42,906 nt of DNA, from assembly GCA_018333635.1 (NCBI GenBank), contig JAGXTL010000002.1, forward strand, positions 1 through 42,906, given 5' to 3'. Origin of the DNA: Dethiobacter sp. (GTDB taxonomy: Bacteria > Bacillota > Dethiobacteria > Dethiobacterales > Dethiobacteraceae). The notes under the pieces were generated by a model that was not told the origin of the DNA, made no database searches, and saw nothing but the letters and a program-made list of their open reading frames with translations. Positions 1 to 42,906 of the stretch are shown here, one piece after another (within the stretch, counting starts at the first letter, position 1; the number at the start of each line of letters is the position of its first letter). Both the position numbers and the translations under genes were made by a program.

Positions 1-101
1 CGCTTTGAAGTGGTACGATACAAGTAGTACTCATTGCCGACCTTCTTTACGGATGTCCCTTTTTCCTTAAATGCGTTCACCCAATCCGGATAATTTGACA
101 T
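1..101 (-). CDS. Transposase, N-terminal fragment cut by window edge
   Basis: This is the first 33 codons of a minus-strand gene whose remainder lies left of the window. The ATG at 101-99 follows a strong GGAGGG ribosome binding site at 107-113. The translation starts MSNYPDWVNAFKEKGTSVKK and continues with VGNEYYLYRTTSKR. From memory, this pattern (a short hydrophilic start, then KKxGxxYYLYxxTSK) is typical of the N-terminus of clostridial IS4/IS1634-group transposases. No terminal inverted repeat can be confirmed because only the 5' end is visible. A second transposase fragment lies near 1.4-1.75 kb, so the hydrolase gene between them is bracketed by insertion-sequence material. The family call rests on recognition of the N-terminal pattern only. 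Confidence 0.6.
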   Translation of the reverse strand, partial: MSNYPDWVNAFKEKGTSVKKVGNEYYLYRTTSK

Positions 102-120
102 ACGAGCCCTCCTTAAATAT

Positions 121-136
121 GTATAATATATTATAC
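121..136. promoter_or_regulatory. Perfect 16-bp palindrome with TATAAT on both strands
   Basis: GTATAATATATTATAC reads the same on both strands and carries a TATAAT hexamer in each direction. It lies 20-35 bp upstream of the transposase start, so the minus-strand TATAAT is a plausible -10 element and the symmetry a possible operator. No clear -35 element is seen. Confidence 0.4.
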
Positions 137-161
137 TATACATTTAAGGAAAAAACGATAA

Positions 162-186
162 GGAATTGCATTCATTTTGCAATTCC
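162..186. repeat. Hairpin with perfect 9-bp stem
   Basis: GGAATTGCA at 162-170 pairs exactly with TGCAATTCC at 178-186 across a 7-nt loop. It sits upstream of the transposase gene and could be a regulatory stem or part of an insertion-sequence end. It lacks a U-tract on the plus strand. Confidence 0.5.
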
Positions 187-360
187 CTATACATAGTTTT
201 ACTTGATATCGTTGGCTTTTCAGTTTTTTAATTTTCTTTTATGCGATTGCCCGTACCCTTAGAAGGTTATGGGATAAAAGTCTTGGGAAGTCATGAACGA
301 ACTTTACAAGATGTTCTCCGAGTGGTTTTGTTTGTTTGAATTTAACAAGTGTAAATAATG

Positions 361-422
361 TCAGGCATATTTTTTAACGGACGCTGTTCTTTTGCAATAA
401 TCTTCCTAATCATTATGCCTGA
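361..422. repeat. Spaced inverted repeat upstream of hydrolase gene
   Basis: TCAGGCATA at 361-369 is the exact reverse complement of TATGCCTGA at 414-422. The arms are 44 bp apart and the right arm ends 26 bp before the hydrolase start. It could be a paired operator or a relic of an insertion. Confidence 0.4.
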
Positions 423-448
423 TAACTGAAATGTAGGTTGTGACAATA

Positions 449-1411
449 ATGGAAACGATAAAAAATTTGATAATTATCTGGGGGGATAAATCAGGCCGTT
501 TTCCTTTTTCCAATTCAGTCTTTATTGCGGATAAAGTAAAAACGGTAATTGATACTGGTGCTGGTCAGGACAATTTGGAGCAATTAAGTAAAGAGGTGGG
601 CTTGGTTATCAATTCCCATTACCACCTTGATCATATAAGATACAACCACCTTTTTTTAAAAGCAGAGATAATGGTTCACCAGAGAGATATTCATGCTTTA
701 GCAAGCTTAACCGGTTTCGCTAAAAAATATGGCGCTAAACTTGTTTTAGGTTCTGATTGGGTTGAAAATTGGGAAAGGGGAATTGCTAGTCAAAGGAACA
801 TCCATCCTGAACAGGGTTTTGTTTATGAGCCCGATTTTTATAAGCCTATTGGAAAAGTAGATGGCATCTATTCCAACGAAGAGCAATTTTCATTCGGATA
901 TACAAAGATGGATGTTATCCACACACCAGGTCATTCAGAAGGTCATTGCTGTTTTTTCTTTCCTAAACAAGGGTTGTGCTTTGCTACAGACTATAATATT
1001 GGGAGTGAATTTGGTCCTTGGTATGGAGGGGATGACAGCGACATTGATGAATTACTCTCTTCTGCTCAAAAGTTGGTTGATTTAGATGCAAAATATTATG
1101 TGAACTCTCATGATCAAAAATTTTTCACAAAGGATGAGTTTCAAAAAGGATTGAGAGGCTTTTTAGACTGGATTGACGCTAGAGAAGAAAAAATAACAAA
1201 TTTACTGGATAACGGATATAGTTTTATCGATTTATGTAACGAAGGCATTTTTTATAAGAAAAAATATTTAGTATTGGATTGGGTTCTGATATGGGAAGTC
1301 ACAATGTTAATTAAACATCTGCAGAGGCTAAAAAAAAGCGAATTGATACCAAAAAACCTAGCAACCGCTATGGCGGCGAACATGTCTCCTTTCCCGTCAC
1401 CCGGCAGATAA
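449..1411 (+). CDS. Metallo-beta-lactamase-fold hydrolase with altered C-terminus
   Basis: This is a probable zinc-dependent hydrolase of the metallo-beta-lactamase superfamily; the substrate is unknown. The HxHxDH signature is present as SHYHLDH near residue 57. Later ligands are visible in HTPGHSEGH, in ATDYNIG and in the C-terminal VNSHDQ. No signal peptide is seen, so it is probably cytoplasmic. I chose the ATG at 449 because AGG at 435-437 gives normal spacing, whereas the GTG at 440 is too close. The gene is AT-rich with AAA/TTT-heavy codon use, unlike the chromosome to the right. Its last 16 residues (ending SPFPSPGR) come from abruptly GC-rich sequence whose other strand runs into the transposase remnant. 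The native C-terminus was therefore probably lost at an insertion junction. The protein may still be functional because the zinc ligands precede the junction. Confidence 0.8.
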   Translation: METIKNLIIIWGDKSGRFPFSNSVFIADKVKTVIDTGAGQDNLEQLSKEVGLVINSHYHLDHIRYNHLFLKAEIMVHQRDIHALASLTGFAKKYGAKLVLGSDWVENWERGIASQRNIHPEQGFVYEPDFYKPIGKVDGIYSNEEQFSFGYTKMDVIHTPGHSEGHCCFFFPKQGLCFATDYNIGSEFGPWYGGDDSDIDELLSSAQKLVDLDAKYYVNSHDQKFFTKDEFQKGLRGFLDWIDAREEKITNLLDNGYSFIDLCNEGIFYKKKYLVLDWVLIWEVTMLIKHLQRLKKSELIPKNLATAMAANMSPFPSPGR

Positions 1412-1749
1412 GAGAGAGTTGAACTTAAACGCTTCATTACAGGCCCGGTTGCTTAAAAAGCGATGCAACCCAAGTTCATGGTAGATTTTTAAGATCGCGG
1501 CATGGCAGAAGTTTTTCCAGTTGTCCGCCCCTTGTTAACCTGTTCATCCATGTTAATGGTCAGCGTCAGCTTCTTTGTGGCTTCCTCTTCCGTCATCTTG
1601 CGGGCAACATCTTTGAAATGAGCGATGTGGCCGTCATACTCTTTTTCCAACACATCTAAGTAGCCCAGGGATTTAACAGTACGACCGGTAGAAAATTTGT
1701 TTTTGGGTTTCTGTATTTCTGGGCAATTGCAAGGGATTCTGGGTTTTCA
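1397..1749 (-). pseudogene. Frameshifted IS1634-like transposase remnant
   Basis: Two minus-strand reading frames join into one N-terminal transposase region. The upstream frame reads RTVKSLGYLDVLEKEYDGH then IAHFKDVARKMTEEEATKK down to about 1530. A frame change there leads into DNWKNFCHAAILKIYHELGL and HRFLSNRACNEAFKFNS, ending at a TGA at 1397-1399. In intact IS1634-type transposases these segments are contiguous near the N-terminus. The start codon and the whole catalytic region are missing, so this is a decayed fragment. Its 3' end overlaps the hydrolase stop codon antisense by 15 bp. I see no terminal inverted repeats or target duplication. The remainder of the gene-poor stretch up to 1830 shows nothing else recognisable. 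Confidence 0.75.
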
Positions 1750-1831
1750 TTTTAGTTAAGCTGTCAAACTAACGAGGGGTAGATGCATCTATTTTTTCTT
1801 TATATTGTGGTGTTCTTTAAAATAAATATCT

Positions 1832-1860
1832 TTGCCAAACAAAAAATGCTGTGCTATACT
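1832..1860 (+). promoter_or_regulatory. Sigma-A-type promoter for sbtA-sbtB
   Basis: TTGCCA at 1832-1837 is followed by a 17-bp spacer and TATACT at 1855-1860, with TGC just before the -10 as an extended element. The leader then carries a small hairpin (TTTCAG-AGG-CTGAAA, 1872-1886) before the ribosome binding site at 1920-1927. Confidence 0.65.
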
Positions 1861-1935
1861 ATCACTATCAATTTCAGAGGCTGAAAACCTTCACTGTGCA
1901 AAAGCTTATCACATAATCTGGAGGTGACTGCGGCT

Positions 1936-2925
1936 TTGACTGCGGAAGTGATTTTACAAAGCTTTTTTTCGCCCCCCACACTCTTCTTTGCACTGGGGAT
2001 TATGGCTGCAGTAATCAAATCAGATTTAAGAGTACCTGATGAGGCCGGCGCAACGATGGGTCTCTTTCTATTGACTGCCATCGGTATCAGGGCAGGTGTT
2101 GCCGTAAATGAAACCGGCATTGATCTCCAAGTGGCAATCGGAGCAATAGCGGCCACCTTAATTGGTTGCCTGCTCGCTTTGGCAGGCTACACCATGCTTA
2201 CCCGCTTATTTTCCATAGACCCTGCCAATGCCGGCTCGATAGCCGGCCACTTTGGTGCTGTCAGCAGTATGACGCTAATCCTGTCGATCACTTTCCTAGA
2301 CCAAATTAAAGTAACATACGAACCTTTTGTAGCCGCGCTTTACCCATTCATGGACACGGCCGCACTGGTAACAGCTATTCTCCTGGCTCGGCGCAGCCTT
2401 AGCAGCAAGAAGGACGGCAATGGCCCGAGCACCAAAGAATTGTTAATCGAAGGCCTCACCGCCAGAACGACTGTTCTGCTGATAGGCGGCTTGGTGATTG
2501 GCTTTATTACCGGCCCCCAAGGCATGGCAAGGGCTTTGCCCTTATTTGACACGCTTTTCTTTGGGGTAGCCTCTTTTTTCATGCTGGATATTGGCTTGGT
2601 AGCTGGCGCGCGCCTGGCGGAACTCAAAAAGGTGAATAAATTCGTCCTTGGCTACGCCTTGCTGATGCCGGTCATTCATGTATTAGTTGCGGCGACGATC
2701 GCTACATTAATCGGCTTGAGCCCGGGCGGGGTAACAATTTTCGCTATCGGCTTAGCAGGAGGGGCTTCTTTTATTTCCGCCCCCATCGTAATGCGTACTG
2801 CCCTGCCCCAAGCTAACCCATCCCTCTCACTTGCCCTGGCGTTAGTCGTTGCACTTCCCGTTAACGTCATCGTCGGCATTCCCCTGGCTTATCATACGGC
2901 AGTTTTTTTAGCAGGCGCTCTTTAA
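1936..2925 (+). CDS. sbtA: SbtA-family sodium-dependent bicarbonate permease
   Basis: This is an integral membrane protein of the SbtA/DUF897 family, which in cyanobacteria imports bicarbonate with sodium. About ten hydrophobic helices span its 330 residues. Family-like segments are FALGIMAAVIKSDLRVPD near the N-terminus, GSIAGHFGAVSSMTL in the first half and GGASFISAPIVMR near the C-terminus, consistent with two inverted repeats. I chose the TTG at 1936 because GGAGGTGA at 1920-1927 gives an 8-nt spacing; the earlier GTG at 1924 overlaps the Shine-Dalgarno sequence. The next gene, 45 bp downstream, encodes an SbtB-type PII protein. This pairing strongly supports regulated SbtA rather than an unrelated permease. 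A strong promoter precedes it. The substrate is inferred from the family, not shown. Confidence 0.85.
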   Translation: MTAEVILQSFFSPPTLFFALGIMAAVIKSDLRVPDEAGATMGLFLLTAIGIRAGVAVNETGIDLQVAIGAIAATLIGCLLALAGYTMLTRLFSIDPANAGSIAGHFGAVSSMTLILSITFLDQIKVTYEPFVAALYPFMDTAALVTAILLARRSLSSKKDGNGPSTKELLIEGLTARTTVLLIGGLVIGFITGPQGMARALPLFDTLFFGVASFFMLDIGLVAGARLAELKKVNKFVLGYALLMPVIHVLVAATIATLIGLSPGGVTIFAIGLAGGASFISAPIVMRTALPQANPSLSLALALVVALPVNVIVGIPLAYHTAVFLAGAL

Positions 2926-2970
2926 CCGCCTGATGGCGGAATAAAAATACGACTGGCGGTGAGTTAAATC

Positions 2971-3288
2971 TTGTTGGCAGAGGCCAAAAAAGTAGTTATT
3001 ATCACAGAAGCAGTAATAGAAGAAAAGGTTATCCAGCTGCTTAACACACATGAAGTTAAAGGCTACACAGTCTACAGAAGCCTTACGGGAAAAGGCGAGC
3101 GCGGGCTTCGTTCAGGCTTGGGAGGGCTTTTGAATTTTAGTGAGAATGTCTGTATAGAGATAATTGTCAGCGACGAGCTTAAAGCTCTCGCCATTATGGA
3201 AGCCGTTTACCACAAATTTCTTGCAGACAAATTCGCCGGCATTGCTTACCTAGAAGACATTCGCGTCATTAGACCAGAAAAATTTTGA
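2971..3288 (+). CDS. sbtB: SbtB-like PII family signalling protein
   Basis: This 105-residue PII-like protein probably binds nucleotides and gates the SbtA permease encoded just upstream. The ferredoxin-like pattern starts KKVVIITEAVIEEKVIQLL, and the T-loop base carries the GKGERGLRSGLGG stretch typical of SbtB rather than GlnB. The C-terminal strand ends EDIRVIRPEKF. Cyanobacterial SbtB often carries a short cysteine-containing redox loop at the C-terminus. That loop is absent here, so the thiol-controlled nucleotide hydrolysis described for such proteins is not expected. The start is TTG at 2971 after GGCGGTGAG. A hairpin terminator follows about 50 bp downstream, so sbtA-sbtB is a two-gene operon. 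Confidence 0.8.
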   Translation: MLAEAKKVVIITEAVIEEKVIQLLNTHEVKGYTVYRSLTGKGERGLRSGLGGLLNFSENVCIEIIVSDELKALAIMEAVYHKFLADKFAGIAYLEDIRVIRPEKF

Positions 3289-3336
3289 GCGAAAAATCTT
3301 ATATTTTCACAGAACTCTAAATCAAATTGTTTCTAA

Positions 3337-3372
3337 AAACGGCTTTCAGGTTGCGGTGCCTGAAAGCCGTTT
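3337..3372 (+). terminator. Terminator after sbtB
   Basis: A perfect 14-bp stem (AAACGGCTTTCAGG at 3337-3350, CCTGAAAGCCGTTT at 3359-3372) encloses an 8-nt loop. The following U-tract is weak (TTTCC), but position and stem strength support termination of sbtAB. Confidence 0.7.
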
Positions 3373-3391
3373 CCTATAATCTTGTTTATTA

Positions 3392-3421
3392 TTCACCGCC
3401 AATCACTATCTGCCATATACT
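3392..3421 (+). promoter_or_regulatory. Possible promoter for LysM gene
   Basis: TTCACC at 3392-3397 and TATACT at 3416-3421 are separated by 18 bp, 26 bp before the start codon. A sporulation sigma factor could be used instead; no clear sigma-E or sigma-K match was found. Confidence 0.35.
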
Positions 3422-3447
3422 AATTAAAAAACGGAGGTGATAAAGCA

Positions 3448-4056
3448 ATGTCGCCACTGCGCAAAACAGGGATAACAGCTTACCGAAAAGCGGCAAAACT
3501 GGCGAGTACAGAAATAATACCCGAGCCGCCCAAAACATGCGATGGTTATCTTTATAAAGTCAAAGAAGAAGACTCATTGTATAAGATTGCCAAGAAATTT
3601 AAGTGCAGCATGCAGAGAATCTTGCGCGCTAATCCTCAGTTATCCAGCCGCTCGGGCACTATTTTCGTCCGTCAGCTTATCTGTATTCCGGATTTTGATA
3701 TATTGCCCTCTACGCTGCTATTGACCTTAGGCCCTCAGGTACTGTCCGTGGAGCTTCTCGATGCCACAGGCACGCCACTGCAAGTATTGAACGGATTTAC
3801 CATACTAGCGCCGAGAACTTTTATCCGTGTCGTATTTTCCGAACCGGTCAGTCTAGTCTACTTTTTCTTCGCTGCCAGAGGAAAAATGATTTTTAGGCCC
3901 TCTTTTTTAATTGGAATAGAGACTCTTGCCCCGCCGCAACGCTCCGTTAGGTTCATTTGGGATGTGCCTGTTAGCACGAGAGGTTCCTTATATATTGTCG
4001 GCTGCAATCAAAGAATATGCGGTCCCGCTGAGGAAATACTGGTATGCCGCATCTGA
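3448..4056 (+). CDS. LysM-domain protein, possible spore-surface protein
   Basis: This 202-residue protein has one LysM peptidoglycan-binding domain at about residues 34-79: YKVKEEDSLYKIAKKFKCS, then a second half with ILRANPQLSS and RQLICIPDF. The C-terminal 120 residues form a beta-rich domain I do not recognise. It includes LLTLGPQVLSVELLDATGT and ends in cysteine-containing strands (VGCNQRICGP, LVCRI). There is no signal peptide, since the N-terminus MSPLRKTGITAYRK is basic and hydrophilic. In spore formers, LysM proteins without export signals are often made in the mother cell and deposited on the coat or cortex, as with SafA-like proteins, so that role is inferred. The start is supported by GGAGGTGATAAAGCA directly before the ATG. 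It stands alone between a terminator and the next promoter. Confidence 0.75.
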   Translation: MSPLRKTGITAYRKAAKLASTEIIPEPPKTCDGYLYKVKEEDSLYKIAKKFKCSMQRILRANPQLSSRSGTIFVRQLICIPDFDILPSTLLLTLGPQVLSVELLDATGTPLQVLNGFTILAPRTFIRVVFSEPVSLVYFFFAARGKMIFRPSFLIGIETLAPPQRSVRFIWDVPVSTRGSLYIVGCNQRICGPAEEILVCRI

Positions 4057-4137
4057 GCTGACAGTGCCTTTAATTTCTTTCTGTAGCAATATTTTTTTGT
4101 ATTGCTATTATCCTCCGAGCAAATTTTTCAGATGCAA

Positions 4138-4166
4138 TTTTAGTGAAGAACGGGATATGCTATAAT
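4138..4166 (+). promoter_or_regulatory. Possible extended -10 promoter for 4202 gene
   Basis: TGCTATAAT (TATAAT at 4161-4166 with a TGC extension) lies 35 bp before the TTG start. The -35 position (TTTAGT, 4138-4143) is a poor match, so activity would rely on the extended -10. Confidence 0.4.
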
Positions 4167-4201
4167 TGCCTTATAAACGAACATGCTTGGAGGTGATAAG
4201 T

Positions 4202-4714
4202 TTGCGCAAGAAAAAAAACAGGGTTTTGCCTGTTATCATTGTTTTTTTGTTGACCATTCTTTCTCTGGGAGCAGGATGTGCTGAGGGAAATCAGGCCCGC
4301 CTCGACGAACTGCAGCAGGAAGTTACCAGCCTGCGTACTGAAAAAGAAACACTTCAAGGTCAGATAACCGCTTTGGAAACGGAGGCGGCAGAACTCCGCC
4401 AGGGGCAAGAAATCAAAAGAATACCTAAAGATGGCTGGGAACAATATTTCCCCGAGGGCGCGGAGAGCACATTGAAGGGCGAAAGTACAGCTAGAGTCCG
4501 TGAGTTGCTTGGTGAGCCGCCGTTTCTGATTCGCAGCATTGCTGTCAATCCCGAGTTTAGCAGGGAGATTTGGATTTTCACCCCGTTTGATCAGGATCCC
4601 ACCGGATTGTATCTCTTCTTCAAGGGCGGGAAGCTTGACTCTGCCGAATTAAACGAGTTTAACGGCTTGCCAGGCTCAGACCTGCTCAACAGACCAGGTT
4701 TTTGGACACAATAA
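4202..4714 (+). CDS. Coiled-coil envelope protein, putative lipoprotein
   Basis: This 170-residue protein is not assigned to a named family. The N-terminus MRKKKNRVLPVIIVFLLTIL is a clear signal sequence. It is followed by SLGAGCAEGN, where the Cys could be a lipobox cysteine, although Gly at position -3 is atypical. Residues 27-65 are a heptad-rich coiled coil (LDELQQEVTSLRTEKETLQ). The C-terminal 90 residues are globular and include ARVRELLGEPPFLIRS and REIWIFTPFDQDPTGLYLFF. This resembles the small SmpA/BamE-like folds that follow such coiled coils, but that is only an impression. The TTG at 4202 follows GGAGGTGATAAG with ideal spacing; earlier in-frame starts lie upstream of or within the promoter. 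A good terminator follows. Confidence 0.65.
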   Translation: MRKKKNRVLPVIIVFLLTILSLGAGCAEGNQARLDELQQEVTSLRTEKETLQGQITALETEAAELRQGQEIKRIPKDGWEQYFPEGAESTLKGESTARVRELLGEPPFLIRSIAVNPEFSREIWIFTPFDQDPTGLYLFFKGGKLDSAELNEFNGLPGSDLLNRPGFWTQ

Positions 4715-4745
4715 TATATGGGCAGTAATCCTCATCTGCAATCTG

Positions 4746-4775
4746 ACTCAGGCAGACCAGCCTGAGTATTTTTTT
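4746..4775 (+). terminator. Intrinsic terminator
   Basis: ACTCAGGC (4746-4753) pairs with GCCTGAGT (4760-4767) across a 6-nt loop and is followed by TATTTTTTT. It ends the forward gene at 4202-4714. The stem also lies just beyond the convergent spmB stop codon and may slow transcription from that side. Confidence 0.85.
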
Positions 4776-4799
4776 ATTGCGGCGCAGGCAGATGTTCTC

Positions 4800-5336
4800 C
4801 TAGCCAAAAACAATTCTGCAAACTGTGATGGCGGCAACAAACCCGACCAGATCAGCCAATAACCCTACTGGCAGCACATGCCTTGTGCGGCGGATGCCAA
4901 CGGAACCAAAGTACAAAGTCAAAATGAAAAGAGTGGTATCGGTGCTGCCCTGCATGGTGGAAGCCACCCGACCGACAAATGAATCCGGACCGCTGTTCGT
5001 TAATATTTCTGTAGTGATGGCAAGAGCGCCGCTGCCTGATAAAGGACGCATGATGGCAAGCGGCACCACTTCATCCGGGATATTAAAACTTACTAAGAAC
5101 GGCGTTAACAAACCGATAAACAAGTCCAGGGCACCGGAGGAACGCAGCAAGCCGATGGCTACCAACATTGCCACAAGGAAAGGGATTAACTTTACCGAAG
5201 TACTGAATCCTTCTTCAGCCCCTTCCACAAATGCATCAAAAACATCAACCCTTTTCAACATGGCATAAACGAGAATCACAAAGATAAAGCTGGGAATAAT
5301 CCAAGCCGCCACGCTGTCAGTGATTATCTGGAGCAT
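4800..5336 (-). CDS. spmB: Spore maturation protein SpmB
   Basis: SpmB is a small integral membrane protein that acts with SpmA in dehydration of the spore core in Bacillus. The 178-residue sequence fits the family length. It has several hydrophobic segments of the nucleoside-recognition (gate) type, with conserved stretches SGALDLFIGLLTPFL, AIMRPLSGSGALA and GSTDTTLFILTLYFGSVGI. The gene overlaps the end of spmA by 13 bp, and its ribosome binding site (GGGGGAGAAGCAA) lies inside spmA. This points to translational coupling in the operon dacB-spmA-spmB, the same order as in Bacillus subtilis. Expression in the mother cell under sigma-E is known for B. subtilis and is only inferred here. Confidence 0.93.
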   Translation of the reverse strand: MLQIITDSVAAWIIPSFIFVILVYAMLKRVDVFDAFVEGAEEGFSTSVKLIPFLVAMLVAIGLLRSSGALDLFIGLLTPFLVSFNIPDEVVPLAIMRPLSGSGALAITTEILTNSGPDSFVGRVASTMQGSTDTTLFILTLYFGSVGIRRTRHVLPVGLLADLVGFVAAITVCRIVFG

Positions 5337-5938
5337 TTGCTTCTCCCCCTTTGTCGACGACTGCGGTAAAAATGGCGAAAAATCCTATCAAAAAATATCG
5401 CTACCAACGTTGAGCAGGTGGTGGCAACCAAAACTGTACCCACAATCTCCGTAGGATTTATGGAGCCTGTAGCCGCCCGCAGAGCTACCACAGTAGTGGG
5501 AATCAGTGTCAAACTTGAAGTGTTTACCGCCAGAAAAGTGCACATTTCATCGCTTGCCGTCTCCTTATCATCATTAAGCTCCTGCAACTCTTTCATCGCC
5601 TTCAAGCCGAAGGGTGTGGCAGCACTGCCCATACCAAGCAGGTTAGCGCTCATATTCATTAAAATGGCATGCATTGCCGGATGTTCCTTAGGAATACGGG
5701 GATAGAGAAAAGTAGCTAGTGGTCGCAGAGCCCGGACAATCCAATGAATCAAGCCGCTCTTTTCGATCAGCCTCATCATCCCTAGCCAAAAAGTCATTAT
5801 ACTAATCAATGAGAAAGCCACCGTTACCGCTTTTTCCGCAGATGAAAAAACTGCCTCAGTCACAGTTTCCATACGTCCAGTAACGGCAGCAGCCAACAAA
5901 GCGATAAACATCATCCCAAACCAAATTGAATTAACCAA
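5324..5938 (-). CDS. spmA: Spore maturation protein SpmA
   Basis: SpmA is the partner of SpmB, a membrane protein needed for full dehydration and heat resistance of spores in Bacillus. The 204 residues include the gate-type motif FSLISIMTFWLGMMRLIEKS. They also include the family signature MNMSANLLGMGSAATPFGL, followed by KAMKELQELN. Four or five membrane segments are visible. The start is TTG at 5938 preceded by GGCGGTGG; an ATG further in (FGMMF) lacks a ribosome binding site. It lies 51 bp after dacB and overlaps spmB, so all three are probably co-transcribed. The C-terminus is unusually basic (YRSRRQRGRSK), which would place it in the cytoplasm. Confidence 0.92.
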   Translation of the reverse strand: MVNSIWFGMMFIALLAAAVTGRMETVTEAVFSSAEKAVTVAFSLISIMTFWLGMMRLIEKSGLIHWIVRALRPLATFLYPRIPKEHPAMHAILMNMSANLLGMGSAATPFGLKAMKELQELNDDKETASDEMCTFLAVNTSSLTLIPTTVVALRAATGSINPTEIVGTVLVATTCSTLVAIFFDRIFRHFYRSRRQRGRSKCSR

Positions 5939-5989
5939 AACAAGCCACCGCCCTGGACAAAATTACCTATGTAACAGTACCGCGACAAA

Positions 5990-7105
5990 TTAAAAAAGAC
6001 GAGAGAATATCCCCCAGATTAAACCGCCCAGTCCTTTCCTCCTCACCTCCGAAGCCGCCAGCAGCGGAACTTCCCCCACTTGTTGGCTGCCAAAGTAAAT
6101 ATGCAGACTTCCCACTTTTTCGCCTGCCTGAAGCGGCGCCCGCAGCAGCTCCGGCACAGAAAAATGGAAACGCAATAGATCCGCTTCATTTTCTTTCAAC
6201 GGCAATCCCAAAGGCTCTCCGGACAATAATACTACCCTGTCCTCCACGCCTCCTTGCACTTGCATAGTTTTCAACGGCCTGCCAACTTCTACCACTGTCT
6301 CCCAGCGATAGTGTGCATAGCCAAAATCAAGCAACCTGACTGTGTCTTCCCACATCTGCGGAGCATTAAGCACAACACTCACCAGCTGCCAACCGTTGCG
6401 GGCGGCCGCACCCACGAAGCAGCGTCCTGCTAATGAAGTCCAGCCGGTTTTAATCCCGTTTGCAGTTTCATACAACTGCAGAAGTTTATTCTGGTTGCGC
6501 AAAACTCTCTCATAAGGCCTGCCGGTCCAAGAAATTCTTTTTTCTCTTTTTGTTATGACTTCCCGGAACTGCGGCAGGGACATGGCGTGAGCAGCAATTA
6601 GCGCCAGATCATATGCTGTGCTGAAGTGTTCCTCTTGGTGCAGACCGTGAGGATTCAAAAAACTGGTTTGATTTGCTCCTAATTCTCGGGCTCGCCTAGT
6701 CATTTTCTCGGCAAACTTTTCCACAGAACCACCCAGATGCTCAGCGATAGCTGTGGCTGCATCGTTTCCCGAGCGTAACATCAGGGCGTAAACCAACTCT
6801 TCCACAGTTTTTTCTTCACCGGCCTCCAAATCGACCGCCGAGCCCTCCACCAAGGAAGCATATTCACTGACGATCACCGTTTCCTCCATCCGTCCAGACT
6901 CAATAGCGAGGATGGCAGTCATTATTTTTGTAGTGCTGGCCATGGGCAGTTGCTCATGCGCATTTTTGCTAAAAAGAATTCTGCCGGTGGCCTGATCCAT
7001 CAAAATGGCTGACCGGGCGGTAACAAGCGGGCTGTCTACGGCAAAAACAAGTCCGGCTTGCATAAATAGGCAGACAAAGAAAAAAACCGCAAAGTTTTTT
7101 CGCAT
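5990..7105 (-). CDS. dacB: Sporulation D-alanyl-D-alanine carboxypeptidase DacB
   Basis: This is a low-molecular-mass penicillin-binding protein of the S11 family. It removes terminal D-alanine from stem peptides and so limits cortex cross-linking. Its three catalytic motifs are present: STTK near residue 57, SGN, and KTG in ANGIKTGWT. An N-terminal signal peptide is visible (KNFAVFFFVCLFMQAGLVFA). After the catalytic domain a beta-rich C-terminal domain ends in a hydrophobic amphipathic tail (KGLGGLIWGIFSRLF) that probably anchors it. I chose the ATG at 7105 because GGGAGGAG lies 5 nt upstream. Location directly before spmA-spmB identifies it as the DacB counterpart; dacF lies elsewhere in the window. 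A sigma-E-like -35 (TCATATT, 7147-7141) is present, but I found no convincing -10. Confidence 0.92.
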   Translation of the reverse strand: MRKNFAVFFFVCLFMQAGLVFAVDSPLVTARSAILMDQATGRILFSKNAHEQLPMASTTKIMTAILAIESGRMEETVIVSEYASLVEGSAVDLEAGEEKTVEELVYALMLRSGNDAATAIAEHLGGSVEKFAEKMTRRARELGANQTSFLNPHGLHQEEHFSTAYDLALIAAHAMSLPQFREVITKREKRISWTGRPYERVLRNQNKLLQLYETANGIKTGWTSLAGRCFVGAAARNGWQLVSVVLNAPQMWEDTVRLLDFGYAHYRWETVVEVGRPLKTMQVQGGVEDRVVLLSGEPLGLPLKENEADLLRFHFSVPELLRAPLQAGEKVGSLHIYFGSQQVGEVPLLAASEVRRKGLGGLIWGIFSRLF

Positions 7106-7170
7106 CAACTCTCCTCCCAATCATAAATCGTAGCTTCCCAAATATGAGGTGATTTCCTCTGCAGCAACAA

Positions 7171-7202
7171 AAAGCCATGCTCATTTTTATTCGCATGGCT
7201 TT
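7171..7202 (-). terminator. Terminator after ytfJ
   Basis: A perfect 10-bp stem (AAAGCCATGC and GCATGGCTTT) with a 12-nt loop is followed on the minus strand by TTTTTGTTG. It separates ytfI-ytfJ from dacB. Confidence 0.8.
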
Positions 7203-7235
7203 GTGAATATGTACTATGAAGTTATTTTATTCGCT

Positions 7236-7679
7236 CTAGATCTGGTAGTTTGTTGTTTCTCCTTGAGTATTCTGGCCGCCATTGTTTCTAATCAAACTTT
7301 GCACCTGATTTATCAATTGAGGTGCCATATCCATCAGACGTTCAAACATGGCATGACGATCAACCGGCAACATACGCACCTGCCCGCTGCTGCCCACGAT
7401 CAAAAACCCTACCGGTTGGACTGTAACACCGCCACCACTGCCGCCACCAAAGGGTAAGACAGATCCTTCTTCTTTTTTTGCTTTTTTTTCCGGCTCATCG
7501 CCGCTTTCAAACTCACTGCCACCGGCAGCAAAACCGAAAGATACTCTTGAGACCGGAATAATTAGGGAGCCGTCCGGCGCTTCCACCGGGTCTCCGATAA
7601 TTGTATTTACATCCACCATTTCCTTAATATTTTCCATGGCCGTTTTCATCAATCCCTGAATCGGATGTTCCTGCATCAT
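7236..7679 (-). CDS. ytfJ: GerW/YtfJ-family sporulation protein
   Basis: This forespore-type protein of the GerW (YtfJ) family is linked to germination in Bacillus. The 147 residues begin with the family pattern HPIQGLMKTAMENIKEMVDV, then NTIIGDPVEAPDGSLIIPVS. A glycine-rich linker follows (LPFGGGSGGGVTVQPVGFLI), and the protein ends in a poorly conserved Gln/Asn-rich tail. Between them is an acidic-basic low-complexity insert (EPEKKAKKEEG). There is no signal peptide. It starts at ATG 7679, nine bases after GAGGGGG; this ATG begins one base before the last base of the ytfI stop codon region, so the two are coupled. The pair ytfI-ytfJ occurs in the same order in B. subtilis, which supports both names. 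Confidence 0.9.
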   Translation of the reverse strand: MMQEHPIQGLMKTAMENIKEMVDVNTIIGDPVEAPDGSLIIPVSRVSFGFAAGGSEFESGDEPEKKAKKEEGSVLPFGGGSGGGVTVQPVGFLIVGSSGQVRMLPVDRHAMFERLMDMAPQLINQVQSLIRNNGGQNTQGETTNYQI

Positions 7680-8326
7680 CAAACACTACCCCCTCGGAAA
7701 TTTGTAAGCAAAAGCAAGCTGCCGCCTATCACAAAGTGGCCCATGCGCAGAGAGAAAACAGTATCAAACCTACCTGCGAAAACCGGCTGAGCTCTAAAAT
7801 CCGGGTTTATGAGAAACACCGGTTCAGACTTGATACTAAACCACTGCCTGACTTTGGCAGTAAACCATCCGGTGGAAATCCAGTACAATCCCGCCAAGAG
7901 CCCTGTCAACGCTGCATCATCCACTCCTGCCCGTATCCGTAGAGTTAACTTCTCTATCGTTATGGCCCGACTGAAAAAACGCAAGAGAAACCGCAGCATT
8001 TTACTGTTTTCCAGCAGATAGACGATCATTTCCCGCAGTTTTTTCCAATCCAGATCAAGCAGCGACACTGTTTCCTGTTTCTGCCTGATCAACTCATCTT
8101 GCCCGGCCTTCAGCTCTGCGTCCAGTGTGAATTCCAGCGCTTTTTTCTGCTTTACCGCCGGAACCTCCACTGCAAAGCGAATCAGTGAAAAAAAGGTGCT
8201 TACGCGGATAGCCATAAATTCATCTTTATCATCCCTAACGAAAAAGATATTTATGCGCACCGGGAGCAATTGGACGAGCAAAAACAGAGCAATATACCCG
8301 GGGAGAAGTTGCCACAATAACTCCAT
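7679..8326 (-). CDS. ytfI: DUF2953 membrane-associated protein YtfI
   Basis: This 215-residue protein of the DUF2953 family has no established biochemical function. An N-terminal membrane segment is visible (LPGYIALFLLVQLLPVRI). A beta-rich region with the family pattern IRVSTFFSLIRFAVEVP follows, then a basic helical part (MLRFLLRFFSRAITIEKLTL) and a C-terminal hydrophobic segment (HFVIGGSLLLLTNF). It precedes the gerW/ytfJ gene with coupled stop and start, as in Bacillus, so a forespore membrane role in spore formation or germination is likely but inferred. The ATG at 8326 follows GGTGGTCAG. A structured dispersed repeat lies between it and the upstream scpB terminator. Confidence 0.82.
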   Translation of the reverse strand: MELLWQLLPGYIALFLLVQLLPVRINIFFVRDDKDEFMAIRVSTFFSLIRFAVEVPAVKQKKALEFTLDAELKAGQDELIRQKQETVSLLDLDWKKLREMIVYLLENSKMLRFLLRFFSRAITIEKLTLRIRAGVDDAALTGLLAGLYWISTGWFTAKVRQWFSIKSEPVFLINPDFRAQPVFAGRFDTVFSLRMGHFVIGGSLLLLTNFRGGSV

Positions 8327-8395
8327 CTGACCACCACTCGCATCTTTTTTTTACCATTCCCGTTATAAGTAGAAAAATACAAACAAGCCTTTTAT

Positions 8396-8440
8396 ATGCC
8401 AACGGTTCACTTGCAATCAACTCGGAGGTTTTGTTCATAA
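8396..8440. repeat. Dispersed repeat, short partial copy A
   Basis: The core ATGCCAACGGTTCACTTGCA is followed by TCGGAGGTTTTGTTCAT. The left core is identical to the long copy at 8541, but the closing arm has changed from TTGGCATG to TTGTTCAT. Only the loop region and one arm survive. Confidence 0.6.
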
Positions 8441-8474
8441 TGCGTCCTTTCTTTCAGTGAATTGCAGACTTTCA

Positions 8475-8626
8475 CAGAATGCTGAAGCGAGCGTTAAGTG
8501 AAAGCAGCGATCAGCGAACAGCGATTCGCAGCGTTAAAACATGCCAACGGTTCACTTGCACTCTGCCCGGAGGTTTTGGCATGTTAGCAAGAATTGCGGT
8601 TTGCAGCTGGGTGAGGATGCAATACC
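8475..8626. repeat. Dispersed structured repeat, long copy B
   Basis: About 150 bp long, starting CAGAATGCTGAAGCGAGCG and ending near GTGAGGATGCA. The centre is a stem: ACATGCCAA at 8539-8547 pairs with TTGGCATGT at 8576-8584 around a 28-base loop containing GGTTCAC and GGAGG. Flanking arms rich in GCGATTCGCAGCG extend the pairing imperfectly. A second long copy lies at 18473-18650. Confidence 0.8.
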
Positions 8627-8672
8627 TAATAAAGACGCTCCGTGTTTTGAGATAATTTCCTGCCCAAAAAAA

Positions 8673-8692
8673 AGCACGCCTGCTTGCGTGCT
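8673..8692 (-). terminator. Terminator after scpB
   Basis: AGCACGC and GCGTGCT form a 7-bp stem with a 6-nt loop. On the minus strand it is followed by eight T residues, 14 bp past the scpB stop codon. Confidence 0.85.
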
Positions 8693-8705
8693 AAGTTTGT
8701 GTCAA

Positions 8706-9212
8706 CTATTCAGTTAAGGCAGGGTGCGGCAACTGGCTTAAGTCCTTTAAACCGAAATATTTTAGAAACTCCTTGGTTGTGCCGTAGAGAATAGGTCGGC
8801 CTGGTGCGTCCTTACGACCGACAGTCCGAATAAAGCGACGCTTATGCAGTGTCTCCAGCACGCCGTCAACTTTCACGCCGCGCACGGATTCAATATCAAC
8901 CCTTGTTACAGGCTGGCGATAAGCGATAATAGCCAAAGTTTCCAGGGCTGCCTGAGAAAGAATATAACTTTTCTCTCCCTTAAACATGGTTTCCAGCACC
9001 GGTGCCAATTCCGGCTTCGTTGCTAACTGGAACCCTTTGGCAATTTCCATTACTTGAAGACCACGCTCTGCGTGGGAATATTCTTTTTGCAACTGCCACA
9101 GAGCCTCACGCACTTCTTTTATGGCAACGCCTGTAATCTCAGCAAGCTTATCTGGGGAGAGCGGTTCCTCAGTCGTAAAAAGCAATGCTTCCACCAGCGG
9201 TTTAATTAACAC
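8706..9212 (-). CDS. scpB: Segregation and condensation protein ScpB
   Basis: ScpB is a winged-helix dimer that joins ScpA and Smc in bacterial condensin for chromosome compaction and segregation. Family features are VEALLFTTEEPLSPDKLAEI at the N-terminus and FQLATKPELAPVLETMF. The second winged helix contains LSQAALETLAIIAYRQPVTR and the conserved IRGV-like IESVRGVKVDG. The GTG at 9212 lies inside the last codons of scpA and follows GGAGGTGGCAAAG with good spacing. A longer frame reaching 9350 would have to run backwards through scpA in another frame, so it is rejected. The 168-residue length is slightly below the usual 180-200. The operon order trpS-scpA-scpB is supported by overlaps, and a terminator follows. 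Confidence 0.92.
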   Translation of the reverse strand: MLIKPLVEALLFTTEEPLSPDKLAEITGVAIKEVREALWQLQKEYSHAERGLQVMEIAKGFQLATKPELAPVLETMFKGEKSYILSQAALETLAIIAYRQPVTRVDIESVRGVKVDGVLETLHKRRFIRTVGRKDAPGRPILYGTTKEFLKYFGLKDLSQLPHPALTE

Positions 9213-9963
9213 CTTTGCCACCTCCAGGATTTTGCCTGTGCGCGACCAATAAGCTGCTAAAGGGAGCAGACTGCCAAACTCTGATTTTACGGATGCGCAC
9301 AAGTTCCAAAAGGGCAAAGAATGTCGCGATAATCTCAGCCAAACCGGCACCCCGTGGAAAGAGCGCTAAAAAATCCACACCCTCATTTTTCCCCCGCAGC
9401 AAATACATGATCTGCTTGACTTTATCGTGAACAGAGAAATCATCGGGAGCAATCTCTTGCGGTAGCTGTTCCCTTTTTGCCAACAGTCGTTGAAACGCTT
9501 CCATCAACCCCGGCAAAGTAACGGCGCCGGCGTCTGCCTCCTCAGCCGGGTTTACAAGCACAATTTTTCCGCCGCAAAGAGAACGAACGAAAACACGTTT
9601 TTGCGCTTGCTCATAGCTGCGCAATTCAGTAGCAACCGCTTTAAAATGTCTGTATTCCAACAGACGCTGTACCAATTCTTCCCGGGAATCTATAGTTAAG
9701 TTGAGCTCTTCCGGATCGAGATCGCTTTCAACAGTAACAGGGAGAAGTTTCTTAGACTTCAACTTTAACAGAGTGGCAGCCATGACCAAGAATTCCGAAG
9801 CCAAATCAAGATTTACTTTCTCCATGTTTTGCAGATAAGCGAGATATTGTGCCGTAATCTCCGAAATAGAAATTTCGTAAATATCTACTTCAGCCTTCTC
9901 AATCAGGTGAAAAAGCAGAGCAAAGGGCCCCTCAAAGACAGGCAAGCTCACTTGATATTCCAC
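9202..9963 (-). CDS. scpA: Segregation and condensation protein ScpA
   Basis: ScpA is the kleisin that bridges the two Smc heads in bacterial condensin. The N-terminal domain reads FEGPFALLFHLIEKAEVDIY then EISISEITAQYLAYL and NLDLASEFLVMAATLLKLKS, all typical of the family. The C-terminal winged helix is RGAGLAEIIATFFALLELVR. One mild oddity is FALLFHLI where most homologues have FDLLLHLI. I chose GTG 9963 because GAGGTGA lies 8 nt upstream; the GTG at 9975 is part of that ribosome binding site. The gene begins close behind the trpS stop codon and its last codons overlap the start of scpB by 11 bp, giving a tight three-gene unit. Confidence 0.92.
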   Translation of the reverse strand: MEYQVSLPVFEGPFALLFHLIEKAEVDIYEISISEITAQYLAYLQNMEKVNLDLASEFLVMAATLLKLKSKKLLPVTVESDLDPEELNLTIDSREELVQRLLEYRHFKAVATELRSYEQAQKRVFVRSLCGGKIVLVNPAEEADAGAVTLPGLMEAFQRLLAKREQLPQEIAPDDFSVHDKVKQIMYLLRGKNEGVDFLALFPRGAGLAEIIATFFALLELVRIRKIRVWQSAPFSSLLVAHRQNPGGGKGVN

Positions 9964-9978
9964 CGGTATCTTCACCTC

Positions 9979-10971
9979 TTACAGCGTGAGATTCATCGCG
10001 CCGCGCACTACTTCCATAGTTGCTCCCGCCGCTTCCTGTGCCTTTTTGGCACCTGCCTGCAAAATATCGCGAATATATTCCCGCTTTCCCTCCAACTGCT
10101 GACGACGCTCATAAATTGGTTCAAGATAGGCAGCTACCTGCTCACCCAACAGTTTCTTACACTGCACACAGCCGATCTCTCCCCTGCGGCAGGTTTCCTT
10201 CACATTAAGCAATTCTGCAGAATTGAACACTCCATGAAAGGCAAAGGCAACACAAATATCAGGATTACCGGGATCTGTTTTGCGTTGGCGGCCCGGATCT
10301 GTAAGCATTTGGCTGACCTTTTTCCGCACTTCCTCCGGATTTTCCGACAATTCAATTGTATTGCCGTATGATTTGCTCATTTTCCTTCCGTCTATGCCAG
10401 GCAAGAGCTTGACCTGGCTTAAGATAGTGGCCGGCTCGGGAAACACCGCCTCCTTGTAGAGAAAGTTAAAGCGACGGGCGATTTCCCTGGTCATTTCAAT
10501 ATGCGGCGCTTGGTCCTCGCCAACCGGCACTGCATCAGCACGATAGACTAAAATATCGGCAGCCTGAAGAAGGGGATAACCCAGAAATCCGTAGGTGGCC
10601 AGATTCCTCTCCCGTAATTGCTCAATTTGGTCTTTATAAGTAGGCACACGCTCCAACCACGAAAGCGGCGTGACCATAGAAAGCAAAAGATGCAATTCTG
10701 CGTGTTCCTTCACATCAGATTGACGAAAAATCACATTTTTCTCCGCATCCAAACCGGCGGCAAGCCAATCCATCAACATCTGGTAAGTATTTTCCCGAAT
10801 CTCCGACGTATCCTCGTAAGCAGTAGTCAGAGCATGCCAATCCACCACAGAAAAAAAACAACGATACTGCTCCTGCAATTTTACCCAGTTATCGAGCGCC
10901 CCCAGCAGATTGCCAAGCTGCAACCGCCCTGTCGGTCGCATTCCGCTGAGAATTACTTTCTTCTGTTCCAC
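9979..10971 (-). CDS. trpS: Tryptophanyl-tRNA synthetase
   Basis: This class Ic aminoacyl-tRNA synthetase charges tRNA-Trp in the cytoplasm. The N-terminal signature is SGMRPTGRLQLGNLLGAL, where QLGN replaces the HIGH tetrapeptide in a way normal for this enzyme. The KMSKS loop is intact (IDGRKMSKSYGN). Other family stretches are VDWHALTTAYED, GYPLLQAADILVYRADAVPV and GEDQAPHIEMTREIARRFN. The 330-residue length is typical. The start is a GTG at 10971, about 12 nt after GAGAGGGG; no ATG is available nearby. It lies 16 bp after the M50 protease gene and directly ahead of scpA, so it is co-transcribed with condensin genes. No T-box leader is visible upstream, which agrees with expression from an upstream promoter. 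Confidence 0.95.
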   Translation of the reverse strand: MEQKKVILSGMRPTGRLQLGNLLGALDNWVKLQEQYRCFFSVVDWHALTTAYEDTSEIRENTYQMLMDWLAAGLDAEKNVIFRQSDVKEHAELHLLLSMVTPLSWLERVPTYKDQIEQLRERNLATYGFLGYPLLQAADILVYRADAVPVGEDQAPHIEMTREIARRFNFLYKEAVFPEPATILSQVKLLPGIDGRKMSKSYGNTIELSENPEEVRKKVSQMLTDPGRQRKTDPGNPDICVAFAFHGVFNSAELLNVKETCRRGEIGCVQCKKLLGEQVAAYLEPIYERRQQLEGKREYIRDILQAGAKKAQEAAGATMEVVRGAMNLTL

Positions 10972-10987
10972 GATGAATAACCCCTCT

Positions 10988-11620
10988 CTAAAAACCGGTC
11001 AAGAGTGAAACCAGCGTTGAAATCATGTTATGCGCCACATTAAACAGCGGCCCCAGGATTGTCGATAAGGCCCCAGTGAAAATTAATAAAATCAGAATCA
11101 GAGGGCCGTATTGGTCCAGTTGACTTAGCTTATAAGCCGTCTGCCGCGGCAGAAAATAAGCGAAAACTTTCGAACCGTCTAACGGCGGCAAAGGAAGAAG
11201 GTTAAAGATTCCCAGCAATACATTATACCAATAGAGCTGAACAATAATGGCGCCAAGATGACCCTCACGCAAAAAAGGGATTGTTAACAAGGCAAACATC
11301 GAAAGAAACGCTAAAATGAAATTGGTTGCAGGTCCCGCCAAGCCCACAAGGAACATCCCGCGGCGGCGGTCGCCTCTAAAATACATTGGATTCACCGGAA
11401 CCGGCTTAGCCCAGCCGAAACGAAAAATAAGTAAAGCCAGAGTGCCCAGCGGATCCAAATGTTTGAGTGGATTTAGGCTGAGCCGGCCTTGGTCTTTTGC
11501 CGTATGATCCCCTAAACGATAAGCCATAAATGCATGAGCTGCCTCATGGAAAGTAATAGCTAACAGCAAGGCAGGAATTCGGTAAAACATTTCCAATCCA
11601 CCGCCAAAGAAATTAGGCAT
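10988..11620 (-). CDS. M50 site-2-protease-like membrane metallopeptidase
   Basis: This is an intramembrane zinc metallopeptidase of the M50 (SpoIVFB/YwhC-like) family. The zinc-binding helix is AITFHEAAHAFMAYRLGD (HExxH). The third ligand sits in the later LLPLPPLDGSKVFAYF segment (NxxPxxxLDG). At least five hydrophobic segments are visible over 210 residues. There is no PDZ or CBS domain, so it belongs to the short uncharacterised subgroup rather than to RseP or SpoIVFB proper. Its substrate is unknown. The ATG at 11620 follows AAGGAGATAAAAA and overlaps the end of the preceding tRNA nucleotidyltransferase fusion by 8 bp, indicating translational coupling. It starts the series protease-trpS-scpA-scpB. 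Confidence 0.88.
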   Translation of the reverse strand: MPNFFGGGLEMFYRIPALLLAITFHEAAHAFMAYRLGDHTAKDQGRLSLNPLKHLDPLGTLALLIFRFGWAKPVPVNPMYFRGDRRRGMFLVGLAGPATNFILAFLSMFALLTIPFLREGHLGAIIVQLYWYNVLLGIFNLLPLPPLDGSKVFAYFLPRQTAYKLSQLDQYGPLILILLIFTGALSTILGPLFNVAHNMISTLVSLLTGF

Positions 11621-14237
11621 TTTTTATCTCCTTCATGGCAAAAAGTTCTCGTGCGAGAGACAGTTCCTCTTCCCGTTTCGAAACCACTCCATCCAAGCGA
11701 GCATCCCTTAGAGCAAGTAAAACTTCCTGGAAAAGCGGACCCGGCAGATAGCCCTCTGCCAGCAAATCACGGCCCCCCACATCCGGTCTGATATGGCGCA
11801 ACCTTTCCCAATACAAAGAGGTGCTCTCCCAAACGCGGCTTAAACTGTTCTCCGCCTGCAAAAGGAGCAATACTTCTGCCGGCCGGCCGCTAAAAAGATG
11901 AAAAAGCTCGCTGTTTTTCAGCAATTCCGACGCCGACAGCCTCGACAGAAGTTGTGGAACTGATTCTACCGCTGCCAGCACCCGCTCCACTTCATTCCGG
12001 GGCAAACGCAGCCGTCTGCAAAGGTGACGTGCTTCCTGAAAAGGCAGATCAAGCATCAGCGCCGCCAGATAAAGCGCAGACGGCGATACTGCCGCATCCG
12101 GCCAGTTTCGTCCGGCCCAGGCAATCATTTCACGGGCAGAGGTCAGGCGATTTTTCAATTTTTCACTGTAACAAATTCCGGGAAAAAGCAGTGGTGCAAG
12201 TTGCAGCTCAAAGTAGCGTATCAAGATTTCCGGAGCCTTTTCTTCCAATAAAGCCAACTGAATTTCATCATATAGCCGTTCTTTGCTTACCTTCTCCATA
12301 ACACGAGTCTGGGCAGCATTTTCCAAAAGTGACAATGTTGTTTCTTCCAAACGAAAAGCGAAGCGCTGTTCAAAACGAACGGCACGCAAAACACGCAACG
12401 GGTCTTCCACAAAGCTTAGGTTATACAGGACACGGATTAAGCCTTTTTCCAGATCTTCTATCCCATGGAAAAAATCTATCAGCGTGCCAAACTCAGAGAC
12501 TTTTAGACTGCAGGCCAAAGTGTTGATAGTAAAATCCCTGCGAAATAGGTCATTTTTCACACTGCTCTGTTCCACTTCAGGCAAAGCAGCAGGACGGGCA
12601 TAAAATTCCTGGCGGGAAGTGACAAGATCAATTTGAATTCCACCGGAGATAACTATGGAAGCAGTGCCAAACTGCTCGTGGGTAGTCAACTGACCACGCA
12701 AAAGTTCGTTCAGTTTTTCAGCAAAAGGAATGGCCGCCGGTTCCACCACCAGATCCAAGTCGTGATTTGGAATTTGCAAAAGCAGGTCACGGATAAAACC
12801 GCCAACCGCAAAAACGCGCACATTTTCCATCTCTGCCTTTTGTCCCACAAGCAGTAACAGGCTCTGTATTTTCTTTGGCAAGCGGGCATTAATCAGCGGC
12901 GTCAGATCGTCCCCGGCGGCAGGCAGGCAACGCCCGTTTCCGCAACGGACTTTTTCTCCGCCTTCCATATTTCTTAACACATCGGTGCGCGTCACAATCC
13001 CGATGATGCCCTCGGTGTCGGTAACCGGCAGGCGGCCGACATTATGCTCAATCATCATCTCCTGAATCTTGCGCACAGGCAAATCATGAGGTACCGTCAA
13101 AGGCCGCTTATTCATATATCCCTTCACCGGCGCGTGGCCTAAGCCGTGATGCGCTGCTTTTTCCAGATCTCGCCGGGAAATAATCCCGACCAAACCCTGC
13201 TGATCTACTACGGGAAAACCGCTGTGACCGTAGCGCAACATAAGTTCTCTTGCTTTCTCCACTGAAGTATCCGGTGAAATAGTACGCACCGGTACCGACA
13301 TAATCTCCCTGGCCATTTTTACAGGAGAAACTTGCTTATAGAGAGAGCCAACTAAAATATCCCGCACTTCTATTAGCGACTTATCCCGCACGGCAGCCGA
13401 CGCGGCATGTTTATGCCCTTTACCGCCTAACGGCGCTAACACCAGCCCCAGATCAAGATAATCAAGGCGACTGCGGCCTACGACATAGATGCGATCCTCC
13501 ATTGCCACTACAGAAAAAATTACATCCACAGCTTCCATTTCCAGCAGCTTATGAGTTAACAGTGACAGCCCGCCCACATAGCCGGCACTTACCGCTGTCG
13601 CCACCGCCGCCCTGACACCGCGCAGTTCATGATATTCTGTGGAAGTTAACAAGGCATCCAGCATGATCCGCTGCTCGTCGCTCAGCGGTCGATTCAGAAA
13701 GTGATTAACAACTTTCAGATTAACGCCTGACTGCCATAGTCGCCAGAGCGCTTCCACATCTCTGGCTGTGGTAGTCTCAAAGGTCAGACAGCCTGTATCT
13801 TCATAAATACCTAAAGCAAACAGAGTGGCTTCAAAAGATGAGAGCGGAATTTTTTGCCGGTAAATCCGCTCCAGTAACAGTGTTGTGGTAGAGCCTACTT
13901 CTGCCAAGACAGTCAGTTGAGCGGTCAAATCCTCGTCCGTATCAGGATGATGGTCATAGAGATGGATTTCAGTAATCTGCTCCAGCATCTTCCCAAACGG
14001 ACCGATTCTATTTTTCTGCCTGGTATCAGTTACTACCAGGCTATTCACCGACGTCAAATCAATTTCTTTCTGGCCTAATAAATGGAATGTGTCTTTATAA
14101 AGGGAGACAAATTCACGGACATTGAGATTTAGCGAGCCAGGCACTACTAAACAAGCATCCGGATAAAGCTTGCCGGCGGCTACCATGGAAGCTAAAGCAT
14201 CAAAATCTGCATTCTGATGAGTGGTTATTGCCTGCAT
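11613..14237 (-). CDS. DHH-CBS-CBS-tRNA nucleotidyltransferase fusion
   Basis: This four-part protein of 874 residues combines a phosphoesterase, ligand-sensing domains and a tRNA 3'-end polymerase. Residues 1-300 are a DHH/DHHA1 module, with THQNADFDALAS, YDHHPDTDED and GGKGHKHAASAAV. Residues about 305-430 hold two CBS domains (IMSVPVRTISPDTSVEKARE and MNKRPLTVPHDLPVRKIQEM). From about 460 onward is a class II nucleotidyltransferase with FAVGGFIRDLLLQIPNHDLD, whose DLD carries the catalytic carboxylates, and RRDFTINTLAC. The C-terminus is the helical tRNA-binding part. Bacteria with this architecture use it as an A-adding or CCA-adding enzyme; which activity applies cannot be read from the sequence. 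It has its own promoter and a good ribosome binding site (GAGGGGAGGGGCAGG). Confidence 0.88.
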   Translation of the reverse strand: MQAITTHQNADFDALASMVAAGKLYPDACLVVPGSLNLNVREFVSLYKDTFHLLGQKEIDLTSVNSLVVTDTRQKNRIGPFGKMLEQITEIHLYDHHPDTDEDLTAQLTVLAEVGSTTTLLLERIYRQKIPLSSFEATLFALGIYEDTGCLTFETTTARDVEALWRLWQSGVNLKVVNHFLNRPLSDEQRIMLDALLTSTEYHELRGVRAAVATAVSAGYVGGLSLLTHKLLEMEAVDVIFSVVAMEDRIYVVGRSRLDYLDLGLVLAPLGGKGHKHAASAAVRDKSLIEVRDILVGSLYKQVSPVKMAREIMSVPVRTISPDTSVEKARELMLRYGHSGFPVVDQQGLVGIISRRDLEKAAHHGLGHAPVKGYMNKRPLTVPHDLPVRKIQEMMIEHNVGRLPVTDTEGIIGIVTRTDVLRNMEGGEKVRCGNGRCLPAAGDDLTPLINARLPKKIQSLLLLVGQKAEMENVRVFAVGGFIRDLLLQIPNHDLDLVVEPAAIPFAEKLNELLRGQLTTHEQFGTASIVISGGIQIDLVTSRQEFYARPAALPEVEQSSVKNDLFRRDFTINTLACSLKVSEFGTLIDFFHGIEDLEKGLIRVLYNLSFVEDPLRVLRAVRFEQRFAFRLEETTLSLLENAAQTRVMEKVSKERLYDEIQLALLEEKAPEILIRYFELQLAPLLFPGICYSEKLKNRLTSAREMIAWAGRNWPDAAVSPSALYLAALMLDLPFQEARHLCRRLRLPRNEVERVLAAVESVPQLLSRLSASELLKNSELFHLFSGRPAEVLLLLQAENSLSRVWESTSLYWERLRHIRPDVGGRDLLAEGYLPGPLFQEVLLALRDARLDGVVSKREEELSLARELFAMKEIKNA

Positions 14238-14264
14238 CCTGCCCCTCCCCTCAAATCCTTACCC

Positions 14265-14292
14265 ATTATACCATAAATAAACAATTAAGTAA
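14265..14292 (-). promoter_or_regulatory. Promoter for the nucleotidyltransferase operon
   Basis: On the minus strand TTACTT (14292-14287) and TATAAT (14270-14265) are spaced by 16 bp, and TGG before the -10 is an extended element. It lies 28 bp before the start codon. Confidence 0.55.
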
Positions 14293-14372
14293 CTTGCCCC
14301 GCGCAAGCATTTTCATCCCCGGGAATAAATTGCTTGTTCAGCAGTTTATAAAGCGCAGACATTTTAGAGTTA

Positions 14373-15467
14373 TTACGGTGCAACAAACTTTACTCTGTTT
14401 TTGCGCTGCTCTAACAAATCGAGAAATGCTTCCAGACGAGTTTGAAAACCGGCTTCTCCCGACTGTTCATCTAAAGAGAAAGAAAGCACTGGGATACCCT
14501 GTTCCCGACTGACTGTCGGCAAAATACTTTGCGCCACAATTTCCGGCGTGCAGGTAAATGGCAAAACATGAATTACACCGTCAAAGCCACGTTGAGCATA
14601 GCGGACAGTATCTCCCACCGACTCCCAGCCGTGCCCGCCCACAAAGTGATTTAAATAGGGAGCAGCTGCCTTTTTTGTCGGTTTGTTTCCAGCCAATCCG
14701 AGAGATTTAAGCAAGAGATGATCTTTAATCCAGTGGGACATATAAATGGAACGGTCAACTTCTACCCCCATCTCCCCCAGCAATCTTTCCACTTCTAAAT
14801 TTGCGTAAGGTTCAAGAAGCATGTAAATCTCTCCCACAAAACCAATACGCAACACTTTCTTTTCTGTATTAATTGGCACGCCGCCAAGGATTTTCCGCGC
14901 TGTTCGCAATGCTTGGCTGACTTCCCGCGGCGTACATGCTGCTGCCAACGGGAGCAACGCTTTCTCATATGCTTTCGTTGTACTTCCCTTTGCTAACTCT
15001 CGCGGACGAATCCGCAAACTCTGGGCATGAATTTCGTCAAGAGCCTTGATTCTGCGCCAGGTAGTCTGCAGCGTCCGCAGAATTGCTGGCCAACTGCGTT
15101 TGGCGCCCAACTCTTTTAATTTCTCCAGCAAAATAGCTCTTTCTTGGGGCGGTTCTAAAACAATCATCTTAAACTTATACCCTAAATCAGTAAGAATTTC
15201 CCGCTGTACCTCAGCATAATAGCCGAAACGGCAAGGTCCGCTCCCTCCAGCCATGACAATGGTATCGGCTCCCAACTCTAAGGATTCGATAAAATTACCC
15301 ATATTAACTTTTAGGGGAAAGCAAGCAAATTCAGGAGAATGAAGCACTCCTAAGTTAATGGTTTTTTTAGTAATGGGTGGCGGTGGCAAAACATCAAGAC
15401 CCAAGTCTCTGAGCAAGCCATGGAAAGCAATAGAAATTAAGCCCATATGCGGATAAGTCACTCTCAT
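14373..15467 (-). CDS. 2-hydroxyacyl-CoA dehydratase-like protein, second of pair
   Basis: This 364-residue protein belongs to the family annotated as CoA enzyme activase or DUF2229, related to HgdB/BcrB-type dehydratase subunits. Its true function is unknown. Possible cluster-ligand cysteines are in HSPEFACFPLKVNMGNF, GGSGPCRFGYYAEVQ and LPFTCTPEIVAQS. The C-terminus has LSFSLDEQSGEAGFQTRLEA followed by FLDLL, the same signature as its upstream neighbour, so the two genes look like diverged paralogues. The ATPase activator domain normally partnering these proteins is absent from both genes and from the window. The gene overlaps its neighbour by 4 bp. GGAGGGAAGCAAT precedes the ATG. A weak hairpin (CAAGCA 14304-14309, TGCTTG 14331-14336) lies beyond the stop codon and may end the operon. 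Confidence 0.75.
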   Translation of the reverse strand: MRVTYPHMGLISIAFHGLLRDLGLDVLPPPPITKKTINLGVLHSPEFACFPLKVNMGNFIESLELGADTIVMAGGSGPCRFGYYAEVQREILTDLGYKFKMIVLEPPQERAILLEKLKELGAKRSWPAILRTLQTTWRRIKALDEIHAQSLRIRPRELAKGSTTKAYEKALLPLAAACTPREVSQALRTARKILGGVPINTEKKVLRIGFVGEIYMLLEPYANLEVERLLGEMGVEVDRSIYMSHWIKDHLLLKSLGLAGNKPTKKAAAPYLNHFVGGHGWESVGDTVRYAQRGFDGVIHVLPFTCTPEIVAQSILPTVSREQGIPVLSFSLDEQSGEAGFQTRLEAFLDLLEQRKNRVKFVAP

Positions 15468-16423
15468 ATTGCTTCCCTCCAGCGCAGCATATCCATAAAT
15501 GCTTCAAGACGGGTTATAACCCCTGCCTGTCCTGTATGTTCATCAAGTGTAAGCATTAAAAGCGGCACGGTTTTCTCCCTGCGATAGATGCGCTCGACTA
15601 ATTCGCAGATAAGCGAATCTGGTCCGCAACCAAAAGAAACTACCAGCACTATCCCCTGGATGCTCCCCTCATCCAACAAATGAAACGCCGCACCCAGCAA
15701 TTCTTTGCCGAATGTCCAAAATATCTCTTTTTCTAAAAAATCATTACCCCGCTTAATCTCCTCGGGAAGCATCATCTCAGTTGTAATTACCTCGGCACCC
15801 ATTTCACGCAGTTTTTCAAGCAACCCCATACTGGTGTAGGGATCATTGAGATTGTACGCGTGGCCAAGTACAGCCACCTTAATACGACCATTCTCCTTTT
15901 TTTCTCTCCCGCAGAAGACATCTTGGGGTGTATAACCTTGCCTGAGTCTAGCCTCATAAGCTTTTTGTGCTACTTTTGCTTCTTGTAGAGCCAATTTGCC
16001 AGCCTGCTTTGAATAACCAAAGAGGCTTGCCAATTTTTCCAGGCTCTGCTTAGATTTATGATACCGTTCATAAACATTTATTTCAATATCAAGCAGTTCC
16101 GGCAATCCAGGCACACAAAAACGCGCAATTTCCGGCAAACCGAGGAATTTTGGACATAGATACCTTTTTCGTTCTACGGAAACGATACGGGGAACGAAAA
16201 TATAATCGACTTCTTTATCCCGCAAGTTTGCCAGGTGACCAAGATAGAGTTTCACCGGGAGGCATGCCTCATCAACGGCGTCACGAACACCGCGATCCAA
16301 AATCGCTTTTGTAGTTTCATCCGACAAAACCACTTCCGCACCCAGCGCACGAAAAAAAGCCTCCCATCCGGGATAATAGTGATAGTACAACAGCGCGCGT
16401 GGAATCCCTACCCTAACACCCAT
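15464..16423 (-). CDS. 2-hydroxyacyl-CoA dehydratase-like protein, first of pair
   Basis: This 319-residue member of the DUF2229/CoA activase-related group is not linked to a defined reaction. The start MGVRVGIPRALLYYHYYPGW is highly typical of the group. Cysteines that could bind an iron-sulfur cluster occur in VDEACLPVKLYLGH, ERKRYLCPKFLG, ARFCVPG and SFGCGPDSL. The C-terminus (LMLTLDEHTGQAGVITRLEA) matches that of the following gene. No signal peptide or membrane segment is seen. GGAGG sits 7 bases before the ATG. It is separated from the upstream dodecin gene by a terminator, so this pair is its own operon, although I see no strong promoter in the short gap. A role as accessory redox or dehydratase proteins is inferred from the family only. 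Confidence 0.77.
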   Translation of the reverse strand: MGVRVGIPRALLYYHYYPGWEAFFRALGAEVVLSDETTKAILDRGVRDAVDEACLPVKLYLGHLANLRDKEVDYIFVPRIVSVERKRYLCPKFLGLPEIARFCVPGLPELLDIEINVYERYHKSKQSLEKLASLFGYSKQAGKLALQEAKVAQKAYEARLRQGYTPQDVFCGREKKENGRIKVAVLGHAYNLNDPYTSMGLLEKLREMGAEVITTEMMLPEEIKRGNDFLEKEIFWTFGKELLGAAFHLLDEGSIQGIVLVVSFGCGPDSLICELVERIYRREKTVPLLMLTLDEHTGQAGVITRLEAFMDMLRWREAI

Positions 16424-16477
16424 GCTTTACCTCCTTTACCATATGTTTAACTCTTGAACCTTTCAATTCCTGTTAAA

Positions 16478-16498
16478 AACCCTCCGACTCGGAGGGTT
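16478..16498 (-). terminator. Terminator after dodecin
   Basis: AACCCTCC and GGAGGGTT form an 8-bp stem around GACTC. On the minus strand TTTTTAACAGG follows, 12 bp past the dodecin stop codon. Confidence 0.85.
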
Positions 16499-16509
16499 AG
16501 TTTAGCCGT

Positions 16510-16716
16510 TTAGCGATCAAGCACACCGAAAGCAACCTTTACATTTACCTTGTATTCCGAGATTCTGCCGTGATCAATATTTGCGGTCATATTGCAAACT
16601 TCCACACCAGTAATATTTTCCACAGTTTTCGCTGCGTCGGCAACTGCCCTCTGCACCGCATCCTCCCAACCCTTGTTGGATTCACCGACAAGTTCAATGA
16701 TTTTTGCGACAGCCAT
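16510..16716 (-). CDS. Dodecin, small flavin-binding protein
   Basis: Dodecins are 65-70 residue proteins that assemble into hollow dodecamers and store or buffer flavins. The 68-residue sequence matches throughout. It has a first strand with KIIELVGESNKGWEDAVQRA, a helix VADAAKTVENITGVEV, and strands ANIDHGRISEYKVNVKVAF. The Trp in KGWEDA is the residue that stacks on the flavin in characterised dodecins. The ribosome binding site AAGGAGGTGAGTAA is very strong. The gene stands directly downstream of sigF. Only a weak hairpin with a T-tract (near 16772-16787) separates them, so partial read-through from the spoIIA operon is possible. A strong terminator follows. Confidence 0.93.
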   Translation of the reverse strand: MAVAKIIELVGESNKGWEDAVQRAVADAAKTVENITGVEVCNMTANIDHGRISEYKVNVKVAFGVLDR

Positions 16717-16761
16717 TTACTCACCTCCTTATCTTGTCGGTAGTTTCCCCGCAGCGGAAAA

Positions 16762-16787
16762 AAAATATAAGGCTCAAAATTAAGAGC
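16762..16787 (-). terminator. Weak terminator candidate after sigF
   Basis: GCTC and GAGC around an AT-rich loop form only a 4-bp stem, followed on the minus strand by TTATATTTTTTTT. The T-tract is good but the stem is short. Confidence 0.3.
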
Positions 16788-16803
16788 TTTTTTAAAGAGC
16801 TTT

Positions 16804-17454
16804 TTAGGCAAGCTGTTTCTTTAATTCATTGATTATCTTTTTTTCCAGACGGGAAACATGCATTTGCGAGATACCCAGGATATCAGCAGTTTCCTGCTGT
16901 GACTTATGGCGAAAATAGCGGTAAAGCACTATCCGGCGTTCTCGTTCGGGCAAAAAAGTGAGCGCCTCACGCAGGGCCAACCGGTCAACCACTTGATCTG
17001 ATTCTGCAGCCGTCACAGCCAATTCCGCCTGTACTCCCGGCTCAATAGCATCAAGAGAGAGGGGAACGCTCACCACGTCTAAAGCCATTAAAAGTTCTTC
17101 CGGCGCAAGGCCGCAAGCGGCCGACAACTCACTCAAAGCGGGCTGCCGTCCGAGGCGCTGCTCCAATTCACCCTGCAGTTTTCTCACCCGACCGGCCTGA
17201 CTCGCCAGCGCACGACTGTATTTCAGCGCACCCTGTCCCCGCAAGTACATCTTTATCTCTCCAGCAATGACAGGCACAGCATAGGTGGTAAAGGCGGTGC
17301 CGCGTTCCGAATCATATTTCCGCAAGGCTTTTAACAACCCGATACAGCCCACCTGAAAAAGATCATCTTCCTCGGCAAACTCACCGCAGTAACGTTTCGC
17401 CAAGCTGCGCACAAGCGGAATATGCTTTTTTACTGACTCATCCATGAAATTCAC
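16804..17454 (-). CDS. sigF: RNA polymerase sporulation sigma factor F
   Basis: Sigma-F is the first forespore-specific sigma factor, held inactive by SpoIIAB until septation. Region 2 reads FAEEDDLFQVGCIGLLKALR then FTTYAVPVIAGEIKMYLRGQ. Region 4 ends with the helix-turn-helix ETADILGISQMHVSRLEKKI. The 216-residue length is close to other clostridial sigma-F proteins. The start is GTG 17454, immediately after the spoIIAB stop codon; an ATG nine bases further in is an alternative. The order spoIIAA-spoIIAB-sigF is that of the conserved spoIIA operon. No spoVA genes follow, unlike in Bacillus, and a dodecin gene follows instead. Confidence 0.96.
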   Translation of the reverse strand: MNFMDESVKKHIPLVRSLAKRYCGEFAEEDDLFQVGCIGLLKALRKYDSERGTAFTTYAVPVIAGEIKMYLRGQGALKYSRALASQAGRVRKLQGELEQRLGRQPALSELSAACGLAPEELLMALDVVSVPLSLDAIEPGVQAELAVTAAESDQVVDRLALREALTFLPERERRIVLYRYFRHKSQQETADILGISQMHVSRLEKKIINELKKQLA

Positions 17455-17895
17455 TTATGCATCTCGTCCGGTCTTAATTTGACTGAAAATCTTCACCATA
17501 GTTACAGTAGTTCCTTTACCCGGCTCAGAAGCTAAGCTGAATTCATCCATAAAGTTTTCCATAATGGTAAAGCCCATCCCGGAACGATCCAATTCCGGTT
17601 TTGAGGTATAAAGCGGCTCACGAGCCTGTTCAAGATCTGCAATGCCGACACCGTAATCTGTTACCGACACTTCCAGTCGCCTGTCTTTTAGTACGGCAGT
17701 GACAATAATTGTACCGAAGCCATTTTCGTAACCATGAATTACGGCATTCGTCACCGCCTCACTCACTGCCGTTTTGAGGTCGGAAATCTCATCAATGGTA
17801 GGGTCAGCCTGCGCGGCAAAAGCTGCAACTACAACGCGGGCAAAAGCTTCGTTTTGCGATTTGCTCGGAATTTCTAATTTCATATGATTATCCAT
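17455..17895 (-). CDS. spoIIAB: Anti-sigma-F factor and serine kinase SpoIIAB
   Basis: SpoIIAB binds sigma-F and phosphorylates SpoIIAA. It is a GHKL-fold ATPase of 146 residues. The N-box is [20 protein letters not shown], the G1 box is [14 protein letters not shown], and the G2 box is [16 protein letters not shown]. The N-terminus [20 protein letters not shown] is characteristic of the sporulation branch rather than RsbW. The ATG at 17895 follows AGGGGGGAAAGCAG. It lies 12 bp after spoIIAA and abuts sigF with no gap, so stoichiometry is probably kept by coupled translation. Confidence 0.96.
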
Positions 17896-17907
17896 CTGCT
17901 TTCCCCC

Positions 17908-18249
17908 CTACACATTCTTTAGGGCTTCCTGCTCCGATAGAAAGACAGGAATTTTTGCCTGCAGACCCGATAGATCAAACACGCGTTGCACCCGCGGCCT
18001 CAGAGAACAGGCTAACACCTTGCCTCCCTGTGCCGATACCAATTTATAGCGACCCAGAACCATACCCAAGCCTGAACTATCCATAAAATCAACGCCGCCG
18101 AAGTTGAAAATTACATTTTTTAGGTTATCAAGCGTGATTTTGCTGTCAATTTTATCCCTAAGCCCGCTTACAGCATGATGATCCAATTCGCCCGCCATTC
18201 GTACTAAAAGCGTGCTCCCTGCCCGTTTCATAACTATTTCCACAGGCAT
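17908..18249 (-). CDS. spoIIAA: Anti-sigma-F factor antagonist SpoIIAA
   Basis: SpoIIAA is the STAS-domain switch protein that, when unphosphorylated, displaces sigma-F from SpoIIAB. The phosphorylation loop FGGVDFMDSSGLGMVLGRYK places serines at residues 58 and 59, and Ser58 aligns with the site known in B. subtilis. The length of 113 residues is typical. GGGGGAGA directly precedes the ATG. A close sigma-H promoter match lies about 50 bp upstream, as expected for spoIIA. Dephosphorylation by SpoIIE is expected but spoIIE is not in this window. Confidence 0.96.
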   Translation of the reverse strand: MPVEIVMKRAGSTLLVRMAGELDHHAVSGLRDKIDSKITLDNLKNVIFNFGGVDFMDSSGLGMVLGRYKLVSAQGGKVLACSLRPRVQRVFDLSGLQAKIPVFLSEQEALKNV

Positions 18250-18296
18250 TCTCCCCCTCGTCCTCTCGATTCGGTTTATTTTGTTTCCTGTTTTTA

Positions 18297-18323
18297 ATTC
18301 TACAACTATCTAGAAACTCCTGC
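18297..18323 (-). promoter_or_regulatory. Sigma-H promoter for spoIIA operon
   Basis: On the minus strand GCAGGAGTT (18323-18315, close to RnAGGAwWW) is followed by an 11-bp spacer and GTAGAAT (18303-18297, an exact RnnGAAT). Known spoIIA operons are sigma-H dependent. One mismatch is present in the -35 (G at a W position). No clear Spo0A box was found nearby. Confidence 0.7.
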
Positions 18324-18414
18324 CTTTTAGTGAAATTCACGGGAAGAATAGCCATAGCTTGACCGCAGGGAGTGCAACAAGATGTTGCGTCATCCAAAAG
18401 GAAAACTCCCTCCC

Positions 18415-18453
18415 CCCTCACCCTAGCCCTCTCCCCCCAAAGGGTGGAGAGGG
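18415..18453. repeat. CCCTCACCCTARCCCTCTCC-type intergenic repeat
   Basis: CCCTCACCCTAGCCCTCTCC runs into a stem with GGAGAGGG (18427-18434 paired with 18446-18453). The same unit occurs in the opposite orientation at 33758-33790. Elements of this kind are common intergenic repeats in many bacterial genomes. Confidence 0.7.
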
Positions 18454-18472
18454 TTCTGTGCGTAGCCTTGCT

Positions 18473-18650
18473 CAGAATGCTGAAGCGAGCGTTAAGTGAT
18501 AGCAGCGTTAAGCGAACTGCGATTTGCAGCGTCAAAACATGCCAACGGTTCACATGCAATCTGCCAGGAGGTTTTGGCATGTTAGCGAAAATCGCGGTTC
18601 GCAGCTGCGAAAACGTGCGAGCAAAGCAGCTGAGTGAGGCTGCATAACCC
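18473..18650. repeat. Dispersed structured repeat, long copy C
   Basis: This is about 178 bp, with CAGAATGCTGAAGCGAGCG at the left as in copy B. The central stem ACATGCCAA (18537-18545) and TTGGCATGT (18574-18582) is conserved, with loop motifs GGTTCAC and CCAGGAGG. The arms extend as an imperfect inverted repeat: GCGAACTGCGATTTGCAGCG on the left against GCGAAAATCGCGGTTCGCAG on the right. Copy C carries about 25 extra bases in the right arm compared with copy B. Confidence 0.8.
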
Positions 18651-18688
18651 AAAAAATGATGCCTCCGTCAGTCTCTCGTCTTAACACT

Positions 18689-19855
18689 TTATCTGCCAAA
18701 GCGGAGCCAGTGCCCGACAAAACGGCGCAGGAAGGTAACTATATTTGCTCTTTGCACATCTGCCACCGGCACTAACGCTACTCGCCCCAATTCTTCTCCG
18801 TCCGCCGACTTGACAAGCAAGGTGCCGATTTGAGTCGTTGTCTCAAGCGGTGCCGTCAGACGTTCAGGGATAATTATTTCATGGATTACTTTATCCTTCA
18901 TTCCCTTTCTGACGAGCAGCGAGAAGTTTCCCTTAGCTACAAATTCAACTTCCTCAACTGAACCTTTATCTACCTTAACACGTCCTAGCACTTGACCTTT
19001 TTCTGCCACCGGCAGGCTCCGCCAATTAGCAAAACCATAATCAAGCAGCGTTCTGGCTTCGCTAAAGAGAGCTGGCCGACCGGGGGCGCCTAGGATGACC
19101 GCCAAAAAACGGGTACCTTCCCTGGTGGCGGTAGCTGAGACACAATTCCCTGCCTCTCGCGTAAACCCTGTTTTTAAGCCATCCCCGCCTTCATAGAATC
19201 GAATTATCTGATTAGAATTACTCAGGTAAACACCTTCGCTTTTTTTTATCTTACCTTGCAGAAACTGCTCGTCATACCAGATGCTTATCCATTCGTGAAT
19301 TTTTGGGTAACGAAGCAGCTCTAAGGACATTAAGGCAATATCGAAGGCAGTAGTATAGTGGTTCTCGTCATGCAGTCCGTGGGGATTGGCGAAATTGGTA
19401 TTTGCCATCCCTAACTCCCGAGCCTTTTCGTTCATCTGGGCTACAAAAACTTCAGCCGAACCGGCCAAAAACTCAGCCATAGCCAGCGAGGCGTCGTTAG
19501 CCGAGCCAGCGCCGATGCCAATCATCATTTCTTCAAAGCTGACTCGGTCGCCTGGGGCGAGAAAAAGTTGTGAACCGCCAAGCCCCGCCGCTTTTTCGCT
19601 TACAGGAATCAAGTCGTCCAGCTTAACTTTTCCCTCTGTCAACGCTTCCATTGCGAGTAACATCGTCATGACTTTAGTCACACTGGCAGGATATAGCTTC
19701 TCATGAATATTTTGCTCATAGAGGATTTTTCCGCTGCTTGTGTCCATCAAAAGTTGCGCCTTAGAGTTAAAGTTAAAATCCTGGGCAACAGCATGTGACG
19801 CTGCCGATAATACAATTAAAAAACTTAGCACGCTCAGAATTATTTTCTTTCGCAT
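18689..19855 (-). CDS. dacF: D-alanyl-D-alanine carboxypeptidase DacF
   Basis: This is an S11-family penicillin-binding protein that trims stem-peptide D-alanine during spore cortex synthesis. Catalytic motifs are PASVTK (SxxK), GSANDASLAMAE (SxN) and DGLKTGFT (KTG). A signal peptide (KKIILSVLSFLIVLSAASHA) and a C-terminal amphipathic tail (VTFLRRFVGHWLRFGR) are visible. Of two adjacent ATG codons I chose 19855, 7 nt after GGAGG; the frame upstream would cross the pdp terminator and is not coding. dacF directly precedes spoIIAA in Bacillus as well, though here a 440-bp repeat-bearing gap separates them. It is a paralogue of DacB at 6-7 kb. Confidence 0.93.
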   Translation of the reverse strand: MRKKIILSVLSFLIVLSAASHAVAQDFNFNSKAQLLMDTSSGKILYEQNIHEKLYPASVTKVMTMLLAMEALTEGKVKLDDLIPVSEKAAGLGGSQLFLAPGDRVSFEEMMIGIGAGSANDASLAMAEFLAGSAEVFVAQMNEKARELGMANTNFANPHGLHDENHYTTAFDIALMSLELLRYPKIHEWISIWYDEQFLQGKIKKSEGVYLSNSNQIIRFYEGGDGLKTGFTREAGNCVSATATREGTRFLAVILGAPGRPALFSEARTLLDYGFANWRSLPVAEKGQVLGRVKVDKGSVEEVEFVAKGNFSLLVRKGMKDKVIHEIIIPERLTAPLETTTQIGTLLVKSADGEELGRVALVPVADVQRANIVTFLRRFVGHWLRFGR

Positions 19856-19904
19856 CATTTTTCCTCCTTCTTGAGGTAAAGTATCTCTACATATCTTCCG
19901 GCAA

Positions 19905-19933
19905 CAAAAAAAAAATATACCGCCCGCAGGCGG
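19905..19933 (-). terminator. Terminator after pdp
   Basis: CCGCC and GGCGG pair around CGCA, extended by flanking A/T pairs, and the minus strand continues into about ten T residues. It separates xerD-deoB-pdp from dacF. Confidence 0.85.
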
Positions 19934-19959
19934 CAACTTATTTTTTGTATTTTCAGTCA

Positions 19960-21264
19960 TTACTCAACTCGTCCAAGAATGAGCGGACGGTTTTCTTGCG
20001 GGGCTTCTCCAATCAAATAGGCAGCAGCTAATTTTTCCTGGGCAATGGCAAGCCTATCTGCGGAGCTGGTAAAAAGTTCAGCCAAAATATCGCCCTTTTG
20101 CAGCGAATCACCAATTTTCTTGTGCAGATATATGCCGGCAGTCAAATCTAAGGAGTCATCTTTTCTTTCGCGGCCGGCGCCTAGGAGCACTGCGGCAAGG
20201 CCCACAGTTCTCGCATCAAGACCAGCCACCACTCCTTTTTGAGTACAACGAAGCACTGCTGTATATGCGGGAGAACCCAACATTTGCGGCTCTTCCATTA
20301 TGGAGGGGTTTCCTCCTTGGGCTGCCACAAAGCGACGAAACATTGCTAAGGCGGAACCGTTTCGCAAAGAAGCGGCCAATTTTTCCCTGGCTTCAGGCAG
20401 TTCTTTTGCCAACCCGCAAGCTACCAACAGTTCTGCGCCAAGTTCAATCGTCAGCATCGTCAAATCATTTGGTCCTTCACCTTTTAACGCCGCGATAGCT
20501 TCCAGCACTTCCAGATGATTACCCACCGCAAACCCTAGCGGTTGGTCCATAGCGGTAATCAGCGCCACCGTTTTTCTGCCTAACGCATGGCCGATGGCAA
20601 CCATTTCCTCCGCCAGCCTGCGTGCCAGCTGCTCATCGCGCATAAAAGCACCGCTGCCTGCTTTCACATCCAGAATAATGTACTGGGCTCCGGCTGCTAT
20701 TTTTTTACTCATCACTGATGAAGCGATCAAAGGAATACTGTCCACAGTAGCCGTAACGTCGCGCAAAGCATAAAGCATACCGTCTGCCGGCGTCATTTCA
20801 GCTGACTGACCCGTGATCGCAAAACCCAGACTTCGCACCTGAGCTAAAAACTGGGAGCGGCTCAGCTCTGTACGGAAGCCTGGAATACAAGAAAGCTTAT
20901 CAATCGTTCCGCCGGTGTGGCCAAGACCACGCCCCGACATTTTAGCCACAGTGACACCACTAGCTGCCAGCAGCGGCAGCAAAATCAGCGTTGTTTTATC
21001 GCCAACGCCGCCGGTGGAGTGCTTGTCGGCAACCGGGCTGTCAAGAAAGGAAAAATCCAAGGTTTCCCCGGAATTAACCATCGCCTCAGTTAAGGCAGCC
21101 GTTTCCCCGCTATCCATCCCTTGAAAATAGACAGCCATTAAAAAAGCGGCCGCCTGATAATCAGGAATAATGCCGTTCTGGTAATTTTTGATAAAAAAGC
21201 TTATTTCCTCCGGTGCCAGAATCTTCCCGTCCCGCTTTTTCTGGATAATAGCAAGTACGTTCAC
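19960..21264 (-). CDS. pdp: Pyrimidine-nucleoside phosphorylase
   Basis: This enzyme splits uridine, thymidine or deoxyuridine with phosphate into the base and pentose 1-phosphate in nucleoside salvage. The family signature is AKMSGRGLGHTGGTIDKLSC. The phosphate-binding segment is DSPVADKHSTGGVGDKTTLI, and ALRDVTATVDSIPLIASSVM is also characteristic. The length of 434 residues is that of the Bacillus-type broad-specificity enzyme rather than E. coli DeoA. The GTG start at 21264 overlaps the deoB stop codon by 4 bp. Its product, (deoxy)ribose 1-phosphate, is the substrate of the upstream phosphopentomutase, so the two form a functional unit. A terminator follows directly. Confidence 0.94.
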   Translation of the reverse strand: MNVLAIIQKKRDGKILAPEEISFFIKNYQNGIIPDYQAAAFLMAVYFQGMDSGETAALTEAMVNSGETLDFSFLDSPVADKHSTGGVGDKTTLILLPLLAASGVTVAKMSGRGLGHTGGTIDKLSCIPGFRTELSRSQFLAQVRSLGFAITGQSAEMTPADGMLYALRDVTATVDSIPLIASSVMSKKIAAGAQYIILDVKAGSGAFMRDEQLARRLAEEMVAIGHALGRKTVALITAMDQPLGFAVGNHLEVLEAIAALKGEGPNDLTMLTIELGAELLVACGLAKELPEAREKLAASLRNGSALAMFRRFVAAQGGNPSIMEEPQMLGSPAYTAVLRCTQKGVVAGLDARTVGLAAVLLGAGRERKDDSLDLTAGIYLHKKIGDSLQKGDILAELFTSSADRLAIAQEKLAAAYLIGEAPQENRPLILGRVE

Positions 21265-22442
21265 TGCTCAACCAACCCCAGTTCAGCTGTAAAGTTTGTC
21301 CCAACCTCCAGCTGCGGCAGCCCAAACAGCGCAGCTACTGTAGCGCCCAAGTCGGCAAACGTCTGACGGATTCCCAGATTTCGCGGGCGTACTTTTGAGC
21401 CGTAGACAAGTAACGGCACATATTCCCGCGTATGGTCGGTATGAGGGAATATTGGATCGCAGCCATGATCTGATACCAGAAAAAGAATATCGCTCTCCTG
21501 CAATTTAGCTAAAACACTATTAAGTAAAAGATCAAACTGTTCCAGAGCACGGGCATAACCGATCGCATCATTTCTGTGGCCATAAAGCATATCAAAGTCC
21601 ACCAGATTGGCAAAAATCAACCCTTGCGGGAATCGGTCCATGGCTTCCAGAAGCTTTGCCATCCCTTCGTCATTGCTTTTGCTCTGGTAGGAAACAGTAA
21701 CGCCGCGCCCTGCAAAGATATCGTCAATTTTTCCTATACCGACGACTGGGAAACCGTTAGCAGCCAAGATATCAAGGAGCGTCGGCCGTGGCGGGAGCAA
21801 AGAATAGTCTTTACGGTTTGAGGTGCGCCGGAAATCTCCCGGCCGACCTGTAAACGGACGGGCAATTACACGACCAACCGCATGCTCCTCACGCAGCAGG
21901 CTTCGTGCTGCCGCAGACCATTCATAAAGGAGCTCAAGTGGGACAATTTCTTCATGAGCCGCAATCTGAAACACGCTGTCAGCGGAGGTATAAATTATCG
22001 GATAGCCTGTCCTAAGATGCTCTTCTCCCAGCTGCTGAATAATTTCTGTGCCTGACGCTTTTACGTTGCCCAACACTTTGCGGCCGATAGCCGCTTCAAA
22101 CGGCTCAATCACCTCCGGCGGAAACCCGTCCTCGAATAGCGGAAACGGTTTGTCCAAAACAATTCCTGTCATTTCCCAGTGCCCGGTGGTGGTATCTTTC
22201 CCTTTGGAAAGCTCGGCCATTTTCCCGTAAGCTGCAACAGGCTGGGCAGTGCATGGTACACCTGACACATCTGTCAGGCAGCCAAGCCCAAAAGATTCCA
22301 GTAAAGGAACACGCAAGCCTCCCACCGCTTTAGCTGTGTTAGACAATGTATTGCTGCCGGCATCACCATAAAATGAGGCGTCGGGGAGCTCCCCCACGCC
22401 TAAACCGTCAAGAACAATAATTAAAACTCTGCTATTCTTCAT
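21261..22442 (-). CDS. deoB: Phosphopentomutase
   Basis: DeoB interconverts (deoxy)ribose 1-phosphate and 5-phosphate, linking nucleoside salvage to central metabolism. It belongs to the alkaline-phosphatase-like superfamily with two metal ions. The N-terminal metal site is VLDGLGVGELPDASFYGDAG, the phosphorylated-Thr region is SKGKDTTTGHWEMTGIVLD, and later ligands are in FANLVDFDMLYGHRND and VSDHGCDPIFPHTDHTREYV. The 393-residue length is typical. GGGAGGCAGAC precedes the ATG. It lies 18 bp after xerD and overlaps pdp, matching the ripX-drm-pupG arrangement of B. subtilis with pdp in place of the purine phosphorylase. Confidence 0.96.
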   Translation of the reverse strand: MKNSRVLIIVLDGLGVGELPDASFYGDAGSNTLSNTAKAVGGLRVPLLESFGLGCLTDVSGVPCTAQPVAAYGKMAELSKGKDTTTGHWEMTGIVLDKPFPLFEDGFPPEVIEPFEAAIGRKVLGNVKASGTEIIQQLGEEHLRTGYPIIYTSADSVFQIAAHEEIVPLELLYEWSAAARSLLREEHAVGRVIARPFTGRPGDFRRTSNRKDYSLLPPRPTLLDILAANGFPVVGIGKIDDIFAGRGVTVSYQSKSNDEGMAKLLEAMDRFPQGLIFANLVDFDMLYGHRNDAIGYARALEQFDLLLNSVLAKLQESDILFLVSDHGCDPIFPHTDHTREYVPLLVYGSKVRPRNLGIRQTFADLGATVAALFGLPQLEVGTNFTAELGLVEQ

Positions 22443-22460
22443 GTCTGCCTCCCAGCATCT

Positions 22461-23348
22461 TTAGGCACGCGGATGAGCTTTTTCATAGACATCGCGCAGT
22501 TTTCTTCTTGTCACTTGCGTGTAAATCTGCGTGGTAGAAATGTCTGCATGCCCCAACATCTCCTGGACAGAGCGCAAATCAGCACCATTCTCCAGCAGGT
22601 GTGTGGCAAACGAGTGACGCATAGTATGCGGCGTAATATCTTTGCTGATTCCGGCAGTGCGGGCATATTGCTTTAAAATTTTCCAAAAACCCTGCCGGGT
22701 CAACCTTTTCCCATGCTGATTGACAAACAGCGCTTCTTCACCTTTTTGACGCACAAGTTTCGGCCGTCCCTCTGTCAAATAACGATCCACATTGCGGGCA
22801 GCCACCGAACCAAGGGGAATAATCCTCTCCTTAGAACCCTTGCCCAGACAACGGATGAAGCCTGCTTCCAAATTTATATCGCCGGTGTCAAGGGAAATTA
22901 GTTCTGATACCCGGATGCCGGTAGCGTAAATCACTTCCAGCATAGCCTTATCCCTGACACCTGTGACATGCAGCTGATCGGGCTGTTCCAACAGTAAATC
23001 CATTTCCTGCAAGGAAAGCACCCGGGGCAGTTTCTTCGCTATTTTGGGAGACTCCAGGTCTGAGGCCGGGTTTTCAACGATCATTTTTTCCTGAAAAAGA
23101 TAGTTATAGAACGAACGAATAGAAGACAGATTACGGGAAAGGGTGGTGGTGGCTTTACCGCTCTGCTTCAGGCTCAACAAATAACCGACAATATTGCCGC
23201 GTGAACTCTCTTCCATTGCAGTTATGCCGGATTGCTGCAAATAATTTAAGTATCCGGATAGATCGCGCCTATAAGACTCCAGTGTGTTTTTTGCCAAGCC
23301 TTTTTCAACAGAAACGTAGTAGATATAGTCCTTCAGCGTTCTATCCAT
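22461..23348 (-). CDS. xerD: Tyrosine recombinase XerD
   Basis: XerD, with XerC, resolves chromosome dimers at dif. The N-terminal SAM-like domain reads DYIYYVSVEKGLAKNTLESY then RRDLSGYLNYLQQSG. The catalytic residues are visible: Arg in ATGIRVSELISL, His-x-x-Arg in HTMRHSFATHLLENGADL, His in MLGHADISTTQ and the nucleophilic Tyr in IYTQV. I chose the ATG at 23348, preceded by AGGAGAGCTTGT; the frame extends upstream without a better start. The position beside deoB and yqzK agrees with the Bacillus ripX locus, which favours XerD over XerC. Confidence 0.93.
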   Translation of the reverse strand: MDRTLKDYIYYVSVEKGLAKNTLESYRRDLSGYLNYLQQSGITAMEESSRGNIVGYLLSLKQSGKATTTLSRNLSSIRSFYNYLFQEKMIVENPASDLESPKIAKKLPRVLSLQEMDLLLEQPDQLHVTGVRDKAMLEVIYATGIRVSELISLDTGDINLEAGFIRCLGKGSKERIIPLGSVAARNVDRYLTEGRPKLVRQKGEEALFVNQHGKRLTRQGFWKILKQYARTAGISKDITPHTMRHSFATHLLENGADLRSVQEMLGHADISTTQIYTQVTRRKLRDVYEKAHPRA

Positions 23349-23430
23349 ACAAGCTCTCCTTTTTTTCATCTCCGGCAAACTTTTTACTTGATTCCACATC
23401 TAGTAAAAAAATCCTTTTATCCCAAGAAAA

Positions 23431-23673
23431 TCATATCCCATTTTGATAGAATTCATGTAAGGGTGCTAATAATTTGAAGAGAACCCCTTTTTCCTCAAAG
23501 CAATTATCTACTCCCGCCAAAACTTTCAGTGCTGCTCCGCGGGGCTCAGCAAACTGCACAAACTGAGGGTTCAGCGCCAGTAAGAGATAATATTGCAGTA
23601 ACGGCAAAATAAGCAGCATGGTTAAAATAAAAATCAGCAGACGGTAAATCCGCCGTCTTAACAACAAAATCAT
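23431..23673 (-). CDS. yqzK: YqzK-like DUF4227 membrane protein
   Basis: This 80-residue single-pass membrane protein has no known function. It opens with MILLLRRRIYRLLIFILTML followed by LILPLLQYYLLL. The extracytoplasmic part has FAEPRGAALKVLAG, which resembles the conserved EPxGxAVKV segment of YqzK/DUF4227 proteins. I chose the ATG at 23673, which follows AAGGGGGATTTGTC; the longer frame upstream would overlap the ald stop codon. In B. subtilis yqzK lies next to ripX (xerD), which is the same neighbour here. The identification is moderate because the protein is short. Confidence 0.65.
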   Translation of the reverse strand: MILLLRRRIYRLLIFILTMLLILPLLQYYLLLALNPQFVQFAEPRGAALKVLAGVDNCFEEKGVLFKLLAPLHEFYQNGI

Positions 23674-23755
23674 GACAAATCCCCCTTCACCATCAGAATA
23701 TGGCAGAAGCCTAATTTTAGAACTTACCCGGCAAAATCGCCTGCCATCGTCAGCA

Positions 23756-24871
23756 TTAAATACAGCTGGATAATGGGGTATATACTTGACCGAGAGCATG
23801 CGCCACGTCTGGATGGGTATAATGGCCGCTCACCAGGTTTGCTCCTGCTGCCAGTACGGGATTTTCAGCAAAAGCTTGTTTGTAACCCTTGTTGGCCAAT
23901 TGCAGGAGATAGGGGAATGTAACATTGGTGAGCGCAAAAGTTGACGTACGGGGAACTGCGCCGGGCATATTAGGCACAGCGTAATGTAACACGCCGTGTT
24001 TTAGATAAGCAGGACTGCTGTGGGTAGTAATCCGGTCAATAGTTTCAATGATTCCGCCTTGGTCAATGGCCACGTCGATGATTACAGCGCCGGCTTTCAT
24101 AGTTTTCACCATCTCTTCACTCACCAGCCGCGGTGCTTTCGCTCCGGGGATTAAGACTGCGCCCACCAGTAAATCAGCATGCTGAACTGCTTTGGCAATA
24201 TTGTAACTGTTTGACATGGTAGTAATGACCCGACCGGCAAATAAATCATAAACCATCCTCATTCTTTGCACGTTCAGATCCAGCATTGTGACTTGAGCAC
24301 CCATCCCTAATGCAATTCGGGCTGCGTTTTGACCTACTGTGCCGGCACCGATAATTACTACATCAGCGGGGGGAACCCCCGGCACACCACCAAGCAACAC
24401 ACCCCGTCCGCCGAATGTCTTTTCCAGCAGCCTGGCACCGACTTGAATAGACATTTTACCCGCAATCTCACTCATAGGCTCCAGCAAAGGCAAAGAGCAA
24501 TCTGATTGTTGTATGGTTTCATACGCTACTGCCACCGCTTTTTTGTCAGCAAGCGCAGCTGCCAATGCCGGCACTGCAGCCAGATGCAGAAAAGTAAAAA
24601 TTACTTGCTCTGCCCGCATCAGCCCATATTCTAAAGGTAGAGGCTCTTTTACTTTAACAATTAGCTCGGCTTCTCCCCAGACTGCCTGTCCGTCATCCAG
24701 CAACTCGGCGCCGGCCTGCTCATATGCCTGATCCAAGAAACCGGCACCGCTGCCAGCGTTCCTTTCAACTAAGACGCGATGACCTGCTGAAACGAGCGCC
24801 TGCACGCCCGCTGGTATTACAGACACGCGCATTTCATCCATTTTTATCTCTTTCGGTACACCGATAATCAT
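23756..24871 (-). CDS. ald: Alanine dehydrogenase
   Basis: The enzyme catalyses NAD-dependent reversible deamination of L-alanine to pyruvate and ammonia in the cytoplasm. Family features are MIIGVPKEIKMDEMRVSVIP at the N-terminus and the substrate-binding region VIFTFLHLAAVPALAAALAD. The Rossmann motif is DVVIIGAGTVGQNAARIALG, and VLHYAVPNMPGAVPRTSTFA is also conserved. The length of 371 residues is exact for the family. It lies 34 bp after spoIIM and 82 bp before yqzK. That is an unusual place for ald and puts it in a sporulation-linked transcript. In Bacillus, ald mutants are impaired in sporulation, so the linkage could be meaningful. Confidence 0.96.
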   Translation of the reverse strand: MIIGVPKEIKMDEMRVSVIPAGVQALVSAGHRVLVERNAGSGAGFLDQAYEQAGAELLDDGQAVWGEAELIVKVKEPLPLEYGLMRAEQVIFTFLHLAAVPALAAALADKKAVAVAYETIQQSDCSLPLLEPMSEIAGKMSIQVGARLLEKTFGGRGVLLGGVPGVPPADVVIIGAGTVGQNAARIALGMGAQVTMLDLNVQRMRMVYDLFAGRVITTMSNSYNIAKAVQHADLLVGAVLIPGAKAPRLVSEEMVKTMKAGAVIIDVAIDQGGIIETIDRITTHSSPAYLKHGVLHYAVPNMPGAVPRTSTFALTNVTFPYLLQLANKGYKQAFAENPVLAAGANLVSGHYTHPDVAHALGQVYTPLSSCI

Positions 24872-24905
24872 TCTATCACCTTCTTTCCCATCATCTTCTG
24901 AGCAA

Positions 24906-25544
24906 TTATAGCAACGATACTATTGCTTTCATAAATACTGGCGTAATCATGGCTTCCACCAAGCTGCCTACGGTAAATGCCAAAGCGACTAAAAACAGAG
25001 CTAACGTGTACTGGAAAAAATATGGACCCAGGGGAATTTGCTTTCTTGTCAGGCGGCGCCGTAACAGCATCAGTGAAAAAGAAAGAGACAAAACTCCAGC
25101 CATAACAGTAAACGGTACGAAAAGAAGATTTTGCGGCAGAACGGCTCCCACTGCAAACAAGATTCCCTGCATCGTATTTTGTTCTGCCATGAAACCCACA
25201 GTAAAGCCGATGGTAAATCCACGGTAAAGAATAGCGCCTAAAGCAAAGATAAAGCCAAAAAACACTACCCCGCACAGCCAGAGAAAGATGACGAATATGC
25301 CGTTCTGCGACACTGAACGCTGCAAAATCAACGACTGGCTCATAGGTTGCTGTTGTGCAAGATATTCAACAAAGCTGTAAAAATACTCATTTAGTTCCCT
25401 GCTCTGTCCTTCATCCAGCAGGCGGACGGAAAGCGCACCAGCCACCACTCCAACGGTAAAAAAGAGAATAACCAACAGGTACAAAAACCATTGTGACCTG
25501 ATGTGTTCAGCAAGCAACTCCTGCAGCTTTTGCAGCACGCGCAT
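24906..25544 (-). CDS. spoIIM: Stage II sporulation protein M
   Basis: SpoIIM is the membrane scaffold of the SpoIID-SpoIIM-SpoIIP engulfment machine in the mother cell. The 212-residue protein has five membrane segments, starting with WFLYLLVILFFTVGVVAGAL. A conserved second half reads VVFFGFIFALGAILYRGFTI then GFTVGFMAEQ and GILFAVGAVLPQNLLFVP. The length is typical of the family. It is the first large gene of the run spoIIM-ald-yqzK-xerD. A 23-codon hydrophobic reading frame with its own strong ribosome binding site lies 50 bp upstream. SpoIID and SpoIIP genes are not in the window. Confidence 0.95.
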   Translation of the reverse strand: MRVLQKLQELLAEHIRSQWFLYLLVILFFTVGVVAGALSVRLLDEGQSRELNEYFYSFVEYLAQQQPMSQSLILQRSVSQNGIFVIFLWLCGVVFFGFIFALGAILYRGFTIGFTVGFMAEQNTMQGILFAVGAVLPQNLLFVPFTVMAGVLSLSFSLMLLRRRLTRKQIPLGPYFFQYTLALFLVALAFTVGSLVEAMITPVFMKAIVSLL

Positions 25545-25594
25545 CCTCCCCGTCCATTTTGGACAGTGTATGCTTCAGTGCTGCCGTTTATGTC

Positions 25595-25666
25595 CTATAG
25601 ACCCAGGATATCTGCCGCCAAAAGCAAGGCAATTAAAATCAGCTGCGAAGATACTGTTTTTTCCAT
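25595..25666 (-). CDS. Possible 23-residue hydrophobic small protein
   Basis: A short frame starts at ATG 25666, preceded by a near-perfect GGAGGAG with 4-nt spacing, and reads MEKTVSSQLILIALLLAADI followed by LGL and a stop. Three polar or charged residues lead into a leucine-rich stretch long enough to cross or lie in a membrane. It lies 50 bp ahead of spoIIM on the same strand. It could be a membrane microprotein expressed with spoIIM or a leader peptide. I know no named family. Evidence is the ribosome binding site and composition only. Confidence 0.45.
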   Translation of the reverse strand: MEKTVSSQLILIALLLAADILGL

Positions 25667-25762
25667 CTTGACTCCTCCGATGCATAATTTAAGCCGACTT
25701 GAATATATCTAAAATCAACAAGCTGGGACATGCTCCGCTAGTTCCACAATAAAGGAGGAAGA

Positions 25763-25891
25763 TTGGTGCAAACTTTTAAACAAGGAAATCGTTTGATTTT
25801 CTGCGGAACCGTCCGGGAATTTCGTGTCTATCTTAGCTCACTTCCTGTAGGCATCACGTTGCGGGCTTTTATTCTCTCACAACTGCACTGA
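25763..25891 (+). CDS. Possible 42-residue small protein, unknown function
   Basis: A forward frame starts at TTG 25763 (or GTG 25766) right after AAAGGAGGAAGA and ends at a TGA at 25889-25891. It encodes a basic 42-residue protein containing LIFCGTVREFRVYLSSL. It lies in the gap between spoIIM and the DUF3866 gene, on the opposite strand to both. Its last 23 bp overlap the 3' end of the DUF3866 gene antisense. I have a vague impression of similar short conserved proteins (ending in a strand-helix after FCG) in other clostridia but cannot name one. Confidence 0.45.
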   Translation: MVQTFKQGNRLIFCGTVREFRVYLSSLPVGITLRAFILSQLH

Positions 25892-26963
25892 CGCCGGCCA
25901 ATAAAGCAGACAGGTGGCGGGCAGCAGCAGCCACAGCCAGAAAAAAAACGCTGTCATCCTCCAGCGAACGACCCATGGTTGAACAGAAATGCTTGTTTTC
26001 TGCCAAAATTTTAAGAGAAAGTTGGTCGTAGTAGAAAATTCTGTGCTTATCAGCTAAGCCCGACCTTTTCACCTGTGCCGCCAGAAACCGTTTTTCTGCC
26101 GCGGCCAGCAGCGGCAACGGCACATCGGCGCTAACCAGCGTCGCTGTACTTAGAGCGGTAAGCGTATGATGCGAGATTCCCCTGTGCCTTTCGCGGGCGT
26201 CGGCAAAACTGACTCGGCTCACCATCACCGCCTGACCCTTAAGAGAGAAAACACGATTTATATTGTCAGCCGTTTCCAAACCGCTAAAGCCATACTTAGT
26301 ACCCGTACCTGCCGCTCCTGGCCCCATCGAGATAATTGCTACGTCGGCATGCAAGACATGGCGAGCGGCCAGTAAACCACTGTAGACATTGATCGCTTCC
26401 AAATCGCCGCCAAAGGAGTGTCCTGTGGTAATAGTGCCGCAGATTATTTCCTGCCGGCGCAATTCGCAGAGCGAACGGCTGAGAAAAGCCGGGAGGGCGC
26501 CGCCATCTGTCATCAGATAAGCTAGGCGTATACCTGGCTTTTCTTGTTTAAGCAAGAGAGCAAGCGGTGCCAACATACTATGTAATTCAGCCACAGCCAC
26601 CGGCATGCCAGCAAGGGAAGCAGCCTGTGCCATAACCTGGTGATAGGGAGAATCTTCTTCCTCTATAGAAAGGACACGCAGTTGCATTGGCGTGTAGCGC
26701 AATTTCAAAATATGGCCGACACCGGAAAGAAACTGCTCCGGTTGCTTTAAGTTCAACAACACAAAGTGGTAACCGCCGCTTCCTAGAGCTAACTCCACTG
26801 CGGTAGTATTAACAATTACCCGGTCACCTACTAGCACTTTTCCTGTCAGTGAAACATAATTCAGCGCCTTACTCGTCTCCCCATCGATGGCAATGGAAAG
26901 TTCTTCGCAGTCGCTTCCCGCTGGAGCGACACTAAGCACGTCTGCCAAACGGCGGCTAAACAT
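25869..26963 (-). CDS. DUF3866 family protein
   Basis: This 364-residue soluble protein matches the DUF3866 family, which has no assigned function. Visible features are an N-terminal beta-rich domain (KVLVGDRVIVNTTAVELALG) and a possible alpha/beta core. The core contains GIRLAYLMTDGGALPAFLSR, the glycine-rich TTGHSFGGDLEAINVYSGLL and ADVAIISMGPGAAGTGTKYG. The clustered GHSFGGD and MGPGAAGTGTKYGFSG motifs look like a ligand- or nucleotide-binding site. AGGAGAATTTAA precedes the ATG. It follows the MraY-like gene by 59 bp and is probably the last gene of the steA cluster. Its job is unknown. Confidence 0.82.
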   Translation of the reverse strand: MFSRRLADVLSVAPAGSDCEELSIAIDGETSKALNYVSLTGKVLVGDRVIVNTTAVELALGSGGYHFVLLNLKQPEQFLSGVGHILKLRYTPMQLRVLSIEEEDSPYHQVMAQAASLAGMPVAVAELHSMLAPLALLLKQEKPGIRLAYLMTDGGALPAFLSRSLCELRRQEIICGTITTGHSFGGDLEAINVYSGLLAARHVLHADVAIISMGPGAAGTGTKYGFSGLETADNINRVFSLKGQAVMVSRVSFADARERHRGISHHTLTALSTATLVSADVPLPLLAAAEKRFLAAQVKRSGLADKHRIFYYDQLSLKILAENKHFCSTMGRSLEDDSVFFLAVAAAARHLSALLAGVSAVVRE

Positions 26964-27022
26964 TTAAATTCTCCTTCTTCTCGCATAATTCTGCAAAAAT
27001 ATTGCTATTCCTTCTAAAGATG

Positions 27023-27850
27023 CTATTTATCTCCATTTTTTATGCCTAGATTGTCAAAAAAATGCAGTATAGGCGTGCTAACTATTATCCGGCTGAACGA
27101 CACCCTTTCAGCCATAATGTTCAGCAGCAGCAAAAGAAGGAACAAGACAAGCTGAAACGTGAAAGGAGCTGTTAAGACTACCGTCAACCCCAGAGCGCCT
27201 CCCAACGCATTGGCTCCCGCATCGCCCAACATGCCTTTTTCAGCCAAATCTTTTGGCAGATACACAAGTGATGTTAGCAGGAAAGGAAATAACAACAAAA
27301 TACCTGACTCAGAAGATGCTAAGCCGGCATAAAGGAGAGCAAGCAAGAAAAAACATTTCAATGAACGTCCGGGCCTTAGATCCAGGAGATTTAGCAGATT
27401 TGCAGCAAGAGCTACCATTAAAGCTCTCCAGAAGATAAGCAAAAAAAACCCTTGTAGCCCCGCCACAGCCAAGAGAGACAGAAAAAAACCGGCAACTGCT
27501 TTAAGAAGACCGGTGCTCACCTGCCCATAACTAAAAAATCGCTTGAGGTGCCCGCCGAAGCCTTTATCGCGGTCATTGCCCCAAATGTCGTCCACCAGAC
27601 CAAGAACCCCAAGACCCACAGTCACTAACATCATCCGGATCAAAAATTCCGTTGAGATGAGACCAGCCCGGTTAGCCCAGGCAGCGGCCAACAGAAATAC
27701 TAACGGGTATACTCCACCCATGCTTTGCGGGATAGAACGGCCCCGATAATTTACTTCCAGATGTCTCCCCCACCGCATCAGCTCAGCCCAAAACGGCAGT
27801 AAAAGCAGAGAGGCAACAAAAATGACAACAAGATACACTAAGATTGTCAT
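27023..27850 (-). CDS. MraY/WecA-like membrane phosphosugar transferase
   Basis: This is a polytopic protein of the family that transfers a sugar-1-phosphate from UDP-sugar to undecaprenyl phosphate. Around eight membrane segments cover 275 residues, somewhat shorter than MraY or WecA (about 320-360). The first active-site motif is GLVDDIWGNDRDKGFGGHLK and the third is EKGMLGDAGANALGGALG. The middle motif reads NLLNLLDLRPGRSLKC, where related enzymes have NxxNxxDG. The His-rich loop before the last helices is missing. Function as a lipid-carrier transferase is plausible but specificity cannot be read. Its ATG overlaps the stop codon of the upstream glycosyltransferase by 4 bp. Confidence 0.8.
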   Translation of the reverse strand: MTILVYLVVIFVASLLLLPFWAELMRWGRHLEVNYRGRSIPQSMGGVYPLVFLLAAAWANRAGLISTEFLIRMMLVTVGLGVLGLVDDIWGNDRDKGFGGHLKRFFSYGQVSTGLLKAVAGFFLSLLAVAGLQGFFLLIFWRALMVALAANLLNLLDLRPGRSLKCFFLLALLYAGLASSESGILLLFPFLLTSLVYLPKDLAEKGMLGDAGANALGGALGLTVVLTAPFTFQLVLFLLLLLLNIMAERVSFSRIIVSTPILHFFDNLGIKNGDK

Positions 27851-28533
27851 AATTGTTTCTGCCGCCTATTTAGCCATAGCCGCAACAATGCTCTCGAAAC
27901 ATGGACAAACTGCTTCCCCCGGTGCCTGAATCCGTGCCAATTGCGTCCCGTTTCCCGATGAGTCATCAGCAGAGGAATTTCAGCGACAGTATAGCCGTGC
28001 CGCACACAATCTACCGTCAACCCCACCTCTACACCGAACCCATTCCGGGCAGATGCCGCCTTTTCCCAGACGCAGCGCCGTAGCACACGCTGTCCGGAGA
28101 GAGGCGACACCGGCAGATAGCCGGAAAGAGCATGAATTCCCCATGAAGCCAACCTCTTAACCAGCCCGATGCCGGCAGAGCGTCTGCCGGCGGGAAACCC
28201 TGCCACAGCCATGTCCGCCTCTCCCCGCAAGACCGGTTTTAATAGATAGGCAAACTCTGCGGCAGTTGCACCTAGGTCTGCGTCCACAAAACAAAAGATC
28301 TCGCCCTGGGCAAGCGCCGCCCCTGCCGCCAGCGCCTCTCCTTTGCCTCTGTTCTTCGTCAAAACCAAAACACGGTCTGCGCCTGCCTGAGCGGCCTCAG
28401 CAGCTGTTCTGTCCCGAGAGCCATCATCGACGACAATGATTTCAGAAATTTCGCTGACTGCCCGCAAAGCTTTTACTGTCTCTCCTATTCTCGTTTCCTC
28501 GTTGAGCGCCGGGATAATTGCGGAAATAGCCAT
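27847..28533 (-). CDS. GT2-family glycosyltransferase
   Basis: This is a cytoplasmic glycosyltransferase with a GT-A fold, similar to dolichyl-phosphate-sugar or undecaprenyl-linked sugar synthases. It starts AISAIIPALNEETRIGETVK, followed by EIIVVDDGSRDRTAAEAAQ and the metal-binding CFVDADLGATAAEF (DxD). The acceptor region is GFPAGRRSAGIGLVKRLASW. Another family motif is SPLSGQRVLRR. No membrane segments are visible. I chose the ATG at 28533, preceded by GAGGTGGCAG; the TTG at 28545 overlaps the steB stop codon. It is embedded in the steA-steB cluster with overlaps on both sides, so its product probably serves the same envelope process. Confidence 0.87.
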   Translation of the reverse strand: MAISAIIPALNEETRIGETVKALRAVSEISEIIVVDDGSRDRTAAEAAQAGADRVLVLTKNRGKGEALAAGAALAQGEIFCFVDADLGATAAEFAYLLKPVLRGEADMAVAGFPAGRRSAGIGLVKRLASWGIHALSGYLPVSPLSGQRVLRRCVWEKAASARNGFGVEVGLTVDCVRHGYTVAEIPLLMTHRETGRNWHGFRHRGKQFVHVSRALLRLWLNRRQKQL

Positions 28534-28541
28534 CTGCCACC

Positions 28542-29348
28542 TCAAAAATTTGCCATCAACTGATCTGCCGATGGCTTAATTCCAAAGTTACCCGCACTGC
28601 CCCGGAGGACGGCTAACAGGGAAAAATGTCCAAAAACTGTATCAGCATTGTCTATGGTGGAAATGCCCGCAGCTTTTAATTGCTCAAAAAGTGAAGCCCT
28701 CACACTACTGCACTCCAATCCGACCACCGTAAAGCGTTCCCGGGGCAAGCCGGCAACTAATTCATTAACCAAGCGTTTGTCCGCAAACTCCTGCTCTCCC
28801 AACACCAAAATAACGGCGTCAGGGGTGCCTCTCTCCAGCCGTTCCAGCAAAATTCTCCCGTCTGCAATAAATGAAGCAAGAGATTTCTCCATTTCTGTCG
28901 TTAACAATTCATTTGCTGCAAGCGCTACCAAAGCTGTTCCCAGTCCTGAGGTTGCGGCATTTAATGCTTGACGCTCCTTAATGTGGATTACATTGCAGAG
29001 AATCGCGTCGGCATCCCTCAGCATCTCCAGCACGCCTGGTGGCATTTCCGCTCCATGCACAATAACTGAAAGTCTTTTGCCTGTAAGCGCGCCGTCAACC
29101 AAAATTGGGTATAATGCTTCCTGATACTTTTTCCACAGGGACAAATCATGGTTAACTATCTGCAGGCGGGACTCCATTGCTCGCTGCTCTTCCCGCAAAC
29201 CCTTTTGCTCTTTGGTCATCTGCTCAATCAGCAGCCGCTGCTGTGTAATCAGCATCTCATCACTAAGAGATGTGCCAATTAAAATGCCTAAGCCGAGAGC
29301 CAAAAATACGGCAACTAAAGAAATGATATGGTCTTTAATCCGAAACAT
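28542..29348 (-). CDS. steB: SteB/MctB-like membrane protein
   Basis: This 268-residue protein belongs to the MctB/SteB group. MctB was described as a mycobacterial copper-transport protein, and SteB as a cell-separation protein paired with SteA in Corynebacterium. An N-terminal membrane helix (HIISLVAVFLALGLGILIGT) is followed by a coiled coil (QRLLIEQMTKEQKGLREEQR). A C-terminal alpha/beta domain has SVIVHGAEMPPGVLEMLRDA and DAVILVLGEQEFADKR. No metal-binding cysteine cluster is seen, which argues against copper transport. GGAGGTCCGCC precedes the ATG. It lies 11 bp after steA and overlaps the glycosyltransferase, so co-expression is certain on layout grounds. Confidence 0.82.
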   Translation of the reverse strand: MFRIKDHIISLVAVFLALGLGILIGTSLSDEMLITQQRLLIEQMTKEQKGLREEQRAMESRLQIVNHDLSLWKKYQEALYPILVDGALTGKRLSVIVHGAEMPPGVLEMLRDADAILCNVIHIKERQALNAATSGLGTALVALAANELLTTEMEKSLASFIADGRILLERLERGTPDAVILVLGEQEFADKRLVNELVAGLPRERFTVVGLECSSVRASLFEQLKAAGISTIDNADTVFGHFSLLAVLRGSAGNFGIKPSADQLMANF

Positions 29349-29359
29349 GGCGGACCTCC

Positions 29360-30481
29360 TTAATGCCCCATACCAAGCCGCATCATAATCAGGCGAAAAA
29401 TATGGAGAATGATTGGGCTGGCCAGTGCCAAAACCAAAAATGGAATACCGGCGGCAAGCGCAAGTAAAGCAACGGAACGTCCGGAGATTCGCGCGCGATA
29501 TAGCTGACTTACTCCTCGCGCATCTACCAGCCGGCTGCCGACTTTGAGCCTAACTAAAAATGTGCTGGCCATGCCTTTACGCCCTTTTTCCAGGAAGTCA
29601 ATCATATTGGAATGAGTGCCTACAGCCGCAATCAGTTTTGCGCCTTTTTCATGAGCAAGCAACAAGGCTATATCTTCGCTGGTTCCGGCTGCTTTCACCA
29701 TGACGGCAGTCAACCCCAGCATTTTTAGCCGCTCCATCCCGGGTGACTTGCCGTCTGAGTAAGCGTGGACAACCAGCTCCCGCGCCTTTTTCAGCGCCTG
29801 GTCACTTACGCTATCCATATCTCCTACTACCAAATCAGGAGTATATCCAAATTCTAGCAGTGCGTCTGCTCCTCCGTCCACAGCTAGCAACACAGGCTTA
29901 ACTTCATCAATATAATGCTTGACAGCCTGGAGATCCTCCCGATAAAACTGCCCTCTTACCACCACCAGCACATGCCTGTCCATAAAACAGGTGACAATGT
30001 CGGGCAAATCCAACCTGCCTAAAATCAATTCTTTTTCCTTTAAAGCATACTCCAGCGTATTTTGCACAAAATCGTCCAACAATTGAGCCAGATTTTTCTC
30101 CGCGGCCAGCAGTTTATGTTTTATCAAGTCTTTGTCTACTACTCGTCCCCTGGCCAATAGTTCAGAGCCACGCCAGATACAGTTGCCTTGAATAGAAAGC
30201 AGATCACCTTCGTTTATCTTTTCAAAGAGTTCAGCTCCCGCCTGATCTAAATGAGCAATCCGAGCGTCTGCCAGCTTTGCCGGACCATTATTTGGGTAAC
30301 GGCCGGAAATGGATGAATCAACGTTAATTACAGCCTTCACTCTTTGCTTGCACAACGCTTCAGCCGCAACTTCATCCAGATCAAGGTGATCAATAAGCGC
30401 GAAATCTCCGGGCTGAAGTCGTTTGGCCAACAATTTTGTTTTCTTTCCTTTTTTAACTTGACCATAAGCCTTTAAACTCAT
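29360..30481 (-). CDS. steA: SteA-like putative cytokinetic ring protein
   Basis: This 373-residue protein matches the SteA family. In Corynebacterium, SteA works with SteB at the division site to control peptidoglycan hydrolysis during cell separation. The N-terminal half includes RVKAVINVDSSISGRYPNNG and GDLLSIQGNCIWRGSELLAR. The middle is a thiamin-pyrophosphokinase-like fold with LLAVDGGADALLEFGYTPDL and VVGDMDSVSDQALKKA. The C-terminus has one or two membrane helices (SVALLALAAGIPFLVLALAS). GGAAGGGCAAGACA precedes the ATG. It is the first gene of the cluster and is divergent from the moxR operon across a 200-bp gap. In this spore former, action at the sporulation septum is an open possibility. 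Confidence 0.83.
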   Translation of the reverse strand: MSLKAYGQVKKGKKTKLLAKRLQPGDFALIDHLDLDEVAAEALCKQRVKAVINVDSSISGRYPNNGPAKLADARIAHLDQAGAELFEKINEGDLLSIQGNCIWRGSELLARGRVVDKDLIKHKLLAAEKNLAQLLDDFVQNTLEYALKEKELILGRLDLPDIVTCFMDRHVLVVVRGQFYREDLQAVKHYIDEVKPVLLAVDGGADALLEFGYTPDLVVGDMDSVSDQALKKARELVVHAYSDGKSPGMERLKMLGLTAVMVKAAGTSEDIALLLAHEKGAKLIAAVGTHSNMIDFLEKGRKGMASTFLVRLKVGSRLVDARGVSQLYRARISGRSVALLALAAGIPFLVLALASPIILHIFRLIMMRLGMGH

Positions 30482-30622
30482 TGTCTTGCCCTTCCAAAAA
30501 AACTTTTGTCTTTAGTATGTAACTGAGATATAGAAAAAAACCGCATCTTGCGTAAAGACAGAGAGGAATTAAAAAAATAAGCCAAAAAGCGGAAAATTTC
30601 AGATAAATGTGCTGCATGTCAT

Positions 30623-30650
30623 TTGCGCGCACTGTTTCTATTGGTATAAT
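30623..30650 (+). promoter_or_regulatory. Promoter for moxR-VWA-cooC operon
   Basis: TTGCGC (30623-30628), a 16-bp spacer and TATAAT (30645-30650) preceded by TGG form a good promoter with an extended -10. It lies 32 bp before the TTG start and rules out the upstream ATG at 30607. Confidence 0.65.
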
Positions 30651-30681
30651 AATACCAGTTTCAAGTGGAAGGGTGAGAGAT

Positions 30682-31572
30682 TTGCTGGATATCTCAATTG
30701 ACAACCTGCGTAAAGCATTTTTCAACGCGGGCTATATCACAGATGAAGACGTGATTATTACTGTTTTTCTGTCCCTCAAGCTGAAAAAACCACTCTTAGT
30801 TGAAGGGGCTCCCGGTGTCGGCAAAACTGAACTTGCGAAAGTGCTCTCCCAAGTGCTTGACGCCGACTTGATTCGTCTGCAATGTTATGAGGGCCTTGAC
30901 GAAAATAAAGCCCTTTACGAGTGGAACTATCAACGCCAGCTTTTGAAAATTCAAATTTCTAAAGAGACGGCTTGCAGCGAAGACTTGGAGCAGAACTTAT
31001 TTTCCCTGGAATATCTTTTGGAGCGTCCGCTCTTAAAAGCCATTCAGGCTGATAAACAAGTGGTACTCTTAATCGATGAAGTTGACAAGACCGACGAAGA
31101 ATTTGAAGCGTTTCTTTTTGAAGTGCTCTCTGATTTTCAAGTTTCAGTGCCTGAGCTTGGCACCATTACTGCTCGCCAAATTCCGGTGGTAATCCTGACC
31201 AGCAACAACGAACGGGAGCTCTCCGACGGGTTAAAACGTCGCTGTGCCTATTTATACCTGGACTATCCTACGGTAGAACGGGAAATTGCTATCATCCGTG
31301 CCAAAATTCCTGCTGTCGGAGAAAAACTGTCGCTCGAAGTAGCCAGAGCCGTATCGTTAATCCGTGACATTCAGGAGATCAAGAAAAAGCCTTCTATCGC
31401 GGAAACTCTAGACTGGGTGAGAGCGATTCTGGCATTAGATCAAGATCGCCTGAACCCTGCGGCCATTGAGCAGACCATGGCCTTGCTCCTCAAAACGAAA
31501 GCAGATCTAGTAATATTTGACAAAAATATTGGTTCCGGCCGACTGGTGGAATACGCACGGACGGAGAAGTGA
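30682..31572 (+). CDS. MoxR-family AAA+ ATPase (CoxD-like)
   Basis: This AAA+ ATPase of the MoxR class probably remodels or loads metal into a target enzyme. The 296 residues carry Walker A in LVEGAPGVGKTELAKVL, Walker B in VVLLIDEVDKTDEEFEAFLF, sensor 1 in IPVVILTSNNERELSDGL, and an arginine-finger region in KRRCAYLYLDYPTVER. The C-terminal lid follows. MoxR proteins work with VWA proteins, and one is encoded directly downstream with overlapping ends. CoxD/CoxE are the closest named analogues because a CODH maturation ATPase follows. The TTG at 30682 follows AAGGGTGAGAGA. The operon runs against the surrounding minus-strand genes. Confidence 0.88.
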   Translation: MLDISIDNLRKAFFNAGYITDEDVIITVFLSLKLKKPLLVEGAPGVGKTELAKVLSQVLDADLIRLQCYEGLDENKALYEWNYQRQLLKIQISKETACSEDLEQNLFSLEYLLERPLLKAIQADKQVVLLIDEVDKTDEEFEAFLFEVLSDFQVSVPELGTITARQIPVVILTSNNERELSDGLKRRCAYLYLDYPTVEREIAIIRAKIPAVGEKLSLEVARAVSLIRDIQEIKKKPSIAETLDWVRAILALDQDRLNPAAIEQTMALLLKTKADLVIFDKNIGSGRLVEYARTEK

Positions 31573-31577
31573 CGGTT

Positions 31578-32915
31578 ATGGAAAACTACCTGGAAGTTAA
31601 CCTGATCCGTTTTATTCACCTATTGCGCCACGCTGGAATTCGCATTGGTAGCGGCGAGGCTCTCGACGCGCTGAATGCCCTCTCTATGCTGGATCTCTCT
31701 GACAGGGAAGCGGTGCGGGCTGGGTTGAAAGCCACCTTAGTTAAACGTTCCGGGGAACAGCAACTCTTCGACAAAGCATTTGCTCTCTTCTTTGCCCCAC
31801 CGGAGACTAAGGAAGAATATTATGCCAACTACCGGCAGGAGCAAAGACAACGACAACAAACACTGACTAAGGCCGCGGAAGAACTGACTTTCCAAGGCAT
31901 GCCCCTCAGGCTGTCAGACAGTGAAAAAACGGTATTTTCCGGCATGCCGGAAAGAGACAAAGAAAAGCTGCTGGAATATATAAAAAAAACTGCTGAAGGG
32001 AAAAATGTAGAAAAGCATTTCCAGCCGATTCTGGAAAGTGTCGTCAAAGGTTCTTTAGCATACTGGCGCAAAAGCCTCCGCAATCAACTTGACCTTACCC
32101 CTTTACCCCAAACAGGAGATGAAGAATTAAATGCTCTATTAGAAAAAACAGAAAGCAACAGTGACGGTTATTCCTCCACTCTCCTTGAGGAGGACATGCA
32201 AAATATCGCCGAAAAAGATCTGCCCCGAGCAGAGGCCTTAATCCGCAAGCTGGCCAGACAAATGGTAACCCGCCTTGCCCGCCGCTACCGGCAGAGTAAA
32301 AAACGACAAAAATTAGATCTGCGAAAAACTATTAGGCACAATATCCGCTTTGGCGGCACACTGCTTAGGCTGCGCTACCGCAGCCGTCGCAGGCAAAAAC
32401 CGCGGCTTGTCTTGCTCTGTGATGTGTCGGGGTCAATGGCTCGTTATGCCAGTTTTGTCCTCCAGTTTATTTACGGTATCAACGATGTAGTCGGCCAAAT
32501 CGAAAGCTTTGTTTTTTCCGAGGACTTGGAGAGAGTAAGCGACTATTTTCAACACAGAGATGATTTTACACTTACAATGCTGGAAGTAATCAAACGTTCA
32601 AAGGAGTGGGGCCGCGGCACTAACCTAGGTGCTGCATTAAAAAGTCTGCGCCTAAAATACCCTGATCTTTTAACAGGACACAGTATTCTCTTGATTGTCA
32701 GCGACACAAAAACGATGGCGCTTGACGAAACAATGCAGGAATTGGCACAAATAAAAAGAATAGTAAAAGATGTTGTCTTATTAAACACTTTGCCTCACGG
32801 CGACTGGCAAAGCAGCAAGTCAGTCCGCTCGTTTCAAGGAGTGCTGCGCATGTACCCGTGCAATACGCTGTCTGACCTCGAAAAGGTTATACGGCAAAAA
32901 ATAATTATCTACTGA
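31578..32915 (+). CDS. CoxE-like VWA-domain protein
   Basis: This 445-residue protein is the expected partner of the MoxR ATPase. The N-terminal half is helical and charged, with LIRFIHLLRHAGIRIGSGEA near the start, as in CoxE-like proteins. A basic segment (RLARRYRQSKKRQKLDLRKT) precedes the VWA domain. That domain has an intact metal-ion-dependent adhesion site: LVLLCDVSGSMARYASFVLQ (DxSxS), the Thr in SKEWGRGTNLGAALKSL and Asp in LLIVSDTKTM. No signal peptide is seen. I prefer the ATG at 31578, 11 nt after GGAG, over the GTG at 31569, which overlaps the moxR stop codon. The target protein is not shown by the sequence. Confidence 0.87.
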   Translation: MENYLEVNLIRFIHLLRHAGIRIGSGEALDALNALSMLDLSDREAVRAGLKATLVKRSGEQQLFDKAFALFFAPPETKEEYYANYRQEQRQRQQTLTKAAEELTFQGMPLRLSDSEKTVFSGMPERDKEKLLEYIKKTAEGKNVEKHFQPILESVVKGSLAYWRKSLRNQLDLTPLPQTGDEELNALLEKTESNSDGYSSTLLEEDMQNIAEKDLPRAEALIRKLARQMVTRLARRYRQSKKRQKLDLRKTIRHNIRFGGTLLRLRYRSRRRQKPRLVLLCDVSGSMARYASFVLQFIYGINDVVGQIESFVFSEDLERVSDYFQHRDDFTLTMLEVIKRSKEWGRGTNLGAALKSLRLKYPDLLTGHSILLIVSDTKTMALDETMQELAQIKRIVKDVVLLNTLPHGDWQSSKSVRSFQGVLRMYPCNTLSDLEKVIRQKIIIY

Positions 32916-32930
32916 CAGGGAGGATTTCCA

Positions 32931-33686
32931 ATGAAACAAATTGCTATCGCCGGTAAAGGAGGCGTTGGTAAAACTACTTTCACGGCACTAATGCTGCGCT
33001 ATTTGCAAAAGAACAAACCGGGTACATCTATTTTGGCAGTTGATGCCGACCCGAATGCCAACTTGAACGAAGCGTTAGGGCTGAAAGTAGAAAATACCAT
33101 GTCATGCCTGCTGGAAGATACCAAAAACCCAAAAGCCATTCCGAGCGGGATGACTAAAGAAATGTATATCGAGTTTAAGATGCAGGACGCACTGGTGGAA
33201 ACAAGTAAAGCATATGACTTACTGGTAATGGGAAATCCTCAAGGCTCGGGATGTTACTGCTATCCCAATGATTTGCTGCGTAAACATCTGGAAAAACTGC
33301 GTACCAACTACGACTATGTGCTTGTTGACAATGAAGCGGGGTTGGAACACCTCAGCCGCAGGATTATCTCCAATGTAGACACACTGATTGTCGTCAGCGA
33401 CGCGGCAGCCCGCAGCATCCGCTCCGCCACCCGAGTCTATGATATTGTAAAAAGTGTAAATTTGGACGTAAAAGAAATCTACCTGGTTGTTACCAAAGTG
33501 ATGAGCAATGAAGTAGAAGACTTGCAGGAAGAAATTCAAAAGACTGGACTCACCTTAATCGGCACGGTGCCTCTAGATCCTATGGTCGCCCAGTTCGATG
33601 TCAAAGGCAAGGCTTTAATTGATTTGCCTGATGAATCTGCTGCTGTACAGGCGGTGGAAGCAATTCTCGGCAAGATCAAGCTTTAA
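32931..33686 (+). CDS. CooC-like nickel-insertion ATPase for CO dehydrogenase
   Basis: This is a MinD/CooC-type P-loop ATPase that in characterised systems inserts nickel into CO dehydrogenase or acetyl-CoA synthase. The deviant Walker A is IAGKGGVGKTTFTALMLRYL, followed by ILAVDADPNANLNEALG. The metal-binding CxC pair is in NPQGSGCYCYPNDLLR, as in CooC. Further family stretches are YDYVLVDNEAGLEHLSRRII and KEIYLVVTKVMSNEVEDL. The length of 251 residues is typical. GGGAGGATTTCCA precedes the ATG, 15 bp after the VWA gene. No CODH/ACS structural genes are in the window, so its client must be elsewhere. Closely related ATPases (CooC, AcsF) cannot be told apart here. Confidence 0.86.
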   Translation: MKQIAIAGKGGVGKTTFTALMLRYLQKNKPGTSILAVDADPNANLNEALGLKVENTMSCLLEDTKNPKAIPSGMTKEMYIEFKMQDALVETSKAYDLLVMGNPQGSGCYCYPNDLLRKHLEKLRTNYDYVLVDNEAGLEHLSRRIISNVDTLIVVSDAAARSIRSATRVYDIVKSVNLDVKEIYLVVTKVMSNEVEDLQEEIQKTGLTLIGTVPLDPMVAQFDVKGKALIDLPDESAAVQAVEAILGKIKL

Positions 33687-33694
33687 TATTTTAA

Positions 33695-33790
33695 GTCCCC
33701 TCTCCCTCCGGAAAAACACCCTTTGTCCCCTCTCCCTCTGGAAAAACCCCCTTTGTCCCCTCTCCCTCTGGGAGAGGGTTAGGGTGAGGG
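33695..33790. repeat. 30-bp tandem repeats with GGGAGAGGG hairpin
   Basis: Two near-identical 30-bp units begin at 33695 and 33725, each starting GTCCCCTCTCCCTC. A third begins at 33755 but runs into a hairpin (CCCTCTCCC 33758-33766, GGGAGAGGG 33770-33778) and then TTAGGGTGAGGG. The hairpin part is the reverse complement of the repeat at 18415-18453. The array starts 9 bp after the cooC-like stop codon. Confidence 0.8.
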
Positions 33791-33839
33791 TTAGGATGAA
33801 GGCAAGGGTGAGGACAATCAAAAGATATTTCCTTAGCAA

Positions 33840-33872
33840 AAACAGCGGCTGGATTTTTATCCGCCGCTGTTT
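33840..33872. terminator. Bidirectional terminator between cooC-like gene and spo0A
   Basis: AAACAGCGGC (33840-33849) pairs with GCCGCTGTTT (33863-33872). T-rich runs follow on both strands (TTTCTCTTT forward, TTTTTGC reverse), so it can end both convergent transcripts. Confidence 0.8.
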
Positions 33873-33902
33873 CTCTTTCCAAGCTAAGCAACTCTTAATG
33901 CG

Positions 33903-34670
33903 CTAATGCACACTTTTGCCGTATAAACGCATCCGATCGGCAACCAGGGCAATGAACTCCGAATTGGTAGGTTTGCCTCGCTCCGTATTGATTGTATAAC
34001 CGAAAAACTTTTTACTTGTCTCAATGTTATTGCGTGACCAAGCTACCTCTATAGCATGACGGATGGCACGCTCTACGCGGGAACTGGTAGTATCGAATTT
34101 GTCTGCAATCCGAGGATATAGTATTTTTGTCACAGAACCGAGCAAATCTACCTCAGCCACCACCATCAGGATTGCTTCACGCAGATAATGGTAGCCTTTA
34201 ATATGGGCAGGAATTCCTATTTCATGAATAATGCTTGTCACGTCAGCTTCCAAGCTTGTCCTTTTTGCCGGGCGCACCAACCCGTTCACACTGGGAACAG
34301 ATATCTGTCCGTTTCCTAGCAGTCTGATTCTTTCCGCTAAAACATCCATATTGAACGGCTTTAATATGTAATAAGAGGCGCCCAGCTCAACAGCCTTCCG
34401 CGTTATATCTTCCTGCCCAAACGCAGTCAACATAATCACTTTAGGCCGGTTCTTCATCTGACTGACTTGCTCCAAAACACCCAGTCCATCAAGATGAGGC
34501 ATAATTATATCCAAAAGCAGCACATCGGGAGGGTTCTTGGCGATTGAGTCCAACGCTTCCTTACCATTGTAGGCCTTCCCCACAACGTCAATATCAGGCT
34601 GCTGTTCCAGATACTCAATCAGTAAGTCGCAAAATTCTCTGTTATCATCAGCAATGAAAACCTTTAGCAT
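33903..34670 (-). CDS. spo0A: Sporulation master regulator Spo0A
   Basis: Spo0A is the response regulator that commits the cell to sporulation. The receiver domain (residues 1-115) has the acidic pocket [10 protein letters not shown], the phosphorylated Asp54 in [14 protein letters not shown], Thr82 in MLTAFGQED and Lys104 in YYILKPFN. The C-terminal DNA-binding domain (about 150-255) includes [20 protein letters not shown], the recognition-helix region [20 protein letters not shown] and the sigma-contact end [17 protein letters not shown]. The length of 255 residues is typical of clostridial Spo0A. AGGAGGAGAAGCAG precedes the ATG. A sigma-H promoter with an overlapping 0A box lies upstream. 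It follows spoIVB as in other spore formers. Confidence 0.97.
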
Positions 34671-34731
34671 CTGCTTCTCCTCCTAAAAATATGGTCTTTT
34701 AGTGAAAGGCTTTGTTGAGTCCACCTAAAAT

Positions 34732-34758
34732 ATTCGACATTTGGTTAAATATTCCTTT
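34732..34758 (-). promoter_or_regulatory. Sigma-H promoter with 0A box for spo0A
   Basis: On the minus strand AAAGGAATA (34758-34750) matches RnAGGAwWW exactly. An 11-bp spacer leads to GTCGAAT (34738-34732), an exact RnnGAAT. The 7-mer TGTCGAA (34739-34733), the core of the Spo0A binding box, overlaps the -10. This agrees with sigma-H-driven, Spo0A-autoregulated expression known in Bacillus. Confidence 0.8.
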
Positions 34759-34780
34759 TACTAAAATTGACAAATTAAAA

Positions 34781-34809
34781 AAAACACGCCCTAGTAAAAG
34801 GCGTGTTTT
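34781..34809 (-). terminator. Terminator after spoIVB
   Basis: AAAACACGCC pairs with GGCGTGTTTT over 10 bp with a 9-nt loop. On the minus strand the stem runs into TTTTTTAATTT. It begins at the spoIVB stop codon and isolates spo0A transcription. Confidence 0.85.
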
Positions 34810-36131
34810 TAAACATTCTCACCAATCGCCGTCAAGATGCCTGACTCCAACACCATCCATTCTATAAAAATCCCATAACCTCGGGTAGGATCGTTAACAA
34901 AAACGTGGGTTACTGCTCCTACTAGCCGATTGTCTTGGATTATCGGACTTCCGCTCATCCCCTGAACAATCCCGCCTGTCGCTTCCAAAAGACGTTCATC
35001 TGTTACGCGGATGATCATCCCTTTATCGCTTGGCTTTGTCTGGCGATATACTCTTTGAATTTCGATTGCAAAGCGCTCAATTTCGTCGCCCTCCAAAACG
35101 GTGAGAATTTCTGCCGGCCCCGTTTTGATTTGGGACATCAGACCCATTGGCAACGCATAACTGCTGCTGCCCGGCACAGAGCCTAACCGAGTGAGGCTTC
35201 CGAAAATCCCGAATGTACTATTCTTTCTAATATTCCCCAGCATTTCATCTGTTTCCTGAAAAATTCCCGTCTTTTCACCGGGAACTCCGCGCCTCGCTGC
35301 CTTTACATTAACTATATTTGCCTTTACAATTTTACCGTCCTTCACTTCTATGGGCTGATTGGTGTCAACGTCTGTAATTACATGACCTAATGCGCCATAA
35401 AGTTGTGTTTCCGGATCATAAAACGTTAAAGTACCTACCCCAGCAGCCGAGTCTCTGACATACAGCCCGATTCTTGGCCGCTTTGTTTCCTGACAAAGGA
35501 TTGGCTTCACTGACTTTGTTAAGAACTGGTCGCCGCGCTTTATTTCAAAGACAAGCGTTCGCTGACCGGTGCCGCGACTTGCGATCAATTCTGCCACTTG
35601 ATTTGCATCTTCCAACACAAAGCCGTCAATGGCTAAAATCAAATCGCCAATTTCTATGGTTGCCTCCTTTGCCGGGGAAAGGGAGCTTTCTTCGCCCTGA
35701 ACAAGATGGTGACCGACTACCAGCACGCCGGCACTATGCAATTTAATGCCAATAGAATGGCCGCCAGGCACCAATTTTATCTCCGGTAAAACATTTACTG
35801 TAAGCTGGCGAAGTGGAATTAAGCCAAACAAACGAAATTCCAAGTTTACTGAACCGATCCCCTGCGCGCTAAATTGAATGGGTGACAACAGACTTAAACT
35901 GCTGGCTTCCGAAGAAATGGGATAACCGTTAAGGGAGAGCACGCCGTCCTTGTCACCTTTTACCTGCACGGTAAGGGGTGAAGAGATGTTAACATAATAC
36001 TGTTCGCCCTTAAGAATCAATACGTCATTTTGTAAATTTACCCAGATTCTCCATGGAAATGCGGCGACTACAAGCAAGAGCATTCCAAGTATCGCCAAGG
36101 CCAGCTTCTGCCTGCGTTCTAGGTCTTTCAC
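34809..36131 (-). CDS. spoIVB: SpoIVB serine peptidase (S55)
   Basis: SpoIVB is a forespore-secreted serine protease that signals sigma-K activation in the mother cell. A membrane anchor ([20 protein letters not shown]) is followed by a PDZ domain with [20 protein letters not shown] and [20 protein letters not shown]. The S55 catalytic domain has His in [15 protein letters not shown] and Ser in [20 protein letters not shown], with [20 protein letters not shown]-type ending conserved as [20 protein letters not shown]. I prefer the GTG at 36131, which follows AGGAGTGAT; the upstream ATG at 36188 has no ribosome binding site. That start gives 440 residues, close to other SpoIVB proteins. The gene stands between terminators of recN and its own. 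Confidence 0.94.
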   Translation of the reverse strand: [440 protein letters not shown]

Positions 36132-36279
36132 GCAATTATCACTCCTATCCTGCTTCAGTCGGAGAAACCACCTCCAAAAATTTTTCATTCAATCGTATTT
36201 TTAAGTTAACCTGAACTAGCTCTTTTATACTGGTTTAGTTAACATAACAAATTTGCATCATCTGGTTTTAATAACAAAT

Positions 36280-36315
36280 AAAAATAAAAAGAAAAACCTC
36301 GCCATTTTGGCGAGG
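36280..36315 (-). terminator. Terminator after recN
   Basis: CCTCGCC (36297-36303) and GGCGAGG (36309-36315) form a 7-bp stem with a 5-nt loop. On the minus strand it is followed by TTTTTCTTTTTATTTTTATT. Confidence 0.88.
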
Positions 36316-36375
36316 CCGGAATTTCAGCAAATTGTTGCGCCCTCATTTTTATTTTCTGTTTTACAATTCATCTCT

Positions 36376-38034
36376 CTACCGCGAAACATGACTCTCTTGC
36401 AGAAGCTGACGGGCATGAGCCAGAGCTGCCCCTTCCTCACCACCCAGCATCCGCACAAGCTCGCTTTCGCGTTCATCATTTTTAAGTTTGCGCAAGCGTG
36501 TTACCGTTCGGCCGAGAGCCACCTCTTTATAGATGATAAAATGATGGTCTGCGGCAGCGGCAATCAACGGCTGGTGGGTGACACAGATAACTTGCCGGTG
36601 ACGTGCCAACTGTCGAAGCCGATTGGCTACTGCCCGCACAGTAAACCCGCCGATACCGGCGTCAATTTCATCAAAAATCAATGTGGGAACCGCATCTTGC
36701 TCTGCCAGTACACTCTTTATCGCCAGCATGACCCGCGATATTTCACCACCGGAGGCTGTTTTCGCCAAAGATCGTAAAGGCTCGCCCAAGTTGGCAGAAA
36801 ACACAAATTCAAGAGCGTCGCAACCGTGCGCGGCACAATTCGTCAAGGGATGAAAAACTATCTCCAGTCTGGCTCCTTGCAAGGAAAGGACTTGCATGAC
36901 CTCGTTGATTTTCTCCACCAATAGAACGGCAGCCTCTTGGCGCAAACATCTTAATTCAACTGCCTGTTTATTTAGAATTTCCTCTGTCGCACTAATTTCT
37001 CGTTCGATAGCGGTTCGTCTGTGGTTGCGCCCCTCGATTTCTTGAAACTCAAGAGAAATAGCAGCTGCCAGCTTTTCCACGTCGGCAATGGTTGGTCCGT
37101 ATTTTTTCTTTATTTTTTTGTACGTCTCCAGACGCAAAATCACTTCCTGCAGCTCCGCTGTATCTAAGCAAATGCCATCATGGTAGCTGCGCAATTCGCG
37201 AGCGACCTCTGTCAGCTGGTTCGTTACCGAAAGCACATTCTCTAAGATTTCAGCTAATTTTTCATCCATGGCTGCAGCCGAAGCTAGTTCTTTTTCTGCC
37301 ATCCCAAGGCGATCAACAATAGCGACAGCGTCGGCACCTTCATATAGCTCATCATATAGCTTGGCCGAAATTGCACTTAATTGCTGTGCATGACTGAGCC
37401 GTCGGAATAGGCGCTCAAGGCCCTCTTCTTCTCCAGCCGATAACCCTGCTGACTCGATCTCGGTTAATTGGAAGCGCAAAAAATCGATCTGCCTCTCAAG
37501 CGCCGCTTCGTCGCCGCCCAGTTTCTCCCGCTCACCAAGAAGAGATGTCAGCTTACAGTAATTCTCTCCTACTTCGTCACGCAAAGCAAGCAACCTGGGT
37601 CCGCCAAATCGGTCCAGTAATTCGCGCTGGGTATCAGACTCCAGCAAAGACTGTTGTTTATTTTGTCCATGCAAATCGACCAAGCGCCGTCCCAGTGCCG
37701 ACATTGCCGCGAGCGGCAGCACGCGGCCATTCTGGCGGCAAATATTCGGACCACTCACCCTGATTTCTCGAGAGAGCGACAAATCTTCCGCCGTTTCGTT
37801 TTCAGCGTCGAGATAAGGCTGCGCGTGTGAAAAAACGGCCTGCATCGATGCCTCTTCTTCTCCCGCTCGAATAGCTTCCGCAGTGGCCCGTTCGCCTAGC
37901 AGCAGACTAATGGCACCCAGTAACATAGATTTGCCTGCACCCGTTTCACCGGTAATCACATTAAGTCCCTCGGCAGGGTAGAAAGAGAGATTATCAATCA
38001 GCGCCAAGTTTTGCACTTCCAGCAGTCGAAGCAT
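36376..38034 (-). CDS. recN: DNA repair protein RecN
   Basis: RecN is an SMC-like ATPase that acts early at double-strand breaks. Walker A lies in LNVITGETGAGKSMLLGAIS. A long coiled coil spans the middle (for example EGLERLFRRLSHAQQLSAIS). The C-terminal ABC signature and Walker B are KTASGGEISRVMLAIKSVLA and VPTLIFDEIDAGIGGFTVRA, and VICVTHQPLIAAAADHHF is the final His switch. The 552-residue length is normal. It starts 4 bp after the nadK stop codon with AAAGGATGTAAAGTA before the ATG. Many Firmicutes have argR between nadK and recN; it is absent here. Confidence 0.95.
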   Translation of the reverse strand: MLRLLEVQNLALIDNLSFYPAEGLNVITGETGAGKSMLLGAISLLLGERATAEAIRAGEEEASMQAVFSHAQPYLDAENETAEDLSLSREIRVSGPNICRQNGRVLPLAAMSALGRRLVDLHGQNKQQSLLESDTQRELLDRFGGPRLLALRDEVGENYCKLTSLLGEREKLGGDEAALERQIDFLRFQLTEIESAGLSAGEEEGLERLFRRLSHAQQLSAISAKLYDELYEGADAVAIVDRLGMAEKELASAAAMDEKLAEILENVLSVTNQLTEVARELRSYHDGICLDTAELQEVILRLETYKKIKKKYGPTIADVEKLAAAISLEFQEIEGRNHRRTAIEREISATEEILNKQAVELRCLRQEAAVLLVEKINEVMQVLSLQGARLEIVFHPLTNCAAHGCDALEFVFSANLGEPLRSLAKTASGGEISRVMLAIKSVLAEQDAVPTLIFDEIDAGIGGFTVRAVANRLRQLARHRQVICVTHQPLIAAAADHHFIIYKEVALGRTVTRLRKLKNDERESELVRMLGGEEGAALAHARQLLQESHVSR

Positions 38035-38038
38035 TACT

Positions 38039-38917
38039 TTACATCCTTTCCGGCTCCCGATAGATCACCTTAGCCAACTTGCGGTGGAGAAGCGTATAAA
38101 AGTCAGTGCCATGCAGCTGAATAAGCGGCGTGGTCAACGGCGCTCTTGTCACCTGCACCTCATCATGGTCATGCAGCTTAAAACCCTCCTGTCCGTCAAC
38201 GGTGATAATCACCTCTGCCTGCCGTGTCCAAGGTCGGATGGAAACCCGCTCGTTACTAGCCACAATTACAGTACGGTGATGAAGCAGATGAGGACAAATT
38301 GGCGTAATAATCATTACCTCAAGAGCCGGGTTGACAATGGGGCCACCGGCAGAAAGCGAATAACCGGTAGAACCCGTTGGCGTAGAGATGATAATTCCGT
38401 CGCTGGGGTAGGTCTCAAGGTGCTTGTCGTTAACATAGGTATCAAGATAAATAATCCGGGAAAACGGCCCTTTGGAAATAACCACATCATTAAGCGCAGT
38501 ATATTCAGCTACCAGCCGACCATCTCTAAATACTCGTGCAGAGAGCATTAAACGATGCTGCACATTATATTTGCCATCCAGAAGCATCTGGAGGGCTATT
38601 TCCAGCATAGGCGGTTCGACTTCTGCCAGGAAACCCATCTGACCAAGGTTAACACCTAAGATAGGCAGGTTTGAACCGGAGAACTGACGTGCCACTCGTA
38701 GTATAGTGCCGTCACCCCCCAGCACAATTATAAAATCAGTCTTACCGACAAACTCCGGCAACGGCAGGTTATCGATAGCAGCCTGAGCTGGTAACTCTGC
38801 AGTTTGCGGAAGATAAACTCTGATGCTCCGTTCCTGGCAAAATGAAACAATTCGGCTTAGGATAGCTTCAGCTTCCTTCTTTTTCTTCCAATTAGGGACA
38901 ATCCCGATTCCTTTCAT
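38039..38917 (-). CDS. nadK: NAD kinase
   Basis: The enzyme phosphorylates NAD to NADP in the cytoplasm. Its motifs are FIIVLGGDGTILRVARQF (GGDGT), GVNLGQMGFLAEVEP, the NDVV-type LNDVVISKGPFSRI, and the glycine-rich SDGIIISTPTGSTGYSLSAG. The length of 292 residues is typical of Firmicutes. It lies 16 bp after a hypothetical membrane protein gene and 4 bp before recN. The run dxs-tlyA-x-nadK-recN is a conserved layout with one unusual insertion (the 38934-39350 gene). Confidence 0.96.
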   Translation of the reverse strand: MKGIGIVPNWKKKKEAEAILSRIVSFCQERSIRVYLPQTAELPAQAAIDNLPLPEFVGKTDFIIVLGGDGTILRVARQFSGSNLPILGVNLGQMGFLAEVEPPMLEIALQMLLDGKYNVQHRLMLSARVFRDGRLVAEYTALNDVVISKGPFSRIIYLDTYVNDKHLETYPSDGIIISTPTGSTGYSLSAGGPIVNPALEVMIITPICPHLLHHRTVIVASNERVSIRPWTRQAEVIITVDGQEGFKLHDHDEVQVTRAPLTTPLIQLHGTDFYTLLHRKLAKVIYREPERM

Positions 38918-38933
38918 GAATCATTCCTCCCGC

Positions 38934-39350
38934 TTAAATCCTAAAGCGCACCTGGCTGAGCGTTTCCTTCCGCAAATTGATTACTAGAATGCCGTCTGCC
39001 CGAAAAGCCAAAACATCGCGCAAGAGAGTGTTTCTGCCTAATTTTGACTGTAATCTAAGCTGTTTATTTTCTTGCTGCAACTGAACAATATAACGACGCC
39101 CTCCGCGGGAAACAATAAAATCACTTTTTAAGACAAAGGGATACGGTTGGTCGTCAACTTCCATGCGGACAGTTAATGTGGGCTTGATTTTCAGTATCTC
39201 ATACCCTGCTTCTTCCAAAATGGCTCGTGCGCGCGGATTCGACTTTGCAGACTTTTGACCTGCAATCCTCCCTGAACGACGGCGACCTGCCCAGAAAAAA
39301 AAAGCTGCAATGAGCAAAAAGCCCAATATAAACCAGTCTTTATTTTCCAT
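38934..39350 (-). CDS. Hypothetical single-pass membrane protein
   Basis: I do not recognise this 138-residue protein. It begins MENKDWFILGFLLIAAFFFW, a single N-terminal membrane helix, followed by a basic linker (AGRRRSGRIAGQKSAKSNPR). The soluble part of about 100 residues is alpha/beta: ARAILEEAGYEILKIKPTLT, KSDFIVSRGGRRYIVQLQQE and LRDVLAFRADGILVINLRKE. The helix-strand-strand order, with an Asp before the hydrophobic strand and a Gln-x-Gln, is reminiscent of a degenerate restriction-endonuclease-like fold, but catalytic residues are not all present. The ATG at 39350 follows CAGGTGATTTTT and sits 22 bp after the tlyA stop codon. Context in the dxs-recN operon suggests constitutive expression. 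Confidence 0.7.
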   Translation of the reverse strand: MENKDWFILGFLLIAAFFFWAGRRRSGRIAGQKSAKSNPRARAILEEAGYEILKIKPTLTVRMEVDDQPYPFVLKSDFIVSRGGRRYIVQLQQENKQLRLQSKLGRNTLLRDVLAFRADGILVINLRKETLSQVRFRI

Positions 39351-39372
39351 AAAAATCACCTGCCACAGAATA

Positions 39373-40194
39373 TTATTCGTCAGTCGCAGGCCTGTTTCCT
39401 TTTTCAACCAGCCATTGATGAGCGGCAGCTACCAGTGCGGTGAAATCTGCAGGGACGGCCGGCCCACTGACGGTCAGATAAAAGAGATATTCTATATTTC
39501 CCTCCGGTCCCTTGATGGGGGAAAATGTCATGCCGCCCAACTGGTAGCCTTCCTTTACAGCGGCGGCAGCCACGTTTGCCAGCACTTCCTGATGGTCCTG
39601 CGGATCGCGCACAACCCCTTTTTTGCCCACTCTGCCTTTCCCCACTTCAAACTGCGGTTTCACCAATACTACCGCTTCCGGTACCTTTAACAGCTTCAAC
39701 ACCGGCAAGACATGTTTTAAAGAAATAAATGAAACATCTACAGTGGCAAACTCCACTTGAGCCGTAATCTGTTCGGGCAGCAAGCTACGAATATTAGTCC
39801 GTTCCAGAGAAATAACGCGCTTGTCCTGCCGCAGCCGCCAGTCAAGCTGTCCGTAGCCAACATCCACACAGTAAACTTTGAGCGCGCCGTGCTGCAATAA
39901 ACAGTCCGTAAATCCTCCGGTTGAAGCGCCCACATCCAGGGCAACTCGTCCCGCTACATTAAGCTTAAAGTCACAGAGCGCCTTCTCAAGTTTAAGACCG
40001 CCGCGAGAAACGTAACGAGGCAGCTCTTTGACAGCAATACTCATCTCAGCCGATACCAGTGTACCCGCTTTATCTACTTTGCAGCCATCAACAAAAACAA
40101 GCCCTGCCATCAGCGCTGCGCGGGCTGCCGAGCGGCTAGGGAAGTAACCGCGTTCCGTCAGTATCACATCTATTCTCTTCCGCTCTGTACCCAT
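39373..40194 (-). CDS. tlyA: TlyA-family rRNA methyltransferase
   Basis: TlyA proteins are S4-domain plus FtsJ-type methyltransferases that 2'-O-methylate rRNA in characterised bacteria; some act as hemolysins. The S4 domain spans residues 3-65 ([20 protein letters not shown]). The SAM-binding site is [20 protein letters not shown]. Other conserved parts are [20 protein letters not shown] and [16 protein letters not shown]. The length of 273 residues is normal. Its start overlaps the end of dxs by 25 bp, and GGAGAAG lies about 8 nt before the ATG inside dxs. In Firmicutes (yqxC) it lies in the same place. Confidence 0.94.
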
Positions 40195-42086
40195 GGCAAA
40201 GTCTTCTCCGTCTCCCTGGCCAATTCCAGACAGCTTAAAGCAATCTGCTGGGACGTCAAACCCAGCTTGCTAAGCAGTAACTCCCTGGCACCATGCTCCA
40301 CAAAGCAGTCAGGAATACCAAGCCTTTTTACCGGAATAGCAGTTAACTTCTTTTGCTCCAAAAATTCCAGCAGCGCCGAACCAAATCCGCCTGCCAACAC
40401 ATGTTCTTCCACAGTAACTAAGCCGTAACGACTGTCTTGCACCGCAGCAAGAATCAATTCCTCATCCAACGGTTTAATAAAAACCGGATCGATAACGGTT
40501 ACAGAAAGGCCCTTTTCCGCCAATTGAAGAGCGGCGGCCAAGGCTGCCTCGACAAGCGTTCCGACAGCTAGCACAGTTACGTCCCGCCCGGTGCGCAGCA
40601 CTTCACCGCGCCCCCAGGGAAGAAGTTCGGCAGCCCCTGCCGGCACACCCCAAGCCTTGCCCCGGGGATAACGAATCGCCACTGGCCCTTGATGCGCAAG
40701 TCCGGTAAGCAGCGCGGCGCGAAGCATATTTCCGTCACGAGGGACGATAAAGGACATATTGGGCATCTGGCGCAAGTAAGCGATATCAAAGAGACCATGG
40801 TGCGTTTCTCCGTCTTCGCCAACAACTCCGGCGCGATCTAAGGCAAACAGCACCGGTAGGTTCTGAATGCAGACATCATGCAGAATCTGGTCATAGGCAC
40901 GCTGCAAAAAGGTGGAATAAACAGCCACCACTGGTCGAAATTCTTTTATAGCTAATCCCGCCGCAAACGTTACGGCATGCTGTTCGGCAATTCCCACATC
41001 AAAAAAGCGGCGGGGGTATGCCTGGGCAAAACTATCAAGACCGGTTCCCGACGCCATGGCAGCAGTAATAGCCACAATTTTATCGTTTTCTTGCGCAGCT
41101 TGCCTTAGAGCCTCACTGAATATTTCTGTAAAAGACGGTACACCACCGCTATTCCCCGGATCAGGCGGAGCACTTAAATCAAAGGGCCCAACTCCATGGT
41201 AAAAGTCGGGTTTACATTCAGCGGAAATAAATCCTTTCCCTTTTTTTGTCAGCACATGGACTAAGACAGGCCCGTGAGTTTTCTTTGCGCCGCGCAAGAC
41301 ACCGAGCAAAGAGTCAATTTGATGTCCGTTAACAGGGCCAAGATAGGTAAACCCTAATTCCTCAAAGAACATTCCCGGCACAATCAGGGACTTGACGGCA
41401 TCTTTGACTCGCTCCGCCGATTTAAGCACTTTCCCTCCAATATGCGGGATCCGTTTGACTATTTCTTCCACATCTTCCTTCAGTCGAAAATACTTCGGGT
41501 CTGTACGCAGCCGCCCCAGATATGCAGCTAAACCGCCCACATTCTGCGAAATTGACATCTCGTTATCATTTAATACCACAATCAGGTTTGTACCGGCATC
41601 ACCCGCATTGTTTAACGCCTCAAACGCCATGCCGCCGCTCATCGAACCATCGCCAATGACAGCGATCACATGATTATTTTCCCCCCGCAAGTCACGGGCA
41701 TGTGCCAGTCCCAGCGCTGCGGAAATAGAGGTCGAACTATGACCTGTCTCAAAGATGTCATGTTCGCTCTCTTTACGCTTGGGGAAACCACTCAATCCCT
41801 GGTACTGTCGCAGTGTATTAAAAAGATGGCGCCGGCCGGTAAGGATTTTATGCACATAACTCTGGTGCCCCACATCCCAAATCAGCTGGTCACGGGGGCT
41901 ATCAAATACAGTGTGCAAAGCCAGCGTCAGTTCCACTACCCCAAGATTAGGAGCCAAATGACCGCCAGTCTGCGAGACATGCTCTAAGAGAAATGTCCTG
42001 ATTTCACAAGCCAGCTCATTTAATTCACGCACATCCATTTTTTTTAGATCTTCCGGCCCATTAACCGAAGACAAACGAGCACCCAA
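40170..42086 (-). CDS. dxs: 1-deoxy-D-xylulose-5-phosphate synthase
   Basis: This is the first enzyme of the MEP pathway, condensing pyruvate and glyceraldehyde 3-phosphate with thiamin diphosphate. The TPP-binding site is [20 protein letters not shown] followed by [20 protein letters not shown]. The catalytic His region is [18 protein letters not shown], and the central domain has [40 protein letters not shown] and [12 protein letters not shown] are also conserved. The length is 638 residues, usual for the family. The start is a TTG at 42086 preceded by GAGGCG; this is the weakest element. It follows a membrane protein gene by 12 bp and is transcribed from a promoter near 42.8 kb. Confidence 0.96.
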
Positions 42087-42098
42087 CTTATCAGCGCC

Positions 42099-42692
42099 TC
42101 ACTTTCGCCGTGGCGGCAGACTACGTCCAAAAAATATCTTACCTGGCAAGATTGCTTCTATACGAGTTAAAATATAGGCAAACGTCAGGATTATTTCTGT
42201 GGAGCGCTCGATGGCCAGCGCCTTACCAAAGGACTTGCCCCCCACCGTTACGGCGGAAATAACCCCTGTGGCAATAATGCTGATAAGCGGATTTTCAGCA
42301 AAGATCCCGCTGGTGATAAGCCGCAACACCAATAAAGCGCCGATAACGCCGCTAATAACACCGGCGATATCTCCCACCACGTCGTTACAAAAATTGGCGA
42401 AGCGGTCAGCGTTGCGAATCAAATATAATGCCTCGCGCGCGCCGGCTACTTTTTTTGCAGCCTTTGCCAGCAAAGGCACTTCATCTGCGGCGGTAGCCGC
42501 AATCCCGATCATGTCGAATAAAATCCCGGTGAAGATGATCGCTAATAGTATAAGCACCGCCAAAAAGAAGGATGCAACGCTGCGAAACAAAAACTGCGCC
42601 ACAATACTTATCAGGGTGGCAAGAATAAATGTCCCTGCTGTAATAGTTATACTCCAGCGCAAGTTCTCATTCCTTTTACGATTATTAACCAT
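42099..42692 (-). CDS. Polytopic membrane protein, CNNM/DUF21-like
   Basis: This 197-residue protein has three or four membrane segments: WSITITAGTFILATLISIVA, FFLAVLILLAIIFTGILFDM, and two glycine-rich C-terminal ones (DIAGVISGVIGALLVLRLIT, ISIIATGVISAVTVGGKSFG). FDMIGIAATAADEVPLLAKA resembles the conserved segment of the CNNM/DUF21 transmembrane domain of cation transporters. No CBS or CorC domain follows. A transport role is therefore only a suggestion. GAGGTGCC precedes the ATG. It is the first gene of the operon leading into dxs, which is its usual neighbour in related bacteria as far as I recall. Confidence 0.68.
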   Translation of the reverse strand: MVNNRKRNENLRWSITITAGTFILATLISIVAQFLFRSVASFFLAVLILLAIIFTGILFDMIGIAATAADEVPLLAKAAKKVAGAREALYLIRNADRFANFCNDVVGDIAGVISGVIGALLVLRLITSGIFAENPLISIIATGVISAVTVGGKSFGKALAIERSTEIILTFAYILTRIEAILPGKIFFGRSLPPRRK

Positions 42693-42784
42693 GGCACCTC
42701 ATCGAAACCAAAGCTGGTTCCCATTTCTTCCTGATAAGTAGGGACAGATATTTTTCGTTGCAATAAAAAAAGAGCCTACCTAGT

Positions 42785-42814
42785 ATTATAATGTATGTAC
42801 CCGTAGGTGAGCAA
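42785..42814 (-). promoter_or_regulatory. Promoter for membrane protein-dxs-tlyA-nadK-recN operon
   Basis: On the minus strand TTGCTC (42814-42809), an 18-bp spacer and TATAAT (42790-42785) form a good sigma-A-type promoter. About 90 bp of leader precede the first start codon, with a run of seven T residues at 42766-42772. Confidence 0.6.
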
Positions 42815-42829
42815 CCCGCCAAGTAAACG

Positions 42830-42906
42830 TTACGGCTTGAGGTCCAGCAGGCTTTCCCAATTAATCACCCAGACGTCGCCATCCGGGCAGTTTCCTTTTA
42901 AGATTA
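42830..42906 (-). CDS. C-terminal fragment of an unknown protein
   Basis: The last 25 codons of a minus-strand gene enter from the right edge and end with CPDGDVWVINWESLLDLKP and a TAA at 42830-42832. The in-frame composition looks coding. The family is not recognised; it is not the usual end of a polyprenyl synthase, which often precedes dxs. Confidence 0.5.
   Translation of the reverse strand, partial: ILKGNCPDGDVWVINWESLLDLKP

Follow-up and report, generated by a model that had tools for sequence, protein, structure and literature searches.

The MoxR-family ATPase and the CoxE-type VWA protein encoded side by side in a Dethiobacter genome form a gene pair whose linkage to CODH/ACS, the central enzyme of the Wood–Ljungdahl pathway, is well supported. 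We consider it probable that the pair is a remodelling factor of the CoxDE/NorQD type for bacterial-type CODH/ACS, which works together with a CooC-type ATPase in the maturation of the nickel cluster. CoxDE-like pairs are a known kind of system, for which Ni-CODH/ACS would be a new client.

The following features were assigned in the window, which is the whole stretch of 42,906 nucleotides of Dethiobacter sp. DNA that was analysed.

30623–30650, + strand: putative promoter-like TTGCGC-16-TATAAT, 5′ of the operon, found by inspection
30682–31572, + strand: MoxR-family AAA+ ATPase, CoxD/MadB-like; Pfam AAA_5; probable TTG start
31578–32915, + strand: CoxE-type VWA protein; PF05762; N-terminal helical part and C-terminal VWA domain; probable ATG start
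32931–33686, + strand: CooC-type nickel ATPase of the CODH/ACS-operon type; CxC motif GCYCYPN; candidate nickel role
33840–33872, no strand given: inverted repeat AAACAGCGGC...GCCGCTGTTT, possible terminator in the interval between cooC and the convergent spo0A, found by inspection

The original prediction had described a MoxR protein, a CoxE-like VWA protein and a CooC-like ATPase in near-overlapping genes, and all three were found on the + strand in that order, in a single tight operon with gaps of 5 bp (MoxR/VWA) and 15 bp (VWA/cooC) and with a strong SD sequence ahead of the cooC start at 32931. Its start of the locus at 30623 has to be corrected, as this position belongs to the −35-like part of the promoter-like motif and holds no start codon. 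The longest MoxR open reading frame begins at ATG 30607; the start is probably TTG 30682, the point at which the alignment with homologues sets in and which is preceded by a ribosome-binding site. The promoter-like element was missed by a consensus scan, whose promoter counts in the region were at chance level, and the inverted repeat was absent from the terminator-like sites of the scan. The trio is flanked by steA and spo0A, both on the − strand. The predicted insertion between these two genes holds here but was seen in the window's genus only (loci L050 and L051); elsewhere in the class Dethiobacteria the trio lies near metK-, fabZ- and recD2-like genes (names judged from sequence). Likewise, the statement that no CODH structural gene is nearby is correct for the window, but other contigs of the genome carry four full-length Ni-CODH genes and an acsF-acsB-acsC-orf7-acsD-acsE operon, on account of which the genome is called acetogen-type.

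The MoxR protein matches Pfam AAA_5 above the cut-off and shares 55% identity over 272 aa with CoxD of Oligotropha, and this high identity to CoxD itself places it, as far as sequence can tell, in the CoxD-like subgroup. The VWA protein matches PF05762 (VWA_CoxE) with E = 3.9e-38 and 131.5 bits against a gathering cut-off of 26.4, and its VWA domain is 31% identical to that of CoxE of Oligotropha. The kinship with CoxD and CoxE, which had been proposed beforehand, is borne out by the CoxD identity and the PF05762 match. The Walker A, Walker B, sensor and Arg residues of the MoxR ATPase are invariant among 23 homologues from many families, and the intact MIDAS (D-x-S-x-S, T, D) of the VWA protein is invariant among 28, likewise from many families; therefore both look like working proteins. 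Within NCBIfam, MadB and MadC are the best matches of the two proteins: MoxR reaches 269.8 bits (E = 2.6e-80) against MadB NF047784, with a curated cut-off of 475, and the VWA protein 88.7 bits against MadC NF047783, with a cut-off of 600. Membership in both families was rejected, as the scores are far below the cut-offs. The MoxR–VWA pair found behind mdo (NDMA-dependent methanol dehydrogenase), which presumably corresponds to MadB/MadC, has the same pair organisation with a different client gene; a search of the open-access literature for MadA/B/C gave nothing relevant. An AlphaFold model was available for L148, the VWA homologue that heads the alignment (pLDDT 82). Foldseek with this model returned NorD in the NorQD complex and the Rea1/MDN1 MIDAS among its matches, over partial length only, with TM scores for NorD of 0.58–0.62 normalised to the target (structures 9QHE/9QHG). 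A sequence search of the PDB with the VWA profile gave a single weak and unspecific match.

The third protein is a P-loop ATPase of the MinD/CooC type by Pfam, with the deviant Walker A motif KGGVGKTT and a CxC motif in GCYCYPN, and its best sequence match in the PDB is CooC of C. hydrogenoformans. The CxC motif is kept in 36/36 trio CooC proteins and 16/16 CooC proteins of acs operons. The window CooC is 49–65% identical to the acs-operon-type CooC of pair-carrying genomes, and such a CooC is present in all 31 pair-carrying genomes outside the class that were searched. In most operons read outside the class, the window-type CooC gene stands between orf7 and acsD, and the operon begins with a separate AcsF paralogue. 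In the CooC tree, trio CooC and acs-operon CooC come together, a long and fully supported branch separates them from AcsF/CooC1, and MinD and ParA lie far away. A MinD or ParA identity was rejected on the basis of this tree and of the best PDB match. Grouping with MinD-like proteins unrelated to CODH had been named as an outcome that would speak against the original prediction; the ATPase groups instead with CooC of CODH/ACS operons, and its identification as CooC stands by motif, tree and acs-operon relatives. In short, the window CooC shares family, P-loop and CxC motif with the CooC of the orf7-cooC-acsD arrangement and its paralogue AcsF/CooC1 (PDB 3KJE); unlike the former, it is encoded outside the CODH/ACS operon, behind MoxR–VWA. 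The window genome's own AcsF is only ~34% identical to the window CooC, and its ACS operon has no cooC at the orf7/acsD position, where many other genomes have one. Presumably cooC moved from the acs operon to the MoxR–VWA genes.

A VWA match was obtained in 73 of the 98 genomes of the class Dethiobacteria, mostly with an adjoining CooC of the window type. The loci read in this class (families f1, f2 and f4–f8) have CooC with MoxR–VWA in 35 of 36 cases, mostly in a single operon; in family f8, CooC stands beside the pair but on the other strand. Restriction of the trio to close relatives, which would have refuted the proposal, is thus not what was found. No other single observation hints as strongly at joint action of the three proteins as the presence, across a whole class, of an ATPase from CODH/ACS operons next to MoxR–VWA. 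Beyond Dethiobacteria, conservation is limited to the MoxR–VWA pair, as a rule without adjoining CooC, so the proposed three-protein unit applies to Dethiobacteria and the pair is the conserved unit in general. Over all loci, MoxR lies directly upstream of VWA in 70 of 77, with a median gap of 0 bp, and the pair spans 29 families in a phylum sample of 398 genomes. A truncated VWA gene in a CODH-less genome (G011) was first taken for decay; the fragment is uninformative because it lies at a contig end.

The suggested link to Ni-CODH/ACS found clear support in co-occurrence. In the phylum sample, whose genomes are nearly all at least 90% complete, the pair was scored by a window-type VWA protein at E ≤ 1e-40 and was present in 76 of 398 genomes. 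Ni-CODH was found in 75 of these 76 carriers versus 90 of 322 non-carriers (p = 3.5e-33), and ACS in 71 carriers; among CODH-containing genomes, the pair occurs in 71 of 113 with ACS versus 4 of 52 without (p = 6.7e-12), both p-values being nominal because the genomes are related and many are draft. In all four carriers with CODH and no ACS (G320, G340, G399 and G478), one or more CODH genes lie near the end of a contig, so that gaps in the assembly may account for the missing ACS. A second sample comprised 42 genomes chosen solely for a VWA homologue, down to ~30% identity; it includes gut Oscillospiraceae, Symbiobacterium and Holophagaceae, and at least two of its genomes are apparently also in the phylum sample. 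Here CODH was found in 36, ACS in 34 and one or both in 40 of the 42. Correlation with CODH/ACS, which had been put forward as a check on the trio, is therefore strong for the MoxR–VWA pair, the trio itself being limited to Dethiobacteria. Within that class the association of the pair with CODH is weak (p = 0.01), because CODH is near-universal there. Three genomes (G039, G094 and G356) have the pair, and a search for CODH in them found none.

Conversely, 43 genomes with ACS lack the pair, some of them in families that otherwise have it (f20), and hence the pair is not essential to every CODH/ACS. In the main rival of the maturation reading, the pair would serve as an activase or in repair, for instance by rescuing CODH/ACS inactivated by oxygen, misloaded metal or a bound inhibitor, and would have no part in first-time nickel insertion. 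Its model would be CbbQ–CbbO, the activase that combines a MoxR ATPase with a VWA adaptor and reactivates Rubisco, a different client. The gene distribution fits such a role equally, and a conditional helper suits the many ACS-containing genomes without the pair better than an obligatory maturase. Nevertheless, we regard this role as unlikely, since a CooC nickel ATPase shares the operon throughout a class and since CoxD, the closest characterised MoxR protein among those compared (55% identity), acts in cluster assembly (PMC4240915).

Direct adjacency of the pair and CODH was seen in two lineages only, with a third case at ~4 kb. The gene order is crp-CODH-MoxR-VWA in G101 and G143 (CRP and CODH by Pfam), without a corrinoid or ACS gene beside the pair. 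In G325, MoxR-VWA-DUF3786-acsF-acsA-acsB-acsC-orf7-cooC follow each other on a single strand with short gaps, and at locus L174 the VWA gene lies ~4 kb from acsF-acsA-acsB. These arrangements make it rather improbable that the client is another Wood–Ljungdahl enzyme (the corrinoid iron-sulfur protein or its activator, formate dehydrogenase or hydrogenase) and that CODH/ACS is merely correlated with it. In favour of such a client, ACS marks the whole pathway, and the window-type CooC gene is flanked by the activator-like orf7 and the corrinoid protein gene acsD; against it, the pair stands directly behind CODH in G101 and G143 and directly ahead of acsF-acsA-acsB in G325.

The distribution of the pair also goes along with CODH/ACS type. 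Within the family to which the window belongs, six genomes (G072–G075, G082 and G083) contain CODH and no MoxR–VWA. The three acs operons read among them, from the sister genera G072, G073 and G082, are of the clostridial type with a CooC of their own, and their ACS belongs to a clade with full support, whose ten genomes all lack the pair. On the ACS tree the label for presence of the pair changes 7 times, versus a mean of 19.2 when labels are shuffled. From this clade and the few label changes it follows that the pair goes with CODH/ACS type, and its partner looks like a particular phylogenetic type of CODH/ACS rather than any Ni-CODH. The pair is also missing from some close relatives in the other ACS clade (family f20). 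A general stress or envelope role, as in other MoxR–VWA systems, with co-occurrence reflecting no more than shared strictly anaerobic lineages, appears very unlikely in view of a signal across 29 families and divergent gut and other lineages, the tracking of CODH/ACS type within one family, and the direct operon linkage in two lineages, even though related genomes are not independent and the neighbours of the pair are mostly housekeeping genes. That the pair is an ordinary CoxDE system for a molybdenum hydroxylase (xanthine dehydrogenase/aerobic CODH family), as relatives adjoining coxMSL in Oligotropha and a xanthine dehydrogenase-type set in Halobaculum might suggest, is scarcely credible and was rejected for the window's genus, because PF02738 has no match in the window genome or its genus (G000, G078, G079 and G080), is absent from 27 of 66 class carriers and shows no positive association with the pair.

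MoxR ATPases with a VWA partner are generally regarded as remodellers of folded metalloenzymes; NorQ–NorD serves non-haem iron insertion into NO reductase. For the preferred reading, a remodelling factor in CODH/ACS maturation, we infer that MoxR and the VWA protein would likewise bind each other in an ATP-driven client-remodelling complex of the CoxD–CoxE, NorQ–NorD or CbbQ–CbbO kind, in which the MoxR ring would supply the force and the VWA protein would dock the client via its MIDAS. Bacterial-type CODH/ACS would be the client, with the nickel subunits as the most likely target, and the step assisted would be nickel insertion, with the CooC-type ATPase probably delivering or gating nickel while MoxR–VWA opens or holds the apo-enzyme. 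One proposal has CooC reshape the apo-site to allow nickel binding (PMC6006190), and such reshaping may be the task of MoxR–VWA for one type of CODH/ACS. Maturation of some CODHs without any dedicated accessory protein has been reported, which counts against the mechanism (PMC6006190).

Among known systems, CoxD–CoxE(–CoxF) of Oligotropha/Afipia carboxidovorans, which matures the Mo-Cu CODH, likewise has a MoxR gene followed directly by a CoxE-type VWA gene. Without CoxD the Mo/Cu cluster in this aerobic CODH is not assembled, and CoxE is also needed (PMC4240915). Unlike CoxDEF, the third gene in the window is of the CooC type, where Oligotropha has the XdhC-like CoxF, and the pair tracks Ni-CODH/ACS, with no coxMSL-type client in the window's genus. 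NorQ–NorD, which activates nitric oxide reductase (9QHE/9QHG), has the MoxR–VWA architecture in common with the window pair; we know of no CooC-like partner in that system. The likeness to CbbQ–CbbO is one of general logic, not of sequence.

No publication joining MoxR or VWA proteins with Ni-CODH was found in the open-access literature searched, and the link is absent from two papers on CODH gene context (PMC13056359 and PMC6344411) and from an acetogen pan-genome paper (PMC5039349). A survey confined to genes that share an operon or directon would overlook the pair in most cases, since its genes generally lie at another place in the genome. According to a review, dependence on CooC varies, and some proteins of CODH operons are of unclear function (PMC6006190). 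CooC and AcsF are known from the making of the nickel clusters of CODH/ACS, and a widespread partner driven by ATP would supply a factor for maturation or activation that has so far been missing. Tentatively, as a proposal that falls a little short of an even chance, we suggest that MoxR–VWA is a core factor, so far unrecognised, in the maturation or activation of one large phylogenetic type of bacterial CODH/ACS, and that the Mo-Cu and Ni CODHs, though unrelated, both rely on an AAA+/VWA machine of this kind.

The CODHs of Carboxydothermus hydrogenoformans are structural model enzymes. The genome G140 carries the MoxR–VWA pair (G140:C1:1004886-1007007) and has a CooC that matches CooC1 of C. 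hydrogenoformans (PDB 3KJE) along all 254 residues, and the identity of this CooC brings the pair into a well-studied organism. If the proposal is true, absence of the pair could help to explain the trouble in producing active CODH/ACS of that type in other hosts.

The genome that holds the window carries, on contig C19 (locus L015, positions 7442-17495), a second, archaeal-looking CODH/ACS cluster in addition to its other one. The following genes were found within these coordinates:

DUF166-CODH fusion, 908 aa
CdhD-like protein
CdhC, short (395 aa), without the N-terminal part
CO_dh epsilon/CdhB-like subunit
CdhA-like protein of the Prismane family, 768 aa
acsD/acsE-like genes

In the window itself, short C/T-rich tandem repeats lie between cooC and spo0A (33690-33800) and end in the palindromic element TCCCTCT-GGGAGAGGG; this stretch looks like a dispersed intergenic repeat.

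In another pair-carrying genome, G140, the CODH gene of the acs operon is broken into a frame of 158 aa and one of 512 aa, which overlap (L281:5417-7428). G140 also encodes a CooC with a sequence identical to that of C. hydrogenoformans CooC1. Among the genomes of class Dethiobacteria that are >90% complete and contain the VWA protein, CODH was not found in G094, where the VWA protein is located on contig C102, or in G039, and CooC was likewise not found in G094. These two VWA carriers reflect either assembly gaps or true exceptions.

An additional, more distant MoxR-VWA pair, with identity of ~53%/28%, was observed within at most ~6 kb of the first pair in genomes of the f33 family type (L138:13906-16188, and likewise at loci L155, L158, L164 and L184). 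In the MoxR-VWA-CODH/ACS operon of G325, a DUF3786 gene (L145:5232-5855) is placed between VWA and acsF. A gene for a Crp/Fnr-family regulator is present upstream of MoxR-VWA at 11 loci, all outside the class (L121, L128, L130, L133, L134, L135, L137, L139, L141, L144 and L152), and this regulator is possibly CO- or redox-sensing.
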